Source: Verrucosispora sioxanthis (GTDB taxonomy: Bacteria; Actinomycetota; Actinomycetes; Mycobacteriales; Micromonosporaceae). Taken from it: 64,000 nucleotides of DNA. The translations under genes were made by a program, and so were the position numbers. Positions 1 through 64,000 of this stretch are shown piece after piece. Every line of letters starts with the position of its first letter. The stretch's first letter is position 1. The notes beneath the pieces are model-generated. The model searched no databases and was not told the DNA's origin. It saw only the letters and a program-made list of their open reading frames with translations. The stretch covers positions 434,001-498,000 of the forward strand of contig NZ_SAIY01000001.1 of NCBI RefSeq assembly GCF_010560025.1, given 5' to 3'.

Positions 1-680
1 AGCTGGTGGAACGCATCGTCCGCGGGGTGCATCCCTCCGGCACCGCGCTGCCCCCCGAGCCGGTGCTCTGCGAGACCTTCTCCGTCAGCCGGACCGTCGT
101 CCGGGAGGCGGTGAAGATTCTCCAGGAGAAGGGTCTGGTGCAGGTCCGTCAGGGTGCCGGCACCATGGTCACCCCGCAGTCGATGTGGGACATGCTCGAC
201 GAACTCGTCCTCGGGGCCACCATCGCCGAGGACGACAGCCTCGCCATCCTCGACGATGTGGTGGTGACCCGGCGGCTGCTGGAGTCCGACATGGCACACG
301 TCGCCGCCCGGGTCGCCGATGAGGAGACCGTGGACCGCCTGCGTGCCCTGGTCGATCGGATGGACGAGCTCGTCGGCGACACCGTGGCCTACCACGAACT
401 CGACCGTGCCTTTCACGACACCGTCATGCAGGCGTCCGGGAACCGCATCGCTCGTGGCGTTGTGCAGGCGCTGGAGAGTCAGGTCGTGAACACGGCGCGG
501 TACACCGGCCGCACCGAGCGGTCGCTCTGCGTCGCCTCCAACCGTGGACACCGACGTGTCTACGAGATGATCGCCGCCCACGACCCGGAAGGGGCCGCGA
601 CGGCGATGTTCACCCACATCACCGAGGCCTGGCTGGTGCGACGCAGCGGCCCGGGCAAGCCGGACCGCCTGCAACGCTGA
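1..680 (+). CDS. FadR-type GntR transcriptional regulator (5' end outside window)
   Basis: DNA-binding regulator, incomplete at its N-terminus because the reading frame is open to the left edge. The visible part starts inside the winged helix-turn-helix: FSVSRTVVREAVKILQEKG is the recognition-helix region and GAGTMVTP the wing. About 150 residues of helical FCD-type ligand domain follow, with conserved acidic and His positions around HELDRAFHDTVMQASGN. FCD regulators usually sense small carboxylic acids or sugar acids, and nothing in the window shows the ligand. The gene is followed by a hairpin and faces the convergent esterase gene. Family assignment is firm; the target is unknown. Confidence 0.85.
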   Translation, partial: LVERIVRGVHPSGTALPPEPVLCETFSVSRTVVREAVKILQEKGLVQVRQGAGTMVTPQSMWDMLDELVLGATIAEDDSLAILDDVVVTRRLLESDMAHVAARVADEETVDRLRALVDRMDELVGDTVAYHELDRAFHDTVMQASGNRIARGVVQALESQVVNTARYTGRTERSLCVASNRGHRRVYEMIAAHDPEGAATAMFTHITEAWLVRRSGPGKPDRLQR

Positions 681-709
681 CCCGGGACACGACGGGCCGA
701 CGGGCCCGA

Positions 710-737
710 CCTCCTGGCTCCCACTGCCGCCAGGAGG
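710..737. terminator. Bidirectional hairpin terminator
   Basis: Perfect 9-bp stem, CCTCCTGGC at 710-718 and GCCAGGAGG at 729-737, with a 10-nt loop. It lies between the convergent ends of the GntR gene (680) and the esterase gene (766), so it can serve both. There is no T tract, as is common in high-GC actinomycetes. Confidence 0.6.
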
Positions 738-765
738 CCGAGACCCGCCGTCGCGCTCGGCCCGG

Positions 766-2160
766 TCAGGAGAACTGGGCGAAGAATCGCCAGATCTCAC
801 CCTTGGTCCAGGTGGTGATGCCACTCTCGGCGTACGTCCCGTCCACCGGCCCGGGCATGTGCCCGTTGTCGAACGCCGCCCACTGCACCGGGTAGCCGGC
901 GCGGCAGCCGGAGTAGGCCGTGGTGATGTGCGTACGGCTGCCCGCTCCCGGCTCCGGCGGGTTCTGGGCGTTGCACCCGTTGTTGCGGACGAAGGTGTCG
1001 CGCAGCCCCCGGCCCTGGCCGATGCTGAGGACGTTGTCCGAGATGCCGTGCAGACCGAAGTACGCGATCGGCTGGGTACCGCCACTGCACCCGCTGATCT
1101 GCGCACCGGCGATCACGGCGACCGCCCGGAAGACGGTGGCCCGGGCGCAGGCGAGGGCGTAGCTCATGCCGCCGCCCCAACTGAAGCCGAGGGCGAAGCG
1201 CTGCCTCGGGTTGACGCACAGGTCGCTCTCGATCCGGCGGATCATGTCGTCGACGAAGGTGACGTCCTCGCCGCCGGCGTTGCCCCAACCGTTACCGAGC
1301 CCCTGCGGCGCGACCAGGATCGCGCTGTTGTTCGACTGCTCCTGCTGGCCGTAGTAGGACCAGGCGCTCCCGCTGGTGCCGCCGGAGGAGATGTCCTGCA
1401 TGGTGCCACCACGCCAGTGGAAGGCGAAGATCAGCCGGTAGGCGTTGGTGTTGTTGTAGTTGGCCGGCAGGCGCAGGATGAACTGGCGGCTCTTGCCGTT
1501 GCTCTGGATCGTGTGCGTGCCGTTGTACAGCGTCGGGGCCTTGCCGCACCCGGTGCCACCGGTGGGTGGTGGCGACGTGGGGCCACCCCCGTCGACCCGG
1601 GCCAGCTGCCACTGCTGGTTGGCGCCGTTCCAGTCGGCGTACTGCACCACGTTCGCGCCGTCCGCCGTGGCCGCACCCTGCACCTCCACGACCTTACCGC
1701 TGTGCCGACCGACCAACCGCACATGACCACCATCGGAATCAGCCAACCGGAACTGCTGATTGGTGCCGTTGTGATCAGACCACTGCACCACCGCCGCACC
1801 ATCCGCGGTCGACGCGTTCGACACATCCAGCACCTTGCCCGAATGCCGCGACTTCAACCGGTAGTAACCACCACCGGAATCCACGAACTGCCACTGCTGA
1901 TTCGCACCGTTGTTACGCGTCCACTGACTGATCCGCGCACCATCGCTGGTCGCCAGACCATACACGTCCAACGCCTTACCACTGTTGCGGTTCACCAACA
2001 CGTACCAGGCATTGGTGTCCACGGTCGCCGCCGCCGCGGGCGCCGCGTTCACCACCACGAGCGCGCTCGCCGCCAGGATCGCGGCGGCCGCCGCGGCCAT
2101 TCCGGACCGCCAACCGCGTCTGGATGGGGAGGCGGGACGAGCCTCACCGATGGCCTTCAT
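766..2160 (-). CDS. Secreted feruloyl-esterase-like (PHB-depolymerase family) protein with ricin-type lectin domain
   Basis: Predicted secreted esterase that would release ester-linked groups such as ferulate from plant polysaccharide. Residues 1-44 form a signal peptide ending in AAPAAAA. Residues about 50-185 are a ricin-type beta-trefoil with three repeats, each ending in a QxW-like motif (QQWQF, QQFRL, QQWQL), which should bind sugar. A Pro/Thr/Gly linker leads to an alpha/beta-hydrolase domain from about 203. The nucleophile elbow GFSWG gives Ser327; Asp375 (HGISDN) and His434 (FDNGH) complete a plausible triad. The ATG at 2160 has an AAGGAG ribosome site 7 nt upstream. The promoter region carries a LacI-type palindrome. 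The domain order (lectin first) is less usual than a C-terminal binding module. The exact substrate is inferred. Confidence 0.85.
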   Translation of the reverse strand: MKAIGEARPASPSRRGWRSGMAAAAAAILAASALVVVNAAPAAAATVDTNAWYVLVNRNSGKALDVYGLATSDGARISQWTRNNGANQQWQFVDSGGGYYRLKSRHSGKVLDVSNASTADGAAVVQWSDHNGTNQQFRLADSDGGHVRLVGRHSGKVVEVQGAATADGANVVQYADWNGANQQWQLARVDGGGPTSPPPTGGTGCGKAPTLYNGTHTIQSNGKSRQFILRLPANYNNTNAYRLIFAFHWRGGTMQDISSGGTSGSAWSYYGQQEQSNNSAILVAPQGLGNGWGNAGGEDVTFVDDMIRRIESDLCVNPRQRFALGFSWGGGMSYALACARATVFRAVAVIAGAQISGCSGGTQPIAYFGLHGISDNVLSIGQGRGLRDTFVRNNGCNAQNPPEPGAGSRTHITTAYSGCRAGYPVQWAAFDNGHMPGPVDGTYAESGITTWTKGEIWRFFAQFS

Positions 2161-2383
2161 GGTCCACTCCTTCGATCGGGGTCATCCACGCACAGCTCGT
2201 GGATGCCCGGCGGATGTGCCGGCGTCAGGTGGTGGCGTCAGCACGGTGGGGTGGTGCGGAAGATCTGGTCACCAGGAACCGCCGGCCAGCATGGCGACGC
2301 GCCCACGGTCGCGGCTGGCCGGCGCGGGACCACGGCGGGAAATCGGGCTCCCGGCAGCCACAACACCCGCTCGTGACAGCGAA

Positions 2384-2395
2384 GTTAGCGTTAAC
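2384..2395. promoter_or_regulatory. Candidate LacI-family operator upstream of esterase
   Basis: GTTAGCGTTAAC is a near-perfect 12-bp dyad with the central CG typical of LacI-family sites. It lies 224 bp upstream of the esterase start, in the 364-bp gap 2161-2524 between two minus-strand genes. The rest of that gap is GC-rich with an AT-richer patch around 2376-2440 that could hold the promoter. Nothing else was recognised there. Function is inferred from motif shape and from the carbohydrate-active neighbours. Confidence 0.45.
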
Positions 2396-2524
2396 GACGT
2401 CATACGTCAAACGACAGAGGTCTATCGATTCTCGGTGCTTCTGACCCCTGTCCCGGACCACGCGAGGGCCACGCAACACCCTCGTGCACTGGGCCCGGTG
2501 GCGACTCCCGGGCCCGGGCGATGG

Positions 2525-3628
2525 TCACGGAGTCCAGTACACGTGCGGGTTCACCCGCCCCGACCAGTCGAAGACGGCCATGTTGTCCCAGCCGTTACCG
2601 GTTCCGTTGATGTCCGCCGGATCCCAGCCGTTGCCGCGCACCGCATGCCAGGTCGGCTCCCAGTAGAAGACACCGACCGCACCGGCGTTGCGCGCGGTGT
2701 TCTGCACCCAACTGAACTGCTGCGCCTGCCCGGACCAGGTGGCCGGGATGTTGTCGCAGCGCTCGTTACCCGAGATCACGTTCGGCTGGTGGTCGGCGTC
2801 GGCCGTGGTGAACGGGTACGCCGTCTCGGCGATCACCACCGGTTTGCCGTAGCGCGACCGCACGTCGGCGATCACGTTGTAGAGGTTGGCCAAGGTGCCG
2901 TGCCACATGCAGTAGTAGGACAGGGCGGTGACGTCCCAGGGAACTCCCTGTGCCCGGATCCCGTCGTAGAACCAGCGGGCGTTGGCGTTGCTGTCCGCGT
3001 TCGCCGTGTGGATCCACACCTGGGTGCCGCCGTGGCACGCCTTGGTGGCCTGGTAGCCCCGCTTGAGCAGGCTCGCCAGCGGGGCGAAGTCGTTGTTGAC
3101 CACCTGGCCGGCGGGCCAGAGCATCCCCACGTTGATCTCGTTGCCGATCTGCACCGCGTCCGGCGTGGTGCCCTGTGCCTTCAACGCGGTGCACACGTCG
3201 TAGGTGTAGTTGTAGACGTCGGCCTGCAAGTGGCTGAGCGAGTGGTTGGCCCAGGCCGCCGGCGGATACTGCTTGCCCGGATCCGCCCAGGTGTCCGAGT
3301 AGTGGAAGTCGATCAGCAGCTTGAAACCCTTCGCCTTGATCGTTCTGGCCTGCTGGAGCACCCTGGCCTTGTTGTTGTAGCCGCTGGCCGGGTTGTTCCA
3401 GACGCGCAGCCGCAGGTAGTTGACCCCCTTCGAGGCGAGGATGTCGTAGGGGTCGGCCGGCGCGCCGGAGGCGTTGTAGTAGCGGGCACCGAGGTCGAGG
3501 CTGCGTTGCAGCGAGGAGACGTCCGCGCCGCGCATGGTGAGAGTGTTCGCCGCCTGTGCGGGGGCGGTCAGGGCCAGCGGGGCCGCGAGGACGACCACCG
3601 CCGCGAAGGCCCGGAGGGACGGTTTCAT
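2525..3628 (-). CDS. Secreted arabinogalactan endo-beta-1,4-galactanase, GH53
   Basis: Exported glycoside hydrolase that cleaves beta-1,4-galactan side chains of pectin. The signal peptide is residues 1-27 (ends PAQAA). The remainder is a single GH53 barrel: start MRGADVSSL, then LRLRVWNNP, LLIDFHYSDTWADPGKQ and the acid/base motif IGNEIN with Glu164. The nucleophile is Glu268 in VVIAETAYPF, and FYWEPTW lies near the C-terminus. Length 367 is normal for a single-domain GH53, and no binding module is attached. The ATG at 3628 is preceded by AAGGAG at 4-nt spacing. It shares orientation with the ricin-esterase downstream, consistent with pectin and hemicellulose breakdown, but each gene has its own upstream gap. 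Confidence 0.93.
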   Translation of the reverse strand: MKPSLRAFAAVVVLAAPLALTAPAQAANTLTMRGADVSSLQRSLDLGARYYNASGAPADPYDILASKGVNYLRLRVWNNPASGYNNKARVLQQARTIKAKGFKLLIDFHYSDTWADPGKQYPPAAWANHSLSHLQADVYNYTYDVCTALKAQGTTPDAVQIGNEINVGMLWPAGQVVNNDFAPLASLLKRGYQATKACHGGTQVWIHTANADSNANARWFYDGIRAQGVPWDVTALSYYCMWHGTLANLYNVIADVRSRYGKPVVIAETAYPFTTADADHQPNVISGNERCDNIPATWSGQAQQFSWVQNTARNAGAVGVFYWEPTWHAVRGNGWDPADINGTGNGWDNMAVFDWSGRVNPHVYWTP

Positions 3629-3656
3629 GGCGCTCCTTCACATCCGCGGGATGCGG

Positions 3657-3676
3657 GTGCCCGACGGTTCGGGCAC
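3657..3676. promoter_or_regulatory. Candidate operator upstream of galactanase
   Basis: Inverted repeat GTGCCCGA, four bases, TCGGGCAC, placed 29-48 bp upstream of the galactanase ATG and so in the core promoter or leader. The dyad and its position fit a LacI-type repressor site. It could instead be a small leader hairpin. Confidence 0.35.
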
Positions 3677-3816
3677 GTCCGGCGGGTCTGCCGGACGGTC
3701 TCGGAACCAGGTGAGGTGGTGACGGGTGTCGATGCATCAAGCCTGACCGCAAGAGTGACCCACGCCGGTGCCGCCGCACCAGCCCTGACCGTGGAGGCGT
3801 GATGGCGGCGCGGCGG

Positions 3817-4680
3817 TCAGGCGAGGAAGTGGCACAGGGCGGCGGTGAGGTCGTCGGGGTTCTCCTCGGCGACGTGGTGCCCGGACTCGATCGGGTGGCC
3901 GCGCAGATCGTCGGCCCAGGAACGCCAGACGGCGAGCGGGTCGCCGTAGAGATCCGCCAGATCGTCCCGGGTCGACCAGAGCAGCAGGGTGGGGCACCGG
4001 ACCGTACGACCGGCCCGCCGGTCGGCCTCCTCGTGCGCCCGATCGACCCCGAGGCCGGCGCGGTAGTCCTCCAACATCGCCCGTACCGTCGCCGGGTCGT
4101 GGATGGCCTGCCGGAACTCCCGGTGGTTGTCGACTCCCATCCGGTCCGGTCGCGCCTTGTCGCCGTACCAGGCGTCGGGATCGGCGCCGATGGCCCGTTC
4201 CGGCTTGTCCGGTTGGGCGAAGAAGAACCAGTGGTACCAGTTCCGGGCGAACGTCGCGTCGCACCTGGCGAGGGCCTCGCTGATGGGCACGCCGTCGATG
4301 ACCACCAGTCGGCTGACGGCGTCGGGATGGTCGAGCGCCAGGCGTAGCGCCACGCAACAACCGCGATCGTGCCCGACGGCGGCGAACGTCGCGTGGCCGA
4401 GTGTGTGCATGAGTCGGACCATGTCCGCCGCGACCGCGCGCTTGGACTGCTGGGAGTGGTCCGGCAGGATCCGCGCCTTGCCGGACTGGCCGTAGCCCCG
4501 CATGTCGGGGCAGACCACGGCGAACCCGCGATCCACCAGCCCCGGGGCGACCCGGTGCCAGGTCGATCCGGTACGCGGATGTCCGTGGACGAGTAGGACG
4601 GCGGGGCCGTGCCCGGCATGCCGGACGCGCAGTTCCACCTCGCCCACGTCGACCCGCTCGTCGGTGAAGCCGTCGAACAT
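3817..4680 (-). CDS. Alpha/beta hydrolase, haloacetate-dehalogenase / epoxide-hydrolase-like
   Basis: Cytoplasmic alpha/beta-hydrolase of 287 residues. The motif VGHDRGCC places an Asp (D105), not Ser, at the nucleophile elbow, the mark of haloalkane/haloacetate dehalogenases and epoxide hydrolases. VHGHPRTGSTWH is the oxyanion strand with HGHP, and the C-terminal ESGHHVAEE supplies the catalytic His. The WYHWFFFAQPD segment is typical of the fluoroacetate/haloacetate dehalogenase cap. I chose the ATG at 4680 because GGAG precedes it at 6-nt spacing; an upstream in-frame start at 4713 lacks a good site. No signal peptide. The substrate cannot be read from sequence. Confidence 0.8.
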   Translation of the reverse strand: MFDGFTDERVDVGEVELRVRHAGHGPAVLLVHGHPRTGSTWHRVAPGLVDRGFAVVCPDMRGYGQSGKARILPDHSQQSKRAVAADMVRLMHTLGHATFAAVGHDRGCCVALRLALDHPDAVSRLVVIDGVPISEALARCDATFARNWYHWFFFAQPDKPERAIGADPDAWYGDKARPDRMGVDNHREFRQAIHDPATVRAMLEDYRAGLGVDRAHEEADRRAGRTVRCPTLLLWSTRDDLADLYGDPLAVWRSWADDLRGHPIESGHHVAEENPDDLTAALCHFLA

Positions 4681-4822
4681 GTGCCTCCAGTACCCAGGTC
4701 GGCTCCACGTCAACAGGCGGGCCGAGAGGCGGTATTACTCATTGATTATCTTGCATGTATCGATCAGCTTCGGTAAGAAAGCTTAGGAATCGTTCAGGTT
4801 CCGCTTCCTGGGAGGAGCGACG

Positions 4823-6049
4823 ATGAAACCTGTCCTGCGCCGTCTACGTACGGTGACCGTCACACTCGCCACCTGCACACTCGGCCTGAGCCTGCTGTCG
4901 GCCCCCGCCGCGGCAGGCCCGGTACAGCCGGTCACGCCACTCTCGGACCGGGCACCCGAATCGGACCAGTTCTCGGCCGAGGGTGTGACGACCGTCGGTG
5001 AGCTGCGCACCGTCGGCGGTTCCTTGTCGTACGCCCGCGACGGCCGGACCCAGATCATCCAGCACCCCGGCGCGACGTACATCAAGGTGCACTTCAGCTC
5101 GCTGCGACTGGCTCCCGGCGAGTACGTCACCGTGTCGAGCCCGGACGGCCGGGAGAGCTACCGGTACGACCGTCACCTGAACCGGGCGACCGGCGCGGAC
5201 TACACCACCGACGGCCGGCCGGGCTTCTGGGCGATGTCGGTGGAGGGCGACACGGCGGTGGTGACGCTGCACAGCAACCGCTCCTCCCGGGGCAGCGCCG
5301 CGACCATCGACCGGTTCTGGCGCGGCTACGACCGCACGGAGATCGGCCAGTACAACTTCTCCACCCAGTCGGTGTGCAGCACCGACGCCCGCCGCGACGT
5401 GGTCTGCTACCAGAGCAGCCACCCCACCGAGTACGCCCGGGGCAACGCGGTGGCCCGGCTGCTGATCAGCGGCGGCGGAATGTGCACCACCTGGCGGGTC
5501 GGCAACACCAACCGCATGCTGACCAACAAGCACTGCTTCTCGACCCAGGCCGCGGTCAGCGGCAGCGAGATGCAGTTCAACTACCAGTGCGCCACCTGCG
5601 GCGGCGCGAACCCCGGGCCCGGCACGAAGGTGAGCGGTGCGACGCTCTACCGGGTGAGCAGTGGTGGCTCCAGCCAGCTCGACTACGCCCTGTTCTCGGT
5701 GAACAACTTCGCCGCCATCCAGGGCTTCGGCACGCTCTACCTGGCGACGTCCGCCACCACCACCGGGACGCAGATGTACATCCCGGGGCACGGTGACGGC
5801 AGCCCGAAGCGGCTGTCCATCTTCGAGAACACCCAGAACGGGGCGCGCTGCACCGTGCGGAACGCCAACTACAACACCTGGAACATCAGCTACAGCTGCG
5901 ACACCTCCGGCGGCAACTCGGGCTCACCGGTGCTGAACAGCAGCCACCGGGTGATCGCTCTGCACCACCTCGGCGGATGCCCGTCCAACCAGGGCGCCAA
6001 GGCACACCTCATCTACAACGAGATCGCGAGTCTGATCGACAACGGGTGA
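4823..6049 (+). CDS. Secreted trypsin-like serine protease
   Basis: Exported chymotrypsin-fold endopeptidase of 408 residues. The signal peptide is residues 1-31 (ends PAAAG). Residues about 35-175 form an N-terminal extension (IKVHFSSLRLAPGEYVTV) often seen ahead of lysyl-endopeptidase-like proteases. The protease domain follows, with His237 (LTNKHCF), Asp287 (LDYALF) and Ser366 (GGNSGSPV). Several Cys pairs (around 185/195, 221/238, 256/259, 343/359) suggest disulfides. The ATG at 4823 has GGGAGGAG upstream. The upstream 4714-4822 region is unusually AT-rich and probably holds divergent promoters for this gene and the hydrolase at 4680. The N-terminal part may be cleaved during activation (inference). 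Confidence 0.9.
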   Translation: MKPVLRRLRTVTVTLATCTLGLSLLSAPAAAGPVQPVTPLSDRAPESDQFSAEGVTTVGELRTVGGSLSYARDGRTQIIQHPGATYIKVHFSSLRLAPGEYVTVSSPDGRESYRYDRHLNRATGADYTTDGRPGFWAMSVEGDTAVVTLHSNRSSRGSAATIDRFWRGYDRTEIGQYNFSTQSVCSTDARRDVVCYQSSHPTEYARGNAVARLLISGGGMCTTWRVGNTNRMLTNKHCFSTQAAVSGSEMQFNYQCATCGGANPGPGTKVSGATLYRVSSGGSSQLDYALFSVNNFAAIQGFGTLYLATSATTTGTQMYIPGHGDGSPKRLSIFENTQNGARCTVRNANYNTWNISYSCDTSGGNSGSPVLNSSHRVIALHHLGGCPSNQGAKAHLIYNEIASLIDNG

Positions 6050-6054
6050 CCACC

Positions 6055-6098
6055 GTGGTGGCGACCCGGATCGGAGCCGTCCGCCGGGTCGCCACCAC
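6055..6098 (+). terminator. Hairpin terminator after serine protease
   Basis: A 15-bp perfect stem (6055-6069 with 6084-6098; arms GTGGTGGCGACCCGG and CCGGGTCGCCACCAC) and a 14-nt loop, starting 6 bp after the protease stop codon. Confidence 0.7.
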
Positions 6099-6140
6099 CC
6101 TCGTCGGGCACGCACCGGACGCCGCCGTACCATCCGGTCC

Positions 6141-6575
6141 ATGACGATTGCCGTCGAACGGCACGTGGCCGCCGACCCCGCCACCGTCTGGCGCATCGTG
6201 AGCGACGTCGACCGTTGGGCCGAGTTGCTGCCCACCATCGACGAGATCATCCGCATCGACGACGCCGCTCCGGTGACGGTCGGCAGCCGCTTTCGGATTC
6301 GCCAGCCGGGGCTGGCCACCGCCAGGTACGAGATAACCGACTGGCGACCCGGGGCCGGCTTCACCTGGCAGGCCCGTACGCCGGGCGTCCGGACCACGGC
6401 GAGCCACGAGCTGCGTCCGGAGGGCTCCGCGACCCGCCTGCGGCTGAGCATCGACTGGGACGGCCCGGCGGCCCGCCTGGTCGAGCTGCTGTATGGCAGG
6501 CGCACCCGGCGGCTCCTCGAACAGGAGGCGACGGTCTTCGCCCGACTCGCCTCGGGCAGCGAGGGTGCACGATGA
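6141..6575 (+). CDS. SRPBCC-fold (polyketide cyclase / Bet v1-like) protein
   Basis: Small cytoplasmic protein of 144 residues with the START/SRPBCC hydrophobic-pocket fold. The opening strand IAVERHVAADPATVWRIVSD is the hallmark, followed by WAELLPTIDEIIRID and an aromatic-lined strand FTWQARTPG. These proteins bind or remodel hydrophobic ligands; no catalytic residue can be assigned. Its TGA overlaps the ATG of the SMP-30 gene by four bases (ATGA), so the two are translationally coupled and probably act on one substrate. Confidence 0.8.
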   Translation: MTIAVERHVAADPATVWRIVSDVDRWAELLPTIDEIIRIDDAAPVTVGSRFRIRQPGLATARYEITDWRPGAGFTWQARTPGVRTTASHELRPEGSATRLRLSIDWDGPAARLVELLYGRRTRRLLEQEATVFARLASGSEGAR

Positions 6576-7489
6576 GCCCGGTCGAGCGCACCGTCACCCG
6601 GTGGGAGGTCCTGGACGATCGGTTCCGGGCGGTCAGCGGTGACCACGTGGTGCAGCGGCTGTTCGACGGCGGGCGGTGGCTGGAGGGGCCGGCGTACTCC
6701 CCCGCGTGGCGCTGCCTGCTGTTCAGTGACATCCCGAACGACCGGGTGCTGCGGTGGGACGAGATCACCGGGCGGTGCGACGTCTTCCAGACGCCCGCCG
6801 GTCACCCCAACGGCCGCACCATCGACCGCCTCGGTCGCGTCGTGACCTGCGAACACGGCCACCGTCGGGTCACCCGTACCGAGCCCGACGGGTCACTGAC
6901 GGTGGTGGCGGACCGGTGGCGGGGCAAGCGGTTCAACAGCCCGAACGACGTCGTCGAGACCAGCGACGGCTCGTTGTGGTTCACCGATCCGAGCTACGGC
7001 ATAGACAGCGACTACGAGGGGTACCGGGCGGATCCGGAACTGGACGGCTGCCACGTCTACCGCTGCTCGCCGGACGGCCGGGTCGAGCGGGTCGCCGACG
7101 ACTTCCTGCGACCCAACGGTCTCGCGTTCTCGGCGGACGAACGACGACTGTTCATCGTCGACACCCGACGTCGGCACCTGCGTCACTTCGACGTGGGCCC
7201 CGACTGGACGCTGCGCGACCGTGGCGTGCTCGCCGAGTGTGATGCCGGCTCGTTCGACGGGATCCGACTCGACCGGGAGGGCCGGCTGTGGGTCGCCGCC
7301 CACGACGGCCTGCACTGCTTCGACCAGGAGGGCACGCTGCTCGGCAAACTCCGGCTACCGGAGATCTGCTCGAACCTGACCTTCGGTGGCCGCAAGCGCA
7401 ACGTGCTGTTCGTTACGGCCACCACCTCGGTCTACTCGCTCGCGCTGAACGTCACCGGCGCGGGCCCGACCGGCCCCGCCACCGGGTAG
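6572..7489 (+). CDS. SMP-30/gluconolactonase/LRE family lactonase
   Basis: Predicted six-bladed beta-propeller metal-dependent lactonase of 305 residues. Expected family metal ligands are visible: Glu in WLEGPAYS near residue 38, Asn in FNSPNDVV, Asn in LRPNGLAFS, and Asp in FDGIRLDREGRLW. The GHPNGRTID loop is also typical. The start is the ATG at 6572 inside the stop of the SRPBCC gene. Members hydrolyse sugar lactones or similar esters; the substrate is not visible. A weak inverted repeat follows in 7490-7624, which otherwise contains only the DUF3072 gene's leader. Confidence 0.85.
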   Translation: MSPVERTVTRWEVLDDRFRAVSGDHVVQRLFDGGRWLEGPAYSPAWRCLLFSDIPNDRVLRWDEITGRCDVFQTPAGHPNGRTIDRLGRVVTCEHGHRRVTRTEPDGSLTVVADRWRGKRFNSPNDVVETSDGSLWFTDPSYGIDSDYEGYRADPELDGCHVYRCSPDGRVERVADDFLRPNGLAFSADERRLFIVDTRRRHLRHFDVGPDWTLRDRGVLAECDAGSFDGIRLDREGRLWVAAHDGLHCFDQEGTLLGKLRLPEICSNLTFGGRKRNVLFVTATTSVYSLALNVTGAGPTGPATG

Positions 7490-7624
7490 GCACACCGACG
7501 TCCGCTGGTCGGACCACCCGAACACCAGCCACCGGTCCACCGCTGGCGGGCCACGGCACCCGGGGAGGGTTGGGTGGCCACCGGCCCGGGTATGGCACAC
7601 CTGTTCGAGAGAAGGGGTGCCGAG

Positions 7625-7834
7625 ATGACCGAGAAGCATGATCCGCAGGCTGCGGTGAAGGATCCGGACGAGTGGCTGACCGGCGACGAGCCGACGACGG
7701 CGGCACAGGAGTCCTACCTGCGGACCCTGGCCCGCGAGGCGGGCGAGAGCGTGCCGGACGACCTCACCAAGGCCGAGGCGGCGAAGTTGATCGACCAGTT
7801 GCAGCAGCAGACCGGGCGGGGCGACCAGGCCTGA
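7625..7834 (+). CDS. DUF3072 domain protein
   Basis: Small acidic soluble protein of 69 residues. The DPDEWLTGDEPTTAAQESYLRT segment followed by AREAGESVPDDLTKAEAAKLID is the DUF3072 signature: a short helix pair ending in a SAP-like helix. I chose the ATG at 7625 because AGAAGGGG precedes it; an in-frame ATG at 7574 would add a poorly conserved stretch. Function is unknown; family members occur as small stand-alone proteins in actinomycetes. Confidence 0.75.
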   Translation: MTEKHDPQAAVKDPDEWLTGDEPTTAAQESYLRTLAREAGESVPDDLTKAEAAKLIDQLQQQTGRGDQA

Positions 7835-7969
7835 TCCCGGGAGGCCACCTCCAGCTTATCCACGCGTCAAGTCGCGCGAATCGCCCTGGATGCCGATTTT
7901 GTGGGTCTGGCCGGTACATATTCTCGACCGGTCCCCGAGCGGCAAACCGCTGGCAGACCAGGGAGCAGT

Positions 7970-10038
7970 GTGTCCGAGACGGTGCGGCAGCTCGCCATCG
8001 AGCAGCAGGTGGTCGACAAGGTGTACGCGCGGCTGGAGGTCATGCGGTCGCAGGCGAGGGAACTGGAGTCCGAGGGTCGCGGTCGCGCCTCGGCCGGCCC
8101 GCTGACCGGGCTGGTCGAGCGCGACGCGATGGTGTTGCGCGCCGCCACGCGGCTGTCCGACCTGGACGGCCAGGAGGAGGGCCTGGTCTTCGGTCGGTTG
8201 GACTTCGACGACGGCGAGACCTACCGCGTCGGCCGGCTGGGCGTACGCGACGAGGACCGGGAGCCGCTGGTGGTGGACTGGCGTGCGCCGGCTGCCGCGC
8301 CCTTCTACCGAGCCACCCCCGGCGAGCCGCTGGGCGTGGTCCGCCGTCGAATCATCACCTGCGCCGGCCCTCGGGTGGTCGGGGTCGACGACGAGGTGCT
8401 GTCGGCCGGCGACGTCGACGGTGTGGTGGGTGAGGGCGCCCTGCTCGCGTCCCTCACGCGGGAACGCGGCCCCCGCATGCGGGACATCGTCAGCACCATC
8501 CAACGCGAGCAGGACGAGGCGATCCGCGCGCCGGCGCACGGCGTCATCGTCATCACCGGTGGTCCCGGAACGGGCAAGACCCAGGTCGCTCTGCACCGTG
8601 CCGCCTATCTGCTCTACACCGACCGGGGCAGGTTCGCCGACGGCCGGGTGCTGGTGGTCGGTCCGTCGACCGTGTTCACCGAGTACATCGGCCGGGTGCT
8701 GCCCGGTCTCGGTGAGGACAGCGTCCACCTGCGGGCGATCGGCGAGCTGTTCGACGGTGTGGTGGCGACCCGGCGTGACCGCGCCGAGGTCGCCAGGTCC
8801 AAGGGCGACCTGAAGATGGTGCGGGTGCTCACCGAACTGGCCTGGGACACCCCGCCGAACGCGCCACAACGGTTGGGCAGGCTCGACGCCGACGACCTGG
8901 CGAAAGCCCGCCAGGAGGTACGTCGACGGTGCGAGGCTCGGGGCATCAAGCCCAACCTCGCCCGCGCCGAGGCGGCGCAGGTGCTCTCGGACCTGCTCGG
9001 CGGCCGGGAGATTCCGGACACCTTCCTGAGGTCGTGGTGGCCGATGCTGACCCCGCAGGACGTGCTGCCCGCGCAGCACGGGCAGTGGTCTGTGGACGAC
9101 GTCCCGCTGCTCGACGAACTCGCCGAGATCCTGGGCCCGCCGGTCGCCCCGACGGTGACCGGGAACGAGTGGCAGGTGCGTGAGTTGAGCAGCGGTCCGC
9201 GTCTGGCGGAGACCTTCGTGCTCAGCCTGAGCCTCAACGACGGTTGGCAGCTCTTCGCACCCGGCCTGTCCACCCCGATCGCCGTCTCCGGCCAGTCCCT
9301 GGACACCGGCAACGCCTGGGCGGCGCAGCGCTGGGCGGCGGCGATCATCCTGCGCGAGGGCCACACGGTGGTGGGCTGGGCGGACGGCTTCGACCCGTAC
9401 GGCGAGGAGGGGTACGTGCCGGAGCTGGCCGAGCCGCTGCCGGTCGCCGAGGCGGCCGAGCCCGTCGAGGACGCGTACCTGCACGTGATCCTCGACGAGG
9501 CCCAGGACCTGTCACCGATGGAGTGCCGGATGATCGCCCGGAGGGCCGCCCACGCCTCGATGACGATCGTGGGCGACCTCGGTCAGGCGACCCATCCGCT
9601 GGCCGCCGGTAGCTGGCCGGAGCTGGTGAAGCAGCTCGGCAAGCGCGAGGTCCGGATGCTCGATCTGCCCACCGGCTATCGGGTGCCGCAGGTCATCGCC
9701 GACTTCGCCGCCCGGGCGCTGGCGCCCGGGATCGCGCCGACCCGCTCCTTCCGACCCGGCGGCACCCTCACGATCCGCCAGGTGGACGATCTGCGGGCGG
9801 CCCTCGACGAGGAACCGGCGCGGTCATCGCCGCGGACGCGATCGCCGACCAGCTCGGGGCGATCCCGGTCAGCCAGGTCAAGGGACTGGAGTACGACCGG
9901 GTGGTGCTGGTGGAACCCGCCGACATCGTCGCCGCCGAGCCTCGCGGCATGAACCGGCTCTACGTGGCCCTGACCCGGGCCGTCGCCGAACTGGTCATCC
10001 TGCACACCAAGGCACTGCCGGAGGCACTCAGGTCGTGA
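7970..10038 (+). pseudogene. helD: HelD-type UvrD-like helicase / RNA polymerase motor, frameshifted near the 3' end
   Basis: UvrD/Rep-like superfamily-1 ATPase of the HelD group, which in actinobacteria binds RNA polymerase and removes it from DNA or drugs. Walker A is GGPGTGKT and the DEAQD box is present (LDEAQDLSPMECRM), with VGDLGQATHP as motif III. After about residue 615 the frame breaks near 9811-9823. The expected ending AVIAADAI...VSQVKGLEYDRVVLVEP...NRLYVALTRA continues one frame over to the TGA at 10038. Compared with the second HelD at 51.7 kb, roughly 25 residues are also missing here, so this looks like a small deletion with frameshift rather than one miscalled base. As read, the frame stops at 9952, losing motif VI. 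Start GTG 7970 has GGGAG upstream. Ends overlap the convergent TetR gene. Confidence 0.8.
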
Positions 10039-10627
10039 CCTCCGCGACGACCCGCCACACCTGGACGGCGAGCCAGTCGTTGAGCTGGTCCGGCTCCACC
10101 TCGTCCCGGTGGTCGAACCACCAGATGATCCCGGCGTCGACCATGCCGACGACGCTGGCCACCACGTACGCGGGCAGGTGCGCCTCGTGCCCCGCGGCGC
10201 GCAGATTGGCGACGGCCGCTTCGGTGATCTCGGGAACGGCGTGCGCGGTGCCGAGGCGGGCCCGGAACCGATAGAGGTTGGGGTGGGCCACCGCCCAGCT
10301 CAACACCCGGCCGATGACGCCGTGCACCACCTCCGGCGGGGTGCCCGGAGCCGACAGCGACGGGCGGATCCAGGCGCTCACCTGGCGGGCGGCGTGCCGG
10401 GCCACGGCCTGATCGAGGTCGTCCTTGCTGGTGAAATGACGGTAAACGTGCGGTCTGGGCAGCCCGGCGTGGTCGGCCACCGTGCCCAGCCCGGCGCCGG
10501 TGCCGTGTTCCTCGATGACGCGGACCGCGGCCTCCACGATCGCCTGCCGCCGCCGGGCCCGCTCCTGCGGGATGCCACCGGCGCGGCGGGCGGCGATGGT
10601 GTCCCGTTTCACCGCCGCATTGCTCAC
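10028..10627 (-). CDS. TetR-family repressor divergent from acyl-CoA dehydrogenase
   Basis: One-component repressor of 199 residues. The N-terminal helix-turn-helix runs about residues 20-66: QAIVEAAVRVIEEHG, then GLGTVADHAGLPRPHVYRHFTSKDDL. The ligand domain is C-terminal. Start GTG at 10627; no in-frame ATG exists nearby. It is divergent from the acyl-CoA dehydrogenase gene, with only 72 bp between them containing a perfect palindrome. The likely role is control of that gene (and itself) in response to a fatty-acyl ligand; the ligand is inferred from context only. Confidence 0.85.
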   Translation of the reverse strand: MSNAAVKRDTIAARRAGGIPQERARRRQAIVEAAVRVIEEHGTGAGLGTVADHAGLPRPHVYRHFTSKDDLDQAVARHAARQVSAWIRPSLSAPGTPPEVVHGVIGRVLSWAVAHPNLYRFRARLGTAHAVPEITEAAVANLRAAGHEAHLPAYVVASVVGMVDAGIIWWFDHRDEVEPDQLNDWLAVQVWRVVAEVTT

Positions 10628-10655
10628 CGGATCACTGTAGCGGCTCGGTACCCTT

Positions 10656-10680
10656 GGTTGGGTACGAGCTGTACCCAACC
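10656..10680. promoter_or_regulatory. TetR operator palindrome
   Basis: Perfect 10-bp arms GGTTGGGTAC and GTACCCAACC separated by GAGCT, centred between the divergent TetR (10627) and acyl-CoA dehydrogenase (10700) genes. A further GGTACCC half-like element lies just upstream at 10647-10653. The size and position are those of a TetR-dimer site overlapping both promoters. Confidence 0.75.
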
Positions 10681-10699
10681 AGCGTCCTGCGAGGTAGCC

Positions 10700-12676
10700 A
10701 TGCCCAGTCCAGCACCCGGCCCCGTCGACCTCACCCGCCTTCAGGACGTGCTCGACGGACCGTGGGCCGAGGTCCGCAACGCGCACCGCAGGCACCTCGA
10801 CGAGCGCTTCCTCCCGGTGTACGGCGAGACCGGCGACCAGGCGCGCGAGCGGGTCACCCGGCTGCTCGGCGAGCTTCCGGTGAAGCTGGGCATCGCCTCG
10901 GCCTTCCCCACCCAGTACGGCGGCGGATCCGACGTCGGCGGCTCGATCATCGCCACCGAGATGCTGGCCCAGGTGGACCTCTCGCTGATGGTCAAGGCCG
11001 GCGTGCAGTGGGGCCTGTTCGGCGGCGCGGTCGCGGCCCTGGGCACCCGGCGCCACCATGACGCCTACCTTCGGGACATCATCTCCGGCCGGATCCTGGG
11101 CTGCTTCGCGATGACCGAGACCGGGCACGGCTCCGACGTCCAGCAGCTCCGCACCACCTGCACCTACGACCCCGAAACGCAGACCTTCGACCTGCACACC
11201 CCGTACCAGGCGGCCCGCAAGGACTACATCGGCAACGCCGCCCGGGACGGACGGATGGCGGTGGTCTTCGCGCAGTTGGTCACCAACGGGCAGCGGCACG
11301 GCGTGCACGCGTGGCTGGTGCCGATCCGCGACGAGCGGGGCAACCCGCTACCCGGCGTGACCATCGGCGACGCGGGGCCCAAGGCCGGCCTGCTCGGCGT
11401 GGACAACGGGCGACTGAGCTTCGACCACGTGACGGTGCCCCGGGACATGCTGCTGGACCGTTACGGCCAGGTCGCCGAGGACGGCACGTACTCCAGCCCG
11501 ATCGAGAACGACTCGCGGCGCTTCTTCACCATGCTCGGCACCCTGGTCCGGGGCCGGGTCAGCGTGGGTGGAGCCGCGTCGGCGGCCACCAAGTCGGCGT
11601 TGACCATCGCGGTCCGGTACGGCGACATCCGCCGCCAGTTCAGCACTCCCGACGCCGAGCGGGAGGTGCCGCTCAACGACTACCTGGCGCACCAGCGCAA
11701 GCTGCTGCCCGCCCTGGCCACCACCTACGCACTGCACTTCGCCCAGGCCGAACTGGTCGCCGCGGTGCACGAGGTGCAGGGCGGCGACGGCCCGGTCGAC
11801 GAGCGGCGGCAGCGGGAGTTGGAGTCCCGCGCCGCCGGGCTCAAGGCCGCGCAGACCTGGCACGCCGCGCGCACCATCCAGCTGTGCCGCGAGGCGTGCG
11901 GCGGCGCCGGCTACCTGGCCGAGAACCGGCTGCCGGGCCTGCGCGCCGACACCGACGTCTTCACCACCTTCGAGGGCGACAACACGGTCCTGCTGCAACT
12001 GGTGGCCAAGGGGCTGTTGACCGGGTACCGGGACGAGTTCGGTTCGCTGGACGGCTGGGGACGCGCCTCCTTCGTCGCCGAGCAGGTCCGGGAGATGGTG
12101 CTCGAACGCAGCGCCGCCCGGTCGCTGATCCAGCAACTGATCAGCGCCGTACCCGGACGCGACGAGGAGGTCGCCGTCACCGACCGGGGTTGGCAGCTCA
12201 AGATCTTCGACGACCGCGAGAAGCACCTGCTCGAAGGGGCGATCCGCCGCCTGCGCAGCGGCGCGGCCAGCAAGCGGGACCGTCCGTTCGACATCTTCAA
12301 CGACGTCCAGGACCACGTCCTCACCGCCGCCGCGGCGCACATCGACCGGATCACCCTGGAGGCGTTCGTCGCCGGCATCGAGGACACCGCGGACCCGGCG
12401 GTCCGGGCGCTGCTCTCCCGCGTCTGCGACCTGTACGCCCTCAGCGTCATCGAGTCCCACAAGGGGTGGCTGCTGGAGCACGGCCGACTCACCCCGGTCC
12501 GCTCGAAGGCGATCACCGCGGTGGTGAACGGCCTGCTCAAGGAGCTGCGTCCGCACATGCGAACGCTTGTTGACGGCTTCGCCATCCCGGAGACCTGGCT
12601 GCACGCCGCCATCCTGCGCGAGGAATCCGGCCGCCAGGACACCATGACCGCCCACGACAGCACACGAGGCAGTTGA
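10700..12676 (+). CDS. Acyl-CoA dehydrogenase/oxidase-like flavoenzyme (large form)
   Basis: FAD enzyme that introduces the alpha-beta double bond into acyl-CoA. The 658-residue length, nearly twice an ordinary acyl-CoA dehydrogenase, and an extra C-terminal helical domain resemble acyl-CoA oxidases (ACOX type). Visible features are CFAMTETGHGSDVQQL (flavin/substrate loop), the RGRVSVGGAASAATK helix and the CREACGGAGYLAENRLPGL segment followed by DTDVFTTFEGDNTVL, where the oxidase/dehydrogenase catalytic Glu region lies. ATG 10700 has GAGG at 5-nt spacing. Divergent TetR control is likely. Whether electrons go to ETF or O2 cannot be told from sequence. Confidence 0.85.
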   Translation: MPSPAPGPVDLTRLQDVLDGPWAEVRNAHRRHLDERFLPVYGETGDQARERVTRLLGELPVKLGIASAFPTQYGGGSDVGGSIIATEMLAQVDLSLMVKAGVQWGLFGGAVAALGTRRHHDAYLRDIISGRILGCFAMTETGHGSDVQQLRTTCTYDPETQTFDLHTPYQAARKDYIGNAARDGRMAVVFAQLVTNGQRHGVHAWLVPIRDERGNPLPGVTIGDAGPKAGLLGVDNGRLSFDHVTVPRDMLLDRYGQVAEDGTYSSPIENDSRRFFTMLGTLVRGRVSVGGAASAATKSALTIAVRYGDIRRQFSTPDAEREVPLNDYLAHQRKLLPALATTYALHFAQAELVAAVHEVQGGDGPVDERRQRELESRAAGLKAAQTWHAARTIQLCREACGGAGYLAENRLPGLRADTDVFTTFEGDNTVLLQLVAKGLLTGYRDEFGSLDGWGRASFVAEQVREMVLERSAARSLIQQLISAVPGRDEEVAVTDRGWQLKIFDDREKHLLEGAIRRLRSGAASKRDRPFDIFNDVQDHVLTAAAAHIDRITLEAFVAGIEDTADPAVRALLSRVCDLYALSVIESHKGWLLEHGRLTPVRSKAITAVVNGLLKELRPHMRTLVDGFAIPETWLHAAILREESGRQDTMTAHDSTRGS

Positions 12677-12696
12677 CATCCCGCGCGGTGGAAATG

Positions 12697-12710
12697 TGCA
12701 ATATGTTGCA
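12697..12710. promoter_or_regulatory. GntR operator overlapping promoter and start codon
   Basis: TGCAA, TATG, TTGCA is a perfect 5-bp-arm dyad that runs into the A of the ATG at 12710. A TTGACA element at 12673-12678 and CAATAT at 12699-12704 could be -35 and -10 (20-bp spacer, long). If so, transcription would begin at or next to the start codon, giving a leaderless mRNA whose expression the repressor itself blocks. Confidence 0.5.
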
Positions 12711-13390
12711 TGCCGATTCCTGCGCGCGCTGGCGTCGTTGCCCGGTCACTGCTGCGCGACGACGCCTTCCGGGCGATCCGCGACGCGATCGTGAACGGGA
12801 CGCTGGCCCCTGGTGAGCGGCTCAACGACGGCGATCTCGCCCAGTGGCTCGGGGTCAGCCGCACGCCGGTGCGCGAGGCGCTGACCCGGCTCGAGGAGGC
12901 GGGCCTGGTCCGGACGAGGCCGGGCCGCTACACCATGGTCAGCCCGCTGGACCTGCGGGCACTGCGTGGTGCCCAGTCCGTGACCACCGCGATGCACGAA
13001 CTGGCGGTGCGCGAGGCACTGCCGAACCTGTCCACCGCCGAACTGGACGCCATGCGGGCGGCGAACGCCCGGTTCGCGCGGGCGCTCCGGGACGACGACG
13101 TGGACGCCGCCGTCGCGGCGGACGACGACTTCCACGGCGTCCTGGTGGGCGCCTCGGCGAACGCGGCGCTGCGGTCGGTGCTCGACCAGTTCACGCCCGC
13201 GCTGCGGCGGCTGGAACGACTCCGTTTCGCCTCGCTGAGCGGCCGTGGCTCCGTCGCGCAACACGAGCGGATCATCGCGCGGTGCGCGGCCGGTGACGTC
13301 GAGGGTGCGGTCGCGGCCACCCGCGCCAACTGGCAGACCCTGGCCCCCCTGCTGGACACCGCGATCGACGCGGGCGGGCCCGACACCTGA
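12710..13390 (+). CDS. GntR-family regulator with FCD domain
   Basis: One-component regulator of 226 residues. The winged helix is residues 12-80: FRAIRDAIVNGTLAPGERL, then LAQWLGVSRTPVREALTRLEEAGLV. A helical FCD domain follows, with acidic/His metal-site positions around DDDFHGVLVG and a final QHERIIARCAAGD. There is no ribosome site upstream, which supports leaderless translation. It lies 33 bp after the acyl-CoA dehydrogenase gene on the same strand but appears to have its own promoter. Its 3' end abuts the convergent MarR gene (1-bp gap). Confidence 0.85.
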   Translation: MPIPARAGVVARSLLRDDAFRAIRDAIVNGTLAPGERLNDGDLAQWLGVSRTPVREALTRLEEAGLVRTRPGRYTMVSPLDLRALRGAQSVTTAMHELAVREALPNLSTAELDAMRAANARFARALRDDDVDAAVAADDDFHGVLVGASANAALRSVLDQFTPALRRLERLRFASLSGRGSVAQHERIIARCAAGDVEGAVAATRANWQTLAPLLDTAIDAGGPDT

Positions 13391-13391
13391 G

Positions 13392-13868
13392 CTACCGCGG
13401 CAGCCGCGCCGCCTCGTCGATCTGGTGCGTCACCCGACAGGCGACCTCCCGCAGCGCGGTGACCTGTTCCTCGGTGAGCCCGTCGATGACGAACCGGCGT
13501 ACCGCCGCGACATGCCCCGGTGCCGCGGCGACCACGAGATCCCACCCGGCCCCGGTCAGCACCGCCCGGTTGTAGCGGGGGTTCTCCGGGTCGGGCTCAC
13601 GACGCAGCAGGCCTCGCTGCTCGAGACGCTTGACGACGTTCGACAGCCGGGACAGCGAGCTGCTGATCTGGCTGGCCAGGGCGCTGAGCCGCAGGGTGCG
13701 CCCGGGTGCCATGGACAGGCCGCTCAGCACGAAGTAGTCGAACAGCGTGAGGTCGTGGTCGCGTAGCAGCTGCGCGTCGAGCGCGCCGGGCAGCTTGAAC
13801 ATGAGGCTGGCCAGGGCGAGCCAGGCCTCGCGCTCGCACTCGTTCAACCACCGGGGTTCCTCCGGCAT
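13392..13868 (-). CDS. MarR-family regulator divergent from azoreductase
   Basis: Winged-helix repressor of 158 residues. WLALASLMFKLPGALDAQLLRDHDLTLFDYFVLSGL is the dimer/HTH entry, SALASQISSSLSRLSNVVKRLEQRGL the recognition helix, and REPDPENPRYNRAVLT the wing. No redox Cys is present, so sensing is probably by ligand rather than thiol oxidation. The start chosen is the ATG at 13868; an upstream in-frame start would add 17 poorly conserved residues. It is divergent from the FMN-dependent azoreductase, and two dyads lie between them. Confidence 0.85.
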   Translation of the reverse strand: MPEEPRWLNECEREAWLALASLMFKLPGALDAQLLRDHDLTLFDYFVLSGLSMAPGRTLRLSALASQISSSLSRLSNVVKRLEQRGLLRREPDPENPRYNRAVLTGAGWDLVVAAAPGHVAAVRRFVIDGLTEEQVTALREVACRVTHQIDEAARLPR

Positions 13869-13923
13869 GCCGCCCAGCCTAGCCGTCGATCGCGCGGCGG
13901 GAGGTGAGCCATCTCGCATTCAC

Positions 13924-13969
13924 TTCAGCCTTGAACCTCACTGGCTCTATCGTCGACTTCAAGCTTGAA
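13924..13969. promoter_or_regulatory. Two MarR-type operators between MarR and azoreductase
   Basis: TTCAAGCTTGAA (13958-13969) is a perfect 12-bp palindrome, and TTCAGCCTTGAA (13924-13935) is an imperfect copy 34 bp away, about three helical turns. Both lie in the 123-bp divergent spacer. The spacing suggests two dimers on one face of the DNA covering both promoters. Confidence 0.65.
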
Positions 13970-13991
13970 CTCAACAGACCTTGGAGTTGTC

Positions 13992-14639
13992 GTGACCCTG
14001 TTCCGACTGGACGCCAGCATCCGTACCCACGGGTCCGCGAGCCGCGAGATCGCGGACATCGTCGAAGCGGAGTGGCTCGCCGCTCACCCCGGTGACCCGA
14101 TCGAACGTCGCCACATCGGCGTCGACGCCCTGCCCGCCACCGCCTGGGCGGCGGCGGTCACCGCCGGGACGACCGCGCCCGAGGAGCACACCGCCGAGCA
14201 GCGCGCGGCCCTCGCCCTCGCCGCGACCCTGGTGGACGTGCTGCTCGCCGCCGACGCCGTCCTGTTCGCCGTGCCGTTGTACAACTACGGCGTCTCACAG
14301 CACTTCAAGACCTACGTCGACCTGGTCAGCACCGACCAGCGCGCATTCGGCGAGCCGTTCCTCGCCGGCAAGCGGGTCGTGCTGGTCACGGTCCGGGGCG
14401 GAGCGTACGGGGGTGGCACCCCCCGGGAGGGCTGGGACCACGCCACGCCGTACCTGCGCCGGATCATCGCCGACTGCTGGGGAGCCGACCTCACCGTCGT
14501 CGAACGCGAGTTCACCCTCGTCGGCGTCAACCCCGCCCTCGACCCGTTCACCGACCAGGCCGCGACGATGCACGCCGAGGCCCTGCAGGCCGCCCGGGAG
14601 GCCGGTCGCGCGCTCGGCGCCGTTCCGGTCCCAGCCTGA
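13992..14639 (+). CDS. FMN-dependent NAD(P)H azoreductase / quinone reductase (AzoR-like flavodoxin fold)
   Basis: Flavodoxin-fold oxidoreductase of 215 residues that reduces quinones or azo compounds with NAD(P)H via FMN. FRLDASIRTHGSASREIAD is the FMN phosphate loop, VPLYNYGVSQHFKTYVDLV the FMN isoalloxazine loop, and VTVRGGAYGGGTPREGWDH the second flavin loop. GTG 13992 has GGAG at 5-nt spacing; a TTG 27 bp upstream is in frame but sits in the operator. Divergent MarR control resembles quinone/azo-stress regulation in other bacteria (inference). Confidence 0.88.
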   Translation: MTLFRLDASIRTHGSASREIADIVEAEWLAAHPGDPIERRHIGVDALPATAWAAAVTAGTTAPEEHTAEQRAALALAATLVDVLLAADAVLFAVPLYNYGVSQHFKTYVDLVSTDQRAFGEPFLAGKRVVLVTVRGGAYGGGTPREGWDHATPYLRRIIADCWGADLTVVEREFTLVGVNPALDPFTDQAATMHAEALQAAREAGRALGAVPVPA

Positions 14640-14667
14640 GCCGGCCACCGGGAACCTGCCGGGCAGT

Positions 14668-14697
14668 CCGTGCCGCACACCGAGGTGTGCGGCACGG
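14668..14697 (+). terminator. Terminator after azoreductase
   Basis: 13-bp perfect stem, CCGTGCCGCACAC with GTGTGCGGCACGG, and a CGAG tetraloop, 29 bp after the azoreductase stop. The rest of the 14640-14876 gap is featureless GC-rich leader to the glycosyltransferase gene. Confidence 0.75.
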
Positions 14698-14876
14698 TTG
14701 CGACCGCGCCGTCCCTGCCCGACATCACAGCTCGACCATCCACGCGGCAGGCGGGATTCGCCGACCGTTAACGCCCGCGCCGGACGGGGGTCAACTTCTC
14801 GGGGGAAGGTGACCGCTTGCCTGCTTTGTGCGGGCGCTTCTGAGGTGGACTCTGCGTGGGACGGGGCCGGCAGACA

Positions 14877-15884
14877 ATGCGATCCGACGTGACCGGAGAG
14901 ACGACCCTGTCCGTGGTCGTACCGATGTACAACGAGGAGGCCGTGATCGACGGCCTCGTCGCCCGACTCCGCCCGGTGCTCGACGACCTGCACGTCGACT
15001 ATGAGGTGGTGGCCGTCGACGACGGCAGCCGAGACGCGACGGTGGCGCTGCTCACCGCGCAGGCGCGGGACTGGCCGCAGCTGCGCATCGTCCGGTTGCG
15101 GCGCAACAGCGGCCATCAGGCGGCGCTGACCGCCGGCCTGCACCGGGCTCGCGGGCGGTGGGTGGTCAGCCTCGACGCCGATCTCCAGGATCCACCGGAG
15201 ACGATCGCCGAGATGTTGCGGTTGGCGCGGGCCGGTGCCGCCGTGGTGTACGGGGTACGCGCCGACCGCAGCACCGACACCTTCTTCAAGCGGCACACCG
15301 CGCGGATCTACTACCGGCTGATGCGGCGGATCGTCGGCGCGGAGGTGCCCGCCCAGGCGGGCGACTTCCGGATGGTCAGCCGGGAGGTGGTGCAGACGCT
15401 GCGTCGGCTGCCGGAACGGAACCCGGTCTACCGGCTGCTGATCCCGGCCCTCGGCTTTCCCAGCGCCGAGGTCCGCTACGTGCGCGCGGCCCGGCACGCC
15501 GGACAGACGAAGTACCCGCTGCCGCGGATGATCGCGCTGGCCTGGGACAGTGTCGCGAACTTCTCCGCCGCGCCGTTGCGGCTGGCCACCTGGCTGGGCA
15601 CGGGCAGCTTCCTGGCCTGCCTGGTACTGATGGCCTTCGGCGTCGTCGGGCATCTGCGCGGGGTGACCATCCCCGGCTGGACGTCCCTGTTCGTCGCGGT
15701 GCTGCTGCTCGGCGGGGTGCAGTTGGTCTGCCTGGGCCTGCTCGGCGAGTACGTCGGCCGAATCTACGCCGCCGTGCAGAACCGGCCGACCTTCCACGTC
15801 GGGTCGGACACCGCCGACGACCGGCCCACCGGGACCGAACACCGGTCGGCCGACGCACGCCCGGTCGCTGCCGTCCGTGGCTGA
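14877..15884 (+). CDS. GT2 family polyprenyl-phosphate glycosyltransferase (GtrB/DPM1-like)
   Basis: Membrane-bound family 2 glycosyltransferase of 335 residues that would transfer a sugar from NDP-sugar to polyprenyl phosphate. GT-A motifs are LSVVVPMYNEEAVI, VVAVDDGSRDAT and the DxD-like VSLDADLQDPPE, followed by QAGDFRMVSREV. Two C-terminal membrane segments (about 232-254 and 266-290) anchor it, as in GtrB. The ATG at 14877 lacks a strong ribosome site; GTG 14889 is an alternative. It overlaps the next membrane protein by 8 bp, so the pair probably forms one lipid-linked glycosylation unit with the GT2 making the donor. Confidence 0.85.
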   Translation: MRSDVTGETTLSVVVPMYNEEAVIDGLVARLRPVLDDLHVDYEVVAVDDGSRDATVALLTAQARDWPQLRIVRLRRNSGHQAALTAGLHRARGRWVVSLDADLQDPPETIAEMLRLARAGAAVVYGVRADRSTDTFFKRHTARIYYRLMRRIVGAEVPAQAGDFRMVSREVVQTLRRLPERNPVYRLLIPALGFPSAEVRYVRAARHAGQTKYPLPRMIALAWDSVANFSAAPLRLATWLGTGSFLACLVLMAFGVVGHLRGVTIPGWTSLFVAVLLLGGVQLVCLGLLGEYVGRIYAAVQNRPTFHVGSDTADDRPTGTEHRSADARPVAAVRG

Positions 15885-18403
15885 GTCACCGCTGCCCGCC
15901 ACCCACCCGCGACCGTCCGCCGTTCCGTCGGCACCGCCTGCTCGGGGACCGGTGGGCCCGGATCCGGCAACCGCGCAGGGCACGGCGGCACCGGTGCCGG
16001 GGACCGATCCCGGTGTGCCCACCCGTGGCCCGGCCTACCGTGAGGTGCTACGCCGGTCCGCCACGCTGCTGCCCTGGCTGGCCGTGCTCGCCGTGCTGCC
16101 GATCTGGTGGTGGGACGGCGGCATCCCGATTGCCGAGGTGGGGGCGTTCGGGGCGTACTGGACGTTGGCGGTGGTGCTGCCGGGGACACTTGTGCACCGG
16201 GCGTTGCGCGGCAGCCGGGGCAACCTGCCCGAGGATCTCGGCTACGGAGCGGCCACCGGCCTGCTGCTCGAACTGGCCGCCTGGGCGCTCGCCGCCGCCA
16301 CCGGAGGCCAGCACCTGCTGCGCTGGTGGGCGCTGCCGGTGGTCGTGGTCTTCCTGGCCGTGCCCCGATTGCGGCGGCACTGGCGCACCGGACCCGGCCG
16401 GCGGCTACCGCTGGCCTGGCACTGGGCGATCTGCGCGGTGCTGCTGCTCATCGCCGTGTGGGGTTACGCCAACTGGCGGTCGTTGCCGCTGCCGCCGGCC
16501 GACTACGCCTACTACCCGGATCTGCTCTACCACCTCGGACTGGTGCACGAACTCACCCGGGCCATGCCCTTCGAACTGCCGCACCTGGCCGGGGAGCCGC
16601 TGCGCTACCACTACCTGTCCGACGCGCACGTCGCCAGCGCCAGCATGATCACCGGCGTGCCGCCGGCCACGGTGCTGCTGCACCTGTGGGTGGTGCCGGT
16701 CGCCTGGGTCGCCGCGCTGGTCGCCGCCGCCCTGGTCCGCGAGCTGGCCGGACCCTGGTCGGCCGGTCCGCTGGCCGCCGCCGGGGTATCTGGGCGCCTC
16801 ACCCACGCTCGGCTCGCCACTGGACATTCCGTGGACCCGCGCGCTGTCGTACGCCAGCCTTTCGCAGACGTACGCGCTGCCGCTGCTGATGCTGCTCGCC
16901 GCCGTCTGTGTCCAGGTGTTGCGCGGGCGGGCCCTCGGCCCGGCCTGGGTGCTGGTTCCGGCGCTCGGCCTGGCCTGCGCGGGCGCCAAGGCCAGCGCCC
17001 TGCCGCCCCTGATCGCCGGACTCGGGCTCGCCACGCTGGCCGCCTGGATCCGTCGTCGTCGGGTGCCGTGGCGCGTGTTCGCGGTGCTGGCATCGCTGGT
17101 CGCTGCCATGGTCGTCGGTTACCGGCTGTTCGCCGGTGGCGGCGCGGGCACCCTACGGGCCCAGCCCCTCGGGCTGATCCGCCATCTGGTGCCCTATCAG
17201 CAGACCTACGGTGCGGACGACGGCGCCCAGTTCGGAGGGTTGCTGCCGCCGGGCCTGGCCGAGGCGGACGGGACGGCCGGGTGGCTGCTCGCGGCGGCTC
17301 TGTTCGGCTCGTGGCTGCTGCGGCAGACGCCTCGACTGGCTGGCGGGCCGCTGCTGGCCACACCGGCCCGACGCGATCCGGTCGCCTGGTTGTTCACCGG
17401 TGCGGTCGCCGCCGGCCTCGCGGTGGCCTGGCTCACCTACCACCCCTCCGCCAGCCAGATCTACTTCTGGCTACCCGTCATCCCGTTCGGCGCCCTGCTC
17501 GCCTGCTGGCTGCTCGCCCGGATCCGGGTGCGGTGGCCGGTGCTCGTGACGGCCGGTCTGCTCGGCCTACTCGCCCAACTCCTCGCCCCGCCGCTCGGGT
17601 CGCCGCCCGCGCTGACCCAGGCGGAACGGGCCGTCGAGTCGGTACGCGTCGCCAACGCCAACGACTGGATGACGACGCTCGGCTGGTCGGCTGCCCGGTA
17701 CGCCGCCCTGATCGTCCTGGCCGCACTGCTCGCCGTCGCGGTGGAGGCGCTGCTCCTCACGTGGCCCCGGGCCGCTGTCACCGCCCGCCGTGCCGCCCTG
17801 GTCCGTCGGCTGGGCCGCCCGGCGCGGACCACGCTGCTCGGCAGATCGGCGCTGGCCGGAACGGTCACGGCACTGCTCGGTGCCAGCATCGCCACCGGAG
17901 TGGAGATCCCGGTGCGGCACCTGCTCGCCCGTGCGGACCCGCTCGCCGCCATCAACCAGCAGCTCGTGGTCTCCGAGACCGAGATGCGGGCCGCGCTCTG
18001 GCTGCGGGAGCACACCGACCCCGACGAGCGGGTCGCCACCAACGTGCACTGCCGACCCGTACGCACCACGCCGCACTGCGACGCCCGCGCCTACTGGGTC
18101 ACCGGCCTGGGCGGCCGCCGCGCGCTTGTCGAGAGTTGGGCGTACGCCGACGACGTCGTCGCCGCCCACGGCCGTGACGGTTACGGCTACCCCCGACAAC
18201 CCGCACCCGACCCGGCGCTGTTCGCCCTCAACGAACGGGTCTTCACCGATCCCACCCCCACCGACCTGGCCCGGCTCCGCGACACCCACGGAGTGCGCTG
18301 GTTGCTCGCCGACACGAACGCCGGACCGGTCTCCACCGACCTGGCCCGGCTCGCCCCGGTCCGCTACACCGCCGGCCCGGTCACCATCCACGAACTGCCC
18401 TGA
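15877..18403 (+). pseudogene. Large polytopic membrane protein, possible GT-C glycosyltransferase; one frameshift
   Basis: About 840 residues once the frame is repaired. A Pro/Ala-rich cytoplasmic start is followed by many membrane segments (first WLAVLAVLPIWWW, VVLPGTLVHRAL), a luminal-type stretch YPDLLYHLGLVHELT...HYLSDAHVASA, more helices, and a soluble C-terminal domain with HTDPDERVATNVHC. The layout resembles GT-C enzymes that use polyprenyl-linked sugars, matching the overlapping GT2 gene; no family motif proves this. The frame breaks at GGGG 16783-16786: removing one G joins the two halves exactly (AAAG then YLGASPTLGSPL). As read, the first frame gives a chimeric tail to 18177. Both sides look well conserved, so a sequencing error in the G run is likely. 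Confidence 0.65.
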
Positions 18404-18434
18404 CGTCTTCCGGCACGGGGTGCCGACCGGGACC

Positions 18435-18472
18435 GGGGGTGGTCGGCTCGCCTCGGCGAACCGACCACCCCC
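18435..18472. terminator. Bidirectional terminator
   Basis: 12-bp perfect stem, GGGGGTGGTCGG with CCGACCACCCCC, and a 14-nt loop in the 80-bp gap between the convergent membrane protein and secreted peptidase genes. Confidence 0.75.
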
Positions 18473-18483
18473 GACCCGACAGC

Positions 18484-20058
18484 TCAGAACAGCCAGGTCG
18501 GCAGCGCCGGGGCACCGCGCAGCGGCACCGGTGGCTGTGCGGTGGGGCCGGACTCCTGGCTCGGCGTCCGACCACGGGCCGACGTCGTGCCCGGCGGCGG
18601 GGCGGCGGCGCACCGGGTACCTTCCGCCGGCACGACCCGGTCGATCAGGTACGTCTCGATGGCCTCGTCCGCACAGCTCACGCGGCCGTACACGATGTGT
18701 CCCCAGCCCTCGTAGGTGAGCAGTTCGGCGTGGTCACCGAACTGGTCGGCGGCACCGAGCGCCCAGTTGTAGCCGGTCGCCGGGTCGTGCAGCGAGTTGA
18801 CCAGCAGCAGTTTCGACTCGTTCGTCGGGTTGATCCGCCGCTGCGGGTTGTTCGCCGAAGTCGGCCAGCCCAGGCAGATCGCGCCGACCGACGCCCGGGG
18901 CGGGTCCGGCAGGTCCGGTGCGGCCCGTTGGGCCTCGGCGAGAATGGACCGCCACCGGGTGACGTCACGCGCCTTCAGGTTCCAGTCCTGGCAGAGCACC
19001 GCCTGGTACGCGAAGGGCACCACGGTCGGCGGTTCGTCGGCGACCTCCCGCGCCACCGCCGCCGAGGTCCCCCACGGCCGTCCCGCGTCGACCCGCTCCA
19101 GCTCGGCGGCGATCTCCAACCAGTACGGCTGGTAGTTGAGATTGCCCAACACGAAGTTGACCAGATCCCGCTGGGTGATCTTGTAGCTGTGGTCGTCCGG
19201 ATCCGGCAGCTCGCCCCGGGCGGCGCGGTCGAGCAGCCGTTGCCAGAACTGGCGGATGTCGCGGCCGTACAGGGCACACTGCGGCAACCGGGAGCAGCCC
19301 GCCACGAACTCGTTGAACGAATCCTGCCCGGTGGCCGCCTGGGTGACGGCGAACCCACGCGCGTCCTGGCTGTGGTCCATCACGCTGTCGGCCACGATGG
19401 CGCCGACGCGGTCCGGATACATCTCCGCGTACTGCTGGGCCATCAATGTGCCGTATGACATTCCGAGGAAATTCAGCTCGGTGTCACCGACGGCCGCGCG
19501 TATCGCGTCGATGTCCTGGATCACCTGGATCGTGTCCACGTGATCGAATACCGGCCCACTGTTGGCGCGGCAGTCGTCGGCCAGCGCCCGGCTCGCGGAG
19601 ACCATCCGGGAAAATGCGCTGGATGTTTTGATCGGCTCGACCGGCAAATCGTTGATCCGGTCGAGAGTGCACATGATCGGTGAACTGCGGGCCACCCCGC
19701 GTGGGTCGAATCCGACGATGTCGAAATGACGACGCAGTTCGTCGCCGTAGCTGGCCCACAGCGCCGAGTCGACACCGGAGCCGCCCGGACCGCCCGGGTT
19801 CACCAGCAGCGACCCGCGGCGCACCGCCGGATCCGTCGCCGGTCGCTTGGCCAGCGCCAACTCGATGGTCGGCCCGTCCGGATCGGCCCAGTCGACCGGT
19901 ACCTCCAGGGTGCCGCACAGGGCGCCCGCGTCCTGCTCGCACGGCATCCACTCCACGTCCCCGCTCGGGGATGCGGACCCGGACGACGGGGCGAGCGGCG
20001 CCAGCACCACCCCCACGGTGACCCCGGCGAGCAATCGCCGGATCAATTTTCTGCGCAT
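18484..20058 (-). CDS. Secreted alpha/beta-hydrolase, tripeptidyl-aminopeptidase (TAP/SlpD) family
   Basis: Exported serine aminopeptidase-like enzyme of 524 residues. The signal peptide is residues 1-29. The core has LLVNPGGPGGSGVD (oxyanion loop), VGFDPRGVARSSP, and the nucleophile elbow LGMSYGT. The C-terminal TAP-like domain carries NSLHDPATGYNWALG (acid) and YEGWGHIVYG (His). Cys residues near both ends of the core suggest disulfides. A Pro-rich tail ends the protein. The ATG at 20058 has GAGGGAG upstream. Members release tripeptides or act on short peptides outside the cell; some hydrolyse other amides, so the substrate is open. Confidence 0.88.
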   Translation of the reverse strand: MRRKLIRRLLAGVTVGVVLAPLAPSSGSASPSGDVEWMPCEQDAGALCGTLEVPVDWADPDGPTIELALAKRPATDPAVRRGSLLVNPGGPGGSGVDSALWASYGDELRRHFDIVGFDPRGVARSSPIMCTLDRINDLPVEPIKTSSAFSRMVSASRALADDCRANSGPVFDHVDTIQVIQDIDAIRAAVGDTELNFLGMSYGTLMAQQYAEMYPDRVGAIVADSVMDHSQDARGFAVTQAATGQDSFNEFVAGCSRLPQCALYGRDIRQFWQRLLDRAARGELPDPDDHSYKITQRDLVNFVLGNLNYQPYWLEIAAELERVDAGRPWGTSAAVAREVADEPPTVVPFAYQAVLCQDWNLKARDVTRWRSILAEAQRAAPDLPDPPRASVGAICLGWPTSANNPQRRINPTNESKLLLVNSLHDPATGYNWALGAADQFGDHAELLTYEGWGHIVYGRVSCADEAIETYLIDRVVPAEGTRCAAAPPPGTTSARGRTPSQESGPTAQPPVPLRGAPALPTWLF

Positions 20059-20566
20059 GCTCCCTCTTCCAGATCGTTTTCCGGCTTTCCGCCGGCCGGT
20101 GCTGAACGTAGCGAATGCGCCACGGTGCGGGGTTACCGGAGAATGTCGTCGTCACTACCATTCAGGTCGCGACCCGAATGACCGGAATGACAGGATCCGG
20201 GAGCGCTCCCACGGATCGCTCGTGAATGGCGAGGTCAGGCAGGAGAAATTGGGCGTCGCGACCGGCGGCCCGACATCCTTCCGACGATTGTCAACATGGC
20301 GGAGGTCACAGGCGGCGGCGATGTTCGCGCTAACATCAGAGGCACTTCATCGCGACGCCCGGCCAAATTGCGTGACGAATTGGAAACCCCGAATTCACGT
20401 ACTCGAACGGCGGGTCCGCTCCCCGACCTCGGGCGTTCGGCGTACGGTCGGGTACGGCGATCCGCCGGTCGTGGTGGCTCTGTGCGGCCGGGACGCGCCG
20501 GCTGTCGGTTTTGCCGGGCGCGCCGACGGGCAGGAAGCCACGAGATCCGACGGTGGAGGCGACGCG
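20059..20566. other. 508-bp divergent intergenic region with CebR-like palindrome
   Basis: This gap separates the secreted peptidase and the lipoprotein gene. It holds one clear element, the palindrome at 20199-20210, and AT-richer patches (around 20040-20160 and 20240-20400) that could be promoters. Open frames on both strands here have no recognisable protein features and are judged non-coding. Confidence 0.5.
20199..20210. promoter_or_regulatory. CebR/CelR-type operator, GGGAGCGCTCCC
   Basis: Perfect 12-bp palindrome whose core is the well-known LacI-family cellulose/cellobiose repressor site of actinomycetes (14-bp form TGGGAGCGCTCCCA); here 13 of 14 bases match. It sits 141 bp upstream of the secreted peptidase start and 357 bp upstream of the lipoprotein start. 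No glycoside hydrolase is adjacent, so the target is unclear. Confidence 0.55.
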
Positions 20567-21343
20567 ATGAGCCAGCACGTACCCCAGGAGGCAGGGCGGG
20601 CCCGCCTGGTGAGAAGGGCGCTGGTGCTGCCGCTGCTCGGCGCTCTCGCGGTCGCCGCCGGCTGCGGAGGTGCCGACACCACCGGCGAACCGGACCCGGC
20701 CGCCACCCCACCACCGTCGGCGTCGAGCGTCGCGACCGAGCCGGCGACGGCCACCCCCACGGCCGACGCGACGGTGGTCATCCCGAAGTCGGCCTTCCTC
20801 GAACTGCCCGCGGAGTTGCGGAAGCTGCCGGCGCGCACGATGCCCGTCGCCGACGCCCTACCCGAGTTGTGCGACGACGGGTTCGGCACCGGCGGTCGGT
20901 CGGTCACCGCCAGCGCCGCGATGATGAGCGGCTACCGGCAGCCCGGCGACCCGCCCTCCAACGTCCCGTACGGCACGATCGCACAGACGATCTTCACCTT
21001 CTCCGGTGACGGCGCGGCGGACTACCTCCGGCGGCTCCGGGCGACCCTCGCCGACTGCGCCTCCTTCACCATCGACAACGGCGACACCGTGAAGGTTCGC
21101 AGCGAGGCGTTGCCCGACGCCGGCGACGAGGGACTGCTCGTCGTCCAGGTACGGCCGGCACGGAACCTGCCGGGCGACCTCGTCGAGGGCGAGACGACGA
21201 CCACGCAGGTCGCCGTGGTACGGGTGGCCGACGCGGTCACCCTGCTGCACGACGAGGGGTGGGAAGGCACCAGCGGCGACCCCGCTCTGGTGGACGACTT
21301 CGTGCGGGCGGCGGTGGACGCCCTCGACACCTGGCAGCGCTGA
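20567..21343 (+). CDS. Putative lipoprotein of unknown function
   Basis: 258 residues with a basic N-terminus, hydrophobic segment and lipobox VAAGC (Cys about 31), followed by a Thr/Pro/Ala-rich tether to about residue 70. The globular domain starts at FLELPAELRKLPARTMPVADALPELC and contains GTIAQTIFTFSGDGAADYLRRLRATLADC, with a Cys pair that could form a disulfide. The shape resembles PknH-like extracellular sensor domains, but identity is not certain. The start ATG at 20567 has GGAGG at 7-nt spacing. It should be anchored on the outer face of the membrane. Confidence 0.7.
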   Translation: MSQHVPQEAGRARLVRRALVLPLLGALAVAAGCGGADTTGEPDPAATPPPSASSVATEPATATPTADATVVIPKSAFLELPAELRKLPARTMPVADALPELCDDGFGTGGRSVTASAAMMSGYRQPGDPPSNVPYGTIAQTIFTFSGDGAADYLRRLRATLADCASFTIDNGDTVKVRSEALPDAGDEGLLVVQVRPARNLPGDLVEGETTTTQVAVVRVADAVTLLHDEGWEGTSGDPALVDDFVRAAVDALDTWQR

Positions 21344-21373
21344 GACCCGGAGCACGCCGGCGCCGAGCCGCTG

Positions 21374-21880
21374 TCAGTCGATGCCACGGAGTCGACGGCG
21401 CATGATCCAGGTCGACGCGGTGCCCTCTGCGGTCACCGCGCCCGTACCCGGGTCGATCGCCCTCCAGCGGTGCCGGTGCGGTCCTACGATCACGTAGCCC
21501 AACCTCGCGTAGAACGAGACGGCGGCCTCGTCGTCGACGTCCACGTCGAGACTCATCGCCTCGGCTCCCCGTGCCGCACCCGCCGCCTCACCGGCTCCGA
21601 CGAGCGCCCGTCCGATGCCACGGCGACGGGCCGACGCGACCACCGCCAGCCCGTACAGCCATGGGTTCGGTGGGTCGCAGCCGTCCCGCCACCGGACGCT
21701 CACCACTCCCACCACGCGATCGGCGGCCACGGCGACGAGCATTTCCTCCGCGCCGCGCCGGGCGGCCTGGAGCCGCACCTCGGCGCGGTCCCGCGACCCC
21801 GCCATCTCCCCCAGCCCGTCCAGGTCGGTGTCCAGCGCGGCTCGGATCAACACCCGGATGACCGTACCGAGGTGCGTCAT
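21374..21880 (-). CDS. GNAT-family N-acetyltransferase
   Basis: Cytoplasmic acetyl-CoA-dependent acyltransferase of 168 residues. LYGLAVVASARRRGIGRALVGAGEAAG is the acetyl-CoA pyrophosphate-binding motif A (RRRGIGRA), and LDVDVDDEAAVSFYARLGYVIVG is motif B with the usual Tyr. The ATG at 21880 begins the conserved domain; upstream in-frame residues overlap the TetR operator and are unlikely to be translated. It is divergent from the TetR gene and may share its operator. Substrate unknown. Confidence 0.82.
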   Translation of the reverse strand: MTHLGTVIRVLIRAALDTDLDGLGEMAGSRDRAEVRLQAARRGAEEMLVAVAADRVVGVVSVRWRDGCDPPNPWLYGLAVVASARRRGIGRALVGAGEAAGAARGAEAMSLDVDVDDEAAVSFYARLGYVIVGPHRHRWRAIDPGTGAVTAEGTASTWIMRRRLRGID

Positions 21881-21890
21881 GCCGGCCACC

Positions 21891-21911
21891 GAACCTAAAG
21901 CTATTAGGTTC
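21891..21911. promoter_or_regulatory. TetR operator palindrome between GNAT and TetR genes
   Basis: Arms GAACCTAA (21891-21898) and TTAGGTTC (21904-21911) with a 5-bp AGCTA spacer, in the 58-bp divergent gap. It is AT-rich against its surroundings and would overlap the -10 regions of both genes. Confidence 0.7.
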
Positions 21912-21938
21912 GCAGCTACAGGATGTAGGGTGGTGGGT

Positions 21939-22517
21939 ATGGCACGTGCGAACCTGACCCGGGCGGTCGTCACCACCGCGGCGGCGGAGCTGGCCGACCG
22001 GGAGGGATTCGAGGCGATCACCCTGTCGGCGCTGGCCCGCCACTTCGGGGTGCAGACCGCGAGTCTCTACTCACACGTCCGCGACCGGTCGGCACTGCTC
22101 GACAGCGTCCACGAACTGGCCCTCGGTGAGCTGGCCGACCGGATCGCCGTGGCCATCGGTGGCCGGGCACGACGCGACGCGCTCACCGCCCTCGCCGACG
22201 CGCACCGTGACTACGCCCGCCAGTGCCCCGGCCGCTGGGCCGCCCTGCAACGGCCGGCGGCGGCATCGACCGTGCGGTCGGACGCGGCCGGCCGACTGGT
22301 CGCGCTGACCCTGGCGATGCTCCGTGGCTACCGGCTGCCGGAGACCGAACTCGTCCACGCCACCCGGCTGCTCGGCGCGACCATCAACGGCTTCCTGGCG
22401 CTTGAGGTCAACGGCAGCTTCGGGCACCGCGAGCCCTCCTCCGACGTCTCCTGGCAGCGAGCGTTGAGCGCGCTCGACACCGCCTTCCGCTCCTGGCCCA
22501 CCGAAGAGAACCACTGA
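21939..22517 (+). CDS. TetR-family regulator (WHG-type C-terminal domain)
   Basis: 192 residues. The HTH is TRAVVTTAAAELADREGFEAITLSAL followed by LARHFGVQTASLYSHVRDRSALLD, and the C-terminal domain ends in LLGATINGFLALEVNGSFG as in the TetR_C_33 group. It overlaps the SGNH hydrolase by 1 bp (tgATGg) and is divergent from the GNAT gene, so both are likely targets. Confidence 0.85.
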   Translation: MARANLTRAVVTTAAAELADREGFEAITLSALARHFGVQTASLYSHVRDRSALLDSVHELALGELADRIAVAIGGRARRDALTALADAHRDYARQCPGRWAALQRPAAASTVRSDAAGRLVALTLAMLRGYRLPETELVHATRLLGATINGFLALEVNGSFGHREPSSDVSWQRALSALDTAFRSWPTEENH

Positions 22518-23653
22518 TGGCCGTCTCCTCCGACCTTCTCCGCGGCGTCGCCGAGACCGAGGTGACCCCGCGCGGCATCCGGCCACACCGGCTGCCGGCC
22601 TGGGTACGGCAGCAGTTCCCGGACGGTCAGTTGCTCGCGATGGAGAGCCAGCCCTCCGGCGTACGCCTCGTCTTCCGGACCGCGGCGAGCACGCTCGACC
22701 TGGTGACCCACCCGACCCGGATCACCTACCTGGGCGCCGAGCGATCGCGTGGCCGCATCGACGTCTATGTCGACGGCGTACTCGCCCTCCGCGACCCGCT
22801 CGGCGGCGGCGACCGGGTGGAGGTCGACCTCACCACCGGCCAGAGCGTCTTCCATCCCGGGCAGGCGCACACCACACGCGTTTCCGGGCTGCCCGCCGGC
22901 CGGCACCGGATCGAGGTCTGGCTGCCGCACAACGAGAGCGTCGAACTTGTCGACCTGCGGGCGGACGCCCCGATCGAGCCGGACGACGCCACCCTGCCGC
23001 TGTGGGTACACCACGGCAGCTCCATCAGTCACGGCTCGAACGCGCTCGCACCCAGCGAGACCTGGCCGGCCGTCGCCGCCCGCCGGGCCGGCGTCGAGTT
23101 GCGCAACCTCGGGCTGGGCGGCAGCGCGTTCGTCGACCCGTTCCTGGCCCGCGTGATCCGCGACGCCCCCGCCGACTACATCAGCGTCAAGCTCGGCATC
23201 AACGTGGTGAACCTCGACGGGATGCGGCTACGCACCTTCGTCCCCGCCGTGCACGGCTTCCTCGACACCATCCGCGACGGTCACCCGGACGTCCCGCTGC
23301 TGCTGATCTCGCCGCTGTTCTGCGGCATCCACGAGGACACCCCCGGGCCGGGCGCGATCGACCCCGACTCGATCGGCACCGACCAGGTGCGTTTCGTCGC
23401 GACCGGAACACCGGGGGACGTCGCGCTGGGACGCCTGACGCTCCAGGTCATCCGGCGTGAGCTGAGCTCGCTGGCCGAGCGACGCGCCGCCGACAAGAAC
23501 CTGCACTACCTCGACGGCACCACCCTGTACGGCCCGGCTGACGCCGTCGACCTTCCGCTACCGGACGGCCTGCACCCGAGCGCCGAGGCCCACCATCGGA
23601 TCGGTACCCGTTTCGCCGAGTACGCCTTCACCCAGAACGGCCCGTTCGCGTAG
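22517..23653 (+). CDS. SGNH/GDSL-family hydrolase, two-domain
   Basis: Cytoplasmic esterase/acylhydrolase of 378 residues with no signal peptide. Residues about 35-155 form a beta-sandwich N-terminal domain. The SGNH catalytic domain starts at LPLWVHHGSSISHGSNA, where the block I Ser is in GSSI. Block II Gly is in NLGLGGSAFVD, block III Asn in KLGINVVN, and block V Asp-His in DGLHPSAEAHH. The N-terminal beta domain resembles carbohydrate-esterase CE2-type arrangements, so deacetylation of sugars is possible. It is translationally coupled to the TetR regulator. Its stop is 11 bp from the convergent SDR gene. Confidence 0.85.
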   Translation: MAVSSDLLRGVAETEVTPRGIRPHRLPAWVRQQFPDGQLLAMESQPSGVRLVFRTAASTLDLVTHPTRITYLGAERSRGRIDVYVDGVLALRDPLGGGDRVEVDLTTGQSVFHPGQAHTTRVSGLPAGRHRIEVWLPHNESVELVDLRADAPIEPDDATLPLWVHHGSSISHGSNALAPSETWPAVAARRAGVELRNLGLGGSAFVDPFLARVIRDAPADYISVKLGINVVNLDGMRLRTFVPAVHGFLDTIRDGHPDVPLLLISPLFCGIHEDTPGPGAIDPDSIGTDQVRFVATGTPGDVALGRLTLQVIRRELSSLAERRAADKNLHYLDGTTLYGPADAVDLPLPDGLHPSAEAHHRIGTRFAEYAFTQNGPFA

Positions 23654-23664
23654 GTGTCGCGGGG

Positions 23665-24612
23665 CTACCCCGCGGTGACCGGTCCGGCGGCGAACGAGTT
23701 CGGCTGGGCCTGGACGACGGGGAACGTGACTCCGGTGAGGTCTTCGGAGACGGCCCACAGTCGCTGCTGGACGGCCACCTCGTACGACTCCGGGCTGGAG
23801 GTGACCAGCCGAGGGTGGCCCATGACCTCCTGGCGTCCACCGGGACCGTAGTACTGGCCGCCGAGCACGGCGGGATCGGTGGCGGCGCGCAGGGTCGGCA
23901 GCGCGCCCATCGCCGGTGTCTGGGCGATCAGCGGCGCGAGCCAGGTGAGCGGAAGCCGGAGCGCTGCGGGGCTGTTGCGGGCGAGTTCGGTGCTGGACAC
24001 GCCGGGGTGCGCGGCCACCGCGACCGTGGTGCCGAGCGGGGCGAGCCGGCGCTGCAACTCGTAGGTGAACATCAGGTTCGCCAGCTTGGACTGGCCGTAG
24101 GCGGCGACCCGGCGGTACGACCGCTCCCAGTGCAGGTCGTCGAAGTGGATCGCGGCCCGGATGCGGTGACCGACGCTGCTGACCGTCACCACCCGGGAGC
24201 CGGGCACCGGCAGCATCAGGTCGAGCAGCAGGCCGGTCAGCGCGAAGTGGCCGAGGTGGTTGGTGCCGAACTGCATCTCGAAGCCGTCCCGGGTGGTCTG
24301 CTTCGGGGTGTACATCACGCCGGCGTTGTTGATCAGCAGGTCGAGCCGGTCGAACCTGGAGCGCAGTGCCGCCGCCGCGGTCCGGACGGAGTCGAGCGAG
24401 GTCAGGTCCAGTTCCTGCACGGTCACATCGCCGGCCATCCGGGCCGCCGCCCGCTCACCCTTGCCGATGTCGCGGACGGCGAGCACCACGGCCGCCCCGC
24501 GCTCGGCGAGGGCCTTCGCGGTCTCGTACCCCAGGCCGGTGTTGGCCCCGGTCACCACGGCCACCCGCCCGCGCTGGTCCGGAATGTTCGCCGTCGTCCA
24601 CTTCTCGCCCAT
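23665..24612 (-). CDS. Short-chain dehydrogenase/reductase (retinol-dehydrogenase-like)
   Basis: NAD(P)-dependent oxidoreductase of 315 residues. The cofactor motif is VTGANTGLGYETA, then LDLTSLDSV and NNAGVM. The catalytic Ser lies in VTVSSVGH, with Tyr and Lys in AYGQSKLAN. The long C-terminal substrate loop is typical of the RDH/WW-oxidoreductase-like group. ATG 24612 has GGGAG at 6-nt spacing. It is divergent from a TetR gene with three shared half-sites between them. Confidence 0.88.
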   Translation of the reverse strand: MGEKWTTANIPDQRGRVAVVTGANTGLGYETAKALAERGAAVVLAVRDIGKGERAAARMAGDVTVQELDLTSLDSVRTAAAALRSRFDRLDLLINNAGVMYTPKQTTRDGFEMQFGTNHLGHFALTGLLLDLMLPVPGSRVVTVSSVGHRIRAAIHFDDLHWERSYRRVAAYGQSKLANLMFTYELQRRLAPLGTTVAVAAHPGVSSTELARNSPAALRLPLTWLAPLIAQTPAMGALPTLRAATDPAVLGGQYYGPGGRQEVMGHPRLVTSSPESYEVAVQQRLWAVSEDLTGVTFPVVQAQPNSFAAGPVTAG

Positions 24613-24668
24613 GCCAGACTCCCTTTACGTACCGGAGGTATCTTGTGTCCGTAACGCTAAAGTACTAT

Positions 24669-24698
24669 CGGTACGTTGTCAACGTACCGACGGTACGT
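24669..24698. promoter_or_regulatory. Overlapping TetR operators, CGGTACGT repeats
   Basis: CGGTACGTT and AACGTACCG (24669-24689, 3-bp spacer) overlap a second dyad ACGTACCG and CGGTACGT (24682-24698, 1-bp spacer). A third related site, TACGTACCGGAGGTA, lies near the SDR start at 24627-24641. The alternating half-sites suggest cooperative binding by the adjacent TetR. Confidence 0.65.
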
Positions 24699-24706
24699 AA
24701 GTTAGG

Positions 24707-25381
24707 ATGGCGACCGTGACATTCCAGCGGGCGCGTACCGAGGAGCAGCGGGAGATCCGCCGGCAGGCGATCCTCGACGCCGCGTCGGCGATGCTCGACG
24801 AGATGCCGGTGGCCGCGGTCACGCTCAACGAACTCAGCCGCCGGGCAGGTCTGGCGAAGCCGAACGTGCTGCGCTATTTCGAGTCCCGCGAGGCGGTGCT
24901 GCTGGAACTGCTGGACCGGTTCCTGGCGGAGTGGCTGGCCGACCTGACAGCCGAGCTGACCAACGGCATCGACGCGAAGCTACCCATGGCCGAGCGGGCG
25001 GTAGCGGTGGCCGAGATCCTCAGCCGCTCACTCTCCGGTCGCGTGGTGCTGTGCGACCTCTTCGGCGCGCAGGGCAGCGTCCTGGAACACAACGTCTCCG
25101 TCGAGGTCGCCGTACGCCACAAGCGCGCCTCCCTGGCCCACCTGGCCACCATGGCCGAACTGGTCCAGCAGCATCTGCCGGAACTGGGCGAGAACGCGGA
25201 GCTGTTCGGCCTGCAAACGCTGGTCATGGCCGGCTCGCTGTCGGCGTACGCCACTCCCCCACCCAGCCTGGCGGCGGCCTACCAGGCCGAACCAAGCCTG
25301 GCCCGCTTCCACATGGAGTTGAAGGACGCCTTGAAGCTGGCCCTGACCGCGGCCCTGCTGGGCGTACTACCCCGCAGCTGA
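24707..25381 (+). CDS. TetR-family regulator
   Basis: 224 residues, with HTH at residues 12-60: REIRRQAILDAASAMLDE, then VTLNELSRRAGLAKPNVLRYFESREAVL. The larger C-terminal domain resembles the TetR_C group of DeoR/AcrR-like repressors of reductases. It is divergent from the SDR gene and probably represses it. The ATG at 24707 starts 9 bp after the last operator half-site, so autorepression is also likely. Confidence 0.85.
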   Translation: MATVTFQRARTEEQREIRRQAILDAASAMLDEMPVAAVTLNELSRRAGLAKPNVLRYFESREAVLLELLDRFLAEWLADLTAELTNGIDAKLPMAERAVAVAEILSRSLSGRVVLCDLFGAQGSVLEHNVSVEVAVRHKRASLAHLATMAELVQQHLPELGENAELFGLQTLVMAGSLSAYATPPPSLAAAYQAEPSLARFHMELKDALKLALTAALLGVLPRS

Positions 25382-25408
25382 CCCGACGGGATCGGACATC
25401 ATCACCGC

Positions 25409-26215
25409 ATGGGCGACCTGCTGATCAATCTGCTGGCAAGTGTCATCGCCGGCACGGCCGTCTGGCTCACGGGCTTCCTGCTGCGGCGACACAAGCTGAA
25501 CCGGGCCCGTGCCTTCTTCGGCCTCGCCGCCGGAGCGAGCTGCCTGCTGGTGGTGTCCCGGCACGCCTCGTCGCCGCGCGAGTTCAGCGTCCACCGCCGC
25601 GACGTCGCCGCGCTCGTGGAGCTGGCGACCATCGCCCGCGAATGCGGCGCCCGGGCGGACCGGGTCGGCGAGAACCAACCGACCGGCGAGATCGGCCGGT
25701 TGACCGAGTTCTGCGTCGGCGGCCCCGGCGGCGCGAGCCCGCGCAGCGTCACGCACGTACGCGCGATCCTCCGTGGCGTGGCGTACGAGGTCTTCGACGA
25801 GGAGAAGCGTCGACTGTCGTTCACCGTCGGCGGCACCGAGTACGTCTACAGTCCGGAAACCAGCTACGTCCTGCTCGCCCGCTTCTGGGGGCCGGTCGGT
25901 GGACGCCCGGTGTTCTTCATCGGTGGCCTGACCGCCGGCAGCAACCTCGCCGGCGCCCGCTACCTGGCCCGGTACCACCCCGAGCTGTACCGCCAGTTCG
26001 GCGCCGACCGGCCGTTCGCACTGGTGCTGCGGATCGTCGAGCCCGCCGCGTACGGCACCGATTTCACCGAGCTGGCCGCCGACGTGACCGACGTGGCGTT
26101 CCAGCCGGCACCACAGCCTGGTGTCATCGACTCGGCCGGGACACCGCCGTCGACGAACTCGGACGACGGAGATCCACCCCGGACACTCCAGCCGGGCGTC
26201 TCGCCGGCACAGTAG
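25409..26215 (+). CDS. Membrane-anchored protein of unknown function paired with Ntn hydrolase
   Basis: 268 residues. One N-terminal membrane helix (LLINLLASVIAGTAVWLTGFL, about 4-24) is followed by basic residues, so the rest should be cytoplasmic. The soluble part alternates strands and helices: CLLVVSRHAS, then HRRDVAALVELATIARECG, EFCVGGPGGASPRS and RPVFFIGGLTAGSNLAGARYLAR. It resembles actinobacterial TM-plus-Rossmann-like proteins that report a nucleotide-like pocket, but I cannot name a family. A Pro-rich, disordered tail ends it. It starts 27 bp after the TetR gene and ends 91 bp before the Ntn hydrolase gene, same strand. A functional pair is inferred. Confidence 0.6.
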   Translation: MGDLLINLLASVIAGTAVWLTGFLLRRHKLNRARAFFGLAAGASCLLVVSRHASSPREFSVHRRDVAALVELATIARECGARADRVGENQPTGEIGRLTEFCVGGPGGASPRSVTHVRAILRGVAYEVFDEEKRRLSFTVGGTEYVYSPETSYVLLARFWGPVGGRPVFFIGGLTAGSNLAGARYLARYHPELYRQFGADRPFALVLRIVEPAAYGTDFTELAADVTDVAFQPAPQPGVIDSAGTPPSTNSDDGDPPRTLQPGVSPAQ

Positions 26216-26306
26216 GACAACACGGACCGACACCTGTCGGGGTGTAGGCAGGCGGAATGCCGGGTACCTCGCGCCCCAACCCCGCACCCCCGCCCAGGAG
26301 GACCCC

Positions 26307-27002
26307 ATGACCGTCGTACTCGCCGTCGTCTGCAGCGACGGGGTGGTGATCGGCGCGGACTCCCAGATCACCGACAGCGACCGTGGCCTGAGCTTCCCCG
26401 CCCGGAAGCTGCACCCGCTGGGCTCCTGCGCCGCCTGGGGCGGCAGCGGCGCGCGGGGAGTACTCAACGACCTGCGCCCCCTCCTTGAGGACTCGGCCAC
26501 CGCCATCCTCGAAGCACCCGACATCGGCGACGAGTTGCAGGAGCGCGTCCTGCCCGTCTTCAAGAAGCACTACGAGAACTACATCCCGGACGTGCCCGGC
26601 GAGGACGACGGCGGCGGGGTGTCGGCGTACCTGCTCGCGGCCGGCTACAGCCAGGGCGCGCCGTGGATCGTGGAGATCAACCCCAACGGGCTCATCGGCC
26701 GTTACGAGGACGTGGGCTTCCACGCCATCGGCTCCGGCGCGCCGATGGCCCAGCAGGCCGGCGCGCTGCTGTCCCACTTCCGGATGACCACGCGCACCGT
26801 CGAGTACGGCGTGGTGGGCGTGATACGGGTGCTGGAGGCGCTGGATCTGACCTCACCGTCGGTCGGCGGGCCGTTCAACGTCGCGTGCATCCGCGAGGAG
26901 GGCGCCCACCACCTCGACGAGAAGGAGATCGCCAAGGCGCTGAAGGACTCCCAGCGCTGGCGCGACCTCGAACAGGAAGCACTCGACCGGCTGTTCGACT
27001 GA
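26307..27002 (+). CDS. Proteasome-beta-like Ntn hydrolase without propeptide
   Basis: 231 residues with the proteasome beta-subunit/HslV fold signature. After Met removal the protein starts TVVLAVVCSDGVVIGADSQ, with Thr as residue 1. Asp17 (GAD) and Lys33 (PARKLHPLG) then fall exactly at the proteasomal catalytic positions, and GSGAPMAQQAGALL matches the later SGxG-type region. Unlike true PrcB there is no propeptide, so activation needs only methionine aminopeptidase. A CAGGAGGA ribosome site precedes the ATG. No Mpa/ARC ATPase or PrcA is adjacent; the upstream neighbour is a membrane-anchored unknown. Similar solitary Ntn hydrolases include Anbu and BPH; which group this belongs to is not resolved. 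Confidence 0.75.
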   Translation: MTVVLAVVCSDGVVIGADSQITDSDRGLSFPARKLHPLGSCAAWGGSGARGVLNDLRPLLEDSATAILEAPDIGDELQERVLPVFKKHYENYIPDVPGEDDGGGVSAYLLAAGYSQGAPWIVEINPNGLIGRYEDVGFHAIGSGAPMAQQAGALLSHFRMTTRTVEYGVVGVIRVLEALDLTSPSVGGPFNVACIREEGAHHLDEKEIAKALKDSQRWRDLEQEALDRLFD

Positions 27003-27134
27003 AGCCGGCGATGACGGCCGACGGCTGCTGCAGCCAGGTCAGGTCGTAACCGACGACGAGCAGTTCCGCGGCATACGCCGCCCGTAAGGAGCTCGTAAGG
27101 CCGCCCGAGCCGGTGGCCGGGTTAGCATCCGATC

Positions 27135-27725
27135 ATGCCCGGCATCCGTACCGCCCCCGCCGTCGCCGCCCTCACCGCAGCCGTCCTCGCCCTGACCGCC
27201 TGCGGTGGCACGGAGCAGCCCGCCGATCCGAAGAGCACGACTGCCGGGCCGAGCACAGCGGCTCAGCCGACACCGTCGGGTGCCGCCGCGCCGACGGCGA
27301 GCAGCGGGACGGAAACGACGGTCCCGCAGGCGCTCTCGTTCACTGCCCGGACGATCGACGGTGAGAACTTCGCGGGTGGCAGCCTCGTCGGCAAGCCGGC
27401 GGTGTTGTGGTTCTGGGCGGCCTGGTGTACCCGGTGCCGCGCGGTGGCCGACGAGGTCGCCGCTGTGCAGCGGGACAACGCAGGCCGGGTAAACGTGATC
27501 GGCGTGGCCGGGCTCGGCAGCGGCGACGAGGCGATGCGGCGGTTCGCGAAGCAGACCGGAATCGAGCGCTTCCCCAACCTGGCCGACGACGACGGTCAGG
27601 TATGGCGCCGCTTCGAGGTGACCAGCCAGGAGCAGTACGTGCTGCTCGACTCCGCCGGCACTGTCGTGCACTCGGGACCACTGTCGCAGCAGGACCTGCG
27701 CAAGCGGGTCAGCGAGCTGAGCTGA
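27135..27725 (+). CDS. TlpA-like thioredoxin-fold lipoprotein
   Basis: 196 residues. The signal peptide ends with lipobox LTAC (Cys23), followed by a Thr/Ser/Pro tether, then a redoxin domain from about 66. Active-site motif is WAAWCTRCR (CxxC), with cis-Pro in RFPNLADDDGQ. It should act outside the membrane as a disulfide reductase and receive electrons from the CcdA protein, whose gene starts 2 bp after this stop. A TAGCAT element at 27123-27128 directly upstream, with no ribosome site, suggests leaderless transcription. Confidence 0.88.
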   Translation: MPGIRTAPAVAALTAAVLALTACGGTEQPADPKSTTAGPSTAAQPTPSGAAAPTASSGTETTVPQALSFTARTIDGENFAGGSLVGKPAVLWFWAAWCTRCRAVADEVAAVQRDNAGRVNVIGVAGLGSGDEAMRRFAKQTGIERFPNLADDDGQVWRRFEVTSQEQYVLLDSAGTVVHSGPLSQQDLRKRVSELS

Positions 27726-27727
27726 CC

Positions 27728-28639
27728 ATGACAGACACCCCGTACGGCCTCGCCGTCGGTGCCGGGCTGTTGGCTGCGGTCAACCCGTGTGGCTTCGCAC
27801 TGCTACCGGCGTACCTGTCGATGCTGGTGCTGGGCGACGAGCCATCAGCCGAACGGGACGCGCTTGCGTCCGTCGGTCGGGCGGTCGCGTTGACCGGTGC
27901 CATGACGCTCGGATTCGTCGCGGTGTTCGGCGCGTTCGGGCTGCTCGCCGCCCCCGCGGCGGACGCGGTCGCCCGTCACCTGCCCTGGGTGTCGATCCTC
28001 ATCGGGCTCGCCCTGGTGGCTGCCGGTGGCTGGCTGCTGGCGGGGCGCCAGTTGCCCACCTTCGCGCCGAAACTGGCCACCGGGCCGGAGGTCCGCCGGC
28101 GCTTCGGCTCGATGGTGCTGTTCGGTGCGGCGTACGCGATCGCTTCGCTCGGCTGCACCATCGGCCCGTTCCTCGCCGTCGTGGTCGCCACTTTCCGCGC
28201 CGGATCCGCCCTGTCCGGAGTCGCCCTGTTCGTGGCGTACGCCTTCGGTATGGGGCTTGCGGTGGGGGCAGCCGCGCTGGCCGTCGCACTCGCCCGTGAG
28301 TCGCTGGTACGCCGCGCCCGCCGAGCTTACTCGCTGCTCGGGCGGGTCGCCGGGCTGCTGCTGGTGGTCACCGGCGGGTACGTTGCCTGGTACGGCTGGT
28401 ACGAGGTGCGGACTTTCTCCGGTAGCGGTGCCGTGGACGACCCGATCATCGAGGCGGCCGGCACCGTCCAGACAGCGGTCAGCACCTGGCTGGCAGAGCT
28501 GGGTCCGTGGACGGTCGCGGTGGCGGTGCTGGCCCTGCTCGCCCTGGCCGCAGGGATCACCCTGCAGCGTCGGCTACCTGCCCGCCGGGCCGTCGCTCGC
28601 CCGGCTGGGCCTGACCGTTCGCCGGACGACCGGGCATGA
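27728..28639 (+). CDS. ccdA: CcdA/DsbD-like thiol-disulfide transmembrane protein
   Basis: Membrane protein of 303 residues that carries reducing equivalents across the membrane. Hallmarks are LAAVNPCGFALLPAYLS in TM1 (Cys-containing NPC motif) and ASLGCTIGPF in TM4, giving the paired redox Cys. Six or seven helices are visible. A C-terminal extension with an extra TM (WTVAVAVLALLALAAGITL) is longer than minimal CcdA. It is translationally coupled to the thioredoxin lipoprotein, its likely partner in extracytoplasmic thiol reduction. Confidence 0.88.
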   Translation: MTDTPYGLAVGAGLLAAVNPCGFALLPAYLSMLVLGDEPSAERDALASVGRAVALTGAMTLGFVAVFGAFGLLAAPAADAVARHLPWVSILIGLALVAAGGWLLAGRQLPTFAPKLATGPEVRRRFGSMVLFGAAYAIASLGCTIGPFLAVVVATFRAGSALSGVALFVAYAFGMGLAVGAAALAVALARESLVRRARRAYSLLGRVAGLLLVVTGGYVAWYGWYEVRTFSGSGAVDDPIIEAAGTVQTAVSTWLAELGPWTVAVAVLALLALAAGITLQRRLPARRAVARPAGPDRSPDDRA

Positions 28640-28679
28640 GTGTGGGTCTGCTCCATCCCGCAGGTGGCGGCCACGACCG

Positions 28680-29636
28680 TCAACGGCGAGCCTCGCTGGC
28701 CGAGCCGTCAAGGAGCGCCTGCACAGTGTCATGCACACGAGCGGCGCACCGGGCGACGTACTCGTCGTCGGCGGCGGCCTCCGGACCGTGCCGTTCGAAA
28801 TGGATGGGCGGACCGATCCTGACGGTGATCCGGGCCGGCAGTGGCAGGTAGGGCACCGCGGGGAGAAAGGTCAGCCCCCATGGCAGGCTGAGCAGCAGCG
28901 GCCACCGTGCGAGACGCAGCCACCGTCGGGTGCGTAGCAGCCGGGCCACGGCGGCACCGTCGTACAGGACCACGGCGGTGTTGTGCGCGCCGGCTGCGGC
29001 GACCGGAACAACCGGCACGCCGCAGGCGACCGCGAGGCGCGCATGGCCGACGCGACCATCGAAGATCACCTGGTGTCGGTCGGTCCAGCGGCGAGCACCG
29101 TCGGCGTCGCCGCCCGGATAGACGAGGACCTTGTCGCCCTTCGTGAGCAGCGCCACGGCGGTGGCGAAGTCGGCGGGCACGGCGCCGAGTGGTCGGAGCC
29201 AGCGCCCGAGCAGGGTCAGCCCGAGGTCGTGGGTGAGCACCCACGGTGTGTCGGCCAGTCCCCGCGCGTGGTGCACGGCCGCGGCGAACAGGTAGGTGTC
29301 GCCGGTGTAGAAAACGCCGTTGTGGTTGGCGACGTACAGCGCCGGACCGGACGGGATGTGTTCGATGCCGATGACCCGCGCACGGTGGTAGGGCACCAGG
29401 ATGCGCCGGACCCGTCCGGCCGCGCGGGCGATCGCCCGCGGATCGCGCTGCGGCTTCATCTGGTACGGGCGTGCGCTGTCGCGGCCAGCAGTGGCCGGGT
29501 CAGCCGGCGAATTGGCCAGGGTCAGCAGCCGCGCCTGCAGGTGCTCGCCCACGGCGTCGACGGCGGCAAGTGCATACGTCGGGTAGGGGTGCACGGTGCG
29601 GTACAGGTCGGTGAGCCGGCCGCGGCGGGCGACCAT
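28680..29636 (-). CDS. Lysophospholipid acyltransferase (PlsC-like) domain, fused to the tail of the upstream oxidoreductase
   Basis: The frame contains two parts. Residues 1-45 (LTDLYRTVHPYPTYALAA) are the end of the dimerisation domain of the pyridine-nucleotide disulfide oxidoreductase encoded upstream. From about Met60 (ATG 29459) there is a PlsC-type acyltransferase: YVANHNGVFYTGD is the catalytic His motif in a longer-spaced HX7D form, and VYPGGDADGARRWTDRHQVIFDGRVGHARLA is the block III/glycerol-phosphate-type region. It may be made alone from an internal start or as the C-terminal half of a fusion. No ribosome site favours 29459. Substrate is probably an acyl acceptor lipid. Confidence 0.7.
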   Translation of the reverse strand: MVARRGRLTDLYRTVHPYPTYALAAVDAVGEHLQARLLTLANSPADPATAGRDSARPYQMKPQRDPRAIARAAGRVRRILVPYHRARVIGIEHIPSGPALYVANHNGVFYTGDTYLFAAAVHHARGLADTPWVLTHDLGLTLLGRWLRPLGAVPADFATAVALLTKGDKVLVYPGGDADGARRWTDRHQVIFDGRVGHARLAVACGVPVVPVAAAGAHNTAVVLYDGAAVARLLRTRRWLRLARWPLLLSLPWGLTFLPAVPYLPLPARITVRIGPPIHFERHGPEAAADDEYVARCAARVHDTVQALLDGSASEARR

Positions 29637-29657
29637 GCGGCCAGTTCGCCGATGACC

Positions 29658-30899
29658 TCACCCGCGGCGGAGCGCCACCACGGTGGCGCCGACCGAGCGC
29701 CCCCGCGGATCGGCGACCAGCTGCGCCCACCCAATCGGTACGTCCGGCGGCCACCGCCAGTCCACCTCGGTCAGGTCGAGGCGGGTGATGATGGCGCGGT
29801 CGCCCCACCGGTGGCGGGCCTGCGCGGCGCGCAGGCCGACCCGGGCGACCTCGGGGTCCGTGAAGATCACGTACGGCATCGGCAGGTAGCGAACGTGGCT
29901 CGGCAGCCAGAACAGCGCGTTGAGCGTGGCCGTGCCCGCCTGGTGGGCAGCGACGTGGGTGAAGGGCAGCACGCCCGTGACGTCGCCGGCGGCGTACACA
30001 CCCGGGGCGGTGGTCCGCATCCGGCTGTCCACCCGGACCGCACCCTGGTCGGTGACGGCCACGCCGGCAGCTCCCAGGCCCAACTCGGCGGTGCGCGGCC
30101 GTCGCCCGCCCGCGACGAGGATCCGGTCGAAACCGACCGCCCCCGGCTGGTCCCCGGTCAATCGCACCCGCCACGGGTCGGCGGCGGCCACCTCGGTCAC
30201 CTGTGTGCCGGTGCGCACGTCGACGCCCTCGTCGCGTAACCGGTCGGTGATCAGCTGCCCGACCTCTGGATCTTCGCGGGGCAGTAGCCGCGGCGCCCGC
30301 TCCACCAGCGTCACCGCGCTGCCGAGACGGGCGAACGCCTGACCGAGTTCGCAGCCGACCGGCCCGCCGCCGAGCACCAGCAGCCGCGGCGGCAGAACCT
30401 GCAGGTCCCAGATGGTGTCACTGGTCAGCGGGCCGGCCGCCGCCAGCCCCGGCACCGGCGGCAGCTGCGGCTGCGATCCGGTCGCCACCAGCACACACCG
30501 CGCCGTCACCTCCCGGCCGTCAGAGGCCAGCCGCACCCGCCGAGGACCGACGAAGACGGCCTCGTCCGTGATGACCTCGGCTCCGGCCGCGCGGACCCGT
30601 TCCGGTGCGTCATGCGGTGCGATCGCCTCCTGGGCCGCTCGCACATGCGCCATCACGCCCGTCAGGTCGATGTCCGGTTCCACCGGGGTCAGGCCGACCC
30701 GGTCGGCGCGGCGCATCCGGTGCGCCAGGTCGGCCGCCTCGATCAACGCCTTGCTCGGCACACACCCGGTCCACAGGCACTCACCGCCGGTACGGTCCCG
30801 TTCGATCAGCGCCACCCGGGCACCGAGCCCGCCGGCGATCACGGCGGAGACCAAGCCGGCGGTACCGCCGCCGAGCACCAACAGATCCAGGTCGGTCAT
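29658..30899 (-). CDS. Class I pyridine nucleotide-disulfide oxidoreductase (mercuric-reductase / lipoamide-dehydrogenase-like), truncated by frameshift
   Basis: FAD flavoprotein; 413 residues as read. FAD motif LLVLGGGTAGLVSA, redox-active Cys pair ECLWTGCVPSK, NAD motif LVLGGGPVGCELGQAF, FAD motif II TAPGVYAAGDV, and HVAAHQAGTATLNALFW follow in order. The frame ends at VGATVVALRRG, short of the dimerisation tail. One extra base near 29679 puts AAGEVIGELAA in another frame, and one missing base near 29636 returns it to the frame of the acyltransferase, where the missing tail continues. The N-terminal HC mercury domain is absent. ATG 30899 has GAGGTG upstream. The cluster with TlpA/CcdA-like genes suggests thiol redox chemistry. 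Confidence 0.75.
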   Translation of the reverse strand: MTDLDLLVLGGGTAGLVSAVIAGGLGARVALIERDRTGGECLWTGCVPSKALIEAADLAHRMRRADRVGLTPVEPDIDLTGVMAHVRAAQEAIAPHDAPERVRAAGAEVITDEAVFVGPRRVRLASDGREVTARCVLVATGSQPQLPPVPGLAAAGPLTSDTIWDLQVLPPRLLVLGGGPVGCELGQAFARLGSAVTLVERAPRLLPREDPEVGQLITDRLRDEGVDVRTGTQVTEVAAADPWRVRLTGDQPGAVGFDRILVAGGRRPRTAELGLGAAGVAVTDQGAVRVDSRMRTTAPGVYAAGDVTGVLPFTHVAAHQAGTATLNALFWLPSHVRYLPMPYVIFTDPEVARVGLRAAQARHRWGDRAIITRLDLTEVDWRWPPDVPIGWAQLVADPRGRSVGATVVALRRG

Positions 30900-30998
30900 G
30901 AGCACCTCACCGCAGGCCAGGTGGGTCGCAGCCCATTGTCGATCACGCCGCGACGCTACCCGGCGGCACACCGGCCGGCATCCCCGTACGGGAACTCG

Positions 30999-31203
30999 TC
31001 ACCAACCGGTAAGCCCGGCGAGGTCAAGGTAGGCGGCTTGCGTGCCGGAGACCACGTGCACGTGCCCACCGCGCATCACCTTGACCCCTGTCATCCGCCC
31101 GCCGGGCCGCAGCAGGCCGACCGCCTGCTCCCACGCCGGTCGCCAGTCGCCGTCGACGCTGAGCGCGTACATGAACAACACCGCGTCGAACAGCTGCCCA
31201 AAG
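30999..31203 (-). pseudogene. 3' remnant of a SAM-dependent methyltransferase cut by an IS element
   Basis: About 65 residues: LFDAVLFMYALSVDGDWRPAW, then LLRPGGRMTGVKVMRGG resembles the motif III/post-motif region of a class I methyltransferase. The 5' part stops abruptly at the inverted repeat of the IS at 31204. I do not find the missing N-terminal half beyond the other IS end, so the insertion was accompanied by deletion or rearrangement. Confidence 0.6.
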
Positions 31204-32078
31204 GGACGTCTCGTAGCTCCGGCGTTCGTCCATGATGGATCATGTCGGGGTGCAGGTGATCTCGGCAGCCCGCCCAGAGTGGATCTTCCCGTTCACCGGG
31301 CTGCAGCCCGTCCAGTTCCGCCGGCTGGTCAGGCTGGTCTCCGAGCGGGGCGGTGACGCGATCGCAGATGGTCGGCCGGGGCGGCAGTGGTCGCTCGATC
31401 TGGCTGATCGGGTGTTGCTGGTCGCCGCGTACTGGCGGACGACCCTGACGATGCGGCAGATCGGTCCGCTGTTCGGGGTGTCGCACTCCGCCGCGCACCG
31501 GGTCATCGACACCCTCGGCCCGCTCCTCGCCTTGGCTCCGGTACGCCGACGCCGGGTCGACCAGATCGCCATCGTCGACGGCACCCTTGTCCCGACCCGC
31601 GACCACCGCCTCGCCGCACCGAGCAAGAACTACCGCTACTCCACGAACCCTGCAGGTCGCCATCGACGCCCACACCCGCCTCGTCGTCGCCCTGGGCGAC
31701 CCGCAGCCCGGCAACCGCAACGACACCATTGTCTACCGCACCTGCGGCATCGACGCCAAGCTCGCAGGCAGGCCGGTCATGGCCGACGGCGCCTACCGCA
31801 GCAACCCCGACGTGATCATCCCCTACCGCAAACCCATTAACGGCAGTGAACTAACCTGCTGGAAGAAGAACCTGAACAAGCAGCACCGCACCGTCCGAGC
31901 CCAGGTCGAACACGCCCTCGCCCGGATGAAGACCTTCAAAATCCTCCGCGACTACCGCCGCGCCGCCCACACATCGACCGACACCGCATCCGGCATCGCC
32001 CACCTCCACAACATCATCCTGCTCGGATGACACCAGCACCGGTACCAGGCAACGCCTCCACCGAGTTACGAGACGTCC
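31204..32078 (+). mobile_element. IS5-family insertion sequence, 875 bp
   Basis: Ends are inverted repeats beginning GGACGTCTCGTA (31204-31215, and 32067-32078 on the other strand), with similarity continuing imperfectly for a few bases (GCTCCGG versus ACTCGG). Inside is one IS5-type DDE transposase frame carrying a frameshift. No target-site duplication is visible at the flanks (AAAG left, TTTA right), which fits a rearranged or old insertion. Confidence 0.75.
31232..32030 (+). pseudogene. IS5-family transposase, one-base frameshift
   Basis: The N-terminal helix-turn-helix part (RQIGPLFGVSHSAAHRVIDTL) leads to the first catalytic Asp in IAIVDGTLVPTRDH. After KNYRYSTN the frame slips at CCC 31648-31650; the second half, LQVAIDAHTRLVVALGDPQPGNRNDT, continues in the next frame and has DGAYR and VEHALARMKTFKILRDYRR (the catalytic Glu region). 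Removing one C restores a normal length of about 265 residues. No A or T slippery run is present, so programmed frameshifting is unlikely. Confidence 0.75.
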
Positions 32079-32218
32079 TTTAGCGACCACGGAGGTTCAC
32101 GGTGTTGGATAACACACCGTCCGAGTACCGATTTTCGGCGTGGGTTTCCACGCGACCACGGACGCCAGCAGGCCCCGGTGTGCGCGCAGCGCAGCTCCGT
32201 GCGACGTCGCTGCTCGCG

Positions 32219-33181
32219 TCAGCCGGCCGATGACGGAGTGAGCGGCGCGACAGGTAGGTCGGCCCGGGGCGTCGAGTTGGATTCGGCGGCGTGGCGAGGG
32301 CGGAGTCCGTCGGTATCCCGTCCACCCATCGCCGCCTCCTCAATCAGCATCGCCACCCGACTCCCGGTCCATCGGTTCGACGGCCGGTCCAGCTGAACGA
32401 TCGGAACGGCACTGGCCAGGCCGGCTATCCACCGCAGATGCGCCTGATGCTGAAGGATGCAGAAATAGGGCCGGAGCGTGTTGGTGATGAGAGCCGTGAG
32501 GGCTGCCGGGCCCGTCAACGCGTGGACATCCGACACCACCTCGCCGCCCTCCGGGCGTAGGACGACCACCAACTCCAGGGACAGTTCGTCGTGATCGGTG
32601 GGGACGAGGGGAAAGCCGAGCTTGCCCGTTCCGATTATCTCCTCGCCACCGTCCCGGCTCATGCCGAGACGTTCCACGGTCTCCCGCCGCAGCCTCAACC
32701 GGCGACCTGACGGGCAGACGGTGGGGATGACGACGCCCTCCCGCACGGCAAAGTCGACGGCGGTGACCTCGTCAGTGACGATGGAGTGCCCTCGGCCGGC
32801 CAGGAGTGCGGCGGTAGTCGATTTTCCCGCACCGCTCGGCCCGGCCACTGCCACCAGGCGTCCTCCTACCCGGATCGTCGAGGCGTGCAGGGCGAATCGG
32901 CGTTGCTGGATGAGGACCAGCGAGGCGACCATGCCTTCGAGCCACATGCGGATCACTGAGGCCGATGCCCCGGGCATCACCTGCACCTGGACGTGCCGGC
33001 CCTGCCAGACGTGGAACCTGGCAGCACCGGGGATCTCCAGTACCGCCTCCGAGGCGTCCGCCGTCAACCAGGGCGTAGCGATGATCGGATTCGACACCCT
33101 ACGGTCGACCCGACCGGCCTCCACCTTGGCCCCGAACACCGTCGGCACCGCAGCGATCAATCGGTCCTGACATACCTCCAT
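32219..33181 (-). CDS. HPr-kinase-like lasso peptide kinase
   Basis: 320-residue protein related to the C-terminal kinase domain of HprK. Walker A is AGPSGAGKSTTAALLAGRG, followed by IVTDEVTAVD (Walker B-like acidic pair) and GFPLVPTDHDELSLE. Homologues in lasso clusters (paeninodin type) phosphorylate the C-terminal Ser of the precursor; here the precursor does end in Asp-Ser. The ATG at 33181 follows AGAAAGAGAA; a GTG at 33199 is possible. It is divergent from the exporter gene by 29 bp and is the last cluster gene before the IS element. Gap 32079-32218 shows nothing recognisable. Confidence 0.8.
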   Translation of the reverse strand: MEVCQDRLIAAVPTVFGAKVEAGRVDRRVSNPIIATPWLTADASEAVLEIPGAARFHVWQGRHVQVQVMPGASASVIRMWLEGMVASLVLIQQRRFALHASTIRVGGRLVAVAGPSGAGKSTTAALLAGRGHSIVTDEVTAVDFAVREGVVIPTVCPSGRRLRLRRETVERLGMSRDGGEEIIGTGKLGFPLVPTDHDELSLELVVVLRPEGGEVVSDVHALTGPAALTALITNTLRPYFCILQHQAHLRWIAGLASAVPIVQLDRPSNRWTGSRVAMLIEEAAMGGRDTDGLRPRHAAESNSTPRADLPVAPLTPSSAG

Positions 33182-33210
33182 GAGTTCTCTTTCTAGCACA
33201 AAATAGACAT

Positions 33211-34980
33211 ATGCACCTTAAGATCGACAGTATGCTCCTGGTTGCCCGTCGCCCGACGGTTGTCATCACCGCCTGGTTTCGATCCGTCTATTCAGACGTC
33301 CGCTCAGGTGAAGTCAAACTAGCCGCACTCGCCTGTCTGGGTCTCGTCAAAGGCATCGTCGAGGCGGCTCTCATCGTCCAATTGGTGACCCTGGCCCTGG
33401 CCGTGACCGGCGACGACGGCAGATCCACGATGAACCCCCTCATCGGCCTCTACCAGCTTCCGCTGCCCCACGCGGTGACCGCGCTGGCCGCATGCACCCT
33501 GCTCGCGGGCTACCTGCACTGGCTTTCCGAACGCCTCATCATGACCGTCTGCACCGAAGCCACCGTCACCGTCCGGTCGCGACTGCTGTCCTCGTACTGC
33601 AATGCGGGGTGGCACCAGCAGGCCGCCGAGCGGCCCGGTTCCCTGCAGGAACTCGTCAGCAGTTGCGCCGTGACCGTCAGCCAGGGAATGCTCACCGCGT
33701 CGTCGGCGCTCGTCGCCGCTGCGCAGATGGCCGTACTCACAGTAACCGCCGTCGTGATCAGTCCGGTCGCTGCTCTCGCCATCGTCACGGTCGGCACGGC
33801 GGGCCTGGCGGTCGCCCACCCGTTTCGTGCCAGGACGCGTCGGCTCGCCCGCGACGCCGTCCGCGCGAACGACGACCTAGCCGCCATCATCGGCGAAACC
33901 ACCCTGCTCAGCAGGGACATGTGGGCCAACGGCGTGCACACGGTTGGCCCCCGCAGGGCGCGCACACCAATTGAAAAGGCCGCGCGGCTCACCGCCCGCG
34001 TCCGGTTCGAGTCGAGGATGGTACCCACGGTGAGTCGCGACCTCACCATCCTCGGCGTGGGTCTGGCCCTGGCCGTCGTCAGTCAGACCACGGTGATCGC
34101 GATCGGTTCGATCGGCGCCATCGTGCTGTTGGTGGTGCGTGCGGTCGGCCTGGGACAACAGATCTCCACGGCTTTGCAGGCCCTTTCCGACCGCCAGGCA
34201 AGCCTCAACCAGATAAGCACCGCGATCGAGCGCTACCGCAGGGCCGCCCCGAGCACCACCGGCCGCCCCGCACCGCGCCTGGAGGTCGTACGGTTCGAGG
34301 ACGTCTGGTTCACATACCCGTCGACGAGCGAACCGACCTTGGCCGGCGTCGACCTGACCCTGCGTCCAGGCAGTGTCGTGGGCATCGTCGGCGGCAACGC
34401 CGCCGGCAAGTCGACGCTCCTTCACCTGCTGCTCCGGCTCGCCCAACCCACTCGGGGCCGGATCGCCGTCAATGACGTCGACATCCGCCACGTCTCCCTC
34501 ACCAGCTGGCTCAGCCAGGTTTCGCTGGTGCCGCAGGATCCCGCTCTGCTCGACGGGACGGTAGCGGAGAACATCCGGTTCTTGCGCCACGGCATCGAAG
34601 AGGTCGACGTGCAGCGTGCCGCCCAGGCGGCCGGGCTGGACGAGGATCTCCGATCCTGGCCGCAAGGGTTGTCGCACCCGGTCGGCCCCCTTGGCCGGGC
34701 ACTCTCTGGTGGGCAGCGTCAGCGAATCGCCCTGGCCCGAGCGTTGGCGGGTAAGCCACGACTGCTCGTGCTCGACGAACCCACCAGCGCTCTGGACACC
34801 CACACCGAAGCCATCGTGCGGGACACGATCGAACGGGTCCGTCAACACGCGGCGGTGCTGATCGTCACCCACCGTGCCAGCACCCTGTCGGCCTGCGACC
34901 GGGTGTTGGAACTACGACGTGGGCGGCTGATCGAGCAGGTCGGCACGGCTCACGGAGACAGCGTTCTCGTCGAGGGGTGA
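33211..34980 (+). CDS. ABC transporter, fused permease-ATPase (lasso peptide exporter)
   Basis: 589-residue half-transporter: six-helix permease (residues about 30-320), then an ATPase domain with Walker A VGGNAAGKSTLL, Q-loop SLVPQDPALLDG, signature ALSGGQRQRIALARAL, Walker B LLVLDEPTSALD and H-loop IVTHRASTLS. Such D proteins export the mature lasso peptide and give self-immunity. The start codon lies 29 bp from the divergent kinase start in an AT-rich spacer with no obvious ribosome site; ATG 33229 is an alternative. It converges on the nucleotidyltransferase gene with 15 bp between stops. Confidence 0.85.
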   Translation: MHLKIDSMLLVARRPTVVITAWFRSVYSDVRSGEVKLAALACLGLVKGIVEAALIVQLVTLALAVTGDDGRSTMNPLIGLYQLPLPHAVTALAACTLLAGYLHWLSERLIMTVCTEATVTVRSRLLSSYCNAGWHQQAAERPGSLQELVSSCAVTVSQGMLTASSALVAAAQMAVLTVTAVVISPVAALAIVTVGTAGLAVAHPFRARTRRLARDAVRANDDLAAIIGETTLLSRDMWANGVHTVGPRRARTPIEKAARLTARVRFESRMVPTVSRDLTILGVGLALAVVSQTTVIAIGSIGAIVLLVVRAVGLGQQISTALQALSDRQASLNQISTAIERYRRAAPSTTGRPAPRLEVVRFEDVWFTYPSTSEPTLAGVDLTLRPGSVVGIVGGNAAGKSTLLHLLLRLAQPTRGRIAVNDVDIRHVSLTSWLSQVSLVPQDPALLDGTVAENIRFLRHGIEEVDVQRAAQAAGLDEDLRSWPQGLSHPVGPLGRALSGGQRQRIALARALAGKPRLLVLDEPTSALDTHTEAIVRDTIERVRQHAAVLIVTHRASTLSACDRVLELRRGRLIEQVGTAHGDSVLVEG

Positions 34981-34995
34981 AGGAGCACTCCGCCT

Positions 34996-36015
34996 TCACC
35001 GCGGACGGACCGCCCACGCGCGCGCGGCTCGCCGCCAGGCACGGATCGCCGACGATAGTTGGGTGGCCATCCAGACCGGCCGGAGCAGATAACACGCGAC
35101 GAGCCAGAAGGTGCCCCGCGCGGCGAGCGGCATCGACCGCCGCAACACCACCTTCGACGGGAAGACCCGTTGCACGACGAGCAGAGGACGCCGCCAGGGA
35201 CGAGCGGCGTGCAGAGCGTTCAGAGTTCCCGTGCCGCGCACCTCGGTCAGGGCCCGCACCGCGAGTTCAACTGGTACGTACACCCCTCCGCCGAGCTCAT
35301 CGGCCAGCTTGGACGACTCGGGAACCATACGCAGCCCCGCCACAAACGCAGGCATCGCGCCGAGTTGCGCGGCCACCGTCGCCGCTGCCCGCATCGTGTC
35401 GTCGCCGAGAATCTCCAGACCACGCCGGAGATCGCTCGGTGGTTTGGGGTCCTTCACGCCGGTACGTGCCGCGTGCAGTGCCAGGTGACAGGCCAGCGCC
35501 ACGTCGTCGAGCACGGCCACCTCGGTCGTCCCGATCGTCGATCGCCGAGTGTGCTCCCGCAGCAGCGACCATACGCGGACCGGGGGCACGCCACAGCCGG
35601 CGAGCGTGATGTGCAGGTCCACGGTTGCCTGATCCGAGGTGCGGCGCCAGGTGGACGCATGAGGGGCGCGCTCGTTGCGCCGGGCGCCGGCCATCAGGTC
35701 GACAAAGCCCACATCTGTGAGGATGGCCTCGGCGTCGGCATGCCGACGCGGGTCGACGAGCAGATCGACGTCGCGATAGCTGCGGTTCACTGCCTTGCCG
35801 TCGTACAACCGGTCAACGATGCTGCGTCCCTTGAGCAGGATCGAATCGATTCCGTGCTGCCGGAAATCCGCGACCAGGCGCGCACCGACCGCGTCCAGCA
35901 TCAGGCATCGCATCAGTTTTCGATTGAGAAACATCGCGGCCGTAACTGTCTGCTCCCGATCAGGATGGGCTATTCGCCCGGGACCGTACGTCTGCATCTC
36001 AACTGCCCCTTTCAT
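34996..36015 (-). CDS. Nucleotidyltransferase-fold protein of the lasso cluster (NTP_transf_5-like)
   Basis: 339 residues. The motif ILLKGRSIVDRLYDGKAVNRSYRDVDLLVDP carries the paired Asp (RDVDLLV) of the DNA-polymerase-beta-like nucleotidyltransferase fold, with a helical C-terminal half. Genes of this family recur in lasso clusters that also have an HprK-like kinase; their chemistry has not been settled, and adenylylation or another nucleotidyl transfer to the peptide is a guess. It lies 140 bp downstream of the precursor gene on the same strand, probably in one transcript. Start is ATG 36015 or ATG 35997 (AGGGG upstream). Confidence 0.7.
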   Translation of the reverse strand: MKGAVEMQTYGPGRIAHPDREQTVTAAMFLNRKLMRCLMLDAVGARLVADFRQHGIDSILLKGRSIVDRLYDGKAVNRSYRDVDLLVDPRRHADAEAILTDVGFVDLMAGARRNERAPHASTWRRTSDQATVDLHITLAGCGVPPVRVWSLLREHTRRSTIGTTEVAVLDDVALACHLALHAARTGVKDPKPPSDLRRGLEILGDDTMRAAATVAAQLGAMPAFVAGLRMVPESSKLADELGGGVYVPVELAVRALTEVRGTGTLNALHAARPWRRPLLVVQRVFPSKVVLRRSMPLAARGTFWLVACYLLRPVWMATQLSSAIRAWRRAARAWAVRPR

Positions 36016-36155
36016 AGGTCCTCGCCAGGATGGCCGAACGCCATGATCTCGACCATCCTGGCGACACCTACGAGCGAGACTCGCACCAGTTGCGACTTGA
36101 CCGCATCCAATAGGCAGCGCGGCCTCGGGAAAGCAGATTCAAGCCACTGGCCAGG

Positions 36156-36311
36156 CTAGGAGTCCAAGCCGATAAGTGCGTCGAGGATCAGCAACACACC
36201 GCTGGCCGTGGCTCCCGCCGCCAGGCGATTCAGGCGCGGGGGCGACCAAACCGGCCTGCTCTCGCCTTGTGACAAGCGGTTCCCCGATCCGCTCGGACGT
36301 GACATGCTCAT
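36156..36311 (-). CDS. Lasso peptide precursor (A peptide), 51 residues
   Basis: Short gene with an ideal AGGAGG ribosome site (36316-36321) 4 nt before ATG 36311. The leader contains WSPPRLNRLAAGATA, which matches the lasso leader pattern YxxPxL...G...T with Trp in place of Tyr; this is the segment the RRE protein recognises. Thr35 is at the expected -2 position, so the predicted core is SGVLLILDALIGLDS (residues 37-51). Ser1 would close an 8-residue ring on Asp8, leaving a 7-residue tail. The C-terminal Asp-Ser matches precursors that are phosphorylated by the cluster kinase. The core is strikingly hydrophobic and has no bulky aromatic plug, so Leu/Ile residues would have to hold the thread. 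Second ATG at 36305 is also possible. Confidence 0.82.
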   Translation of the reverse strand: MSMSRPSGSGNRLSQGESRPVWSPPRLNRLAAGATASGVLLILDALIGLDS

Positions 36312-36626
36312 CTTTCCTCCTGTTGAATCTAAGGTGCGGAAAAGCCCGCTTCCCTCTCTTACGGCGTTTGACGCCTCTGCGATTCTGACATTTCACACCG
36401 GCATCACGCAGGACATTCGACAGCCCCACCCACCCCCGCAGAAGTTGTTTCCGACCGAAGCCAGCTCGGCCAGGACAGGCAAGGACGAAAGAATTCGCCA
36501 ACCGAATGACCTCGATGCGGCCAATTTCCGATAATCTTTCATAATGGTGTCGACTGACGGTTCGGAAGCCGCCCGCCACCTGTCCACCACCGTCCGGGTG
36601 TCGGCAACGATCAGGGAAGCCGCCGA
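36312..36626 (-). promoter_or_regulatory. Leader/promoter region of the precursor gene
   Basis: 315 bp between cyclase and precursor genes with lower GC than the flanks. On the minus strand TTAGAT (about 36330-36335), 19-24 bp before the ATG, may be the -10 element; no clear -35 is seen. A small dyad GGCGT, CAA, ACGCC lies about 40 bp further upstream (36361-36373). The region also contains the Cys-rich small frame listed separately. Confidence 0.4.
36393..36542 (-). CDS. Possible Cys-rich small peptide (49 residues), RiPP-like
   Basis: An ATG at 36542 opens a frame with a basic, helical N-terminal part (KDYRKLAASRSFGWRIL, then SLPVLAELASVG) and a Gly/Cys/Trp-rich end NNFCGGGWGCRMSCVMPV. Third-position GC is about two thirds, moderately coding-like. 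The shape, leader plus compact C-terminal motif, resembles a RiPP precursor, and the location between cyclase and lasso precursor is suggestive. However no ribosome site precedes it and no homologue is recognised, so it may be chance. Confidence 0.3.
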   Translation of the reverse strand: MKDYRKLAASRSFGWRILSSLPVLAELASVGNNFCGGGWGCRMSCVMPV

Positions 36627-38612
36627 TCACGGCGCGAAGTGCGAGGCGCGTTCACGGGCCTGCGGTGGTGGTGCCGCGACGCTGCGCCGGTCGGCCGTTG
36701 CATAGTGACGAAGCCAGCGCAGGTACTTACTCGTCGCCAGCGCTCGGGGCAGCAGCAGCGTGTAATCCCGCGCCACCACCGGATCACCGGCCTGGTCCGG
36801 AGTCGGCCAGTCGCGTATCAGCGCGTCGAGACGGGGCAGGTCCATCAGCTCCTGAGTGGCCGGATCCACCCGCGCGGCGGCGAACTCGTCGCGGATCTCG
36901 TCGCGCCGGTCGGTGATCCGGTCGTACCAGTCGGGCAGTTGGGCACCGCGAACCACACGCAGTCTGATGCCGTCCGGGACCCGTCCCGCCATGCTGGCGC
37001 GGGCGGCGGCCCGACCCCGTCCGCGATGGCGACGCGCCCAACCCGGCTGCCTGGCGGAGAGCTCGATCAGGGCGAGGTCGGCGGTGGGGTCCACGACACG
37101 GCCACGGCACCGCACATCGAGAGTGGCCATCACCTCGGCGTGCTGGGCATTGTCGTCGACGAAGCGGCCGAGGCCGGAGATCCTCCGGTAGGCGTCGATG
37201 CCGCCGGCGATGCGTGCCGCGAGCGCGGTCGTGGCCAGGTGCGGCCGCAGCGGGCTCGCGGCCAGCCACTGGGCGGCCGTAGACCGGTGGCCACGACGTA
37301 GCTCGATCAGTCGGTGCATGGACCCGGGCAGCATCGGACGCAACACCCCCTGGACCAGGGTCTCGCGCCAGCCGCGCCGGGCCGACCAGGCGGCGGCCTC
37401 CCGCCACGCCTCAATTAGCCGCCCGGCACGCGCCAGGTCCACCAACCACCGAGGCTCGTCCCGGGAGAAGGTCAGGTTTCCGATGCCGCCGGTGAACAGG
37501 ATTGACACGTTGTCGGTCACCGCCCGCTGGTGGATGGCTCTGACCCACATCATGTTGAGGGTGTTGCGCACCGGGGTACCTCCGGCCGCGAAATAGGCGT
37601 CATCACCGTCGATGGCATGGGCGCCAACGGCGTCGACGAAGGCCGGCGCAAGGTTGGGATGCGCGCCGGCCAGCAGCCTGACCAGGGAGGATTCGTCGGT
37701 GTCCCGTCCGTTCGCCGATTCCGTCCAGCCAGCTGGCGGCACCGAGGTGTAGGTGCGCAGCCGCGCGGGGGCGACCTGCTCGGCGAGGGTCGCCGCCACA
37801 GCGGTCGAATCCAAGCCTCCACTGAGCATCACGCCGACCCCACCTCGATGCCGAAGGTGCGCGCGTACCGCCTGGTCCATTGCGGTGCGCAGCTCCTCGG
37901 CGTGCTCAGCGGCGGACCCGGACCGCCGGGGCGTGTCGTCCAGCGACCAGTAACGTCGGTGTTGCGTCCGCTCAGGGGTGATCCAGATCGTGCTGGCCGC
38001 CGGCACGGGAGCGACGTCCCTGATCCAGCTGCGTCGGGTGTCCTGGGCGACAGCCAGGAACTCGACAGCCCGATCGAGGTCCGGTTCCAGCGGCACCTGC
38101 GGCATTGCGGCGACCGCGAGCGCGGTGCTGCCGAAGCCGAGCCATCCAGCGCTCTGGTACAGGTGTAGCGGTCGCCGTCCGAGATGGTCGCGGGCGAGTA
38201 GCACTCCCCCGCGCCGCCCGTCCACCACTGCGAAGGCAAAGTCACCGCGCAGCCGGCGGCAGCAGTCCGCGCCCCACCGGGTGTAGGCGTGGGCGATCAG
38301 CAAAGAGTCCGGTACGGCCGCGGCACCCCGCAGTTCCAACATCCGGCACAACTCCACCCGGTTCGTGAGCACCGCGTCAGCGACCACCACCGTCCCGGCT
38401 TCGGCCGACGCCCATGGTTGCCGGTCCTCGTCGTCCTCGGGGACGCGACAGTGCACGACCGACGCCACTGCCGCCGCGACCGCCCCCGTTCGACCGGCCC
38501 AGCATCCGCGGGCATCCGCGCCGAGAGCGGTCAGCACGGTGATCGCGCCATCCAGATCACGCTCGGCGTACGGCCGGCCGTCCAGACTTACGAGGCCCGC
38601 GAAGCCCGTCAT
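36627..38612 (-). CDS. Lasso cyclase (asparagine-synthetase-like, C protein)
   Basis: 661-residue ATP-dependent macrolactam synthetase. The N-terminal glutaminase-like domain starts MTGFAGLV and lacks the Cys2 nucleophile of true asparagine synthetases, as expected for lasso cyclases; RLRGDFAFAVVDGRRGG and LLARDHLGRRPLH are conserved. The synthetase domain has the PP-loop VMLSGGLDSTAVAATL (about residue 265) and later DNAQHAEVMATLDVRCRGRVVDPTADLALIEL. It should adenylate the Asp8 side chain for attack by the core's residue 1 amine. ATG 38612 is preceded by GGTGAA; an upstream GTG at 38630 is possible. Divergent from the B1/B2 operon. Confidence 0.9.
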   Translation of the reverse strand: MTGFAGLVSLDGRPYAERDLDGAITVLTALGADARGCWAGRTGAVAAAVASVVHCRVPEDDEDRQPWASAEAGTVVVADAVLTNRVELCRMLELRGAAAVPDSLLIAHAYTRWGADCCRRLRGDFAFAVVDGRRGGVLLARDHLGRRPLHLYQSAGWLGFGSTALAVAAMPQVPLEPDLDRAVEFLAVAQDTRRSWIRDVAPVPAASTIWITPERTQHRRYWSLDDTPRRSGSAAEHAEELRTAMDQAVRAHLRHRGGVGVMLSGGLDSTAVAATLAEQVAPARLRTYTSVPPAGWTESANGRDTDESSLVRLLAGAHPNLAPAFVDAVGAHAIDGDDAYFAAGGTPVRNTLNMMWVRAIHQRAVTDNVSILFTGGIGNLTFSRDEPRWLVDLARAGRLIEAWREAAAWSARRGWRETLVQGVLRPMLPGSMHRLIELRRGHRSTAAQWLAASPLRPHLATTALAARIAGGIDAYRRISGLGRFVDDNAQHAEVMATLDVRCRGRVVDPTADLALIELSARQPGWARRHRGRGRAAARASMAGRVPDGIRLRVVRGAQLPDWYDRITDRRDEIRDEFAAARVDPATQELMDLPRLDALIRDWPTPDQAGDPVVARDYTLLLPRALATSKYLRWLRHYATADRRSVAAPPPQARERASHFAP

Positions 38613-38675
38613 GTGTTCACCCGTCTTCACCCGAAAGCCGACCTACCCGAGAGACGGTATGGCACCATTTGTTCC

Positions 38676-38957
38676 GTGTCAGTCACTTTGTCATCTCAGG
38701 TGGTGCGCAGTTCCGCAGCACTGACCGCCACCGTCAACGACGAGATCGTCATGCTCGACCCCGAGCAGGGTGCGTACTTCGGTCTCAGCCGGGTGGCCTC
38801 CCGCATCTGGGAACTCATCGCGGAACCGACCTCCGTGGAGGACATCTGCGCCACCCTGCGCACCGAGTACGGGGTGGAGCCCGACACCTGCCACCACGAC
38901 GTGACCGCATTCCTGGACGACCTGGTGCGAGCACGCCTGATCACTGTCACTCCGTGA
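38676..38957 (+). CDS. Lasso RiPP recognition element protein (PqqD-like, B1)
   Basis: 93-residue PqqD-fold protein. VNDEIVMLDPEQGAYFGLSRVASRIWELI and EPTSVEDICATLRTEYGVEP are the beta-hairpin plus helical wing that clamps the leader peptide. It delivers the precursor to the B2 protease. Start GTG at 38676; the 63-bp spacer to the divergent cyclase gene must hold both promoters. Its stop overlaps the B2 start (GTGA). Confidence 0.88.
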   Translation: MSVTLSSQVVRSSAALTATVNDEIVMLDPEQGAYFGLSRVASRIWELIAEPTSVEDICATLRTEYGVEPDTCHHDVTAFLDDLVRARLITVTP

Positions 38958-39358
38958 CCAGGCCAAGCACGATCGCCCTCGCGCTGGAGGCCGCCGCCCG
39001 GCTCACGACCGCCCAGATCCTGGTCGCCGTCTGTTCGGGACCACGACTCATGCGCCTGCTCGGACCAGTCGAGCGGTCCGACACCGCGACGGAGGACGCC
39101 TGCCCACGCTGGCCCGCAGCGCGCCGTGTCGCCCGAGTGGTGGACCGAGTCGGAAACCTCCTGCCCTGGCACCCCGTGTGCCTGCCGCGGGCCATGACCA
39201 CCCGGGCCATGCTGCGACGTCGCGCCATCCCGTGCGAACTGCACCTCGGCGTCACCAGCACCGCACCCCTCGCCGCCCACGCCTGGGTGACGGTCGGCGG
39301 CCGGGTCGTACAGGGTGGGTCAGTCGAACACGTCACGCCGTTGGCAACATTGCGTTGA
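38954..39358 (+). CDS. Lasso leader peptidase (transglutaminase-like Cys protease, B2)
   Basis: 134-residue B2 protease. The catalytic Cys lies in LPWHPVCLPRAMTTRAMLRRR, the His in AAHAWVTVGG, and an acidic partner should follow in the next strand. The segment IPCELHLGV is typical of this family. It removes the leader after Ala36 (Thr at -2). Four-base overlap with B1 ensures coupled synthesis. Confidence 0.88.
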   Translation: MTRPSTIALALEAAARLTTAQILVAVCSGPRLMRLLGPVERSDTATEDACPRWPAARRVARVVDRVGNLLPWHPVCLPRAMTTRAMLRRRAIPCELHLGVTSTAPLAAHAWVTVGGRVVQGGSVEHVTPLATLR

Positions 39359-39392
39359 GCGCATCTGGTTCGTGGGTCGGTCGGACGGGTGG

Positions 39393-39490
39393 GTGATCCG
39401 CTCGCTGCGGTACTACGACGACCGGCGCCTGCCGTCCACAGCGCGGACATCGGCTGGACACCGGACGTACCGAAGTCGCGATCGACAAAG
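39393..39490 (+). pseudogene. MerR-family regulator remnant
   Basis: IRSLRYYDDRRLPSTARTSAGHRTY is the N-terminal HTH/wing of a MerR regulator, lacking its first helix and degenerating after about 33 residues through a frame change. It is only 35 bp beyond the B2 gene, inside a stretch (39359-40027) with no intact gene. Confidence 0.5.
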
Positions 39491-39539
39491 TCATCCGCCG
39501 GTGCCGGCCGTGCGGGCGGCGTACACGATGCTCCAGGGC

Positions 39540-39791
39540 CTGCCGCGTCCTGCAACGGGACGGTGATCGGCGGTGACGCCGCCGCGTCCAGCGTTTCGGC
39601 GGCGATCTCGGCGAACCGCTCGGCTGCAGGGTGCGGTGACTGCGCCACCGTGCCGCGGCGGTGGTCTTGTGCGGTGGATGACCGATGAGAGGACGCCAGA
39701 CCACACGCGGCTCACGTCGAGCGGCGTTCTCCGGTTCGAAGGCGACGCCGTGGCCGGCGAGGCAAGCAGTCGCTCGCAGATGGCCGCACAC
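39540..39791 (-). pseudogene. LysR-family regulator C-terminal remnant
   Basis: AGHGVAFEPENAARREPRVVWRPLIG followed, one frame over, by HPAAERFAEIAAETLDAA is the end of a LysR effector-binding domain (position of the loop before the final helix). The rest of the gene is missing. A further nameless fragment lies beside it on the plus strand (39829-39969, WTLVSEPGYRRYLHQLP). This is a gene graveyard. Confidence 0.5.
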
Positions 39792-40027
39792 CCGGCAGAT
39801 GAGGATTCCCGATCACCTCCCGAGCCTTCCTCAGCGGCCATCACGCGGATCCTGCCAGCCGAGTGTGGACCCTCGTCTCCGAACCCGGCTACCGGCGCTA
39901 CCTGCACCAGCTGCCCTGCGACCACGGACCCGACACGGTCACCAACCCACAGCGCTTCGACGACCTCTAGACACCAGCAGGTCGACCCCGTCGGGCGATC
40001 GCGTGATGACCCGGACAGCGGATGCTC

Positions 40028-40722
40028 CTATTCGCGTTCCTCGGTCCGCCCTTCCATCTGAGCCCGAGGTGGGACGGACGCAGGGCTGGGGAGCAGGCGC
40101 CCGGGCGCCCGGCGGCTGGTGGTACGCGGGCGGCTTGGCGAGAGAGATTCCCCGCTGGTCACAAGAGCTGCGGTGAGTAGCGGCCCGTCGACGGTGCGGG
40201 AGTCGAGCGCGGCACCGATGTGTGCCGCAACCACCTCCAGGACCGGCATCAGCCGCGAATGCGGCGAAGGACGTAGGCGAGGTGAACCTCGACAGCGTCC
40301 CACCAGGGATGTGGTGGTTGCGGCTTCGTGAAAGTCATGCCGGGCTCGAAACGCTCGACGCGTCGACCGTCACGCCAGTGGGCGAAGCTGTTCATGCCGT
40401 CGGCGCCACGCAGGACGCTGAGGGTCTCGGTGCCCTCGGACAGGGTGGTACATGTGCCGGACATGGCGCCGGTGATGCCGTGCTCCTCGAAACAGAACGA
40501 CCACATGCACAAGGAACCGGCACGCAACATCGACCCTTCCTGCGCGGTCGCGGCGTACTTGGAGTTGGCCTCGTCGCGGTCGAGCAGGCGGGCGACTCGC
40601 GGGTCCGCGCCGTATCGCCCGAGCACATCTGAGGCCGTGATGGCCCGGGTGAATGTCACACACCACATGACCAGGCGTGGATCCCCGGCCCACGCCCACT
40701 GTCCGGCCGTCGTTTCACTCAT
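40028..40722 (-). pseudogene. DUF6461-type protein split by a frameshift
   Basis: The first 157 residues (from ATG 40722, AGGAG upstream) include FTRAITASDVLGRYGADP, SFCFEEHGITGAMSG and TLSVLRGADGMNSFAHWRDG, typical of the DUF6461 SMI1/KNR4-like actinobacterial group. The frame ends at VLRRIRG*, and LMPVLEVVAAHIGAALDSRTVDGPLLTAAL continues in another frame to 40028. One missing C before tgatg would join them (GLMPVLE). Function unknown; such proteins often lie beside polymorphic toxins or immunity genes, and a nuclease remnant is next door. Confidence 0.55.
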
Positions 40723-40800
40723 GTACGTCTCCTGCGCTGTCCCACGGGGGCCGGGCGGGGCCGGAGGCTTCTTCGGGGCCCCCGGCCGGCCACGGCTTCG

Positions 40801-42110
40801 TCAGCTCACGGCGTGGACGTCGAACTTCTCGGTGTCGAGGACACGCTGGTTCCTCACGAAGGCACCGTACTTGCCTCCGGCGGAGGAGTTCGCGTCTACG
40901 TCAACATGGCCGCGTACGCACGGTTCGTTGAAGGTCACCGGCTTGTCTGCCCGAGCCTCGTCGAGCACCCACTGACCGTTCTCGTACAGCGGGAGGATGT
41001 CCGCGCACAGCCTGCCGTCCGTTCCTCCCTCGTAGGTGCCGGCGAAGGGGAACTCGTCGCACGAGTCGTTCGGGACGTACTCCGGCATGTACACGAACGG
41101 GTCGCTGCTGCCGGCGCCGCAGGTGCGCTCCCGGTTGGCGTTCGCGATGGCCTGGCTGTCGGTCCGGCTCAGCGGAGCCCAGCCACGAAGGTACGCCTGG
41201 GCGAACTGGTAGAGCGCGCGGCTTCGCCGTGGTTCCGATCCGAGACGGAGTACTCAAGGATTGCCCGCCGTTCCGGGATGACGCAGCCGGGCGTGCTGAG
41301 TTCCGCGTCGCAGCGGATCGGCGCTTGGACGGGGGCTATCCCAGTAGACGTTCGGCGTGGTAGGGATGCTGCCCGCGGTCGTGACATACATGTGGTATTT
41401 GGTCTGATGTTGGTGTCCCGCGCCCCGGATGCCACGGCGCTTCGGTACGTGACCGTGCCGGATGCCGAAGCGCCAGGACCGACATTCCGTGAGCCGGGCC
41501 AGGGTCGGTTGGTCGTCGCGGAGCAGGTCGACGTGCAAGCCACATCGAAGGCGATGTCGAGGCTCCTCACCTGCCCCGTCACGCCGGTCACCCGGACAGT
41601 GACCGACTCGTTCCACGCGGCGCTGCTCTGGCTGAGGGTCATGCTGGTGGCGATGTTCATGACGCCGGTGCCCAGCACCGCGCCCCTGTCGCTGTACAGG
41701 GTGTAGGTGACCGTCATGCCATTCAGGCACAGGCCGCTGGTCCGCGTCCACGTCCAGTAGCCGGGTATGGTGATGTCGCAGGCCTCGTTGGCAGCGGTGG
41801 TGTCCGCCGAGCCGGTACGGCTCACGGCCTGCGGTGTGGTGTCGACGCAGGATTTGACCGCGCCACCGACAGCGGCGCGAGCGGCCGGCGCGATGGCCGT
41901 ACATAACTGACCAGTTCGGACTTTCTGCTGACCGCGCCCTACTTCCGTACGGGGAAGGTCAGCGGGGGTGATGGTGGCGATTGCCTGGTGCCGGCTGTCG
42001 GCCCGTGGATTCTGGCCCGGGGCGACAGATTCGGCTGCTTGCGCTGGTGCGCCTCCGGAGGCGATTCCGCCGCCCACCAACAAGATGAGGAGGCGACTGA
42101 TCCACTTCAT
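40801..42110 (-). pseudogene. Secreted NucA/NucB-type nuclease, multiply frameshifted
   Basis: The start MKWISRLLILLVGGGIASGGAPAQAA is a signal peptide, then a domain with paired Cys and a Trp-rich start (ITIPGYWTWTRTSGLC). The end carries the NucA/NucB signature region, PNDSCDEFPFAGTYEGG, and a terminal stretch NSSAGGKYGAFVRNQRVLDTEKFDV. At least three frame changes (near 41390, 41300, 41220) separate these parts, so no full-length product can be made. It would have been a secreted deoxyribonuclease, perhaps a toxin paired with the DUF6461 protein (speculative). Confidence 0.6.
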
Positions 42111-42237
42111 CCGGCGAGCATCACTCAAGGCTACCCCTCCGTCTCTTTGGGTTACGGGAGTGTGGAGGCTACCAAGAGATCAACAGATGCATTGGTCCCG
42201 ATATTGTCAGCCAGTGCCAATTGATAAGAATGTTTAC

Positions 42238-42441
42238 ATGATGGCGATAAGAGACCCCTCGGATTTCACCATAAGTCCCAGCTACAAGGGGAACGTTGCC
42301 CGTGTGCGCGCCGGCCGCGCCGAGGGCGCCGCGCTGGTCCTGAACGGCAACTGGCTCCTACTCACCCGCACCATCGGAACCCTGAGCACGCACCAGCCCG
42401 AGTGGTGGGATACCTACGGCACCAGGAACCTTCTTCCGTAG
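42238..42441 (+). CDS. Small hypothetical protein (67 residues)
   Basis: ATG 42238 opens a frame with high third-position GC, containing VARVRAGRAEGAALVLNGNWLLLTRTIG. It follows an AT-rich 80-bp stretch that could be a promoter, divergent from the nuclease remnant. No family is recognised and no good ribosome site is present, so it may not be real. Confidence 0.3.
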   Translation: MMAIRDPSDFTISPSYKGNVARVRAGRAEGAALVLNGNWLLLTRTIGTLSTHQPEWWDTYGTRNLLP

Positions 42442-42599
42442 GGGACCTTCCTGGGGCGGCCGTCACCTCGGTGGGCACTCCGGCCCCCAGGCGCGGGCCC
42501 GCCACCCATGACGGCAGATCCGGCAGCGCCGGACATGACGTACTCGGCATCGACAATCTTTAGGAGTAGTGGTGGAGTTGTCCCGGCGCCGGCAGACGA

Positions 42600-43170
42600 G
42601 GGCTTTGGGCTGATGCCCCAGCGGCATTCGAGTTCGAAGTCGAGCCAGGGTGCCAGTTGTCGGCCAGGAGCGTGCTGGGGCGAGGACTCGGCGGCGAGCG
42701 CGGTGACCTAGCGTTCCAGGACCTGGCTGCCGAACTCGGCGTCGTGGTGCAGGAGTAGGTGTCCGAGTTCGTGTGCGGATCCATCCGCGAGCAGGCCTTG
42801 CCGGTCTTGGCGGGGTTGAGGAAGACGAAGGGCCGTTGGCCGCACCAGCGAGAGAAGTGGTCGACCCGTTCGAAGACCTCGGGTAGTTGCCGGCATTGCC
42901 ATCGGGTGACAGGCGCTGCGAGCACTCAGCGGTGGCGTCCCGACCTCCAATGTGGGACAAGGTCGACAGTGCCTGCAGGTCAATGGCGGGCAGCAGAATC
43001 TCCGCGACGCCCACCGGTCCAAGAACCGACCTGTCCGGGCTGCGGGATTTCCGATCCTGCTCTGGCGATCTCGACAGCGGCCACGCGGTCGTCGGCCGCC
43101 GGAATGGCGGGCGGGGAGGCCCGGCCCGCGTCATCGCCAGCCTGCTCCCAAACTGCTCCCAATTCAAGGG
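42600..43170 (-). pseudogene. XRE-type regulator / ImmA-IrrE metallopeptidase remnant
   Basis: Starting from NWEQFGSRLAMTRA (43167) there is a decayed XRE-like N-terminus, then FERVDHFSRWCGQRPFVFLNP and, one frame over, SAHELGHLLLHHDAEFGSQVLE. HELGH is the HExxH zinc motif of ImmA/IrrE peptidases. Frameshifts and stops separate the parts. Such proteins usually control integrated mobile elements, which fits the position 60-70 bp from the tRNA gene. Confidence 0.6.
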
Positions 43171-43236
43171 GTGACAGCCAATAAGCTCGTTACCGACCCA
43201 ACCGGCAACGAGCTTCTGACCTGCACATATCGATGG

Positions 43237-43308
43237 TGGGCGATACTGGGATCGAACCAGTGACCTCTTCGGTGTGAACGAAGCGCTCTCCCGCTGAGCT
43301 AATCGCCC
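43237..43308 (-). tRNA. tRNA-Val (anticodon CAC)
   Basis: Minus-strand cloverleaf of 72 nt: acceptor GGGCGAT pairs with ATCGCCC, D-arm AGCTCAGCGGGAGAGC, anticodon arm CTTCG-TTCACAC-CGAAG giving CAC, and T-arm ACTGG-TTCGATC-CCAGT; discriminator A. CCA is not encoded. Its 3' end faces the decayed-gene region at lower coordinates, the usual side for island integration. Confidence 0.95.
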
Positions 43309-43358
43309 TCAGCGCGGATGACTCTACCCGATCGGGCGCGCGGACCGCGAACCCGGGG

Positions 43359-43775
43359 TCAGTGCGTCGCGAGGTAGTGCAGCACCTGGGCGATCACGTC
43401 GATGCCCAGGCTGTACTTGATCGACAGCAGGGCGACGGCGCCGACGAAGACGAGGCCGACCGAGCCGATCACCAGGCGTACGGGCAGGGATTGTTTCTTG
43501 ACCCAGGCTGTCCAGCCGTGGACGTGTCGGCGGGTGAAGGCGAGTAGGCGTTTGGCCCAGTGGAACTCCACCGCCCAGATGCCGAGGCCGGCGATCACCA
43601 GCAGCCAACCGGGGCCGGGCAGCGGGATGAGTGCGATGCCGAGGGTGACCACCAGGGCACCGAACACCCCGAAGATGATCTTTAGTGCGATTCGGCCGGT
43701 GGGGTTGGCCCGGATCAGGGCGAGAGTGGTGGATATCCGCTGCCGCCACGGCGGCGGGTCGCGTCGCTCGGACAC
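43359..43775 (-). CDS. PGPGW-motif transmembrane protein (TIGR02611 type)
   Basis: About 138 residues. Two closely spaced hydrophobic helices contain LGIALIPLPGPGWLLVIAGLGIWAVEF, the PGPGW hallmark, and a third lies near the C-terminus (LVIGSVGLVFVGAVALLSI). I chose GTG 43775 because GGGGTGG precedes it; ATG 43814 is in frame but its GGGGAG directly abuts the codon. Function unknown; widespread in actinomycetes. Confidence 0.75.
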   Translation of the reverse strand: MSERRDPPPWRQRISTTLALIRANPTGRIALKIIFGVFGALVVTLGIALIPLPGPGWLLVIAGLGIWAVEFHWAKRLLAFTRRHVHGWTAWVKKQSLPVRLVIGSVGLVFVGAVALLSIKYSLGIDVIAQVLHYLATH

Positions 43776-44332
43776 GGCGACACCACCCCTCTCGCGCTGC
43801 ACGCCCCCGGTCATCTCCCCACGATGCCCCTTCCCGGTCGGTCTATCCCGGCTTCCCCCCGGGCAGCCACGTCCGTTACGCACCTGGACGGCCGCAGTGC
43901 CACGGCCACCCGACCGACCGTGATCGATCACTGACCGACCGTGCCGGTTCCTGCGCTTTTTCGGCACCCCGTACCCCCGCTGTTCGGCTGTGCGGACCGC
44001 GACGTTCGACGGGTCTCGCCCGGTCACCGCATCCACTGAGGAGCGCGTCCGCGACCATTTCCCGCCCCAGTGTGGCGCGGGCCGTCACTGCAACCGCCGA
44101 CTGGACGTTACCGGAGTAAGTCGACGACTCAACAAACCCGATGCCGGGCAGGATGAACCCACTGGGCAGAATCGGAAATTCTACATGAAGTTTCACTTTC
44201 ATGAGGCCCTTCCGACCCCCTTCCCACCACTGGGTGAAGTCAGCGCATGGCGGAGCGTAGCCAGGAGTAGCGGCTGAGTATGGGAAAAGCGGGACACGCG
44301 CGTTCCGCAGCGGTGCCGGGGGGAGAACGTTC
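43776..44332. other. 557-bp intergenic region upstream of the SsgA-family gene
   Basis: Holds the promoters of the divergent PGPGW and SsgA-family genes. The only visible element is an imperfect dyad CATGAAG (44184-44190) and CTTTCATG (44196-44203), about 130 bp before the SsgA-type start, in a locally AT-rich stretch. Frames in this interval lack protein-like features. Confidence 0.4.
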
Positions 44333-44764
44333 ATGAGTGTCATCCGACCGACGACCGTAGAGGTCGAGACGTCGCTAAGGCTCGTCGCACCTGACGCCAC
44401 CGCCCTGCCGGTGCGCGCCAGTCTGCGCTACGACCCTGCTGACCCGTATGCGGTCCATGTCCTGTTCCATGCGGAATCGGCTGGCGGCGAGGCGGTGAGC
44501 TGGTCCTTCGCCCGTGAACTGCTGGTGACCGGGCTGGACGAGCCGGCGGGCATCGGGGACGTACGGGTCTGGCCCTGGGCCACCCCGCGCGGCGACTTCG
44601 TCGCGCTGGCGCTGTCGTCGCCGGACGGCAACGCCCTGTTCGAGGTGCCGCGCAGTGTGCTGGTGCGTTTCCTGCGGCGGACCTACGTCGTCGTTCCGCG
44701 CGGCCGGGAGGCCGAGCACCTGGACGTCGACACCGCGGTGAACCGGCTACTCGCCGGTCGCTGA
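44333..44764 (+). CDS. SsgA-family sporulation/cell-division regulator (SsgB-like)
   Basis: 143-residue cytoplasmic protein with the SsgA/B fold: LPVRASLRYDPADPYAVHVLFHAES, WSFARELLVTGLDEPAGIGDVRVWPW and VPRSVLVRFLRRTYVVVPRGREAEHLDVD. In Streptomyces SsgB places FtsZ for sporulation septation. ATG 44333 has GGGGGGAG upstream. The gene stands alone and is followed by a strong terminator. Whether it is the SsgB orthologue or a paralogue needs phylogeny. Confidence 0.9.
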   Translation: MSVIRPTTVEVETSLRLVAPDATALPVRASLRYDPADPYAVHVLFHAESAGGEAVSWSFARELLVTGLDEPAGIGDVRVWPWATPRGDFVALALSSPDGNALFEVPRSVLVRFLRRTYVVVPRGREAEHLDVDTAVNRLLAGR

Positions 44765-44775
44765 CAGACCGAACC

Positions 44776-44812
44776 GGGGGCCGCGCGGATCTGCCGAATC
44801 CGCGCGGCCCCC
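44776..44812 (+). terminator. Terminator after SsgA-family gene
   Basis: 15-bp perfect stem (44776-44790 with 44798-44812; arm GGGGGCCGCGCGGAT) and 7-nt loop, 11 bp after the stop codon. Confidence 0.8.
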
Positions 44813-44843
44813 GCCTACCCTCCCCCGCGCCCCGCGACACCCT

Positions 44844-44918
44844 CCGCGATCTTGCACTTTTGGTCGTTGTTACGCGGCTTCTGCGGCATATGCACCGACA
44901 CAAACTGCAAGATCGCGG
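44844..44918. repeat. REP-like intergenic palindrome (CGCGATCTTGCA type)
   Basis: 13-bp arms CCGCGATCTTGCA (44844-44856) and TGCAAGATCGCGG (44906-44918) enclose 49 bp that are much less GC-rich. It lies between convergent genes, after the terminator, and is followed by a G-rich tract to 44960. The form, outward-identical arms with an AT-rich centre, suggests a dispersed repeat family. Confidence 0.6.
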
Positions 44919-44974
44919 GGGCGGGGCAGGGCGGGGGCAGGGCGGGGCGGGGATGCTGCGGCGGGGTGGGTGGG

Positions 44975-45751
44975 TCAGCCGTGGGTGGTCAGGCCGCCGT
45001 CGACGGGGATCACCGCGCCGGTCAGGTAGGCCCCGGCTCGGGAGGCCAGGTAGATGGCGGTGCCGGCCATGTCCTCGGGACGGCCGATGCGGCCGAGGGG
45101 AATCTGGGCCTCGATGGCCGAGCGGGAACCGGGGTCGTCGAGCGCGAACGCCATCATCTTGCTCTCGAACGGCCCGGGGGCGATCGCGTTGACGGTGATC
45201 TGCTCACCGGCCAGCTGATGGGCCAGGCTGCGGGTCAGCATGTGCACCGCCGCCTTGGTGGCCGAGTACGCGTACACCTCCATCATCGGCACCCGGATGC
45301 CGTCGATGGAGCCGATGTTGATGACCCGCGCCGGATCGTCCGAGTCCGCCGCCGCACGCAGGGCCGGAAGCAGGGCGGTGGTCAGCCGGAAGACCGCCTT
45401 GACGTTCACCGCCCACAACTTGTCGAACGCGCTCTCCGGGTAGCTCTCCAACGGCGCTCCCCAGGTGGCGCCGGCGTTGTTGACCAGGACGTCGAGCTTG
45501 TCGACCCGGTCCTGGACGGCGGCGGCGAGGTGCTGCGCGCCCTCGTCGCGGCCCAGGTCGGCGGGGATCGCCTCGCAGCGCCCGTGCGCGGCCAACTCCT
45601 TGGCCACCGCCTCGCAGACGTCGGCCTTGCGGGAGGAGATGATGACGTGCGCCCCGGCGGCGACGAAACCCCGGGCGATCATCAGGCCGATGCCCCGGGA
45701 GCCGCCGGTGACCAGGACGGTCTTGCCGTCGACCGAGAACAGATCCTTCAT
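44975..45751 (-). CDS. Short-chain dehydrogenase/reductase
   Basis: 258-residue classical SDR: cofactor motif VTGGSRGIGLMIA, VLVNNAGATWGA, catalytic Ser in VINIGSIDG, Tyr-Lys in VYAYSATKAAV, and NAIAPGPFESKM. The arrangement resembles beta-ketoacyl-ACP or 3-hydroxyacyl reductases (FabG-like) and human-type DHRS proteins; the substrate is not shown. ATG 45751 has AAGGGG upstream. Divergent from an AraC regulator. Confidence 0.88.
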   Translation of the reverse strand: MKDLFSVDGKTVLVTGGSRGIGLMIARGFVAAGAHVIISSRKADVCEAVAKELAAHGRCEAIPADLGRDEGAQHLAAAVQDRVDKLDVLVNNAGATWGAPLESYPESAFDKLWAVNVKAVFRLTTALLPALRAAADSDDPARVINIGSIDGIRVPMMEVYAYSATKAAVHMLTRSLAHQLAGEQITVNAIAPGPFESKMMAFALDDPGSRSAIEAQIPLGRIGRPEDMAGTAIYLASRAGAYLTGAVIPVDGGLTTHG

Positions 45752-45832
45752 GCCATCCCCTTGCGGTACCCGGCCTGGGGCAGCCGGTGTCGGTGCCGCC
45801 GTCACGAACCTCGGGGGCGTCACGACGACCAG

Positions 45833-45851
45833 GTCACTACCGATCAGTAAC
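45833..45851. promoter_or_regulatory. Possible operator between SDR and AraC genes
   Basis: GTCACT, 7 bp, AGTAAC (45833-45838 and 45846-45851) is a dyad with one mismatch in the otherwise GC-rich 211-bp divergent spacer. It could be a regulator site or overlap a -10; low confidence. Confidence 0.3.
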
Positions 45852-45962
45852 CTAACCGTCCGGACACTTCGGGAACAACCCCGTCCGTCCGCCGAAGTCG
45901 CAACCTCCCAACCGGGTGGGGCGGGATGCGTACGGGCCGGGCTCGGGCTAACGTCGCAGGTG

Positions 45963-46862
45963 ATGGTCCCTTCCGGTCACCTCGCCACGGCGCTGCCCCA
46001 CGCTGCCGCCAACCCGACCGAGATCGACACGGTCACCCTCGGTGATCTCACACCCGACACCGGGTGGCGACGGCCGGTGCTGCTGGACCGCGACGTGATC
46101 GTGTTGACCACTAGTGGTCACGGGCTCGCCGAGGTGGATTTCCGAGCCCTGCCCTGCCGGCCCGGCACGCTGCTGCGGATCCGTCCCGGCCAGGTGCTGC
46201 GTTGCGCCCTGCCCCAGCTCGACGCCACGGTGGTCCGCTGGCGTCCGGAGGCGCTGGACGGGTTCGACGTCGACGCCGACGACGTGCCCCACTGGGTCCA
46301 ACTGGCCGGCGAGGACGAGGACGCGATCATCAACGAGGTCAGCCAACTGACCGTCGACGCCAGCCGGCACCGGGACACCCGGGCCGCCCGCAGCCTGTTG
46401 CGCCATCAACTCAGCGTGCTGCTGCTGCGGCTGAGCATGCTGCCGTCCGGCTCCGGACAGCTGTCGCGGCCGGAGGACGAGACCTTCCGCCGACTGTGCC
46501 GCGAGGTTGAGCGGGGATACCAGGACACCCGGCGGGTCGAGGACTACGCCGAGCGGCTGGGCTGCTCGGTGCGTACCCTCACCCGGGCTTGCCTGGCGAT
46601 TACCGGGCGCAGCGCCAAGCAGGTGGTGGACGAGCGGGTCGCGCTTCAGGCCAGCCGGTTGCTGGCGGCCACCGACGAGCCGATCGCCCGGATCGGCCGC
46701 CAGCTCGGCTTCACCGAACCGACGAACTTCGGCCGGTTCTTCACCCGCGAGGTCGGCATGAGCCCGGGCGCTTTCCGGGCCGCCCGCGAACGGCCCGCGT
46801 CGGCAGCGGTGGTGCGCCCCCGCCCACCCGTCGACGCGCGCATCGACGTCCATCGGGCATGA
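45963..46862 (+). CDS. AraC-family transcriptional regulator
   Basis: 299 residues. The N-terminal half is a cupin-like sensing domain (LLDRDVIVLTTSGHGLAEVDF, PGTLLRIRPGQVLRC). The C-terminal double HTH runs about 195-285: RRVEDYAERLGCSVRTLTRACLAITG, then EPIARIGRQLGFTEPTNFGRFFTREVGMSPGAFR. ATG 45963. It is divergent from the SDR gene and probably activates it. Confidence 0.88.
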   Translation: MVPSGHLATALPHAAANPTEIDTVTLGDLTPDTGWRRPVLLDRDVIVLTTSGHGLAEVDFRALPCRPGTLLRIRPGQVLRCALPQLDATVVRWRPEALDGFDVDADDVPHWVQLAGEDEDAIINEVSQLTVDASRHRDTRAARSLLRHQLSVLLLRLSMLPSGSGQLSRPEDETFRRLCREVERGYQDTRRVEDYAERLGCSVRTLTRACLAITGRSAKQVVDERVALQASRLLAATDEPIARIGRQLGFTEPTNFGRFFTREVGMSPGAFRAARERPASAAVVRPRPPVDARIDVHRA

Positions 46863-46946
46863 CGGTGCGGCGCACGTGACGCGCCGCCGGGCGATCCGGC
46901 GGGCTCGGTGCGGCACCGGCGGCCACGGATTGGGCATGATGACGGG

Positions 46947-47402
46947 GTGCAGATCTCCGCGCGTGGTGACTACGCGGTACGGGCGACACTGAGTCTCGCG
47001 GCAAGCTACCCGTCGCTGCTGTCCACCCAGGCCATCGCGGCGGAGCAGGACATGCCCCGCAAGTTCCTGGAGGCGGTCCTCGCCGACCTGCGTCGGGCCG
47101 GCATCGTGCGGGCCCAGCGCGGCGCGGAGGGCGGTTACACCCTGGCCCGACCGCCCGGCGAGGTGACCGTGGGCACGGTGTTGCGGGCGGCGGAAGGGCC
47201 GCTGGCCGGCGTCCGAGGCCTGCGTCCGGAGGAGACCCGGTACGAGGGGGTGGCCGCGCACCTGCCCGAGTTCTGGGTCGCGGTTCGCGCCGCCCTGCGC
47301 CGGGTCGTCGACGAGGTGAGCCTCGCCGACCTGGTGAACGGGCGGCTGCCTGCCCACGTCCGTCGCCTCACCACCCTGCCGGACGCCTGGGAGCCCCGCT
47401 GA
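46947..47402 (+). CDS. Rrf2-family regulator (lacking Fe-S cysteines)
   Basis: 151 residues starting at GTG 46947: MQISARGDYAVRATLSLA is the Rrf2 N-terminal helix; MPRKFLEAVLADLRRAGIVRAQRGAEGGYTLAR is the recognition helix and wing. The three-Cys cluster of IscR/NsrR is absent, so it probably senses something other than an iron-sulfur cluster. Confidence 0.85.
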   Translation: MQISARGDYAVRATLSLAASYPSLLSTQAIAAEQDMPRKFLEAVLADLRRAGIVRAQRGAEGGYTLARPPGEVTVGTVLRAAEGPLAGVRGLRPEETRYEGVAAHLPEFWVAVRAALRRVVDEVSLADLVNGRLPAHVRRLTTLPDAWEPR

Positions 47403-47512
47403 TGCCCACCCCCACCTGCGACTGAAACTCCACTGCGGATCCGGCCTGGTTTGGCGAATCGACGCAACGGGAATCTTCGAGCCCGTACGGGAAGTCTCGA
47501 AGGGAGCCCACA

Positions 47513-47686
47513 ATGGGTGTGATGTTGCGTAAGCGCAAGAAGTTCGGGCCGCTGATCCTGCACTTCACGCAGAACGGCTTCTCGTCCTGGAGCATCAAGC
47601 TCGGTCGGTGGTCCTGGAACTCGCGGGCCAAGGCACACCGCGTCGACCTGCCAGGGCCGCTGCACTGGAAGCAGGACAAGTCCTGA
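47513..47686 (+). CDS. DUF4236-type small protein (57 residues)
   Basis: MGVMLRKRKKFGPLILHFTQNG followed by SSWSIKLGRWSWNSRAKAHR fits the DUF4236 pattern of a beta-hairpin small protein with basic start. AAGGGAG lies at 7-10 nt spacing before ATG 47513. It has its own terminator. Function unknown. Confidence 0.75.
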   Translation: MGVMLRKRKKFGPLILHFTQNGFSSWSIKLGRWSWNSRAKAHRVDLPGPLHWKQDKS

Positions 47687-47703
47687 GATCCCCAACTCCC
47701 AGC

Positions 47704-47728
47704 GGGGCGCCGGCATCCCCGGCGCCCC
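47704..47728 (+). terminator. Terminator after DUF4236 gene
   Basis: 10-bp stem GGGGCGCCGG with CCGGCGCCCC and 5-nt loop, 17 bp after the stop; also suits the convergent gene ending at 47768. Confidence 0.7.
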
Positions 47729-47767
47729 AGCACTGTCTCCAGCGGATCGCCGGCTTCTCAGATGTGG

Positions 47768-48622
47768 TCAAGCGTCTGACCGCACGGGTGTGACCAGCAC
47801 GTCGCCGCCGAGCCGGCCGTCCGGCGGGGTCCGGGTCACCCGGCCGCTGTCGAGCAGGTCGTTCAGGGCCTGCACGGCGTCCACCGCCCGGTAGGCGGTC
47901 TCCGTCACCGCGTACCGGCGCAGCTCGGTGACCGTGCGCGGGCCGTGCCGGGTCAGCTCGCCCAGCAGCGCCCGACCCAACGGGGCCGGGTCCACCGGGG
48001 ACGCCGGTGACAGTGGCTCGCCGTACGGGTCACGGAGCCGCAACCCGCTCGCCCACAGGGTCTCCTTCAGCTCCTCCAGGCTGCGGTCCGATCCGGTGCC
48101 GAAGCCGAGCCGCCGGTCGGCGTCGACCAGCTCAACCTCGGTGGCCAGTGCGAACCCGGCGTCGACAAGCGCCGCCCGCAGGTGCCTCGCCGCACCGGCG
48201 ACCACGAACGCCTCGGCGGCCCGGCCGGCCGCGGCGGCGGTCAGCGCCACCGGATCATCCGCCTCCAGGTAGGACAGCACCGGCGCGCCCGCGGCACCGG
48301 CCGCCCGAAGGGCCACCGGCAGCCGGGCCGGCGGGCCGGGCATCAGGTGTACGGCGACCTCGGCCGGCAGTGCGGCCTCGGCGGCACCGATTCTGGTCGG
48401 TAGTTCCTCGGTGCCCTCGGCGAGCACGAGGACGGTGAGCCGGCAGCCGGGCAGCCGCGCGGCGTGCTCGCCGGCCAGGCGTACGGTCCGCTCGGCCAGG
48501 TGCGGGTCGCTGCCGTCGTACCCGAGGGCGACGGTGGCCCGGCGGGCGCGGCGCAGCGCGGCCGGCAGCCACCGGTCCAGGTGTCGGAGGAACGGCGCGT
48601 GCCCTACGGTGTCGATCGGCAT
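47768..48622 (-). CDS. Hypothetical protein of 284 residues
   Basis: Soluble, Ala/Leu-rich protein. The N-terminal half has alternating strands and helices (ATVALGYDGSDPHLAERTVRLAGEHAA, VLSYLEADDPVALT, EAFVVAGAARHLRAAL), suggesting a Rossmann-like fold reminiscent of three-Cys-motif partner (TcmP) proteins; the C-terminal 75 residues look like a winged helix (LLGELTRHGPRTVTELRRYAVTETAYRAVDAV). I do not recognise the family with certainty. ATG 48622 has no strong ribosome site. Confidence 0.6.
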   Translation of the reverse strand: MPIDTVGHAPFLRHLDRWLPAALRRARRATVALGYDGSDPHLAERTVRLAGEHAARLPGCRLTVLVLAEGTEELPTRIGAAEAALPAEVAVHLMPGPPARLPVALRAAGAAGAPVLSYLEADDPVALTAAAAGRAAEAFVVAGAARHLRAALVDAGFALATEVELVDADRRLGFGTGSDRSLEELKETLWASGLRLRDPYGEPLSPASPVDPAPLGRALLGELTRHGPRTVTELRRYAVTETAYRAVDAVQALNDLLDSGRVTRTPPDGRLGGDVLVTPVRSDA

Positions 48623-48670
48623 GCTGTGGTTCTACCGCAACCGGTCAGGCCGGCTCGCCTGGACGGCGGG

Positions 48671-49192
48671 TCACACCGGGACCGAGATGCCGACGCCGCC
48701 CCGGGTGCCCCCGCCGTAGCGCTGGAAGTCGGCGGCCAGGTCGAGACGACCGATCCTGGTCCGGGCGGCGAGGGCGGCGTCGTCGAGCTGGTCGGCGGGC
48801 ACCAGCCAGACCACCTCGAACTCCAGCCCGTCCGGATCCTGGCCGTAGAGGCTCTTGGTGGTGCCGTGGTCGGAGGTGCCGACCAGCGCACCCGCCTCGG
48901 TCAGCCGCCGGGCGGTGGCGGCCAGCTCGTCGAGGGTGTCCACCTCCCAGGCCAGGTGGTAGAGGCCGACGGTGGCCCGGCCGGCGGTCGACCGACCGGC
49001 ACCCGCGCCGATCTCGAACAGGCCGAGGTCGTGGTCGTTGGTGGAGCCCGGCGCCTGGAGGAAGGCGGCACCCCGGAAGCCTTCCGGGGTCATCGGTACC
49101 CGGCGGAAGCCCAGCACGTCGCGGTAGAAGGCGACGCTGCGGTCGAGGTCGCCGACGTAGAGGACGGCGTGGTTGAGGCGATGGATTCCCAT
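48671..49192 (-). CDS. VOC-family (glyoxalase/dioxygenase-like) protein
   Basis: 173 residues with paired beta-alpha-beta-beta-beta modules: LNHAVLYVGDLDRSVAFYRDVLGF and LYHLAWEVDTLDELAATARRLTEAG, then SLYGQDPDGLEFEVVWLV. His7, the second-module His and the Glu of LEFEV are plausible metal ligands. The fold covers glyoxalases, ring-cleaving dioxygenases and resistance proteins; the reaction is not shown. Divergent from a MarR regulator with a perfect operator between them. Confidence 0.85.
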   Translation of the reverse strand: MGIHRLNHAVLYVGDLDRSVAFYRDVLGFRRVPMTPEGFRGAAFLQAPGSTNDHDLGLFEIGAGAGRSTAGRATVGLYHLAWEVDTLDELAATARRLTEAGALVGTSDHGTTKSLYGQDPDGLEFEVVWLVPADQLDDAALAARTRIGRLDLAADFQRYGGGTRGGVGISVPV

Positions 49193-49213
49193 GCGCCAAG
49201 GCTAGCCCGAAAT

Positions 49214-49231
49214 TAGTTGAGTGTTCAACTA
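49214..49231. promoter_or_regulatory. MarR operator TAGTTGA-N4-TCAACTA
   Basis: Perfect 7-bp arms with a GTGT spacer in the 58-bp divergent gap between the VOC and MarR genes, 20 bp before the MarR ATG. Typical of MarR-dimer sites overlapping both promoters. Confidence 0.75.
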
Positions 49232-49250
49232 CTGCGCTATGATGCTGGTC

Positions 49251-49703
49251 ATGACCCGCTGGCTGGACCCGGACGAACAGCGCACCTGGCGGGCGTTCCT
49301 GACCGCCTCCCGGGCACTGATGGACACGCTCGACCGCGAGTTGCAGCGCGACGCCGGGATGCCGCACGCCTACTACGAGATCCTGGTACGGCTCTCCGAG
49401 GCACCCGGACGCCGCCTGCGGATGAGCGAGTTGGCCGAGTCCAGCGGCTCGTCGCGCAGTCGGCTGTCGCATGCGGTGGCCCGCCTGGAGGCGGCCGGCT
49501 GGGTGCGTCGCGAGGACTGCCCCACCGACCGGCGCGGCCAGATCGCCCACCTCACCGACGACGGTTTCGCGAAACTGGCCGCCGCCGCGCCCGGCCACGT
49601 CGAGGGGGTACGCCGGCACCTGTTCGACCCCCTCGACGCCGACCAGGTGGCGCAGCTACGCCGGATCAGCGAGGTGCTGGCCGAACGCCTGAGGTCAGCG
49701 TGA
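49251..49703 (+). CDS. MarR-family regulator
   Basis: 150 residues: TWRAFLTASRALMDTLDREL, HAYYEILVRLSEAPGRRLRM, SELAESSGSSRSRLSHAVARLEAAGWV (recognition helix) and REDCPTDRRGQIAHLTDDG (wing with the conserved DxRG). ATG 49251 follows the operator. It probably represses the divergent VOC gene and itself. Confidence 0.88.
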   Translation: MTRWLDPDEQRTWRAFLTASRALMDTLDRELQRDAGMPHAYYEILVRLSEAPGRRLRMSELAESSGSSRSRLSHAVARLEAAGWVRREDCPTDRRGQIAHLTDDGFAKLAAAAPGHVEGVRRHLFDPLDADQVAQLRRISEVLAERLRSA

Positions 49704-49771
49704 CCGGATCCTGACCGAACCACTCCGGCGCGGGTCTTGTACTAAACGTCGCTGAATGAGCACGATGGGGC

Positions 49772-51621
49772 GTGCCCTCCGGCTTCGGTGAACTGACTGA
49801 TCAGGCGCACGACCTGGTCTCCGCCGGCGATCTCGCCGGCGCCCAACGGCTGCTCGCCGACGCGCTGACCGGCGCCGACCCGCGCCCGGCCAACGCCACG
49901 TCCGAGTTGGCCGAGGCGGCCAGCCTGCACGCGCGGGTGCTGGTCGCGCTCGGTGAGCCGCACTCGGCACGCGGCTGGGCCGCCTACGCGTACGCCGCCA
50001 GCACCCGGCTGTACGGTCGTTCCGATCCGCGTACGGTGGCCGCCGCAGCCACCCTGGCGGCGGTGCTGCACCGGGTGGGCAGTTGGTCGCGGGCGGCACG
50101 GCTGTACCAGGAAGTGATCATCGAGCTGACCGCTTCGGACGGGCCGGAGTCGCTGCGGGTGCTCGCCGCCCACGCCGACCTGGCCACCGTGGAGTACGCC
50201 CGGGGTCAGTGCCAGGTCGCCCGCGACCGGCTCCAGGACGCCTGGGAGCTGCACCGCGAGGTCTACGGCGACGGGCACCCGAGCGGGATCAAGATGCTGG
50301 CCCGGCTCGGCTCGATGCAGCGCGACTGCGACCAGTTCGCCGAGGCGCAGGACAACCTGGCGCTGGCCCGTGAACTGGCCCGCCAGCACCTCGCCGCGGA
50401 CGATCCACTGGCCATCCAGGTGGCGGCGCTGTCCCGGGCGGCGGCCAACCCGGACCACGTCTGCGCCGACAACCCGCCGGTCAGCGCGGAGGAACCGGTT
50501 GTGCCGTCCGCCCGCACCCCGCCGACCGAAGACATCCCGCCCGCGTCGACCTGGCCGCATCCGCGCCTGCCCGACGACGACGGTTCCGCCTGGACGGCGT
50601 CCGCGCCTACCGAGGCGGACACCACACCTGCCGGAACAGCCGCGGACACCTGGGCCGAACACGAGTCAGGATCCGCCGCGCCGCCGCGTGACACCTGGCC
50701 GCCCGCCTGGGCGACGGCACCGGAGGACGAACCGCCGGACGAGCCGACCTGGTCCGCTGCCGCGCCGCCCTGGGGTTCGGACGAGCCGGCGCCCGCCGTT
50801 GGGGAGGACCATCCGGCGGAGGGCTACCACCCGAGCCACGGGTACCCGACGGCGGATTCCGCACCGCCCGGTGCCGCCTCGGCGGTGCCCACGCCTCGGC
50901 AGCCGGTCGACGGCCCGGCCGGGCCGCCCGAGGACTGGTGGGTCGGCCCGGCCGCCGAGCAGCCCGCCCCGAACCCCTATCCGGAGGTGCCGCCACCGGC
51001 CGGCGGTGCCGTGCCGCCGAACGTGGTCGGACTGACCGGCACGCCACAGGCCCCGGGGTGTACCGGCTGCGCCGGGTCGAGCCGGAACGCCCCGGGCCAC
51101 CGTCGCGGCTGCTGCCGGTTCCGGTACGCCGTACCGCCGCCGCACCGGAACCGGCCGACCGACCGAACCGGCTGGTGCTGATCGTCGCGGCCGGAGTGGC
51201 CGTGGTGCTGCTCGGTGCCGCGGCGGTGATCGCCGGGGTGTCCCGGGTCGACGGCGGCGATCCGGCACCGCCGGCGGCCAGCGGTGACCCGAGCGGCGCG
51301 GCACCTCCGGCGGCCACCGCCACCGACGGCGCTGCTCCCCCGGCCTCGCCCGGTGCCGCGCCGACCGGTCTGTCGCTGCGCGACAACCGGGACAGTGTGA
51401 CGTTGCGGTGGACGTACCCGGCCGGGGCGGAGGGGCCGGTGATCGTCTCGGGCGGTCGGAACGGTCAGCCGCAGAATCCGTTCGCGGATCTGCCCGCCGG
51501 CAGCGACAGCTTCGTGGTCTACGGGCTCAACCGCAGTCTCGACTACTGCTTCACCGTCGCCGTGGCCTGGTCCACCGACACCGTCGCCCGCTCCGACGAG
51601 GTCTGCACCGAGCGTCGCTGA
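49772..51621 (+). pseudogene. TPR-like, Pro-rich, single-TM protein with fibronectin-like tail; one frameshift
   Basis: About 616 residues after repair. Residues 1-215 form tetratricopeptide-like helical pairs (LTDQAHDLVSAGDLAGAQRLLADAL, LLRLYQEVIIELTASDGPES-type units). A 190-residue Pro/Ala/Asp-rich disordered stretch follows. At GGGG 51055-51058 the frame slips; adding one G gives GVYRLRRVEPERPG, then a TM helix RLVLIVAAGVAVVLLGAAAVIAG, and an external beta domain LSLRDNRDSVTLRWTYP ending in Cys pairs. As read, the first frame stops at 51181. Both halves look intact, so a miscalled homopolymer is plausible. Start GTG 49772. Function unknown; a scaffold with cytoplasmic TPR is likely. Confidence 0.65.
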
Positions 51622-51661
51622 CCGGCGGAACGCGCTATCTTTGGCAGTTCAGGCACAAAAA

Positions 51662-51685
51662 AGAACGGCTTCAAAAAGCCGTTCT
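51662..51685 (-). terminator. Hairpin with minus-strand T tract ahead of second HelD gene
   Basis: AGAACGGCTT (51662-51671) pairs with AAGCCGTTCT (51676-51685), 4-nt loop. The run of A before it (51657-51662) reads as TTTTTT on the minus strand, so as a terminator it points left. No left-going gene stops here. It may block antisense transcription or act as a leader structure for the HelD gene starting 32 bp downstream. Local GC is far below the surroundings. Confidence 0.45.
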
Positions 51686-51716
51686 GAATGCGAATTCTAG
51701 CCAATCGGGAGACGGA

Positions 51717-54005
51717 TTGTCAAGGCACTCCGGCGGTTCACCGTCCGACGACGAGATCGGCCGCGAGCAGGAGTACGTCTCGATGCTCTACCAACGCCTC
51801 GACGACCTGCGGGACCAGGCGGCGACGCGGTTGACCGAGCAGCTGCGGTCCACCGGTGGCACGTTGCAGGCGCGCTCGCAGCGCGACAGCTCGGTACGCA
51901 TGTACGCCGATCAGGTCGAGCAGTTCTCGGCGGTGGAGAACGGCCTCTGCTTCGGCCGGCTGGACACCGACAGCGACCAGCGCCACTACATCGGTCGAAT
52001 CGGCATCTTCGACACCGAAGGTGACTACGAGCCGCTGCTGATGGACTGGCGGGCTCCGGCCGCCCGCGCCTTCTACCTCGCCACCGCCGCCAACCCGCAG
52101 GGCATCCGGCGACGCCGGCATCTGCGAACCCGGCAGCGGAAGGTGGTCGGCCTCAACGACGAGGTACTCGACCTGACCGCCGCCTCCCCCGCCGCCCACG
52201 AGGAGCTGACCGGTGAGGCGTCGCTGCTCGCGGCGGTGAACGCCGGCCGGACCGGCCGGATGCGCGACATCGTGGAGACCATCCAGGCCGAACAGGACCG
52301 GATCATCCGGGCCGACCTGTCGGGGGTGCTGGTGGTGCAGGGCGGGCCGGGTACCGGCAAGACCGCGGTGGCGCTGCACCGGGCCGCGTACCTGCTCTAC
52401 ACCCACCGGCGGGAACTGTCGTCCCGGGGGGTGCTGCTGGTCGGCCCGAACGTGACGTTCCTGCGGTACATCTCGCAGGTGCTGCCGGCGCTCGCCGAGA
52501 CCGGCGTGCTGCTGCGCACCCAGGGCGACCTGTTCCCGGGGATCACCGCCCACCGGGCCGAGCCGGCCACCACCGCCGCCCTGAAGGGCCGCCTGACGAT
52601 GGTCGAGGTGCTGACCAACGCCGTACGCGACCGGCAGCGGGTGCCCGACGAGCCGGCGGAGATCGAGTTGCCGCAGCGGGAGGTCCTGGTCCTCGACCCG
52701 GCCACCGTGTGGGCGGCGCGCGACCGGGCCCGGCGCAGCGGCCGGCCGCACAACCTGGCCCGCGCGGTCTTCGACATCGAGGTCATTCACGCGCTCGCCG
52801 ACCAGGTGGCCGAACGCATCGGCGCCGACCCGCTGGGCGGGGAGAACCTGCTGGAGGAGGCCGACCGCGCCGAGATCCGCCGTGAGCTGCGCGAGGATCC
52901 GGAGGTACGGGCGGCCCTGGACGAGCTGTGGCCGGTGCTCACGCCGCAGCGCCTGCTCGCCGACCTGTACGCCGCCCCCGAGCGCATCGACACCGCCGCG
53001 CCCATGCTCAGCGACGCCGAGCGGGCCGCGTTGCATCGCGAGCCGGGCGGGTGGACGCCGGCGGACGTGCCCCTGCTCGACGAGGCGGCGGAGTTGCTCG
53101 GCGAGGACGACCGGGCCGCCGCCGCCCGCCGGGACCGGATCCGTGCCCTGCAACGCGAGTACGCCGAGGGCGTGCTGGAGATCGCCCGGGGTTCGCGCTC
53201 GATCGACGTGGAGGACGAGGCCGAGGGGGGCGAGATCCTCGGCGTGACCGACCTGCTCGACGCCGACCGGCTGCTGGAACGGCAGGAGGAGGCGGACCGG
53301 TTGACCACCGCCCAACGCGCGGCGGCCGACCGGGGATGGGCGTTCGGGCATGTCATCGTCGACGAGGCGCAGGAGTTGTCGCCGCTGGCCTGGCGGCTGC
53401 TGATGCGCCGCTGCCCGAGCCGCTCGATGACCATCGTGGGCGACGTGGCGCAGACCGGGGCGCTGGCCGGCACCCCGTCGTGGGCGGAGGCGCTGGCGCC
53501 GTACGTGGCGGACCGGTGGCGGCTGGCCGAGCTGACCGTCAGCTACCGCACCCCCGCCGAGATCATGGAGGTGGCCGCGGGCGTACTGGCCCGGATCGAT
53601 CCGGCGCTGCGCCCGCCCCGCGCCGTACGCTCCAGTGGTTTCGCGCCACGGCAGCGGACGGTGCCGGCGGAGTCGCTCGGCGCGGAGCTGGTGGCGACCG
53701 CCACCGCCGAGGCGGCCGGGCTGACCGACGGGCGGCTCGGGGTGATCGTCCCGGCCGGCCGGCTCGACGACCTCGGTGCCGCACTGACGGCGGCGCTGCC
53801 CGAGGCCGCCGTCGGTGAGCAGCCGGAACTGGAAAGCCGCGTCGTGCTACTGACCGTCGCCGACGCCAAGGGCCTCGAATTCGACTCGGTCATCGTGGTC
53901 GACCCCGACCGCATCATCGCCGAGTCCCCCCGAGGCCCCAGCGACCTCTACGTAGCCCTGACCCGCGCCACCCAACGCCTGACCACCCTCAACCCCACCC
54001 CTTGA
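51717..54005 (+). CDS. helD: HelD-type UvrD-like helicase / RNA polymerase recycling factor (intact paralogue)
   Basis: 762-residue SF1 ATPase. N-terminal coiled-coil arm EQEYVSMLYQRLDDLRDQAATRL, then GLCFGRLD and YIGRIGIFDTEGDYEPLLMDWRAP (RNA-polymerase secondary-channel domain), Walker A VVQGGPGTGKTAVALHRAAYL, DEAQELSPLAWRLLMRRC (Walker B), VGDVAQTG and KGLEFDSVIVVDP plus LYVALTRATQRL near the end. HelD proteins eject RNA polymerase from DNA, and the HelR branch protects against rifamycins; branch not determined here. Start TTG 51717 is chosen for GGGAG at 7-nt spacing; no ATG exists before residue 21. It is the complete partner of the broken copy at 7970. Confidence 0.85.
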   Translation: MSRHSGGSPSDDEIGREQEYVSMLYQRLDDLRDQAATRLTEQLRSTGGTLQARSQRDSSVRMYADQVEQFSAVENGLCFGRLDTDSDQRHYIGRIGIFDTEGDYEPLLMDWRAPAARAFYLATAANPQGIRRRRHLRTRQRKVVGLNDEVLDLTAASPAAHEELTGEASLLAAVNAGRTGRMRDIVETIQAEQDRIIRADLSGVLVVQGGPGTGKTAVALHRAAYLLYTHRRELSSRGVLLVGPNVTFLRYISQVLPALAETGVLLRTQGDLFPGITAHRAEPATTAALKGRLTMVEVLTNAVRDRQRVPDEPAEIELPQREVLVLDPATVWAARDRARRSGRPHNLARAVFDIEVIHALADQVAERIGADPLGGENLLEEADRAEIRRELREDPEVRAALDELWPVLTPQRLLADLYAAPERIDTAAPMLSDAERAALHREPGGWTPADVPLLDEAAELLGEDDRAAAARRDRIRALQREYAEGVLEIARGSRSIDVEDEAEGGEILGVTDLLDADRLLERQEEADRLTTAQRAAADRGWAFGHVIVDEAQELSPLAWRLLMRRCPSRSMTIVGDVAQTGALAGTPSWAEALAPYVADRWRLAELTVSYRTPAEIMEVAAGVLARIDPALRPPRAVRSSGFAPRQRTVPAESLGAELVATATAEAAGLTDGRLGVIVPAGRLDDLGAALTAALPEAAVGEQPELESRVVLLTVADAKGLEFDSVIVVDPDRIIAESPRGPSDLYVALTRATQRLTTLNPTP

Positions 54006-54010
54006 CGCCC

Positions 54011-54071
54011 GTTGATCATGAGGTTAGCGGCACTCACGGAGATCGAAAACGCCGCTAACCTCATGATCAAC
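54011..54071. repeat. Intergenic palindrome with 21-bp arms (TTGATCATGAGGTTAGCGGC type)
   Basis: Arms at 54011-54031 and 54051-54071 are exact reverse complements, with a 19-nt AT-rich loop, starting 6 bp after the HelD stop and 18 bp before the convergent gene's stop. Such long perfect arms can terminate transcription from both sides; the TGATCA core and AT-rich loop also suggest a dispersed repeat unit. Confidence 0.65.
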
Positions 54072-54088
54072 AAGGTGGAGGTGGGTGG

Positions 54089-54490
54089 TTAGTCGAAGTT
54101 GCCCTGGTGGGTGGTGGGGGTGGAGTTGTCGCTGGTGGAGCCGGCGGACGGGGTGGTCATGCCGCCTGTGGTGGCGTCACCGGTGGTGGTCGGGGCGACC
54201 TTGCCGGGGTGGCGCTCCGGTTGGCGGGCCACCCGACGGGCGCTGGCCGGACCGGCGGTGCCGCCGGTCGTGGTGATCGCGCCCTGGCCACGGGTCGGCC
54301 CGCCGTCGCGCAGCACGGTCGGGTCGATCGGCACGTCGGCCGGGTCGTCCGGGTCGTCGCGCTGCAACTGGCTCTCCACGTCGGTCGGCGGCACGGTCAC
54401 CTCGTCCAGGGCACCTTCGCCGTACACACCGCCGGTGATCCGCTCCTCGGCCCGGCGGGCGGCGTCCTGTCGCATCTCGTCCTCACGCAC
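54089..54490 (-). CDS. Hypothetical disordered acidic protein (133 residues)
   Basis: Starts REDEMRQDAARRAEERITGGVYGEG, then PTDVESQLQRDDPDDPADVPIDPTVLR and a Gly/Thr/Ser-rich tail. No domain, membrane segment or signal is visible, and low complexity suggests disorder. Start GTG 54490 has GAGGTG at 7-nt spacing. Divergent from the phosphodiesterase gene. Function unknown. Confidence 0.6.
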   Translation of the reverse strand: MREDEMRQDAARRAEERITGGVYGEGALDEVTVPPTDVESQLQRDDPDDPADVPIDPTVLRDGGPTRGQGAITTTGGTAGPASARRVARQPERHPGKVAPTTTGDATTGGMTTPSAGSTSDNSTPTTHQGNFD

Positions 54491-54662
54491 GATCCATCAC
54501 CTCGCAGAAGGGTCGGTCTCGGTGCGTGCCCGGTGACCGGCGCGGCAAACCCGCACCGCCGGTTCACCCGACCGTCGCGCTGCGCTTGCCTGCCCGCCGT
54601 GCCGACTGCCGATGCTGTGCAGCGGATTCGGCGGGAGATCCCCGCAGGAGGGAGAGGACAGC

Positions 54663-56705
54663 GTGCGCACCGTACGCCGTACCGCCGTCGTGGCTCTGGT
54701 CGCGACGACAGTGACGACCATGCTGGCGGCGCCTGCCCCGGCACATCAGCGCCCGGACCGGGACTTCGACCTACAGGCCCACCGGGGCGGGCTCGGGCTA
54801 CGGGTGGAGAGCACCCTCGCCTCGTTCGGCAACGCCCTCCGGCTCGGGGTGAGCACCCTCGAACTGGACGTGCAGATCACCGAGGACGGACGGGCCGTGG
54901 TCACCCACGACCGGCGGGTCAGCGCCGCGAAGTGCACCGACACGGCCCCGGTCGTACCCGGCGACCCCGAGTTCCCGTACGTCGGGAAGTACGTCAACAC
55001 GTTGACCCTGGCGCAGGTGCGCACCCTCGACTGCGGCTCACGTACGCTGCCGGACCGGCCCGGGCAGCTCGCCGTGCCGGACGCCCGGATGCCGCTGCTG
55101 AGCGAGGTCTTCGCTCTGGTGAAGCGGTACCGGGCGCACGACGTGACGCTCAACATCGAGACCAAGGTGGAGGCGGGGGCGCCGAGCGAGACCGCCCCAC
55201 GGGAACAGTTCGTCCAGGTCACCGCGAAGGAGATCCGGGCCGCCGGGCTGCTGCGGCAGGTGACCATCCAGAGCTTCGACTGGGGCGCGCTGAGGCGGAT
55301 GCGTCAGGTCGAGCCCCGGCTGCCGCTGGTCGCGCTGACCAACTACGACTTCCTCCAGGTCGGGCAGCCGGGCGCCTCTCCGTGGCTGGGTGGGCTGGAC
55401 ATCGACGACTTCGGCGGCGACCCGATCCGGGCGATCCGTAGCCTGGGCGTCACCGCCTTCTCGCCGGTGCACGGCTTCCCGCAGAACGGCACCGTCACCG
55501 ATCCCGGCTACCGGCCGTACGTGACGCGGGAGATGGTGACCCACGCGCACCGCAACGGCATCCGGGTGGTCCCGTGGACGGTGAACGACGTGCCGACCAT
55601 GGCCAAGCTGATCGACGACGGGGTGGACGGCATCATCACCGACTACCCGGACCGGCTGCGCACGCTGCTCGCCCAGCGCGGCTACCGGCTGCCCCGGGCG
55701 TACGCGTCGCCGTTCGACATCCAGGCCCACCGTGGCGGCCGGGCGACCCGACCCGAGAACACCCTGCCCGCCTTCGCCAACGCCCTGGCCAACCCGGCGA
55801 TCTCCACCCTGGAACTGGACACCGGGGTGACCGCCGACGGCCGGCTGGTAGTGCTGCACGACCGCACCGTCAACGGCTCGCACTGCCTCGACACCGCACC
55901 GGTGCGGCCGGGTGACCCGCAGTTCCCGTACGTGGGCAAGCTGGTGCACTCGCTCAGTCTCGCGCAGCTCAAGACCCTCGACTGTGGTACGAGGACCGCC
56001 GCCGACATGTCCGGCCAGGTGCCCGCCCCGGGTGCCCGGATCCCCACCCTGGAGGAGGTCTTCGCGCTGGTGAAGACCAGCGGCCGCACGGATATCCGGT
56101 TCAACATCGAGACGAAGATCAGCCCGTTGGTGGACGACACCGAGCCGTACCGCGGCTTCACCCGCAGGCTGGTCACCGCCGTGCAGCGCGCCGGCCTCAC
56201 CGGCCGGGTCACCATCCAGTCCTTCGACTGGCGCACCATCACCTACGCCCGACGCCTGGACCGGCGGATCGAGACGGTCGCCCTGGTCTGGCAGTACGGG
56301 CCGACGGAGTGCGCCGGGCTGGCCGACGAGTGTTCGCTGCGGGCGGTGTACGGCGACCCGTCGGTCAAGAGCCCGTGGACCGCCGGACTGGACTGGTGGA
56401 AGTACCGGAACCTGGGCCGGCTCACCCGGGCCGCCGGCGCCGCCACGGTGTCGGCGAACTGGCAGGTGCACGACCCGGCGCAGGGGTCGGTCACCGACCC
56501 GGACTGGTACCTGCGGCAGGACCCGACGTACTTCCACGGACCGGACGTACGCACCCTCCAGGCCCGGTACGGGCTGAAGGTGATTCCCTACACCGTCAAC
56601 GACGCGACGGTGATGCAGCGGGTGATCGACCTCGGGGTCGACGGCATCATCACCGACGACCCGGATCTGCTGGTCGGCGTGGCCATCCGCAACGGCCTGC
56701 GGTGA
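54663..56705 (+). CDS. Secreted glycerophosphodiester phosphodiesterase with two GDPD domains
   Basis: 680 residues. Signal peptide about 1-27 (ends APAHQ). Two tandem GDPD barrels: domain 1 about 35-345 with DLQAHRGGLGLRVESTLASF, STLELDVQITEDGRAVVTHD and LNIETK; domain 2 about 352-678 with DIQAHRGGRATRPENTLPAF, STLELDTGVTADGRLVVLHD and FNIETK. Both keep the HR..E..D..H catalytic set, so both should be active. They hydrolyse glycerophosphodiesters, possibly from teichoic acids or lipids, outside the cell. The duplication within one chain is notable. GTG 54663 has a GGAGGGAGAGG stretch upstream. Confidence 0.88.
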   Translation: MRTVRRTAVVALVATTVTTMLAAPAPAHQRPDRDFDLQAHRGGLGLRVESTLASFGNALRLGVSTLELDVQITEDGRAVVTHDRRVSAAKCTDTAPVVPGDPEFPYVGKYVNTLTLAQVRTLDCGSRTLPDRPGQLAVPDARMPLLSEVFALVKRYRAHDVTLNIETKVEAGAPSETAPREQFVQVTAKEIRAAGLLRQVTIQSFDWGALRRMRQVEPRLPLVALTNYDFLQVGQPGASPWLGGLDIDDFGGDPIRAIRSLGVTAFSPVHGFPQNGTVTDPGYRPYVTREMVTHAHRNGIRVVPWTVNDVPTMAKLIDDGVDGIITDYPDRLRTLLAQRGYRLPRAYASPFDIQAHRGGRATRPENTLPAFANALANPAISTLELDTGVTADGRLVVLHDRTVNGSHCLDTAPVRPGDPQFPYVGKLVHSLSLAQLKTLDCGTRTAADMSGQVPAPGARIPTLEEVFALVKTSGRTDIRFNIETKISPLVDDTEPYRGFTRRLVTAVQRAGLTGRVTIQSFDWRTITYARRLDRRIETVALVWQYGPTECAGLADECSLRAVYGDPSVKSPWTAGLDWWKYRNLGRLTRAAGAATVSANWQVHDPAQGSVTDPDWYLRQDPTYFHGPDVRTLQARYGLKVIPYTVNDATVMQRVIDLGVDGIITDDPDLLVGVAIRNGLR

Positions 56706-56710
56706 GCCGC

Positions 56711-56747
56711 GGCGCGGGCGACGCGGCACGCCGGCGTCGCCCGCGCC
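56711..56747 (+). terminator. Terminator after phosphodiesterase
   Basis: 14-bp stem GGCGCGGGCGACGC with GCGTCGCCCGCGCC and 9-nt loop, 5 bp after the stop. A second smaller hairpin, CCCCCG-TCGG-CGGGGG, follows at 56783-56798. Confidence 0.75.
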
Positions 56748-56902
56748 AACGACGGGAATCGCGGACCGGGCCGGCGTTACTGCCCCCGTCGGCGGGGGTA
56801 GACGCGGGGTGCCCCCGCCAAGTGCGCGAACCGTGCCGTGGCCGACACGCGGTAGCGGGGCGAGGGTCGCAGGTTACGACTCATCAATCCTGAGGAGGAC
56901 AG

Positions 56903-57280
56903 ATGAGCACGCAGGCTGCATCTACCAGGCCGATGAACCGTCCGGCGCAGGACGTGCAGAACCGCGCGGCCATGCAGGAGGCACCCACCCGTCAGATGCC
57001 GATGATGCAGGACGGGCACCGGGAGCCCATGCCGGGTGCGGGTACCGAGACGAAGCAGTCGTTCCTGACCACCGAGTTCTGGATCTACGCGGCTGCCGTC
57101 ACCGCCGTGGTCATCGCCGCCTTCTGGCGTGGCACCACCGACTACGGACTGAACCTGAACAACCCGAGCCAGGCGTGGTTCTTCATCACCCTGCTGACCC
57201 TCGGTTACCTGGGTAGCCGTGGTCTGGCCAAGGCCGGCAGCGCGAAGCGTTCCGGCGAGGAGCGTAAGCGGGGACGGTGA
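56903..57280 (+). CDS. Two-TM small membrane protein (125 residues)
   Basis: A Met/Gln/Pro-rich hydrophilic N-terminal half (RPMNRPAQDVQNRAAMQEAPTR) precedes two membrane helices (TTEFWIYAAAVTAVVIAAFW and AWFFITLLTLGYLGSRGLA) and a basic C-terminal tail. No family recognised. ATG 56903 is preceded by GAGGAGGAC. It stands alone between strong hairpins. Confidence 0.75.
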   Translation: MSTQAASTRPMNRPAQDVQNRAAMQEAPTRQMPMMQDGHREPMPGAGTETKQSFLTTEFWIYAAAVTAVVIAAFWRGTTDYGLNLNNPSQAWFFITLLTLGYLGSRGLAKAGSAKRSGEERKRGR

Positions 57281-57318
57281 CCCCGCTCGGGCGAGGCCGC
57301 GACCGGCCCGCACACGCA

Positions 57319-57355
57319 CGGTGGCCCTTCGGGATTCGTTCCCGAAGGGCCACCG
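57319..57355. terminator. Bidirectional terminator
   Basis: 16-bp perfect stem (arm CGGTGGCCCTTCGGGA) with a 5-nt loop between the convergent two-TM gene and the Spo0M gene. Confidence 0.85.
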
Positions 57356-57366
57356 TCCCGTCGTGC

Positions 57367-58368
57367 CTAGAACTCCTCGAAGCCGCCGAAGTCGCCACCG
57401 AAGTCACCGGCGGCCTCGCTCACCTCGTCCTCGGCGCCCTCGAAGGCGTTGCCGATCATGTGGCCGGCGAGCATGCCACCGGCGGCACCGAGCGCGGCGC
57501 CGGCCACCACGCCACCCATCCCGGAGCCGTGGCGCTGATGCGGGTGGCCGAACTTCTGCCCGCCGCCGTAGCCGTGCGGGCCGAACGCCTGGGTGCGCAG
57601 GGCACCGAAACGGCCGATCGTCTCCTGCAACCAGCCGTCGACCACCTGCACCCAGTCGGAGCGCTCCGCGTCGGTGTGCGCGACCTGGTAGCGGCCGAAG
57701 ACGTCGTGCCCGGGTGCCAGGAAACCGCCGCGCTTGTCGCACTCCAGCACCACGTCCACGCCGTGCGGGTTGGTGACGAAGGTCAGTTCGAGTTCGTTGA
57801 TGGTTTGCGCGTACTGCGGGGCGGCGAAGAACTCGATCTCCTGGTAGAACGGCAGGGTCTGGTGCACCCCGTGGATCAGCCCACGCTCCAGATCGGCCTT
57901 CTTGAACCGGAAGCCGAGCTGCAGGAACGCCTCCAGGATGCGCTCCTGCACCGGCAGCGGGTGCACGTTGATCTCGTCCAGGTCGCCCTTGTCGACGGCG
58001 CGGGCGATCGCCAACTCGGTACGCAGCCCGATGGCCATCCCGTGCAGACGCTGCCCGTAGACCGCGGTGATCGGCGTTTCCCAGGGCAGCGGCAGCTGGA
58101 ACGGGATGGACAGCGCCTGCTTCGCCGCGAGTTGCAGTGGCCCGCTGACCGACTGGCGGTGGAACTCCATCACACCGGCGTGCTCACCGATCTCGACCCG
58201 GGTGACCAGGCTGATGGCGATTTCCTCGATGTCCGCCGCCGCGTCCCCGCCGAGCAGGTTGACCTGGCCGTCGAGGGCGAGTCCGGGTCTGGTGTTCGGG
58301 TTGGCCAGGACGGTGTCCACGCTGGGACCGCCCACGCCCAACGCGCTCAGCATCTTCTTGAAGACCAT
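57367..58368 (-). CDS. spo0M: Spo0M-family sporulation control protein
   Basis: 333 residues: arrestin-like N-terminal part, MVFKKMLSALGVGGPSVDTVLANPNTRPG, LDGQVNLLGGDAAADIEEIAISLVTRVE, EFHRQSVSGPLQL and FQLPLPWETPITAVYGQ; then the linker EINVHPLPVQERILEAFLQLGFRFKKADLERG. The Gly-rich C-terminal tail contains a short hydrophobic GAALGAAGGMLAGHMIGNAFEG. Homologues affect sporulation and stress in Bacillus and actinomycetes; the molecular role is not settled. ATG 58368 has AGGAG upstream. Confidence 0.88.
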   Translation of the reverse strand: MVFKKMLSALGVGGPSVDTVLANPNTRPGLALDGQVNLLGGDAAADIEEIAISLVTRVEIGEHAGVMEFHRQSVSGPLQLAAKQALSIPFQLPLPWETPITAVYGQRLHGMAIGLRTELAIARAVDKGDLDEINVHPLPVQERILEAFLQLGFRFKKADLERGLIHGVHQTLPFYQEIEFFAAPQYAQTINELELTFVTNPHGVDVVLECDKRGGFLAPGHDVFGRYQVAHTDAERSDWVQVVDGWLQETIGRFGALRTQAFGPHGYGGGQKFGHPHQRHGSGMGGVVAGAALGAAGGMLAGHMIGNAFEGAEDEVSEAAGDFGGDFGGFEEF

Positions 58369-58553
58369 TGGTACTCCTGCGAGGTCTGGTGCCCGTACTC
58401 CATTGTGGGAGCGGACGCGGACCAGCGCACCCTATCGACCGGGCCTGTGAGGTCGCTGAAAAACCGGCGATCCCGGTGCGTCCCGGGTGCGTTCCCGGAC
58501 GCCGACTGGCCGGGCGGCCCGAACCCGGGCCGCCCGGCTGCACGCGTTACCGG

Positions 58554-59165
58554 TCAGGGACGCCGAATGCTCTTGGTGTTCGGCGAGGAGTACGGACACT
58601 GGCTGGAGTATCCGGTACCGACCACGACGTAGCCCGACGGAACGGGCGAGACCCCGCAGACGACGGTGGTGCCGCTGGCGGACGGGATGCGGATGGTCCA
58701 GGTGTTCGGCCAGGCGTACGGACACTGGGTGGAGTTGCCCTGGGCCAGGATCACGTAGCCGTCCGGCAGCGGCCCGGCCTTGCAGACCACGGTGGTGGTG
58801 CTCGTGGACGGAATCCGGATCGTCATCGTGTTCGGCCACGCGTACGGGCACTGCGTGGAATTACCCTCGCTGAGCATGACGTAGCCGGCCGGGATGGTCG
58901 ACACCTTGCAGACCGTGGTGGTGCCGGTGGTGGACGGGGTGGTGATGGTCCAGGTGTTCGGGTATGCGTACGGGCAGGAGCTCGACGAGCCCTCGGCGAT
59001 GATCACGTAGCCGGCCGGTACCGGGGAACTCTTGCAGATGGTCGTGGTCGCCGCGCTGGCCGGCGACGACGCCGCCAGGTTGACGCCGATTGCCGCGGCG
59101 AGTACGACCAGCATGGTCAGTACGGCCCGCAACCTCGCATGACCCGCTTGACGCAACAACTGCAC
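58554..59165 (-). CDS. Secreted protein of four tandem 42-residue repeats
   Basis: About 203 residues. A signal peptide (to SPASA, about 39) is followed by four repeats of pattern TTTVCK-x-xPAGYV-x-x-EGNSTQCPYAWPNTxTIRIP. Each repeat has exactly two Cys, so four disulfides are likely. No enzyme motif is present; a structural or surface-binding role is inferred. GTG 59165 is chosen because GGAGG precedes it at 5-nt spacing; an upstream GTG 59177 lies inside the ribosome site. It is divergent from the MerR gene and probably controlled by it. Confidence 0.75.
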   Translation of the reverse strand: MQLLRQAGHARLRAVLTMLVVLAAAIGVNLAASSPASAATTTICKSSPVPAGYVIIAEGSSSSCPYAYPNTWTITTPSTTGTTTVCKVSTIPAGYVMLSEGNSTQCPYAWPNTMTIRIPSTSTTTVVCKAGPLPDGYVILAQGNSTQCPYAWPNTWTIRIPSASGTTVVCGVSPVPSGYVVVGTGYSSQCPYSSPNTKSIRRP

Positions 59166-59284
59166 TGACGCCTCCACTTGTCAAGACTTCAATCGCTTTT
59201 CTGGGAGTCGGCCGCCGCGGCTTGACGCCAATCGCAATGATGCAAGTTAATGCTGACATGAAGTCAAGATCTGGTGGGCGATCA
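59166..59284. promoter_or_regulatory. Divergent promoter region of repeat protein and MerR
   Basis: Contains several TTGAC/GTCAA and CTTGA/TCAAG half-sites (CTTGTCAAG at about 59178-59186, AAGTCAAGA near 59262) and TTGACG at about 59222 with an AT-rich -10 17-18 bp later for the MerR gene. Such spacing fits MerR-type sites between -35 and -10. Confidence 0.4.
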
Positions 59285-59701
59285 ATGACTATCGGCGAGC
59301 TGGCCGGCCGGTTCGGCCTGGCTCCACACGTACTGCGGCACTGGGAGGCGATGGGTCTGCTCGCCCCCGACCGGCAACCCAACGGACGGCGTCGTTACCA
59401 GCAAAAACACGCCGGTCAGGTCGGTCTGATCCTGCTCGGCAAGGAGGCCGGGTTCAGCCTCGGCCAACTGCGGGCACTACTGGCCAACCGGGACGACCCG
59501 ACGGTATGGCGGCAGCTGCTGACCGAACAGCGAAACGTACTCCGCCGGCGAATAAGTGACTCACGCACCTCGTTGGCAATTATTTCCCACGCTCTGGACA
59601 GCGATCACCGGGACCTCACCGAATGCACCGAACTGGTGAATTCGATGAACACGACCGATGCCCGGTCGGAGTCCTCCCCCATTTCCGGCGAACCCGACTG
59701 A
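59285..59701 (+). CDS. MerR-family regulator
   Basis: 138 residues: MTIGELAGRFGLAPHVLRHWEAMGLL is the HTH/wing, PDRQPNGRRRYQQKHAGQVGLILLGKEAGFSLGQLRALL the second helix pair, then a coiled-coil. No sensor Cys cluster for metals. ATG 59285 or in-frame ATG 59258 may be the start. Divergent from the four-repeat secreted protein, its likely target. Confidence 0.82.
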   Translation: MTIGELAGRFGLAPHVLRHWEAMGLLAPDRQPNGRRRYQQKHAGQVGLILLGKEAGFSLGQLRALLANRDDPTVWRQLLTEQRNVLRRRISDSRTSLAIISHALDSDHRDLTECTELVNSMNTTDARSESSPISGEPD

Positions 59702-59728
59702 GCCCTTTCCACCTCGACCCCGACGCAG

Positions 59729-59760
59729 CGGTGGCCGGGCCCGTGCGGGCCCGGCCACCG
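59729..59760. terminator. Bidirectional terminator
   Basis: 14-bp perfect stem CGGTGGCCGGGCCC with GGGCCCGGCCACCG and a GTGC tetraloop, between the convergent MerR and mannanase genes. Confidence 0.85.
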
Positions 59761-59771
59761 ACGGTGCGAGA

Positions 59772-61160
59772 TCAGCTCGCGGTGCAGCTCACCGCGGGAG
59801 CCGAGTTGGTCCCGTTCCAACTGCCGAGGAAGCCGAAGTTGGTGCTTGCCCCGGCGCCGAGGCGGCCGTTGTAGGAGACGTTGCGGGCGGTCACGGTGGA
59901 CCCGCTGCTGGAGATCGTCGTGTTCCAGGACTGGGTCACCGTCTGCCCGTTGGCGTACGTCCAGCGCACCGTCCAGCCGTTGATGGCGGTGGAGCCGGCG
60001 GTCACCCGCACGTCGCCCTGGAAACCACCCTGCCACTGCCCGGTGATCGAGTAGGTCGCCGTGCAACCGGCGCTCGGCGGCGGGGTCGACGGGGGCGGCG
60101 TCGAGGGCGGCGGGGTCGAGGGGGGCGGCGTGGACGGTGGCGGGGTCGACGGCGGCGGCGTGGTCGGCGGGATCGAGTCGTAGACGCTTGCCTGCCGCGC
60201 GGTCTGCCGGATGCCGTTGGTGCCGTTGAACAACCGCTCACCCCAACTGGTCAGCTGGTTGGGGTTGAAGTTGGTGGCCATGTCGAGGTACTCCACGCCA
60301 CCGCTGTTGCCGCTCCACGACCAGCCGAGCCAGCCGATGCCGTTGGCCTGGGTGTAGGCGAGGATCGCGTCCTCGTCGGGGTTGCCGTCGGAGTGGTTGT
60401 GCCCGAACTCGCCGACCACGATGGGCAGGCCACGGCTGCGGAACCGGCCCAGGTAGTCGCTGATCTCGGCGGCGGTGTCGAAGACGCCGTACATGTGGAC
60501 CGAGAAGACCGTGTTGCCGGCCGGGTCGGCGCTGAACACGGTGGGCGCGCTGTCGCGCATGGTGAACGACCAGTCCTGCCCCCAGTTCGGGGCGTCCACC
60601 ATGATGGTGTGGGTGAGGCCGCCGGTGCGCAGCCGACGGATCGCGTTGGCGGTGTCGGTGGCGTACGACGAGTAGTTCTGGTTCCCGTACGGCTCGTTGC
60701 CGATGTTGACGATGACGTACGCTTCCTGGCCGTTGAGCGCACTGGCGATGCTGAGCCAGTAGTCGACCGCGCGGTCCAGGCTGACCGCCCCGCTCTGCTC
60801 GCCGTACCCGGTGGTGTCGTGCACCTCCAGCACGCAGATCAGCCGGTTGGCCTTGCAGAGCTGGATCACGTTCGACACGTCACTGGCGCTGTTGCGGGTC
60901 CACCGGTCGCCGCTGGAGAGCACGACCCGCACCGAGTTGGCGCCGAGTGCCTTGACGTCGGCGAAGGAACTGGTCTGGTTCGGGTACCAGGTGTGCGCGT
61001 GGTTGACCCCACGCATGATGAACTCGTTGCCGTTGGCGTCGTAGAGCCGTCCGTTGCTGACCGTGAAGCCGGCGGCGGCGTGGGCCGAAGGTCCGAAGGC
61101 GAACACTGCGGCGACGGTCGCCAGCAGGACGGCGCCGACGGCCGCGAACAGTTTTCTCAT
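59772..61160 (-). CDS. Secreted GH5 endo-beta-mannanase with CBM2
   Basis: 462 residues. Signal peptide 1-29, GH5 barrel about 30-325 starting GFTVSNGRLYDANGNEFIMRG, with acid/base Glu156 (NIGNEPYGN) and nucleophile Glu251 (VVGEFGHNH). The layout matches the GH5_8 mannanase group. A (TPPPS)n linker (about 330-362) leads to a CBM2 cellulose-binding module with SITGQWQGGFQGDVRVTAGS and WTYANGQTVTQSWN. It should cleave mannans bound to cellulose. Expression is probably under a LacI-family repressor, judging from the upstream palindromes. Confidence 0.9.
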   Translation of the reverse strand: MRKLFAAVGAVLLATVAAVFAFGPSAHAAAGFTVSNGRLYDANGNEFIMRGVNHAHTWYPNQTSSFADVKALGANSVRVVLSSGDRWTRNSASDVSNVIQLCKANRLICVLEVHDTTGYGEQSGAVSLDRAVDYWLSIASALNGQEAYVIVNIGNEPYGNQNYSSYATDTANAIRRLRTGGLTHTIMVDAPNWGQDWSFTMRDSAPTVFSADPAGNTVFSVHMYGVFDTAAEISDYLGRFRSRGLPIVVGEFGHNHSDGNPDEDAILAYTQANGIGWLGWSWSGNSGGVEYLDMATNFNPNQLTSWGERLFNGTNGIRQTARQASVYDSIPPTTPPPSTPPPSTPPPSTPPPSTPPPSTPPPSAGCTATYSITGQWQGGFQGDVRVTAGSTAINGWTVRWTYANGQTVTQSWNTTISSSGSTVTARNVSYNGRLGAGASTNFGFLGSWNGTNSAPAVSCTAS

Positions 61161-61506
61161 GCATTCCTCGCAGGAGATGTCTCCCCCGTGCCCAGGGGGT
61201 GCGGTGAGTGGCAGGTGAGCGGCTGCAGCCCGACAGCCGCGTTCAGACCCGGCGAGGCATCAGCGTATGCCGATGGGATGGCGAAAGCAACCGGTTCAGT
61301 ACGCCGGCTACCCGTGACGACCCAGGAGACACCGAGTCGTCACGGGGGCGGACATCCCCACCACAGGACGTACACCACGCCGGCATCTGAACCGGTTCAG
61401 ACAACGGTAGGCACGGGCCGGGCGCACCGTCAAGCGTCGAACAGGGGTTGACCGATCCGGGCCGGGGTATCCGGAATGACCTGCCCCCGGCCCGAAGGAG
61501 ACGTCA
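61161..61506. promoter_or_regulatory. Mannanase promoter region with two LacI-type operators
   Basis: 346-bp divergent gap. TCTGAACCGGTTCAGA (61386-61401) is a perfect 16-bp palindrome, and CAACCGGTTCAG (61288-61299) shares its core AACCGGTTCAG about 100 bp closer to the mannanase. CCGG centres and length fit LacI-family sites; two sites allow looping. The first also lies 105 bp before the F420 oxidoreductase gene. Confidence 0.7.
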
Positions 61507-62469
61507 ATGGTCAGCGTCGGCTACACCCTGATGTGCGAGCAGGCAGGTCCGAAGGAACTCGTCGACCACGCCGTACGGGCCGAGGCGGCGGGCTTCGACC
61601 ACCTCGTCATGTCCGACCACTACTACCCCTGGCTGGAGTCGCAGGGGCACTCCCCGTACGCCTGGTCGGTGCTGGGCGCGGTCGCGCACGCCACCTCCCG
61701 CGCGGCGCTGATGTCCTTCGTGACCTGCCCGATCCGCCGTTACCACCCGGCGGTGGTGGCGCAGAAGGCGTCCACGCTGGGGGTGCTCTCCGACGGTCGG
61801 TTCACCCTCGGACTCGGTGCCGGGGAGAACCTCAACGAGCACGTGGTGGGCGGCTGGCCGCACGTGCAGCAGCGGCACGAGATGTTCGAGGAGGCGTTGC
61901 AGATCATCCGTCCGCTGCTGAACGGCGAGACGCTGACCTTCTCCGGCAACCACTTCGACGTGCCGGACGCCTACCTCTGGGACCGACCGGACACGCCGGT
62001 GCCGATGGCGGTGGCCGCCTCCGGCCGCCAGTCGGCGACCCTGGCCGCCGAGTACGCCGACGGCATGATCGCCACCGATCCGGAGCCGCACCTGGTCGAG
62101 ATGTACGAGCAGGCCGGCGGGGCCGGGCGTCCCCGGTACGGGCAGGTGGCCATCTGCTACGGCCCGGACGAGGCCGAGTGCCGCAAGATCGCCCACGACC
62201 AGTTCCGCTGGTTCGGACTGGGCTGGAAGGTCAACACCGACCTGCCCGACACCGACTCCTTCGCGGCGGCCACCCGCAGCGTCCGCGAGGAGGACGTGGC
62301 CGCCGGGCTCTCCTGCGGCCCGGACGTCGACAAGCACGTGGCGGCGTTCAAGAAGTTCGTCGACGCCGGCTTCACCCACGTGGCCCTGGTTCAGGTCGGC
62401 GGCGACACCCAACCGATGTTCCTGGACTGGGCGCAGGACGAACTGCTGCCCCGACTGCGTGACCTGTGA
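61507..62469 (+). CDS. LLM-class F420-dependent oxidoreductase (TIGR03557-like)
   Basis: 320-residue TIM-barrel enzyme of the luciferase-like monooxygenase superfamily using coenzyme F420. Characteristic segments are AGFDHLVMSDHYYPWLESQGHSPYAW, ALMSFVTCPIRRYHPAVVAQKASTL, RFTLGLGAGENLNEHVVGGWPH and IATDPEPHLVEMYEQAGG. The group includes F420-dependent sugar-phosphate dehydrogenases and other reductases. ATG 61507 has GAAGGAG upstream. Its substrate is not shown; linkage to the mannanase is only positional. Confidence 0.88.
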   Translation: MVSVGYTLMCEQAGPKELVDHAVRAEAAGFDHLVMSDHYYPWLESQGHSPYAWSVLGAVAHATSRAALMSFVTCPIRRYHPAVVAQKASTLGVLSDGRFTLGLGAGENLNEHVVGGWPHVQQRHEMFEEALQIIRPLLNGETLTFSGNHFDVPDAYLWDRPDTPVPMAVAASGRQSATLAAEYADGMIATDPEPHLVEMYEQAGGAGRPRYGQVAICYGPDEAECRKIAHDQFRWFGLGWKVNTDLPDTDSFAAATRSVREEDVAAGLSCGPDVDKHVAAFKKFVDAGFTHVALVQVGGDTQPMFLDWAQDELLPRLRDL

Positions 62470-62489
62470 ACAGGAAGGTGTGATCGTCG

Positions 62490-62609
62490 ATGCGATTCGG
62501 TAACACGGAGATCCGACCGGCCGGCGGCGGCGTCGGCTGCCTCCTGATGATCCTCTTCTCCCTCGTCGCCTCGGTCGTCCTGACCGTCCTGCTCAACCTG
62601 CTCCTGTGA
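62490..62609 (+). CDS. Small single-TM protein (39 residues)
   Basis: MRFGNTEIRPAGGG followed by one hydrophobic helix (VGCLLMILFSLVASVVLTVL) and a short end. Starts 20 bp after the F420 oxidoreductase on the same strand with GAAGG upstream, and its end overlaps the convergent nuclease gene by 17 bp. Below the usual size cut-off, so easily missed. Confidence 0.6.
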   Translation: MRFGNTEIRPAGGGVGCLLMILFSLVASVVLTVLLNLLL

Positions 62610-63387
62610 CCGCCGCCGGCGGGGTGAGAGCGAACTCGGCGACCAGGGGGTAGTGGTCGGAGGCGTGGTCGGTGTGGGGGGTGCGGACCACCTCCACGTG
62701 GGTGAGGTGGGTGGCCAGGGTGGGGGTGGCGAGCAGGTAGTCCAGGCGCACGTCGGGGAACTCGGCGCCACCGTGGGCGGTGGGCACGGTCGGGCCGGCG
62801 TCCGCGCCGAGATCCACCAGGCCGGCGGCGAGCAGCCGGGCCACCGCGCGGGTCTCCACCGTCCGCCCGTCCCGACGCAGATGCCGTCGCCGGTACCCGG
62901 GCGGTAGCCGACCCACCCGGTCAGCGTGCTCGGCGTACGGGTCGAGGGTGTTCAGATCACCGGCGAGCAGCGCCAGGCCGTCCCGGTCGGTACGCACGGC
63001 GCCGGCCGCCCAACCCGCCTCGACCAGCCGTCGGGTGCCCGAGTACGGGTCGAGGTGGGTGCCGAGCACCGTCAGCGGACCGGCGGCGGTGCCCACCACC
63101 ACACGTTGGGCCGCGTGGTGGAACGGCCGACGTACCGGTGCGGCGGCCAGCACCGGCCACGGCGCCCGCACCAGCACCGCGACCGGCTGCCCGAACCAGG
63201 AGCGGGCCAGGTACGGCCGGAGCTCGACGTCGCCGGCGAAGCCCGCGACGTCGAGACCACCCAGTTCCTGCAGGGCGAGCACGTCCGGCCGCTGCCCGGC
63301 GACGACCCGGGCCACCAGCTCGCGCCGGTCCGGACCGCCACGGTCCCGGCCGCCGGTGCGGATGTTCCAGGTCATCACCCGCAACAC
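62593..63387 (-). CDS. Endonuclease/exonuclease/phosphatase (EEP) family hydrolase
   Basis: 264 residues with EEP catalytic motifs in order: MTWNIRTGG, DVLALQELGG (Glu metal ligand), VLGTHLDPYSGTRR, LLAGDLNTLDP (GDLN) and SDHYPLVAEF (SDH). A cytoplasmic metal-dependent phosphodiesterase or nuclease; substrate unknown. Start GTG 63387 or ATG 63375. Seven bases from the PAP2 gene, so probably cotranscribed with it. Confidence 0.85.
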   Translation of the reverse strand: MLRVMTWNIRTGGRDRGGPDRRELVARVVAGQRPDVLALQELGGLDVAGFAGDVELRPYLARSWFGQPVAVLVRAPWPVLAAAPVRRPFHHAAQRVVVGTAAGPLTVLGTHLDPYSGTRRLVEAGWAAGAVRTDRDGLALLAGDLNTLDPYAEHADRVGRLPPGYRRRHLRRDGRTVETRAVARLLAAGLVDLGADAGPTVPTAHGGAEFPDVRLDYLLATPTLATHLTHVEVVRTPHTDHASDHYPLVAEFALTPPAAVTGAG

Positions 63388-63394
63388 GGGCGGC

Positions 63395-64000
63395 TCAGCC
63401 GGGCCGGCCGGCCCGGGCCAGCTCGTCGTCGAGGGTGTCCACGTCCTCCGACTCGATGGCCGGCTGGTTGCCCTGCCGGACGTCCTCGTTGGGGCGAACC
63501 ACCCAGTACAACAGCCCGATCCAGAGCGTGGTGAGCAGGATCGCGCCCATGAAGTCCGTCGGGTGGTGCATCCCCCGGTACATCCGGGAGATCGCCACTC
63601 CCACCGGCATCACCACGGCGAGCGCCACGAAAACCCACCGCCACCACCGGTCGGTACGCGGGAAGACGATGACGGCGATCGCCACCCAGATGCAGAGCGT
63701 GGCGGCGATGTGCCCGGACGGGAACGACGAGGTCGGCATCGGCCCGTCCAGGTTCTCCACCGGCGGGCGCGGCCGGTCCACCGCCGCCGCGCTGGCCAGG
63801 AAGAGAGTCAACTCGCCGAACATGGTCAACGCCACGAACAGCACCGGTCGCCACCGCCGCCAGATGGCCAGCACCAGCGGGCAGAAGACCAGCGAGATCG
63901 CCAGGATGGCGTGGGTGTCGCCGACCTTGCTCCACCACCAGCTGACATCGTCGAGCGCGGCGGTACGCCGATCGGCGAACCAGGTGGGCACCGTCTCGTC
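63395..64000 (-). CDS. PAP2-superfamily membrane phosphatase (5' end outside window)
   Basis: Integral membrane lipid or undecaprenyl phosphatase. The frame is open to the right edge, and upstream residues DETVPTWFADRR suggest more N-terminal sequence. The phosphatase motifs are DRPRPPVENLD (variant KxxxxxxRP), SSFPSGHIAATLC (PSGH) and SRMYRGMHHPTDFMGA (SRxxxxxHxxxD). Four or five helices are visible. The C-terminal 35 residues are acidic. Confidence 0.85.
   Translation of the reverse strand, partial: DETVPTWFADRRTAALDDVSWWWSKVGDTHAILAISLVFCPLVLAIWRRWRPVLFVALTMFGELTLFLASAAAVDRPRPPVENLDGPMPTSSFPSGHIAATLCIWVAIAVIVFPRTDRWWRWVFVALAVVMPVGVAISRMYRGMHHPTDFMGAILLTTLWIGLLYWVVRPNEDVRQGNQPAIESEDVDTLDDELARAGRPG

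Follow-up and report, generated by a model that had tools for sequence, protein, structure and literature searches.

Gene content and limits of the cassette

The window, the whole 64,000-nucleotide stretch that was analyzed, carries a discrete 7.14 kb cassette of seven genes (K, D, N, A, C, B1 and B2) in a Micromonospora genome. Its features, with the evidence for each, are as follows.

32216..39356, unstranded: whole cassette (blastn DNA homology to Micromonospora sp. HNM0581, 83%)
32219..33181, minus strand: K, HprK-like peptide kinase (Pfam/NCBIfam below cut-offs; alignment; ortholog 75%)
33211..34980, plus strand: D, ABC exporter, fused permease and ATPase (Pfam/NCBIfam; ortholog 82%)
34996..36015, minus strand: N, NTP_transf_5 nucleotidyltransferase-fold protein (PF14907 above cut-off; D82, D84 and D133 kept)
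36016..36155, minus strand: A-N spacer, containing a long RNA hairpin (z -4.4; kept in the HNM0581 cassette)
36156..36311, minus strand: A, lasso precursor, 51 residues (sequence; ortholog 76%; dN.133, dS.345)
36159..36203, minus strand: core peptide SGVLLILDALIGLDS (ortholog comparison; ring and modified site predicted)
36627..38630, minus strand: C, Asn-synthetase-like lasso cyclase, SGGLDS motif (Pfam/NCBIfam; tree)
38676..38957, plus strand: B1, discrete PqqD-like RRE (Pfam/NCBIfam; alignment; ortholog 94%)
38954..39358, plus strand: B2, transglutaminase-like leader peptidase, Cys76 and His109 (Pfam/NCBIfam; ortholog 89%)

The cluster is confirmed as real, beyond chance, by an ortholog of the whole cassette, by sharp ends of homology and by dN below dS in every gene. 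Homology to the cassette of Micromonospora sp. HNM0581 (locus L028) starts at 32216 and stops abruptly at 39356, and between the two cassettes dN lies well below dS in seven of seven genes (dN/dS 0.14-0.39; a few L028 reading-frame ends are set about one codon off, which hardly moves dN or dS), all of which are under purifying selection. Because the L028 cassette holds all seven genes, K and N are not accidental neighbors, and their standing as chance bystanders outside the cluster is ruled out. The original prediction of a complete lasso pathway is thus upheld by both the family matches and the ortholog.

The genes form at least four transcription units, K (minus), D (plus), C-A-N (minus) and B1-B2 (plus), rather than the three first proposed, with D and N convergent and K/D and C/B1 divergent. 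K, N and C probably start a few codons within their longest open reading frames; for K the likely ATG is at 33181 and the longest frame reaches 33199. Scans gave no clear signal for sigma-70-type promoters (one site against 0.4 expected) or terminators (one match against 2.4 expected), and the A-N spacer hairpin is possibly an attenuator or stabilizer.

The precursor and its maturation proteins

The precursor has no match among Pfam/NCBIfam family models, and its occurrence as a chance open reading frame is ruled out by conservation in L028 and by dN below dS. Its leader carries WSPPRL (WxxPxL) and Thr(-2), followed by a 15-residue core with D8, so that the Y/WxxP leader motif, Thr(-2) and an Asp or Glu at core position 7-9 are all present, as they are in L028, where 14 of 15 core residues are identical (76% over the whole precursor). 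We predict a ring between Ser1 and Asp8 and modification at Ser15, which closes the core in both cassettes. Ser1 and Ser15 are the only serines of the window core, and L028 adds Ser9. As originally described, the core is hydrophobic: its GRAVY of +1.64 exceeds that of 56 tabulated lasso cores (56 of 62 table rows, near-repeats and odd-letter rows dropped). It has no aromatic or other bulky plug residue, which, with the additional Ser9 of L028, speaks against the terminally modified lasso favored below.

The maturation proteins are assigned with differing scores. C matches GATase_7 and Asn_synthase above cut-off and the lasso-cyclase model NF033535 below its cut-off (E 3e-58), B1 matches PqqD above and NF033536 below cut-off (E 5e-20), B2 exceeds the cut-offs of both Transglut_core3 and NF033537, and D exceeds that of ABC_tran. 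In the cyclase tree (trees here are quick searches with SH-aLRT support only and long branches, and the AU test groups were picked after tree inspection), the window, L028, L066, L067 and L032 form one group (SH-aLRT 98) that joins Priestia paeninodin-type, Azospirillum and Tistrella cyclases (SH-aLRT 95) and is separate from the other actinobacterial lasso cyclases; placement of C in one clade with these remaining sampled actinobacterial cyclases is ruled out by this tree. Among the best three candidates per genome, a cyclase search of 396 Actinomycetota genomes at E 1e-40 recovered only the window's own, and one of 354 genomes of the family at 1e-30 recovered at least six including the window, three of them partial.

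The paeninodin family of Paenibacillus and other Bacillota resembles the window in its kinase, the Asp-Ser end of the core, the leader-motif Trp and a related cyclase clade, but the cores are unrelated except at that end. The strict paeninodin RRE trait, a Gln replacing the Asp that binds Tyr (PbaB1 Q79), is absent: this column, placed via Priestia L071 with PbaB1 itself outside the alignment, holds Asp in the window and L028, Glu in L066 and Gln in L071. Paeninodins are described, in the available text of one account, as restricted to Bacillota (PMC13381572).

The kinase-nucleotidyltransferase pair

Neither of K's matches, to Hpr_kinase_C (E 1e-5) and to HprK_rel_A (E 6e-7), reaches its cut-off. 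The motif H-G-G-G-K-S-D-D of HprK-like lasso kinases, whose last Asp (D187 of BsfK) is described as important in the accessible part of the bsf study (PMC10368454), is retained at seven of eight positions (H99, G114, G117, G119, K120, S121 and D137); Glu138 replaces the last Asp in the window and L028 alike. The subthreshold scores and Glu138 both tell against the favored reading. At these two positions the Azospirillum L072 kinase reads Glu-Asp, and K is conserved relative to L028 (dN.148, dS.501). Its closest relatives in the kinase tree are those of L066 and L067, whose precursors end in Ser, the terminal Ser of L067 being the sole Ser of its core. The predicted pairing of an HprK-like kinase with a precursor ending in Ser is supported, Ser15 being present in both cassettes. 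As far as the available texts go, lasso kinases phosphorylate the C-terminal Ser, as reported from knock-outs for the K of pseudomycoidin (PMC9266682, PMC8498205), and such a kinase is greatly enhanced by an RRE (PMC10368454). HprK-like lasso kinases are also reported to form Ser-polyphosphates with up to four phosphates.

An invariant-residue alignment shows the catalytic D82, D84 and D133 retained in N, and its AlphaFold2 model has a Pol-beta/MNT fold with best PDB matches to MenT1 (Z 16.3) and ANT(2'')-Ia (Z 13.7). FKRP, whose PDB entries list CDP-ribitol and a sugar acceptor, likewise matches the fold (Z 8.7 across 151 residues). By sequence, N had no match among solved structures at E up to 1 or among plasmids at 1e-5. 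A second PF14907 match lies elsewhere in the window's genome (G000:C30); no relatives of the seven proteins were found among the genes called around it, at a threshold that left N itself uncalled there. With its PF14907 match above cut-off and its retained catalytic Asp residues, N may be PsmN-like. The statement that this nucleotidyltransferase has no proven reaction is outdated: in the published portions available, knock-outs assign to PsmN the addition of one or two hexoses to the phospho-Ser of pseudomycoidin (PMC9266682, PMC8498205), with donor and chemistry unproven, the hexosylation having been seen in cells without in vitro study (PMC8498205) and with nucleotidylation, then sugar transfer by a host glycosyltransferase, still an alternative (PMC9266682). 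For BsfN, its authors report no evidence of action in the available text (PMC10368454). When LppN, which is the NTP transferase in a linear relative, was deleted in B. subtilis, the products showed no detectable change, an observation at odds with the favored reading.

The same seven-gene content (A-B1-B2-C-D-K-N, in 7.2 kb) is published, as far as the text is available, for bsf of Bradymonas sediminis (PMC10368454). The bsf precursor differs, with Ile(-2), a C-terminal Asp and phosphate on core Ser3 (PMC10368454), from the Thr(-2) and C-terminal Ser of the window; that BsfK targets Ser3 rather than the C-terminus, and that Ser1 here also has a hydroxyl, weighs against terminal modification. 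The psm cluster of Bacillus pseudomycoides, judged from the available descriptions, is alike in its lasso genes, K, N and a core ending in Ser, the terminal Ser of pseudomycoidin being acted on by the K and N products. However, its core, AGPGKRLVDQVFEDEDEQGALHHS, has 24 residues and is hydrophilic (GRAVY -1.0, versus 15 residues and +1.64), it belongs to a different phylum, and the window's genes lie on both strands. Linear polyphosphorylated peptide (LPP) clusters of Bacillota share K, N, a discrete RRE and an exporter, but have an SpI-like leader peptidase and no cyclase; LPP membership was dropped as the window has a cyclase and B2. The lasso gene set with K and N is thus already known from pseudomycoidin and bsf. 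New here is an A-B1-B2-C-D-K-N cluster in Actinomycetota with a cyclase that groups with paeninodin-type and proteobacterial ones, which brings the WxxP type of lasso cluster bearing K and N into that phylum. Also new are the hydropathy of the core and the two associations counted below.

We surveyed the company that N and terminal Ser keep. The N scan gave 29 loci, reduced to 26 without L056 (N absent by HMM), L035 and L055 (too short) and to 24 cyclase-bearing loci without L051 and L054, which lack K and C. K adjoins N in all 24, some sharing genome or species, and in three of the four cyclase-bearing N loci of the B2 sample, giving 27/28 overall. N recurs across several kinase lineages, a pairing that the survey finds within Actinomycetota, and this recurrence together with the 27/28 suggests that N needs the product of K. 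Loci that fit less well with the favored pathway are L093 (N, B1, B2 and C present, K not found) and L051 (N, B1 and B2 present, K and C absent). L066 and L067, the sister clusters, carry K, and their 19 kb of sequence showed no N.

Terminal Ser was found in 12 of 13 precursor-like open reading frames from K-bearing loci versus 1 of 10 from K-less loci (34 B2-sampled loci), counting frames that fit a set pattern and lie no more than 3.5 kb from B1, B2 or C. Shared descent among the rows (a single family supplies five of the K-bearing loci) is why the comparison carries no p-value, and several of the 10 K-less frames are probably chance ones. The K-bearing loci number 12, with no passing frame in L090, L098 or L099, and 14 K-less loci had none. 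The count excludes the L099 precursor, which ends in VS beside a K and failed the pattern, and two looser K-less finds, L089 ending in NS (against the terminal-Ser reading) and L091 ending in YD. Among Micromonospora YxxP clusters carrying both K and N, most place the Ser one to three residues ahead of the C-terminal end, and L048 has none among its last four residues, both of which depart from the arrangement favored here.

A proposed pathway and its rivals

Drawing on the gene content, cassette limits, purifying selection, N residues and the Ser-K and N-K associations obtained in this analysis, we think it probable that the cassette yields a lasso peptide modified at its C-terminus, on which K (poly)phosphorylates Ser15 and N adds most likely hexose(s) before export by D. 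B1 would bind the WxxPxL leader and present the precursor, K would (poly)phosphorylate the Ser15 hydroxyl on the linear precursor, and B2 would cleave after Thr(-2)-Ala(-1). C would close the ring around the tail by linking the amine of Ser1 to the side chain of Asp8. N would act on the phospho-Ser, the likeliest addition being one or two hexoses by analogy with PsmN, and D would export the product, a greasy lasso of 15 residues capped by a charged phosphate or phosphosugar. We infer the step order, ring size, site, hexose identity and export from relatives.

The Pol-beta/MNT fold of the N model, shared with MenT1 and ANT(2'')-Ia, and its retained catalytic Asp would suit a true nucleotidyltransferase that places an NMP on the C-terminal Ser or its phosphate, and the available part of a review leaves nucleotidylation with a host glycosyltransferase possible for PsmN (PMC9266682). 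We nevertheless regard a nucleotidylated lasso as unlikely, since the psmN knock-outs, as described in the accessible texts, link PsmN to hexoses on phospho-Ser (PMC9266682, PMC8498205) and no such lasso appears in the available portions of the lasso peptide literature examined. The original suggestion that a nucleotide or phosphate on a lasso would be new chemistry survives in part: phosphate has precedent, and a nucleotide, though it would be new, seems the less likely product. The match to FKRP raises the idea that N transfers hexose-phosphate from a nucleotide sugar straight to Ser with no need of K; this is very unlikely, as the fold match is weak, K stands beside N in 27/28 cyclase-bearing loci and N occurs on several kinase lineages.

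The cassette could also yield a product that is only phosphorylated, N being otherwise employed (for example in self-protection or regulation) or idle here, as the lppN deletion without visible product effect in B. subtilis and the K-bearing, apparently N-less L066 and L067 would allow. Purifying selection on N (dN.134, dS.432) and its position inside a conserved cassette make this quite doubtful. That Glu138, shared by the window and L028, impairs K and leaves a plain lasso peptide is the least probable reading of all: K is conserved, Asp to Glu is a conservative change, and the Azospirillum kinase has Glu-Asp at those positions.

One speculative and rather unlikely mechanism is that N uses the peptidyl Ser-triphosphate as its 'NTP', because the two have the same head; a sugar hydroxyl would attack the alpha-phosphate to give Ser-phosphate-hexose and pyrophosphate. 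If true, one step would explain a phosphosugar from a nucleotidyltransferase-fold enzyme, polyphosphorylation by the kinase and the co-occurrence of N with K, and the product, with its very hydrophobic core, would resemble lipid-phosphate-sugar carriers in peptide form. If the lasso does bear a phosphosugar, its targets may include membranes or lipid-carrier enzymes, an activity that merits a search. The short core with two Ser and the compact cassette make the role of a lasso-cluster N directly testable.

A seven-gene cassette in two genomes

The original prediction of a complete lasso peptide cluster was correct in its anatomy, as all seven genes were confirmed at 32219-39358: an HprK-like kinase (K, minus strand), an ABC exporter (D, plus), a nucleotidyltransferase-fold protein of the NTP_transf_5 type (N, minus), the precursor (A, minus), the cyclase (C, minus), the RRE (B1, plus) and the leader peptidase (B2, plus), organized into four or more transcription units. 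The predicted limits were borne out independently by a complete ortholog of the cassette in Micromonospora sp. HNM0581 (L028), since DNA homology between the two (83% identity) spans window positions 32216-39356 and halts there on both sides, fixing the cassette ends. The cassette is real and conserved, and the core peptide differs between the two copies at only 1 of 15 residues (Ala9 to Ser).

Precursor and neighboring features of the window
36156-36311, minus strand: precursor A, with leader MSMSRPSGSGNRLSQGESRPVWSPPRLNRLAAGATA and core SGVLLILDALIGLDS divided at an inferred cut position
36016-36155, minus strand: strong hairpin between the A and N genes (z -4.4), mostly kept in L028
31232-32030, plus strand: transposase split across two frames (HTH_Tnp_4, DDE_Tnp_4), lying to the left of the cassette and ending about 185 bp from it

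Window proteins compared with L028 (protein identity; Nei-Gojobori dN and dS, window copy against L028 copy)
K: 75%, dN.148, dS.501
D: 82%, dN.110, dS.424
N: 77%, dN.134, dS.432
A: 76%, dN.133, dS.345
C: 86%, dN.083, dS.375
B1: 94%, dN.035, dS.257
B2: 89%, dN.068, dS.301

One flank of the HNM0581 cassette (about 4 kb) has a 91% match on a different contig of the window's genome and the opposite flank only a 67% partial match in that genome, while both flanks of the window cassette include stretches matched at 92-94% on other contigs of the HNM0581 genome. The two cassettes occupy different places and have diverged more than these flanks, which points to their separate acquisition or movement.

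Core hydrophobicity and the predicted phosphate site

The precursor combines a WxxPxL leader motif and Thr(-2) with Asp at core position 8 and a terminal Ser. A new observation is the hydrophobicity of its core, which at a GRAVY of 1.64 lies above each of the 56 tabulated lasso cores tested; specialicin follows at 1.51, in contrast to paeninodin at -1.24 and pseudomycoidin at -1.0. A second very hydrophobic lasso-like core, DIGPLLIFDLIVFADQVS (L099, 9235-9408, plus strand; GRAVY 1.33), also ends in Ser and is accompanied by K and N. This property is not general to clusters with both enzymes, as the core of one such Micromonospora cluster, L018, scores -0.54.

Core endings were compared in 34 non-self B2 matches among 148 genomes of the class, a sample drawn blind to K and N. 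Of the ORFs that passed a fixed pattern, K-bearing loci supplied 13, of which 12 have a terminal Ser and one (in L095) ends TSG; K-less loci supplied 10, of which 1 ends in Ser. Among YxxP clusters of Micromonospora that carry both K and N, Ser mostly lies 1-3 residues short of the end; it is terminal in L041 and L042 and absent from the last four residues in L048. Within the window's own clade, the clusters L066 and L067, both from a single other genome of the family, have cores ending VDLS and PMFS, respectively, and the only Ser in the L067 core is the terminal one; phosphate is therefore predicted on Ser15 of the window core. Ser1 may be an alternative site by analogy, since BsfK, the kinase of the Bradymonas sediminis bsf cluster, is described in the available text of PMC10368454 as acting on core Ser3.

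Pairing and ancestry of the kinase and nucleotidyltransferase

A profile scan of genome contigs with the N alignment yielded 29 loci, which were annotated with HMMs built from few seeds. N was detected by HMM in 28, and K was present in 24 of the 26 loci with enough contig, the cyclase occurring in the same 24; L051 and L054 had neither by HMM. Micromonospora accounts for 18 of the 29, the others coming from bins of Acidimicrobiia, unplaced Actinomycetota, Thermoleophilia, Frankiales and Microbacteriaceae and from one Georgenia. K occurs in 12 of the 34 loci of the B2 sample and N in four, all of which also have K except L093. Across both sets, 27 of the 28 cyclase-bearing loci with N also carry K, and these pairing counts are new. 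L018 (4218-6282, minus strand) has a short cyclase of 384 aa, adjoining an ABC-2 type membrane protein; this cyclase, the example checked by Pfam, has an Asn_synthase domain without a GATase domain.

In the cyclase tree (54 rows), the window groups with L028, L066, L067 and L032 (SH-aLRT 98) and this group then clusters with cyclases of Priestia, Azospirillum and Tistrella (95) and not with the other actinobacterial ones. The window and L028 kinases (45 rows) group with L066 (96) and next with L067 (85). In the N tree (35 rows), the same pair joins a long-branched Frankiales bin (82) and then five Acidimicrobiia/Actinomycetota bins (86), separate from the remaining Micromonospora N; N was not found by HMM in the 19 kb fetched for each of L066 and L067. 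Presence of N on the kinase tree requires at least four changes, and a single clade of N-bearing kinases was rejected (AU p 3.8e-5; p 0.03 once L049 and three rows of other lineages were dropped from the N-bearing group). Thus, N probably joined kinase clusters more than once, a pattern that fits K and N acting together.

The related loci show further variation. Between B1 and B2, L066 (7146-13476) contains another kinase-like gene as well as an ORF judged by eye to be sulfotransferase-like and interrupted by an in-frame stop. L067 (9313-13071) has C, a precursor and two kinase-like genes; B1 and B2 were not found in its 19 kb, and processing may occur in trans, given both genes in L066 of the same genome. 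In L032, from an Acidimicrobiia bin with K, N, B2 and C, an ORF with the lasso-type leader motif YEPPSL (12607-12906, plus strand) carries Peptidase_S74 (PF13884), a chaperone of endosialidase, and a second S74 ORF lies alongside (12956-13396, plus strand). In Azospirillum L072, the lasso genes C and B2 have three genes named "tail fiber protein" between them.

Likely chemistry and structural features

The cluster is a new actinomycete combination of a Trp leader motif, K, N and a cyclase that groups on the paeninodin/proteobacterial side; none such was described in the accessible portions of the literature searched, which included few subscription papers. N was originally held to lack a proven reaction in such clusters, a view now outdated, as the available text on pseudomycoidin (PMC9266682, PMC8498205) has K phosphorylating the terminal Ser and N adding one or two hexoses. 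The same text describes hexosylation by PsmN, the pseudomycoidin N, as unstudied in vitro and leaves possible nucleotidylation followed by a host glycosyltransferase. By analogy, the window pathway as a whole would quite likely follow pseudomycoidin-like chemistry; a hexose as the exact group is expected with less assurance. The Glu138 change in K somewhat lowers confidence in this pathway. The bsf cluster has the identical seven-gene set in 7.2 kb (available text of PMC10368454). According to the portions available of a 2026 study of linear polyphosphorylated peptides (LPPs; PMC13381572), K and N are typical of paeninodin-like lasso clusters, deletion of lppN had no observed effect, and paeninodins and LPPs are restricted to Bacillota. 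At the position of Gln in the Priestia paeninodin-type RRE, the window RRE carries Asp, and the cluster is therefore not classed as a paeninodin in the strict sense.

Since lasso kinases are reported to make Ser-polyphosphates (PMC9266682, PMC10368454 and PMC13381572, as available) and the fold of N is that of NTP-using enzymes, N might use the peptide's own triphosphate as its NTP, linking a sugar hydroxyl to the alpha-phosphate with pyrophosphate release. We consider this idea, not found in the accessible parts of the literature searched, rather improbable. How N works is what most deserves study in this cluster.

K keeps H99, G114, G117, G119, K120, S121 and D137 of the lasso-kinase motif (as given in the available text of PMC10368454), and the last Asp of the motif is Glu138 in both the window and L028 and Asp in the sister kinases L066 and L067 and in Priestia L071. 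N keeps D82, D84 and D133, invariant across 25 aligned sequences. In structure comparisons, including Foldseek, its AlphaFold2 model (pLDDT 89, pTM 0.85) resembles the nucleotidyltransferases MenT1 (Z 16.3, 174 residues), ANT(2'')-Ia (Z 13.7, 164 residues) and FKRP (Z 8.7, 151 residues), a common fold that says nothing about the donor. By sequence, C has SGGLDS and Thr at the position of the catalytic Cys of glutamine amidotransferases, and B2 has Cys76 and His109, presumably its catalytic residues.
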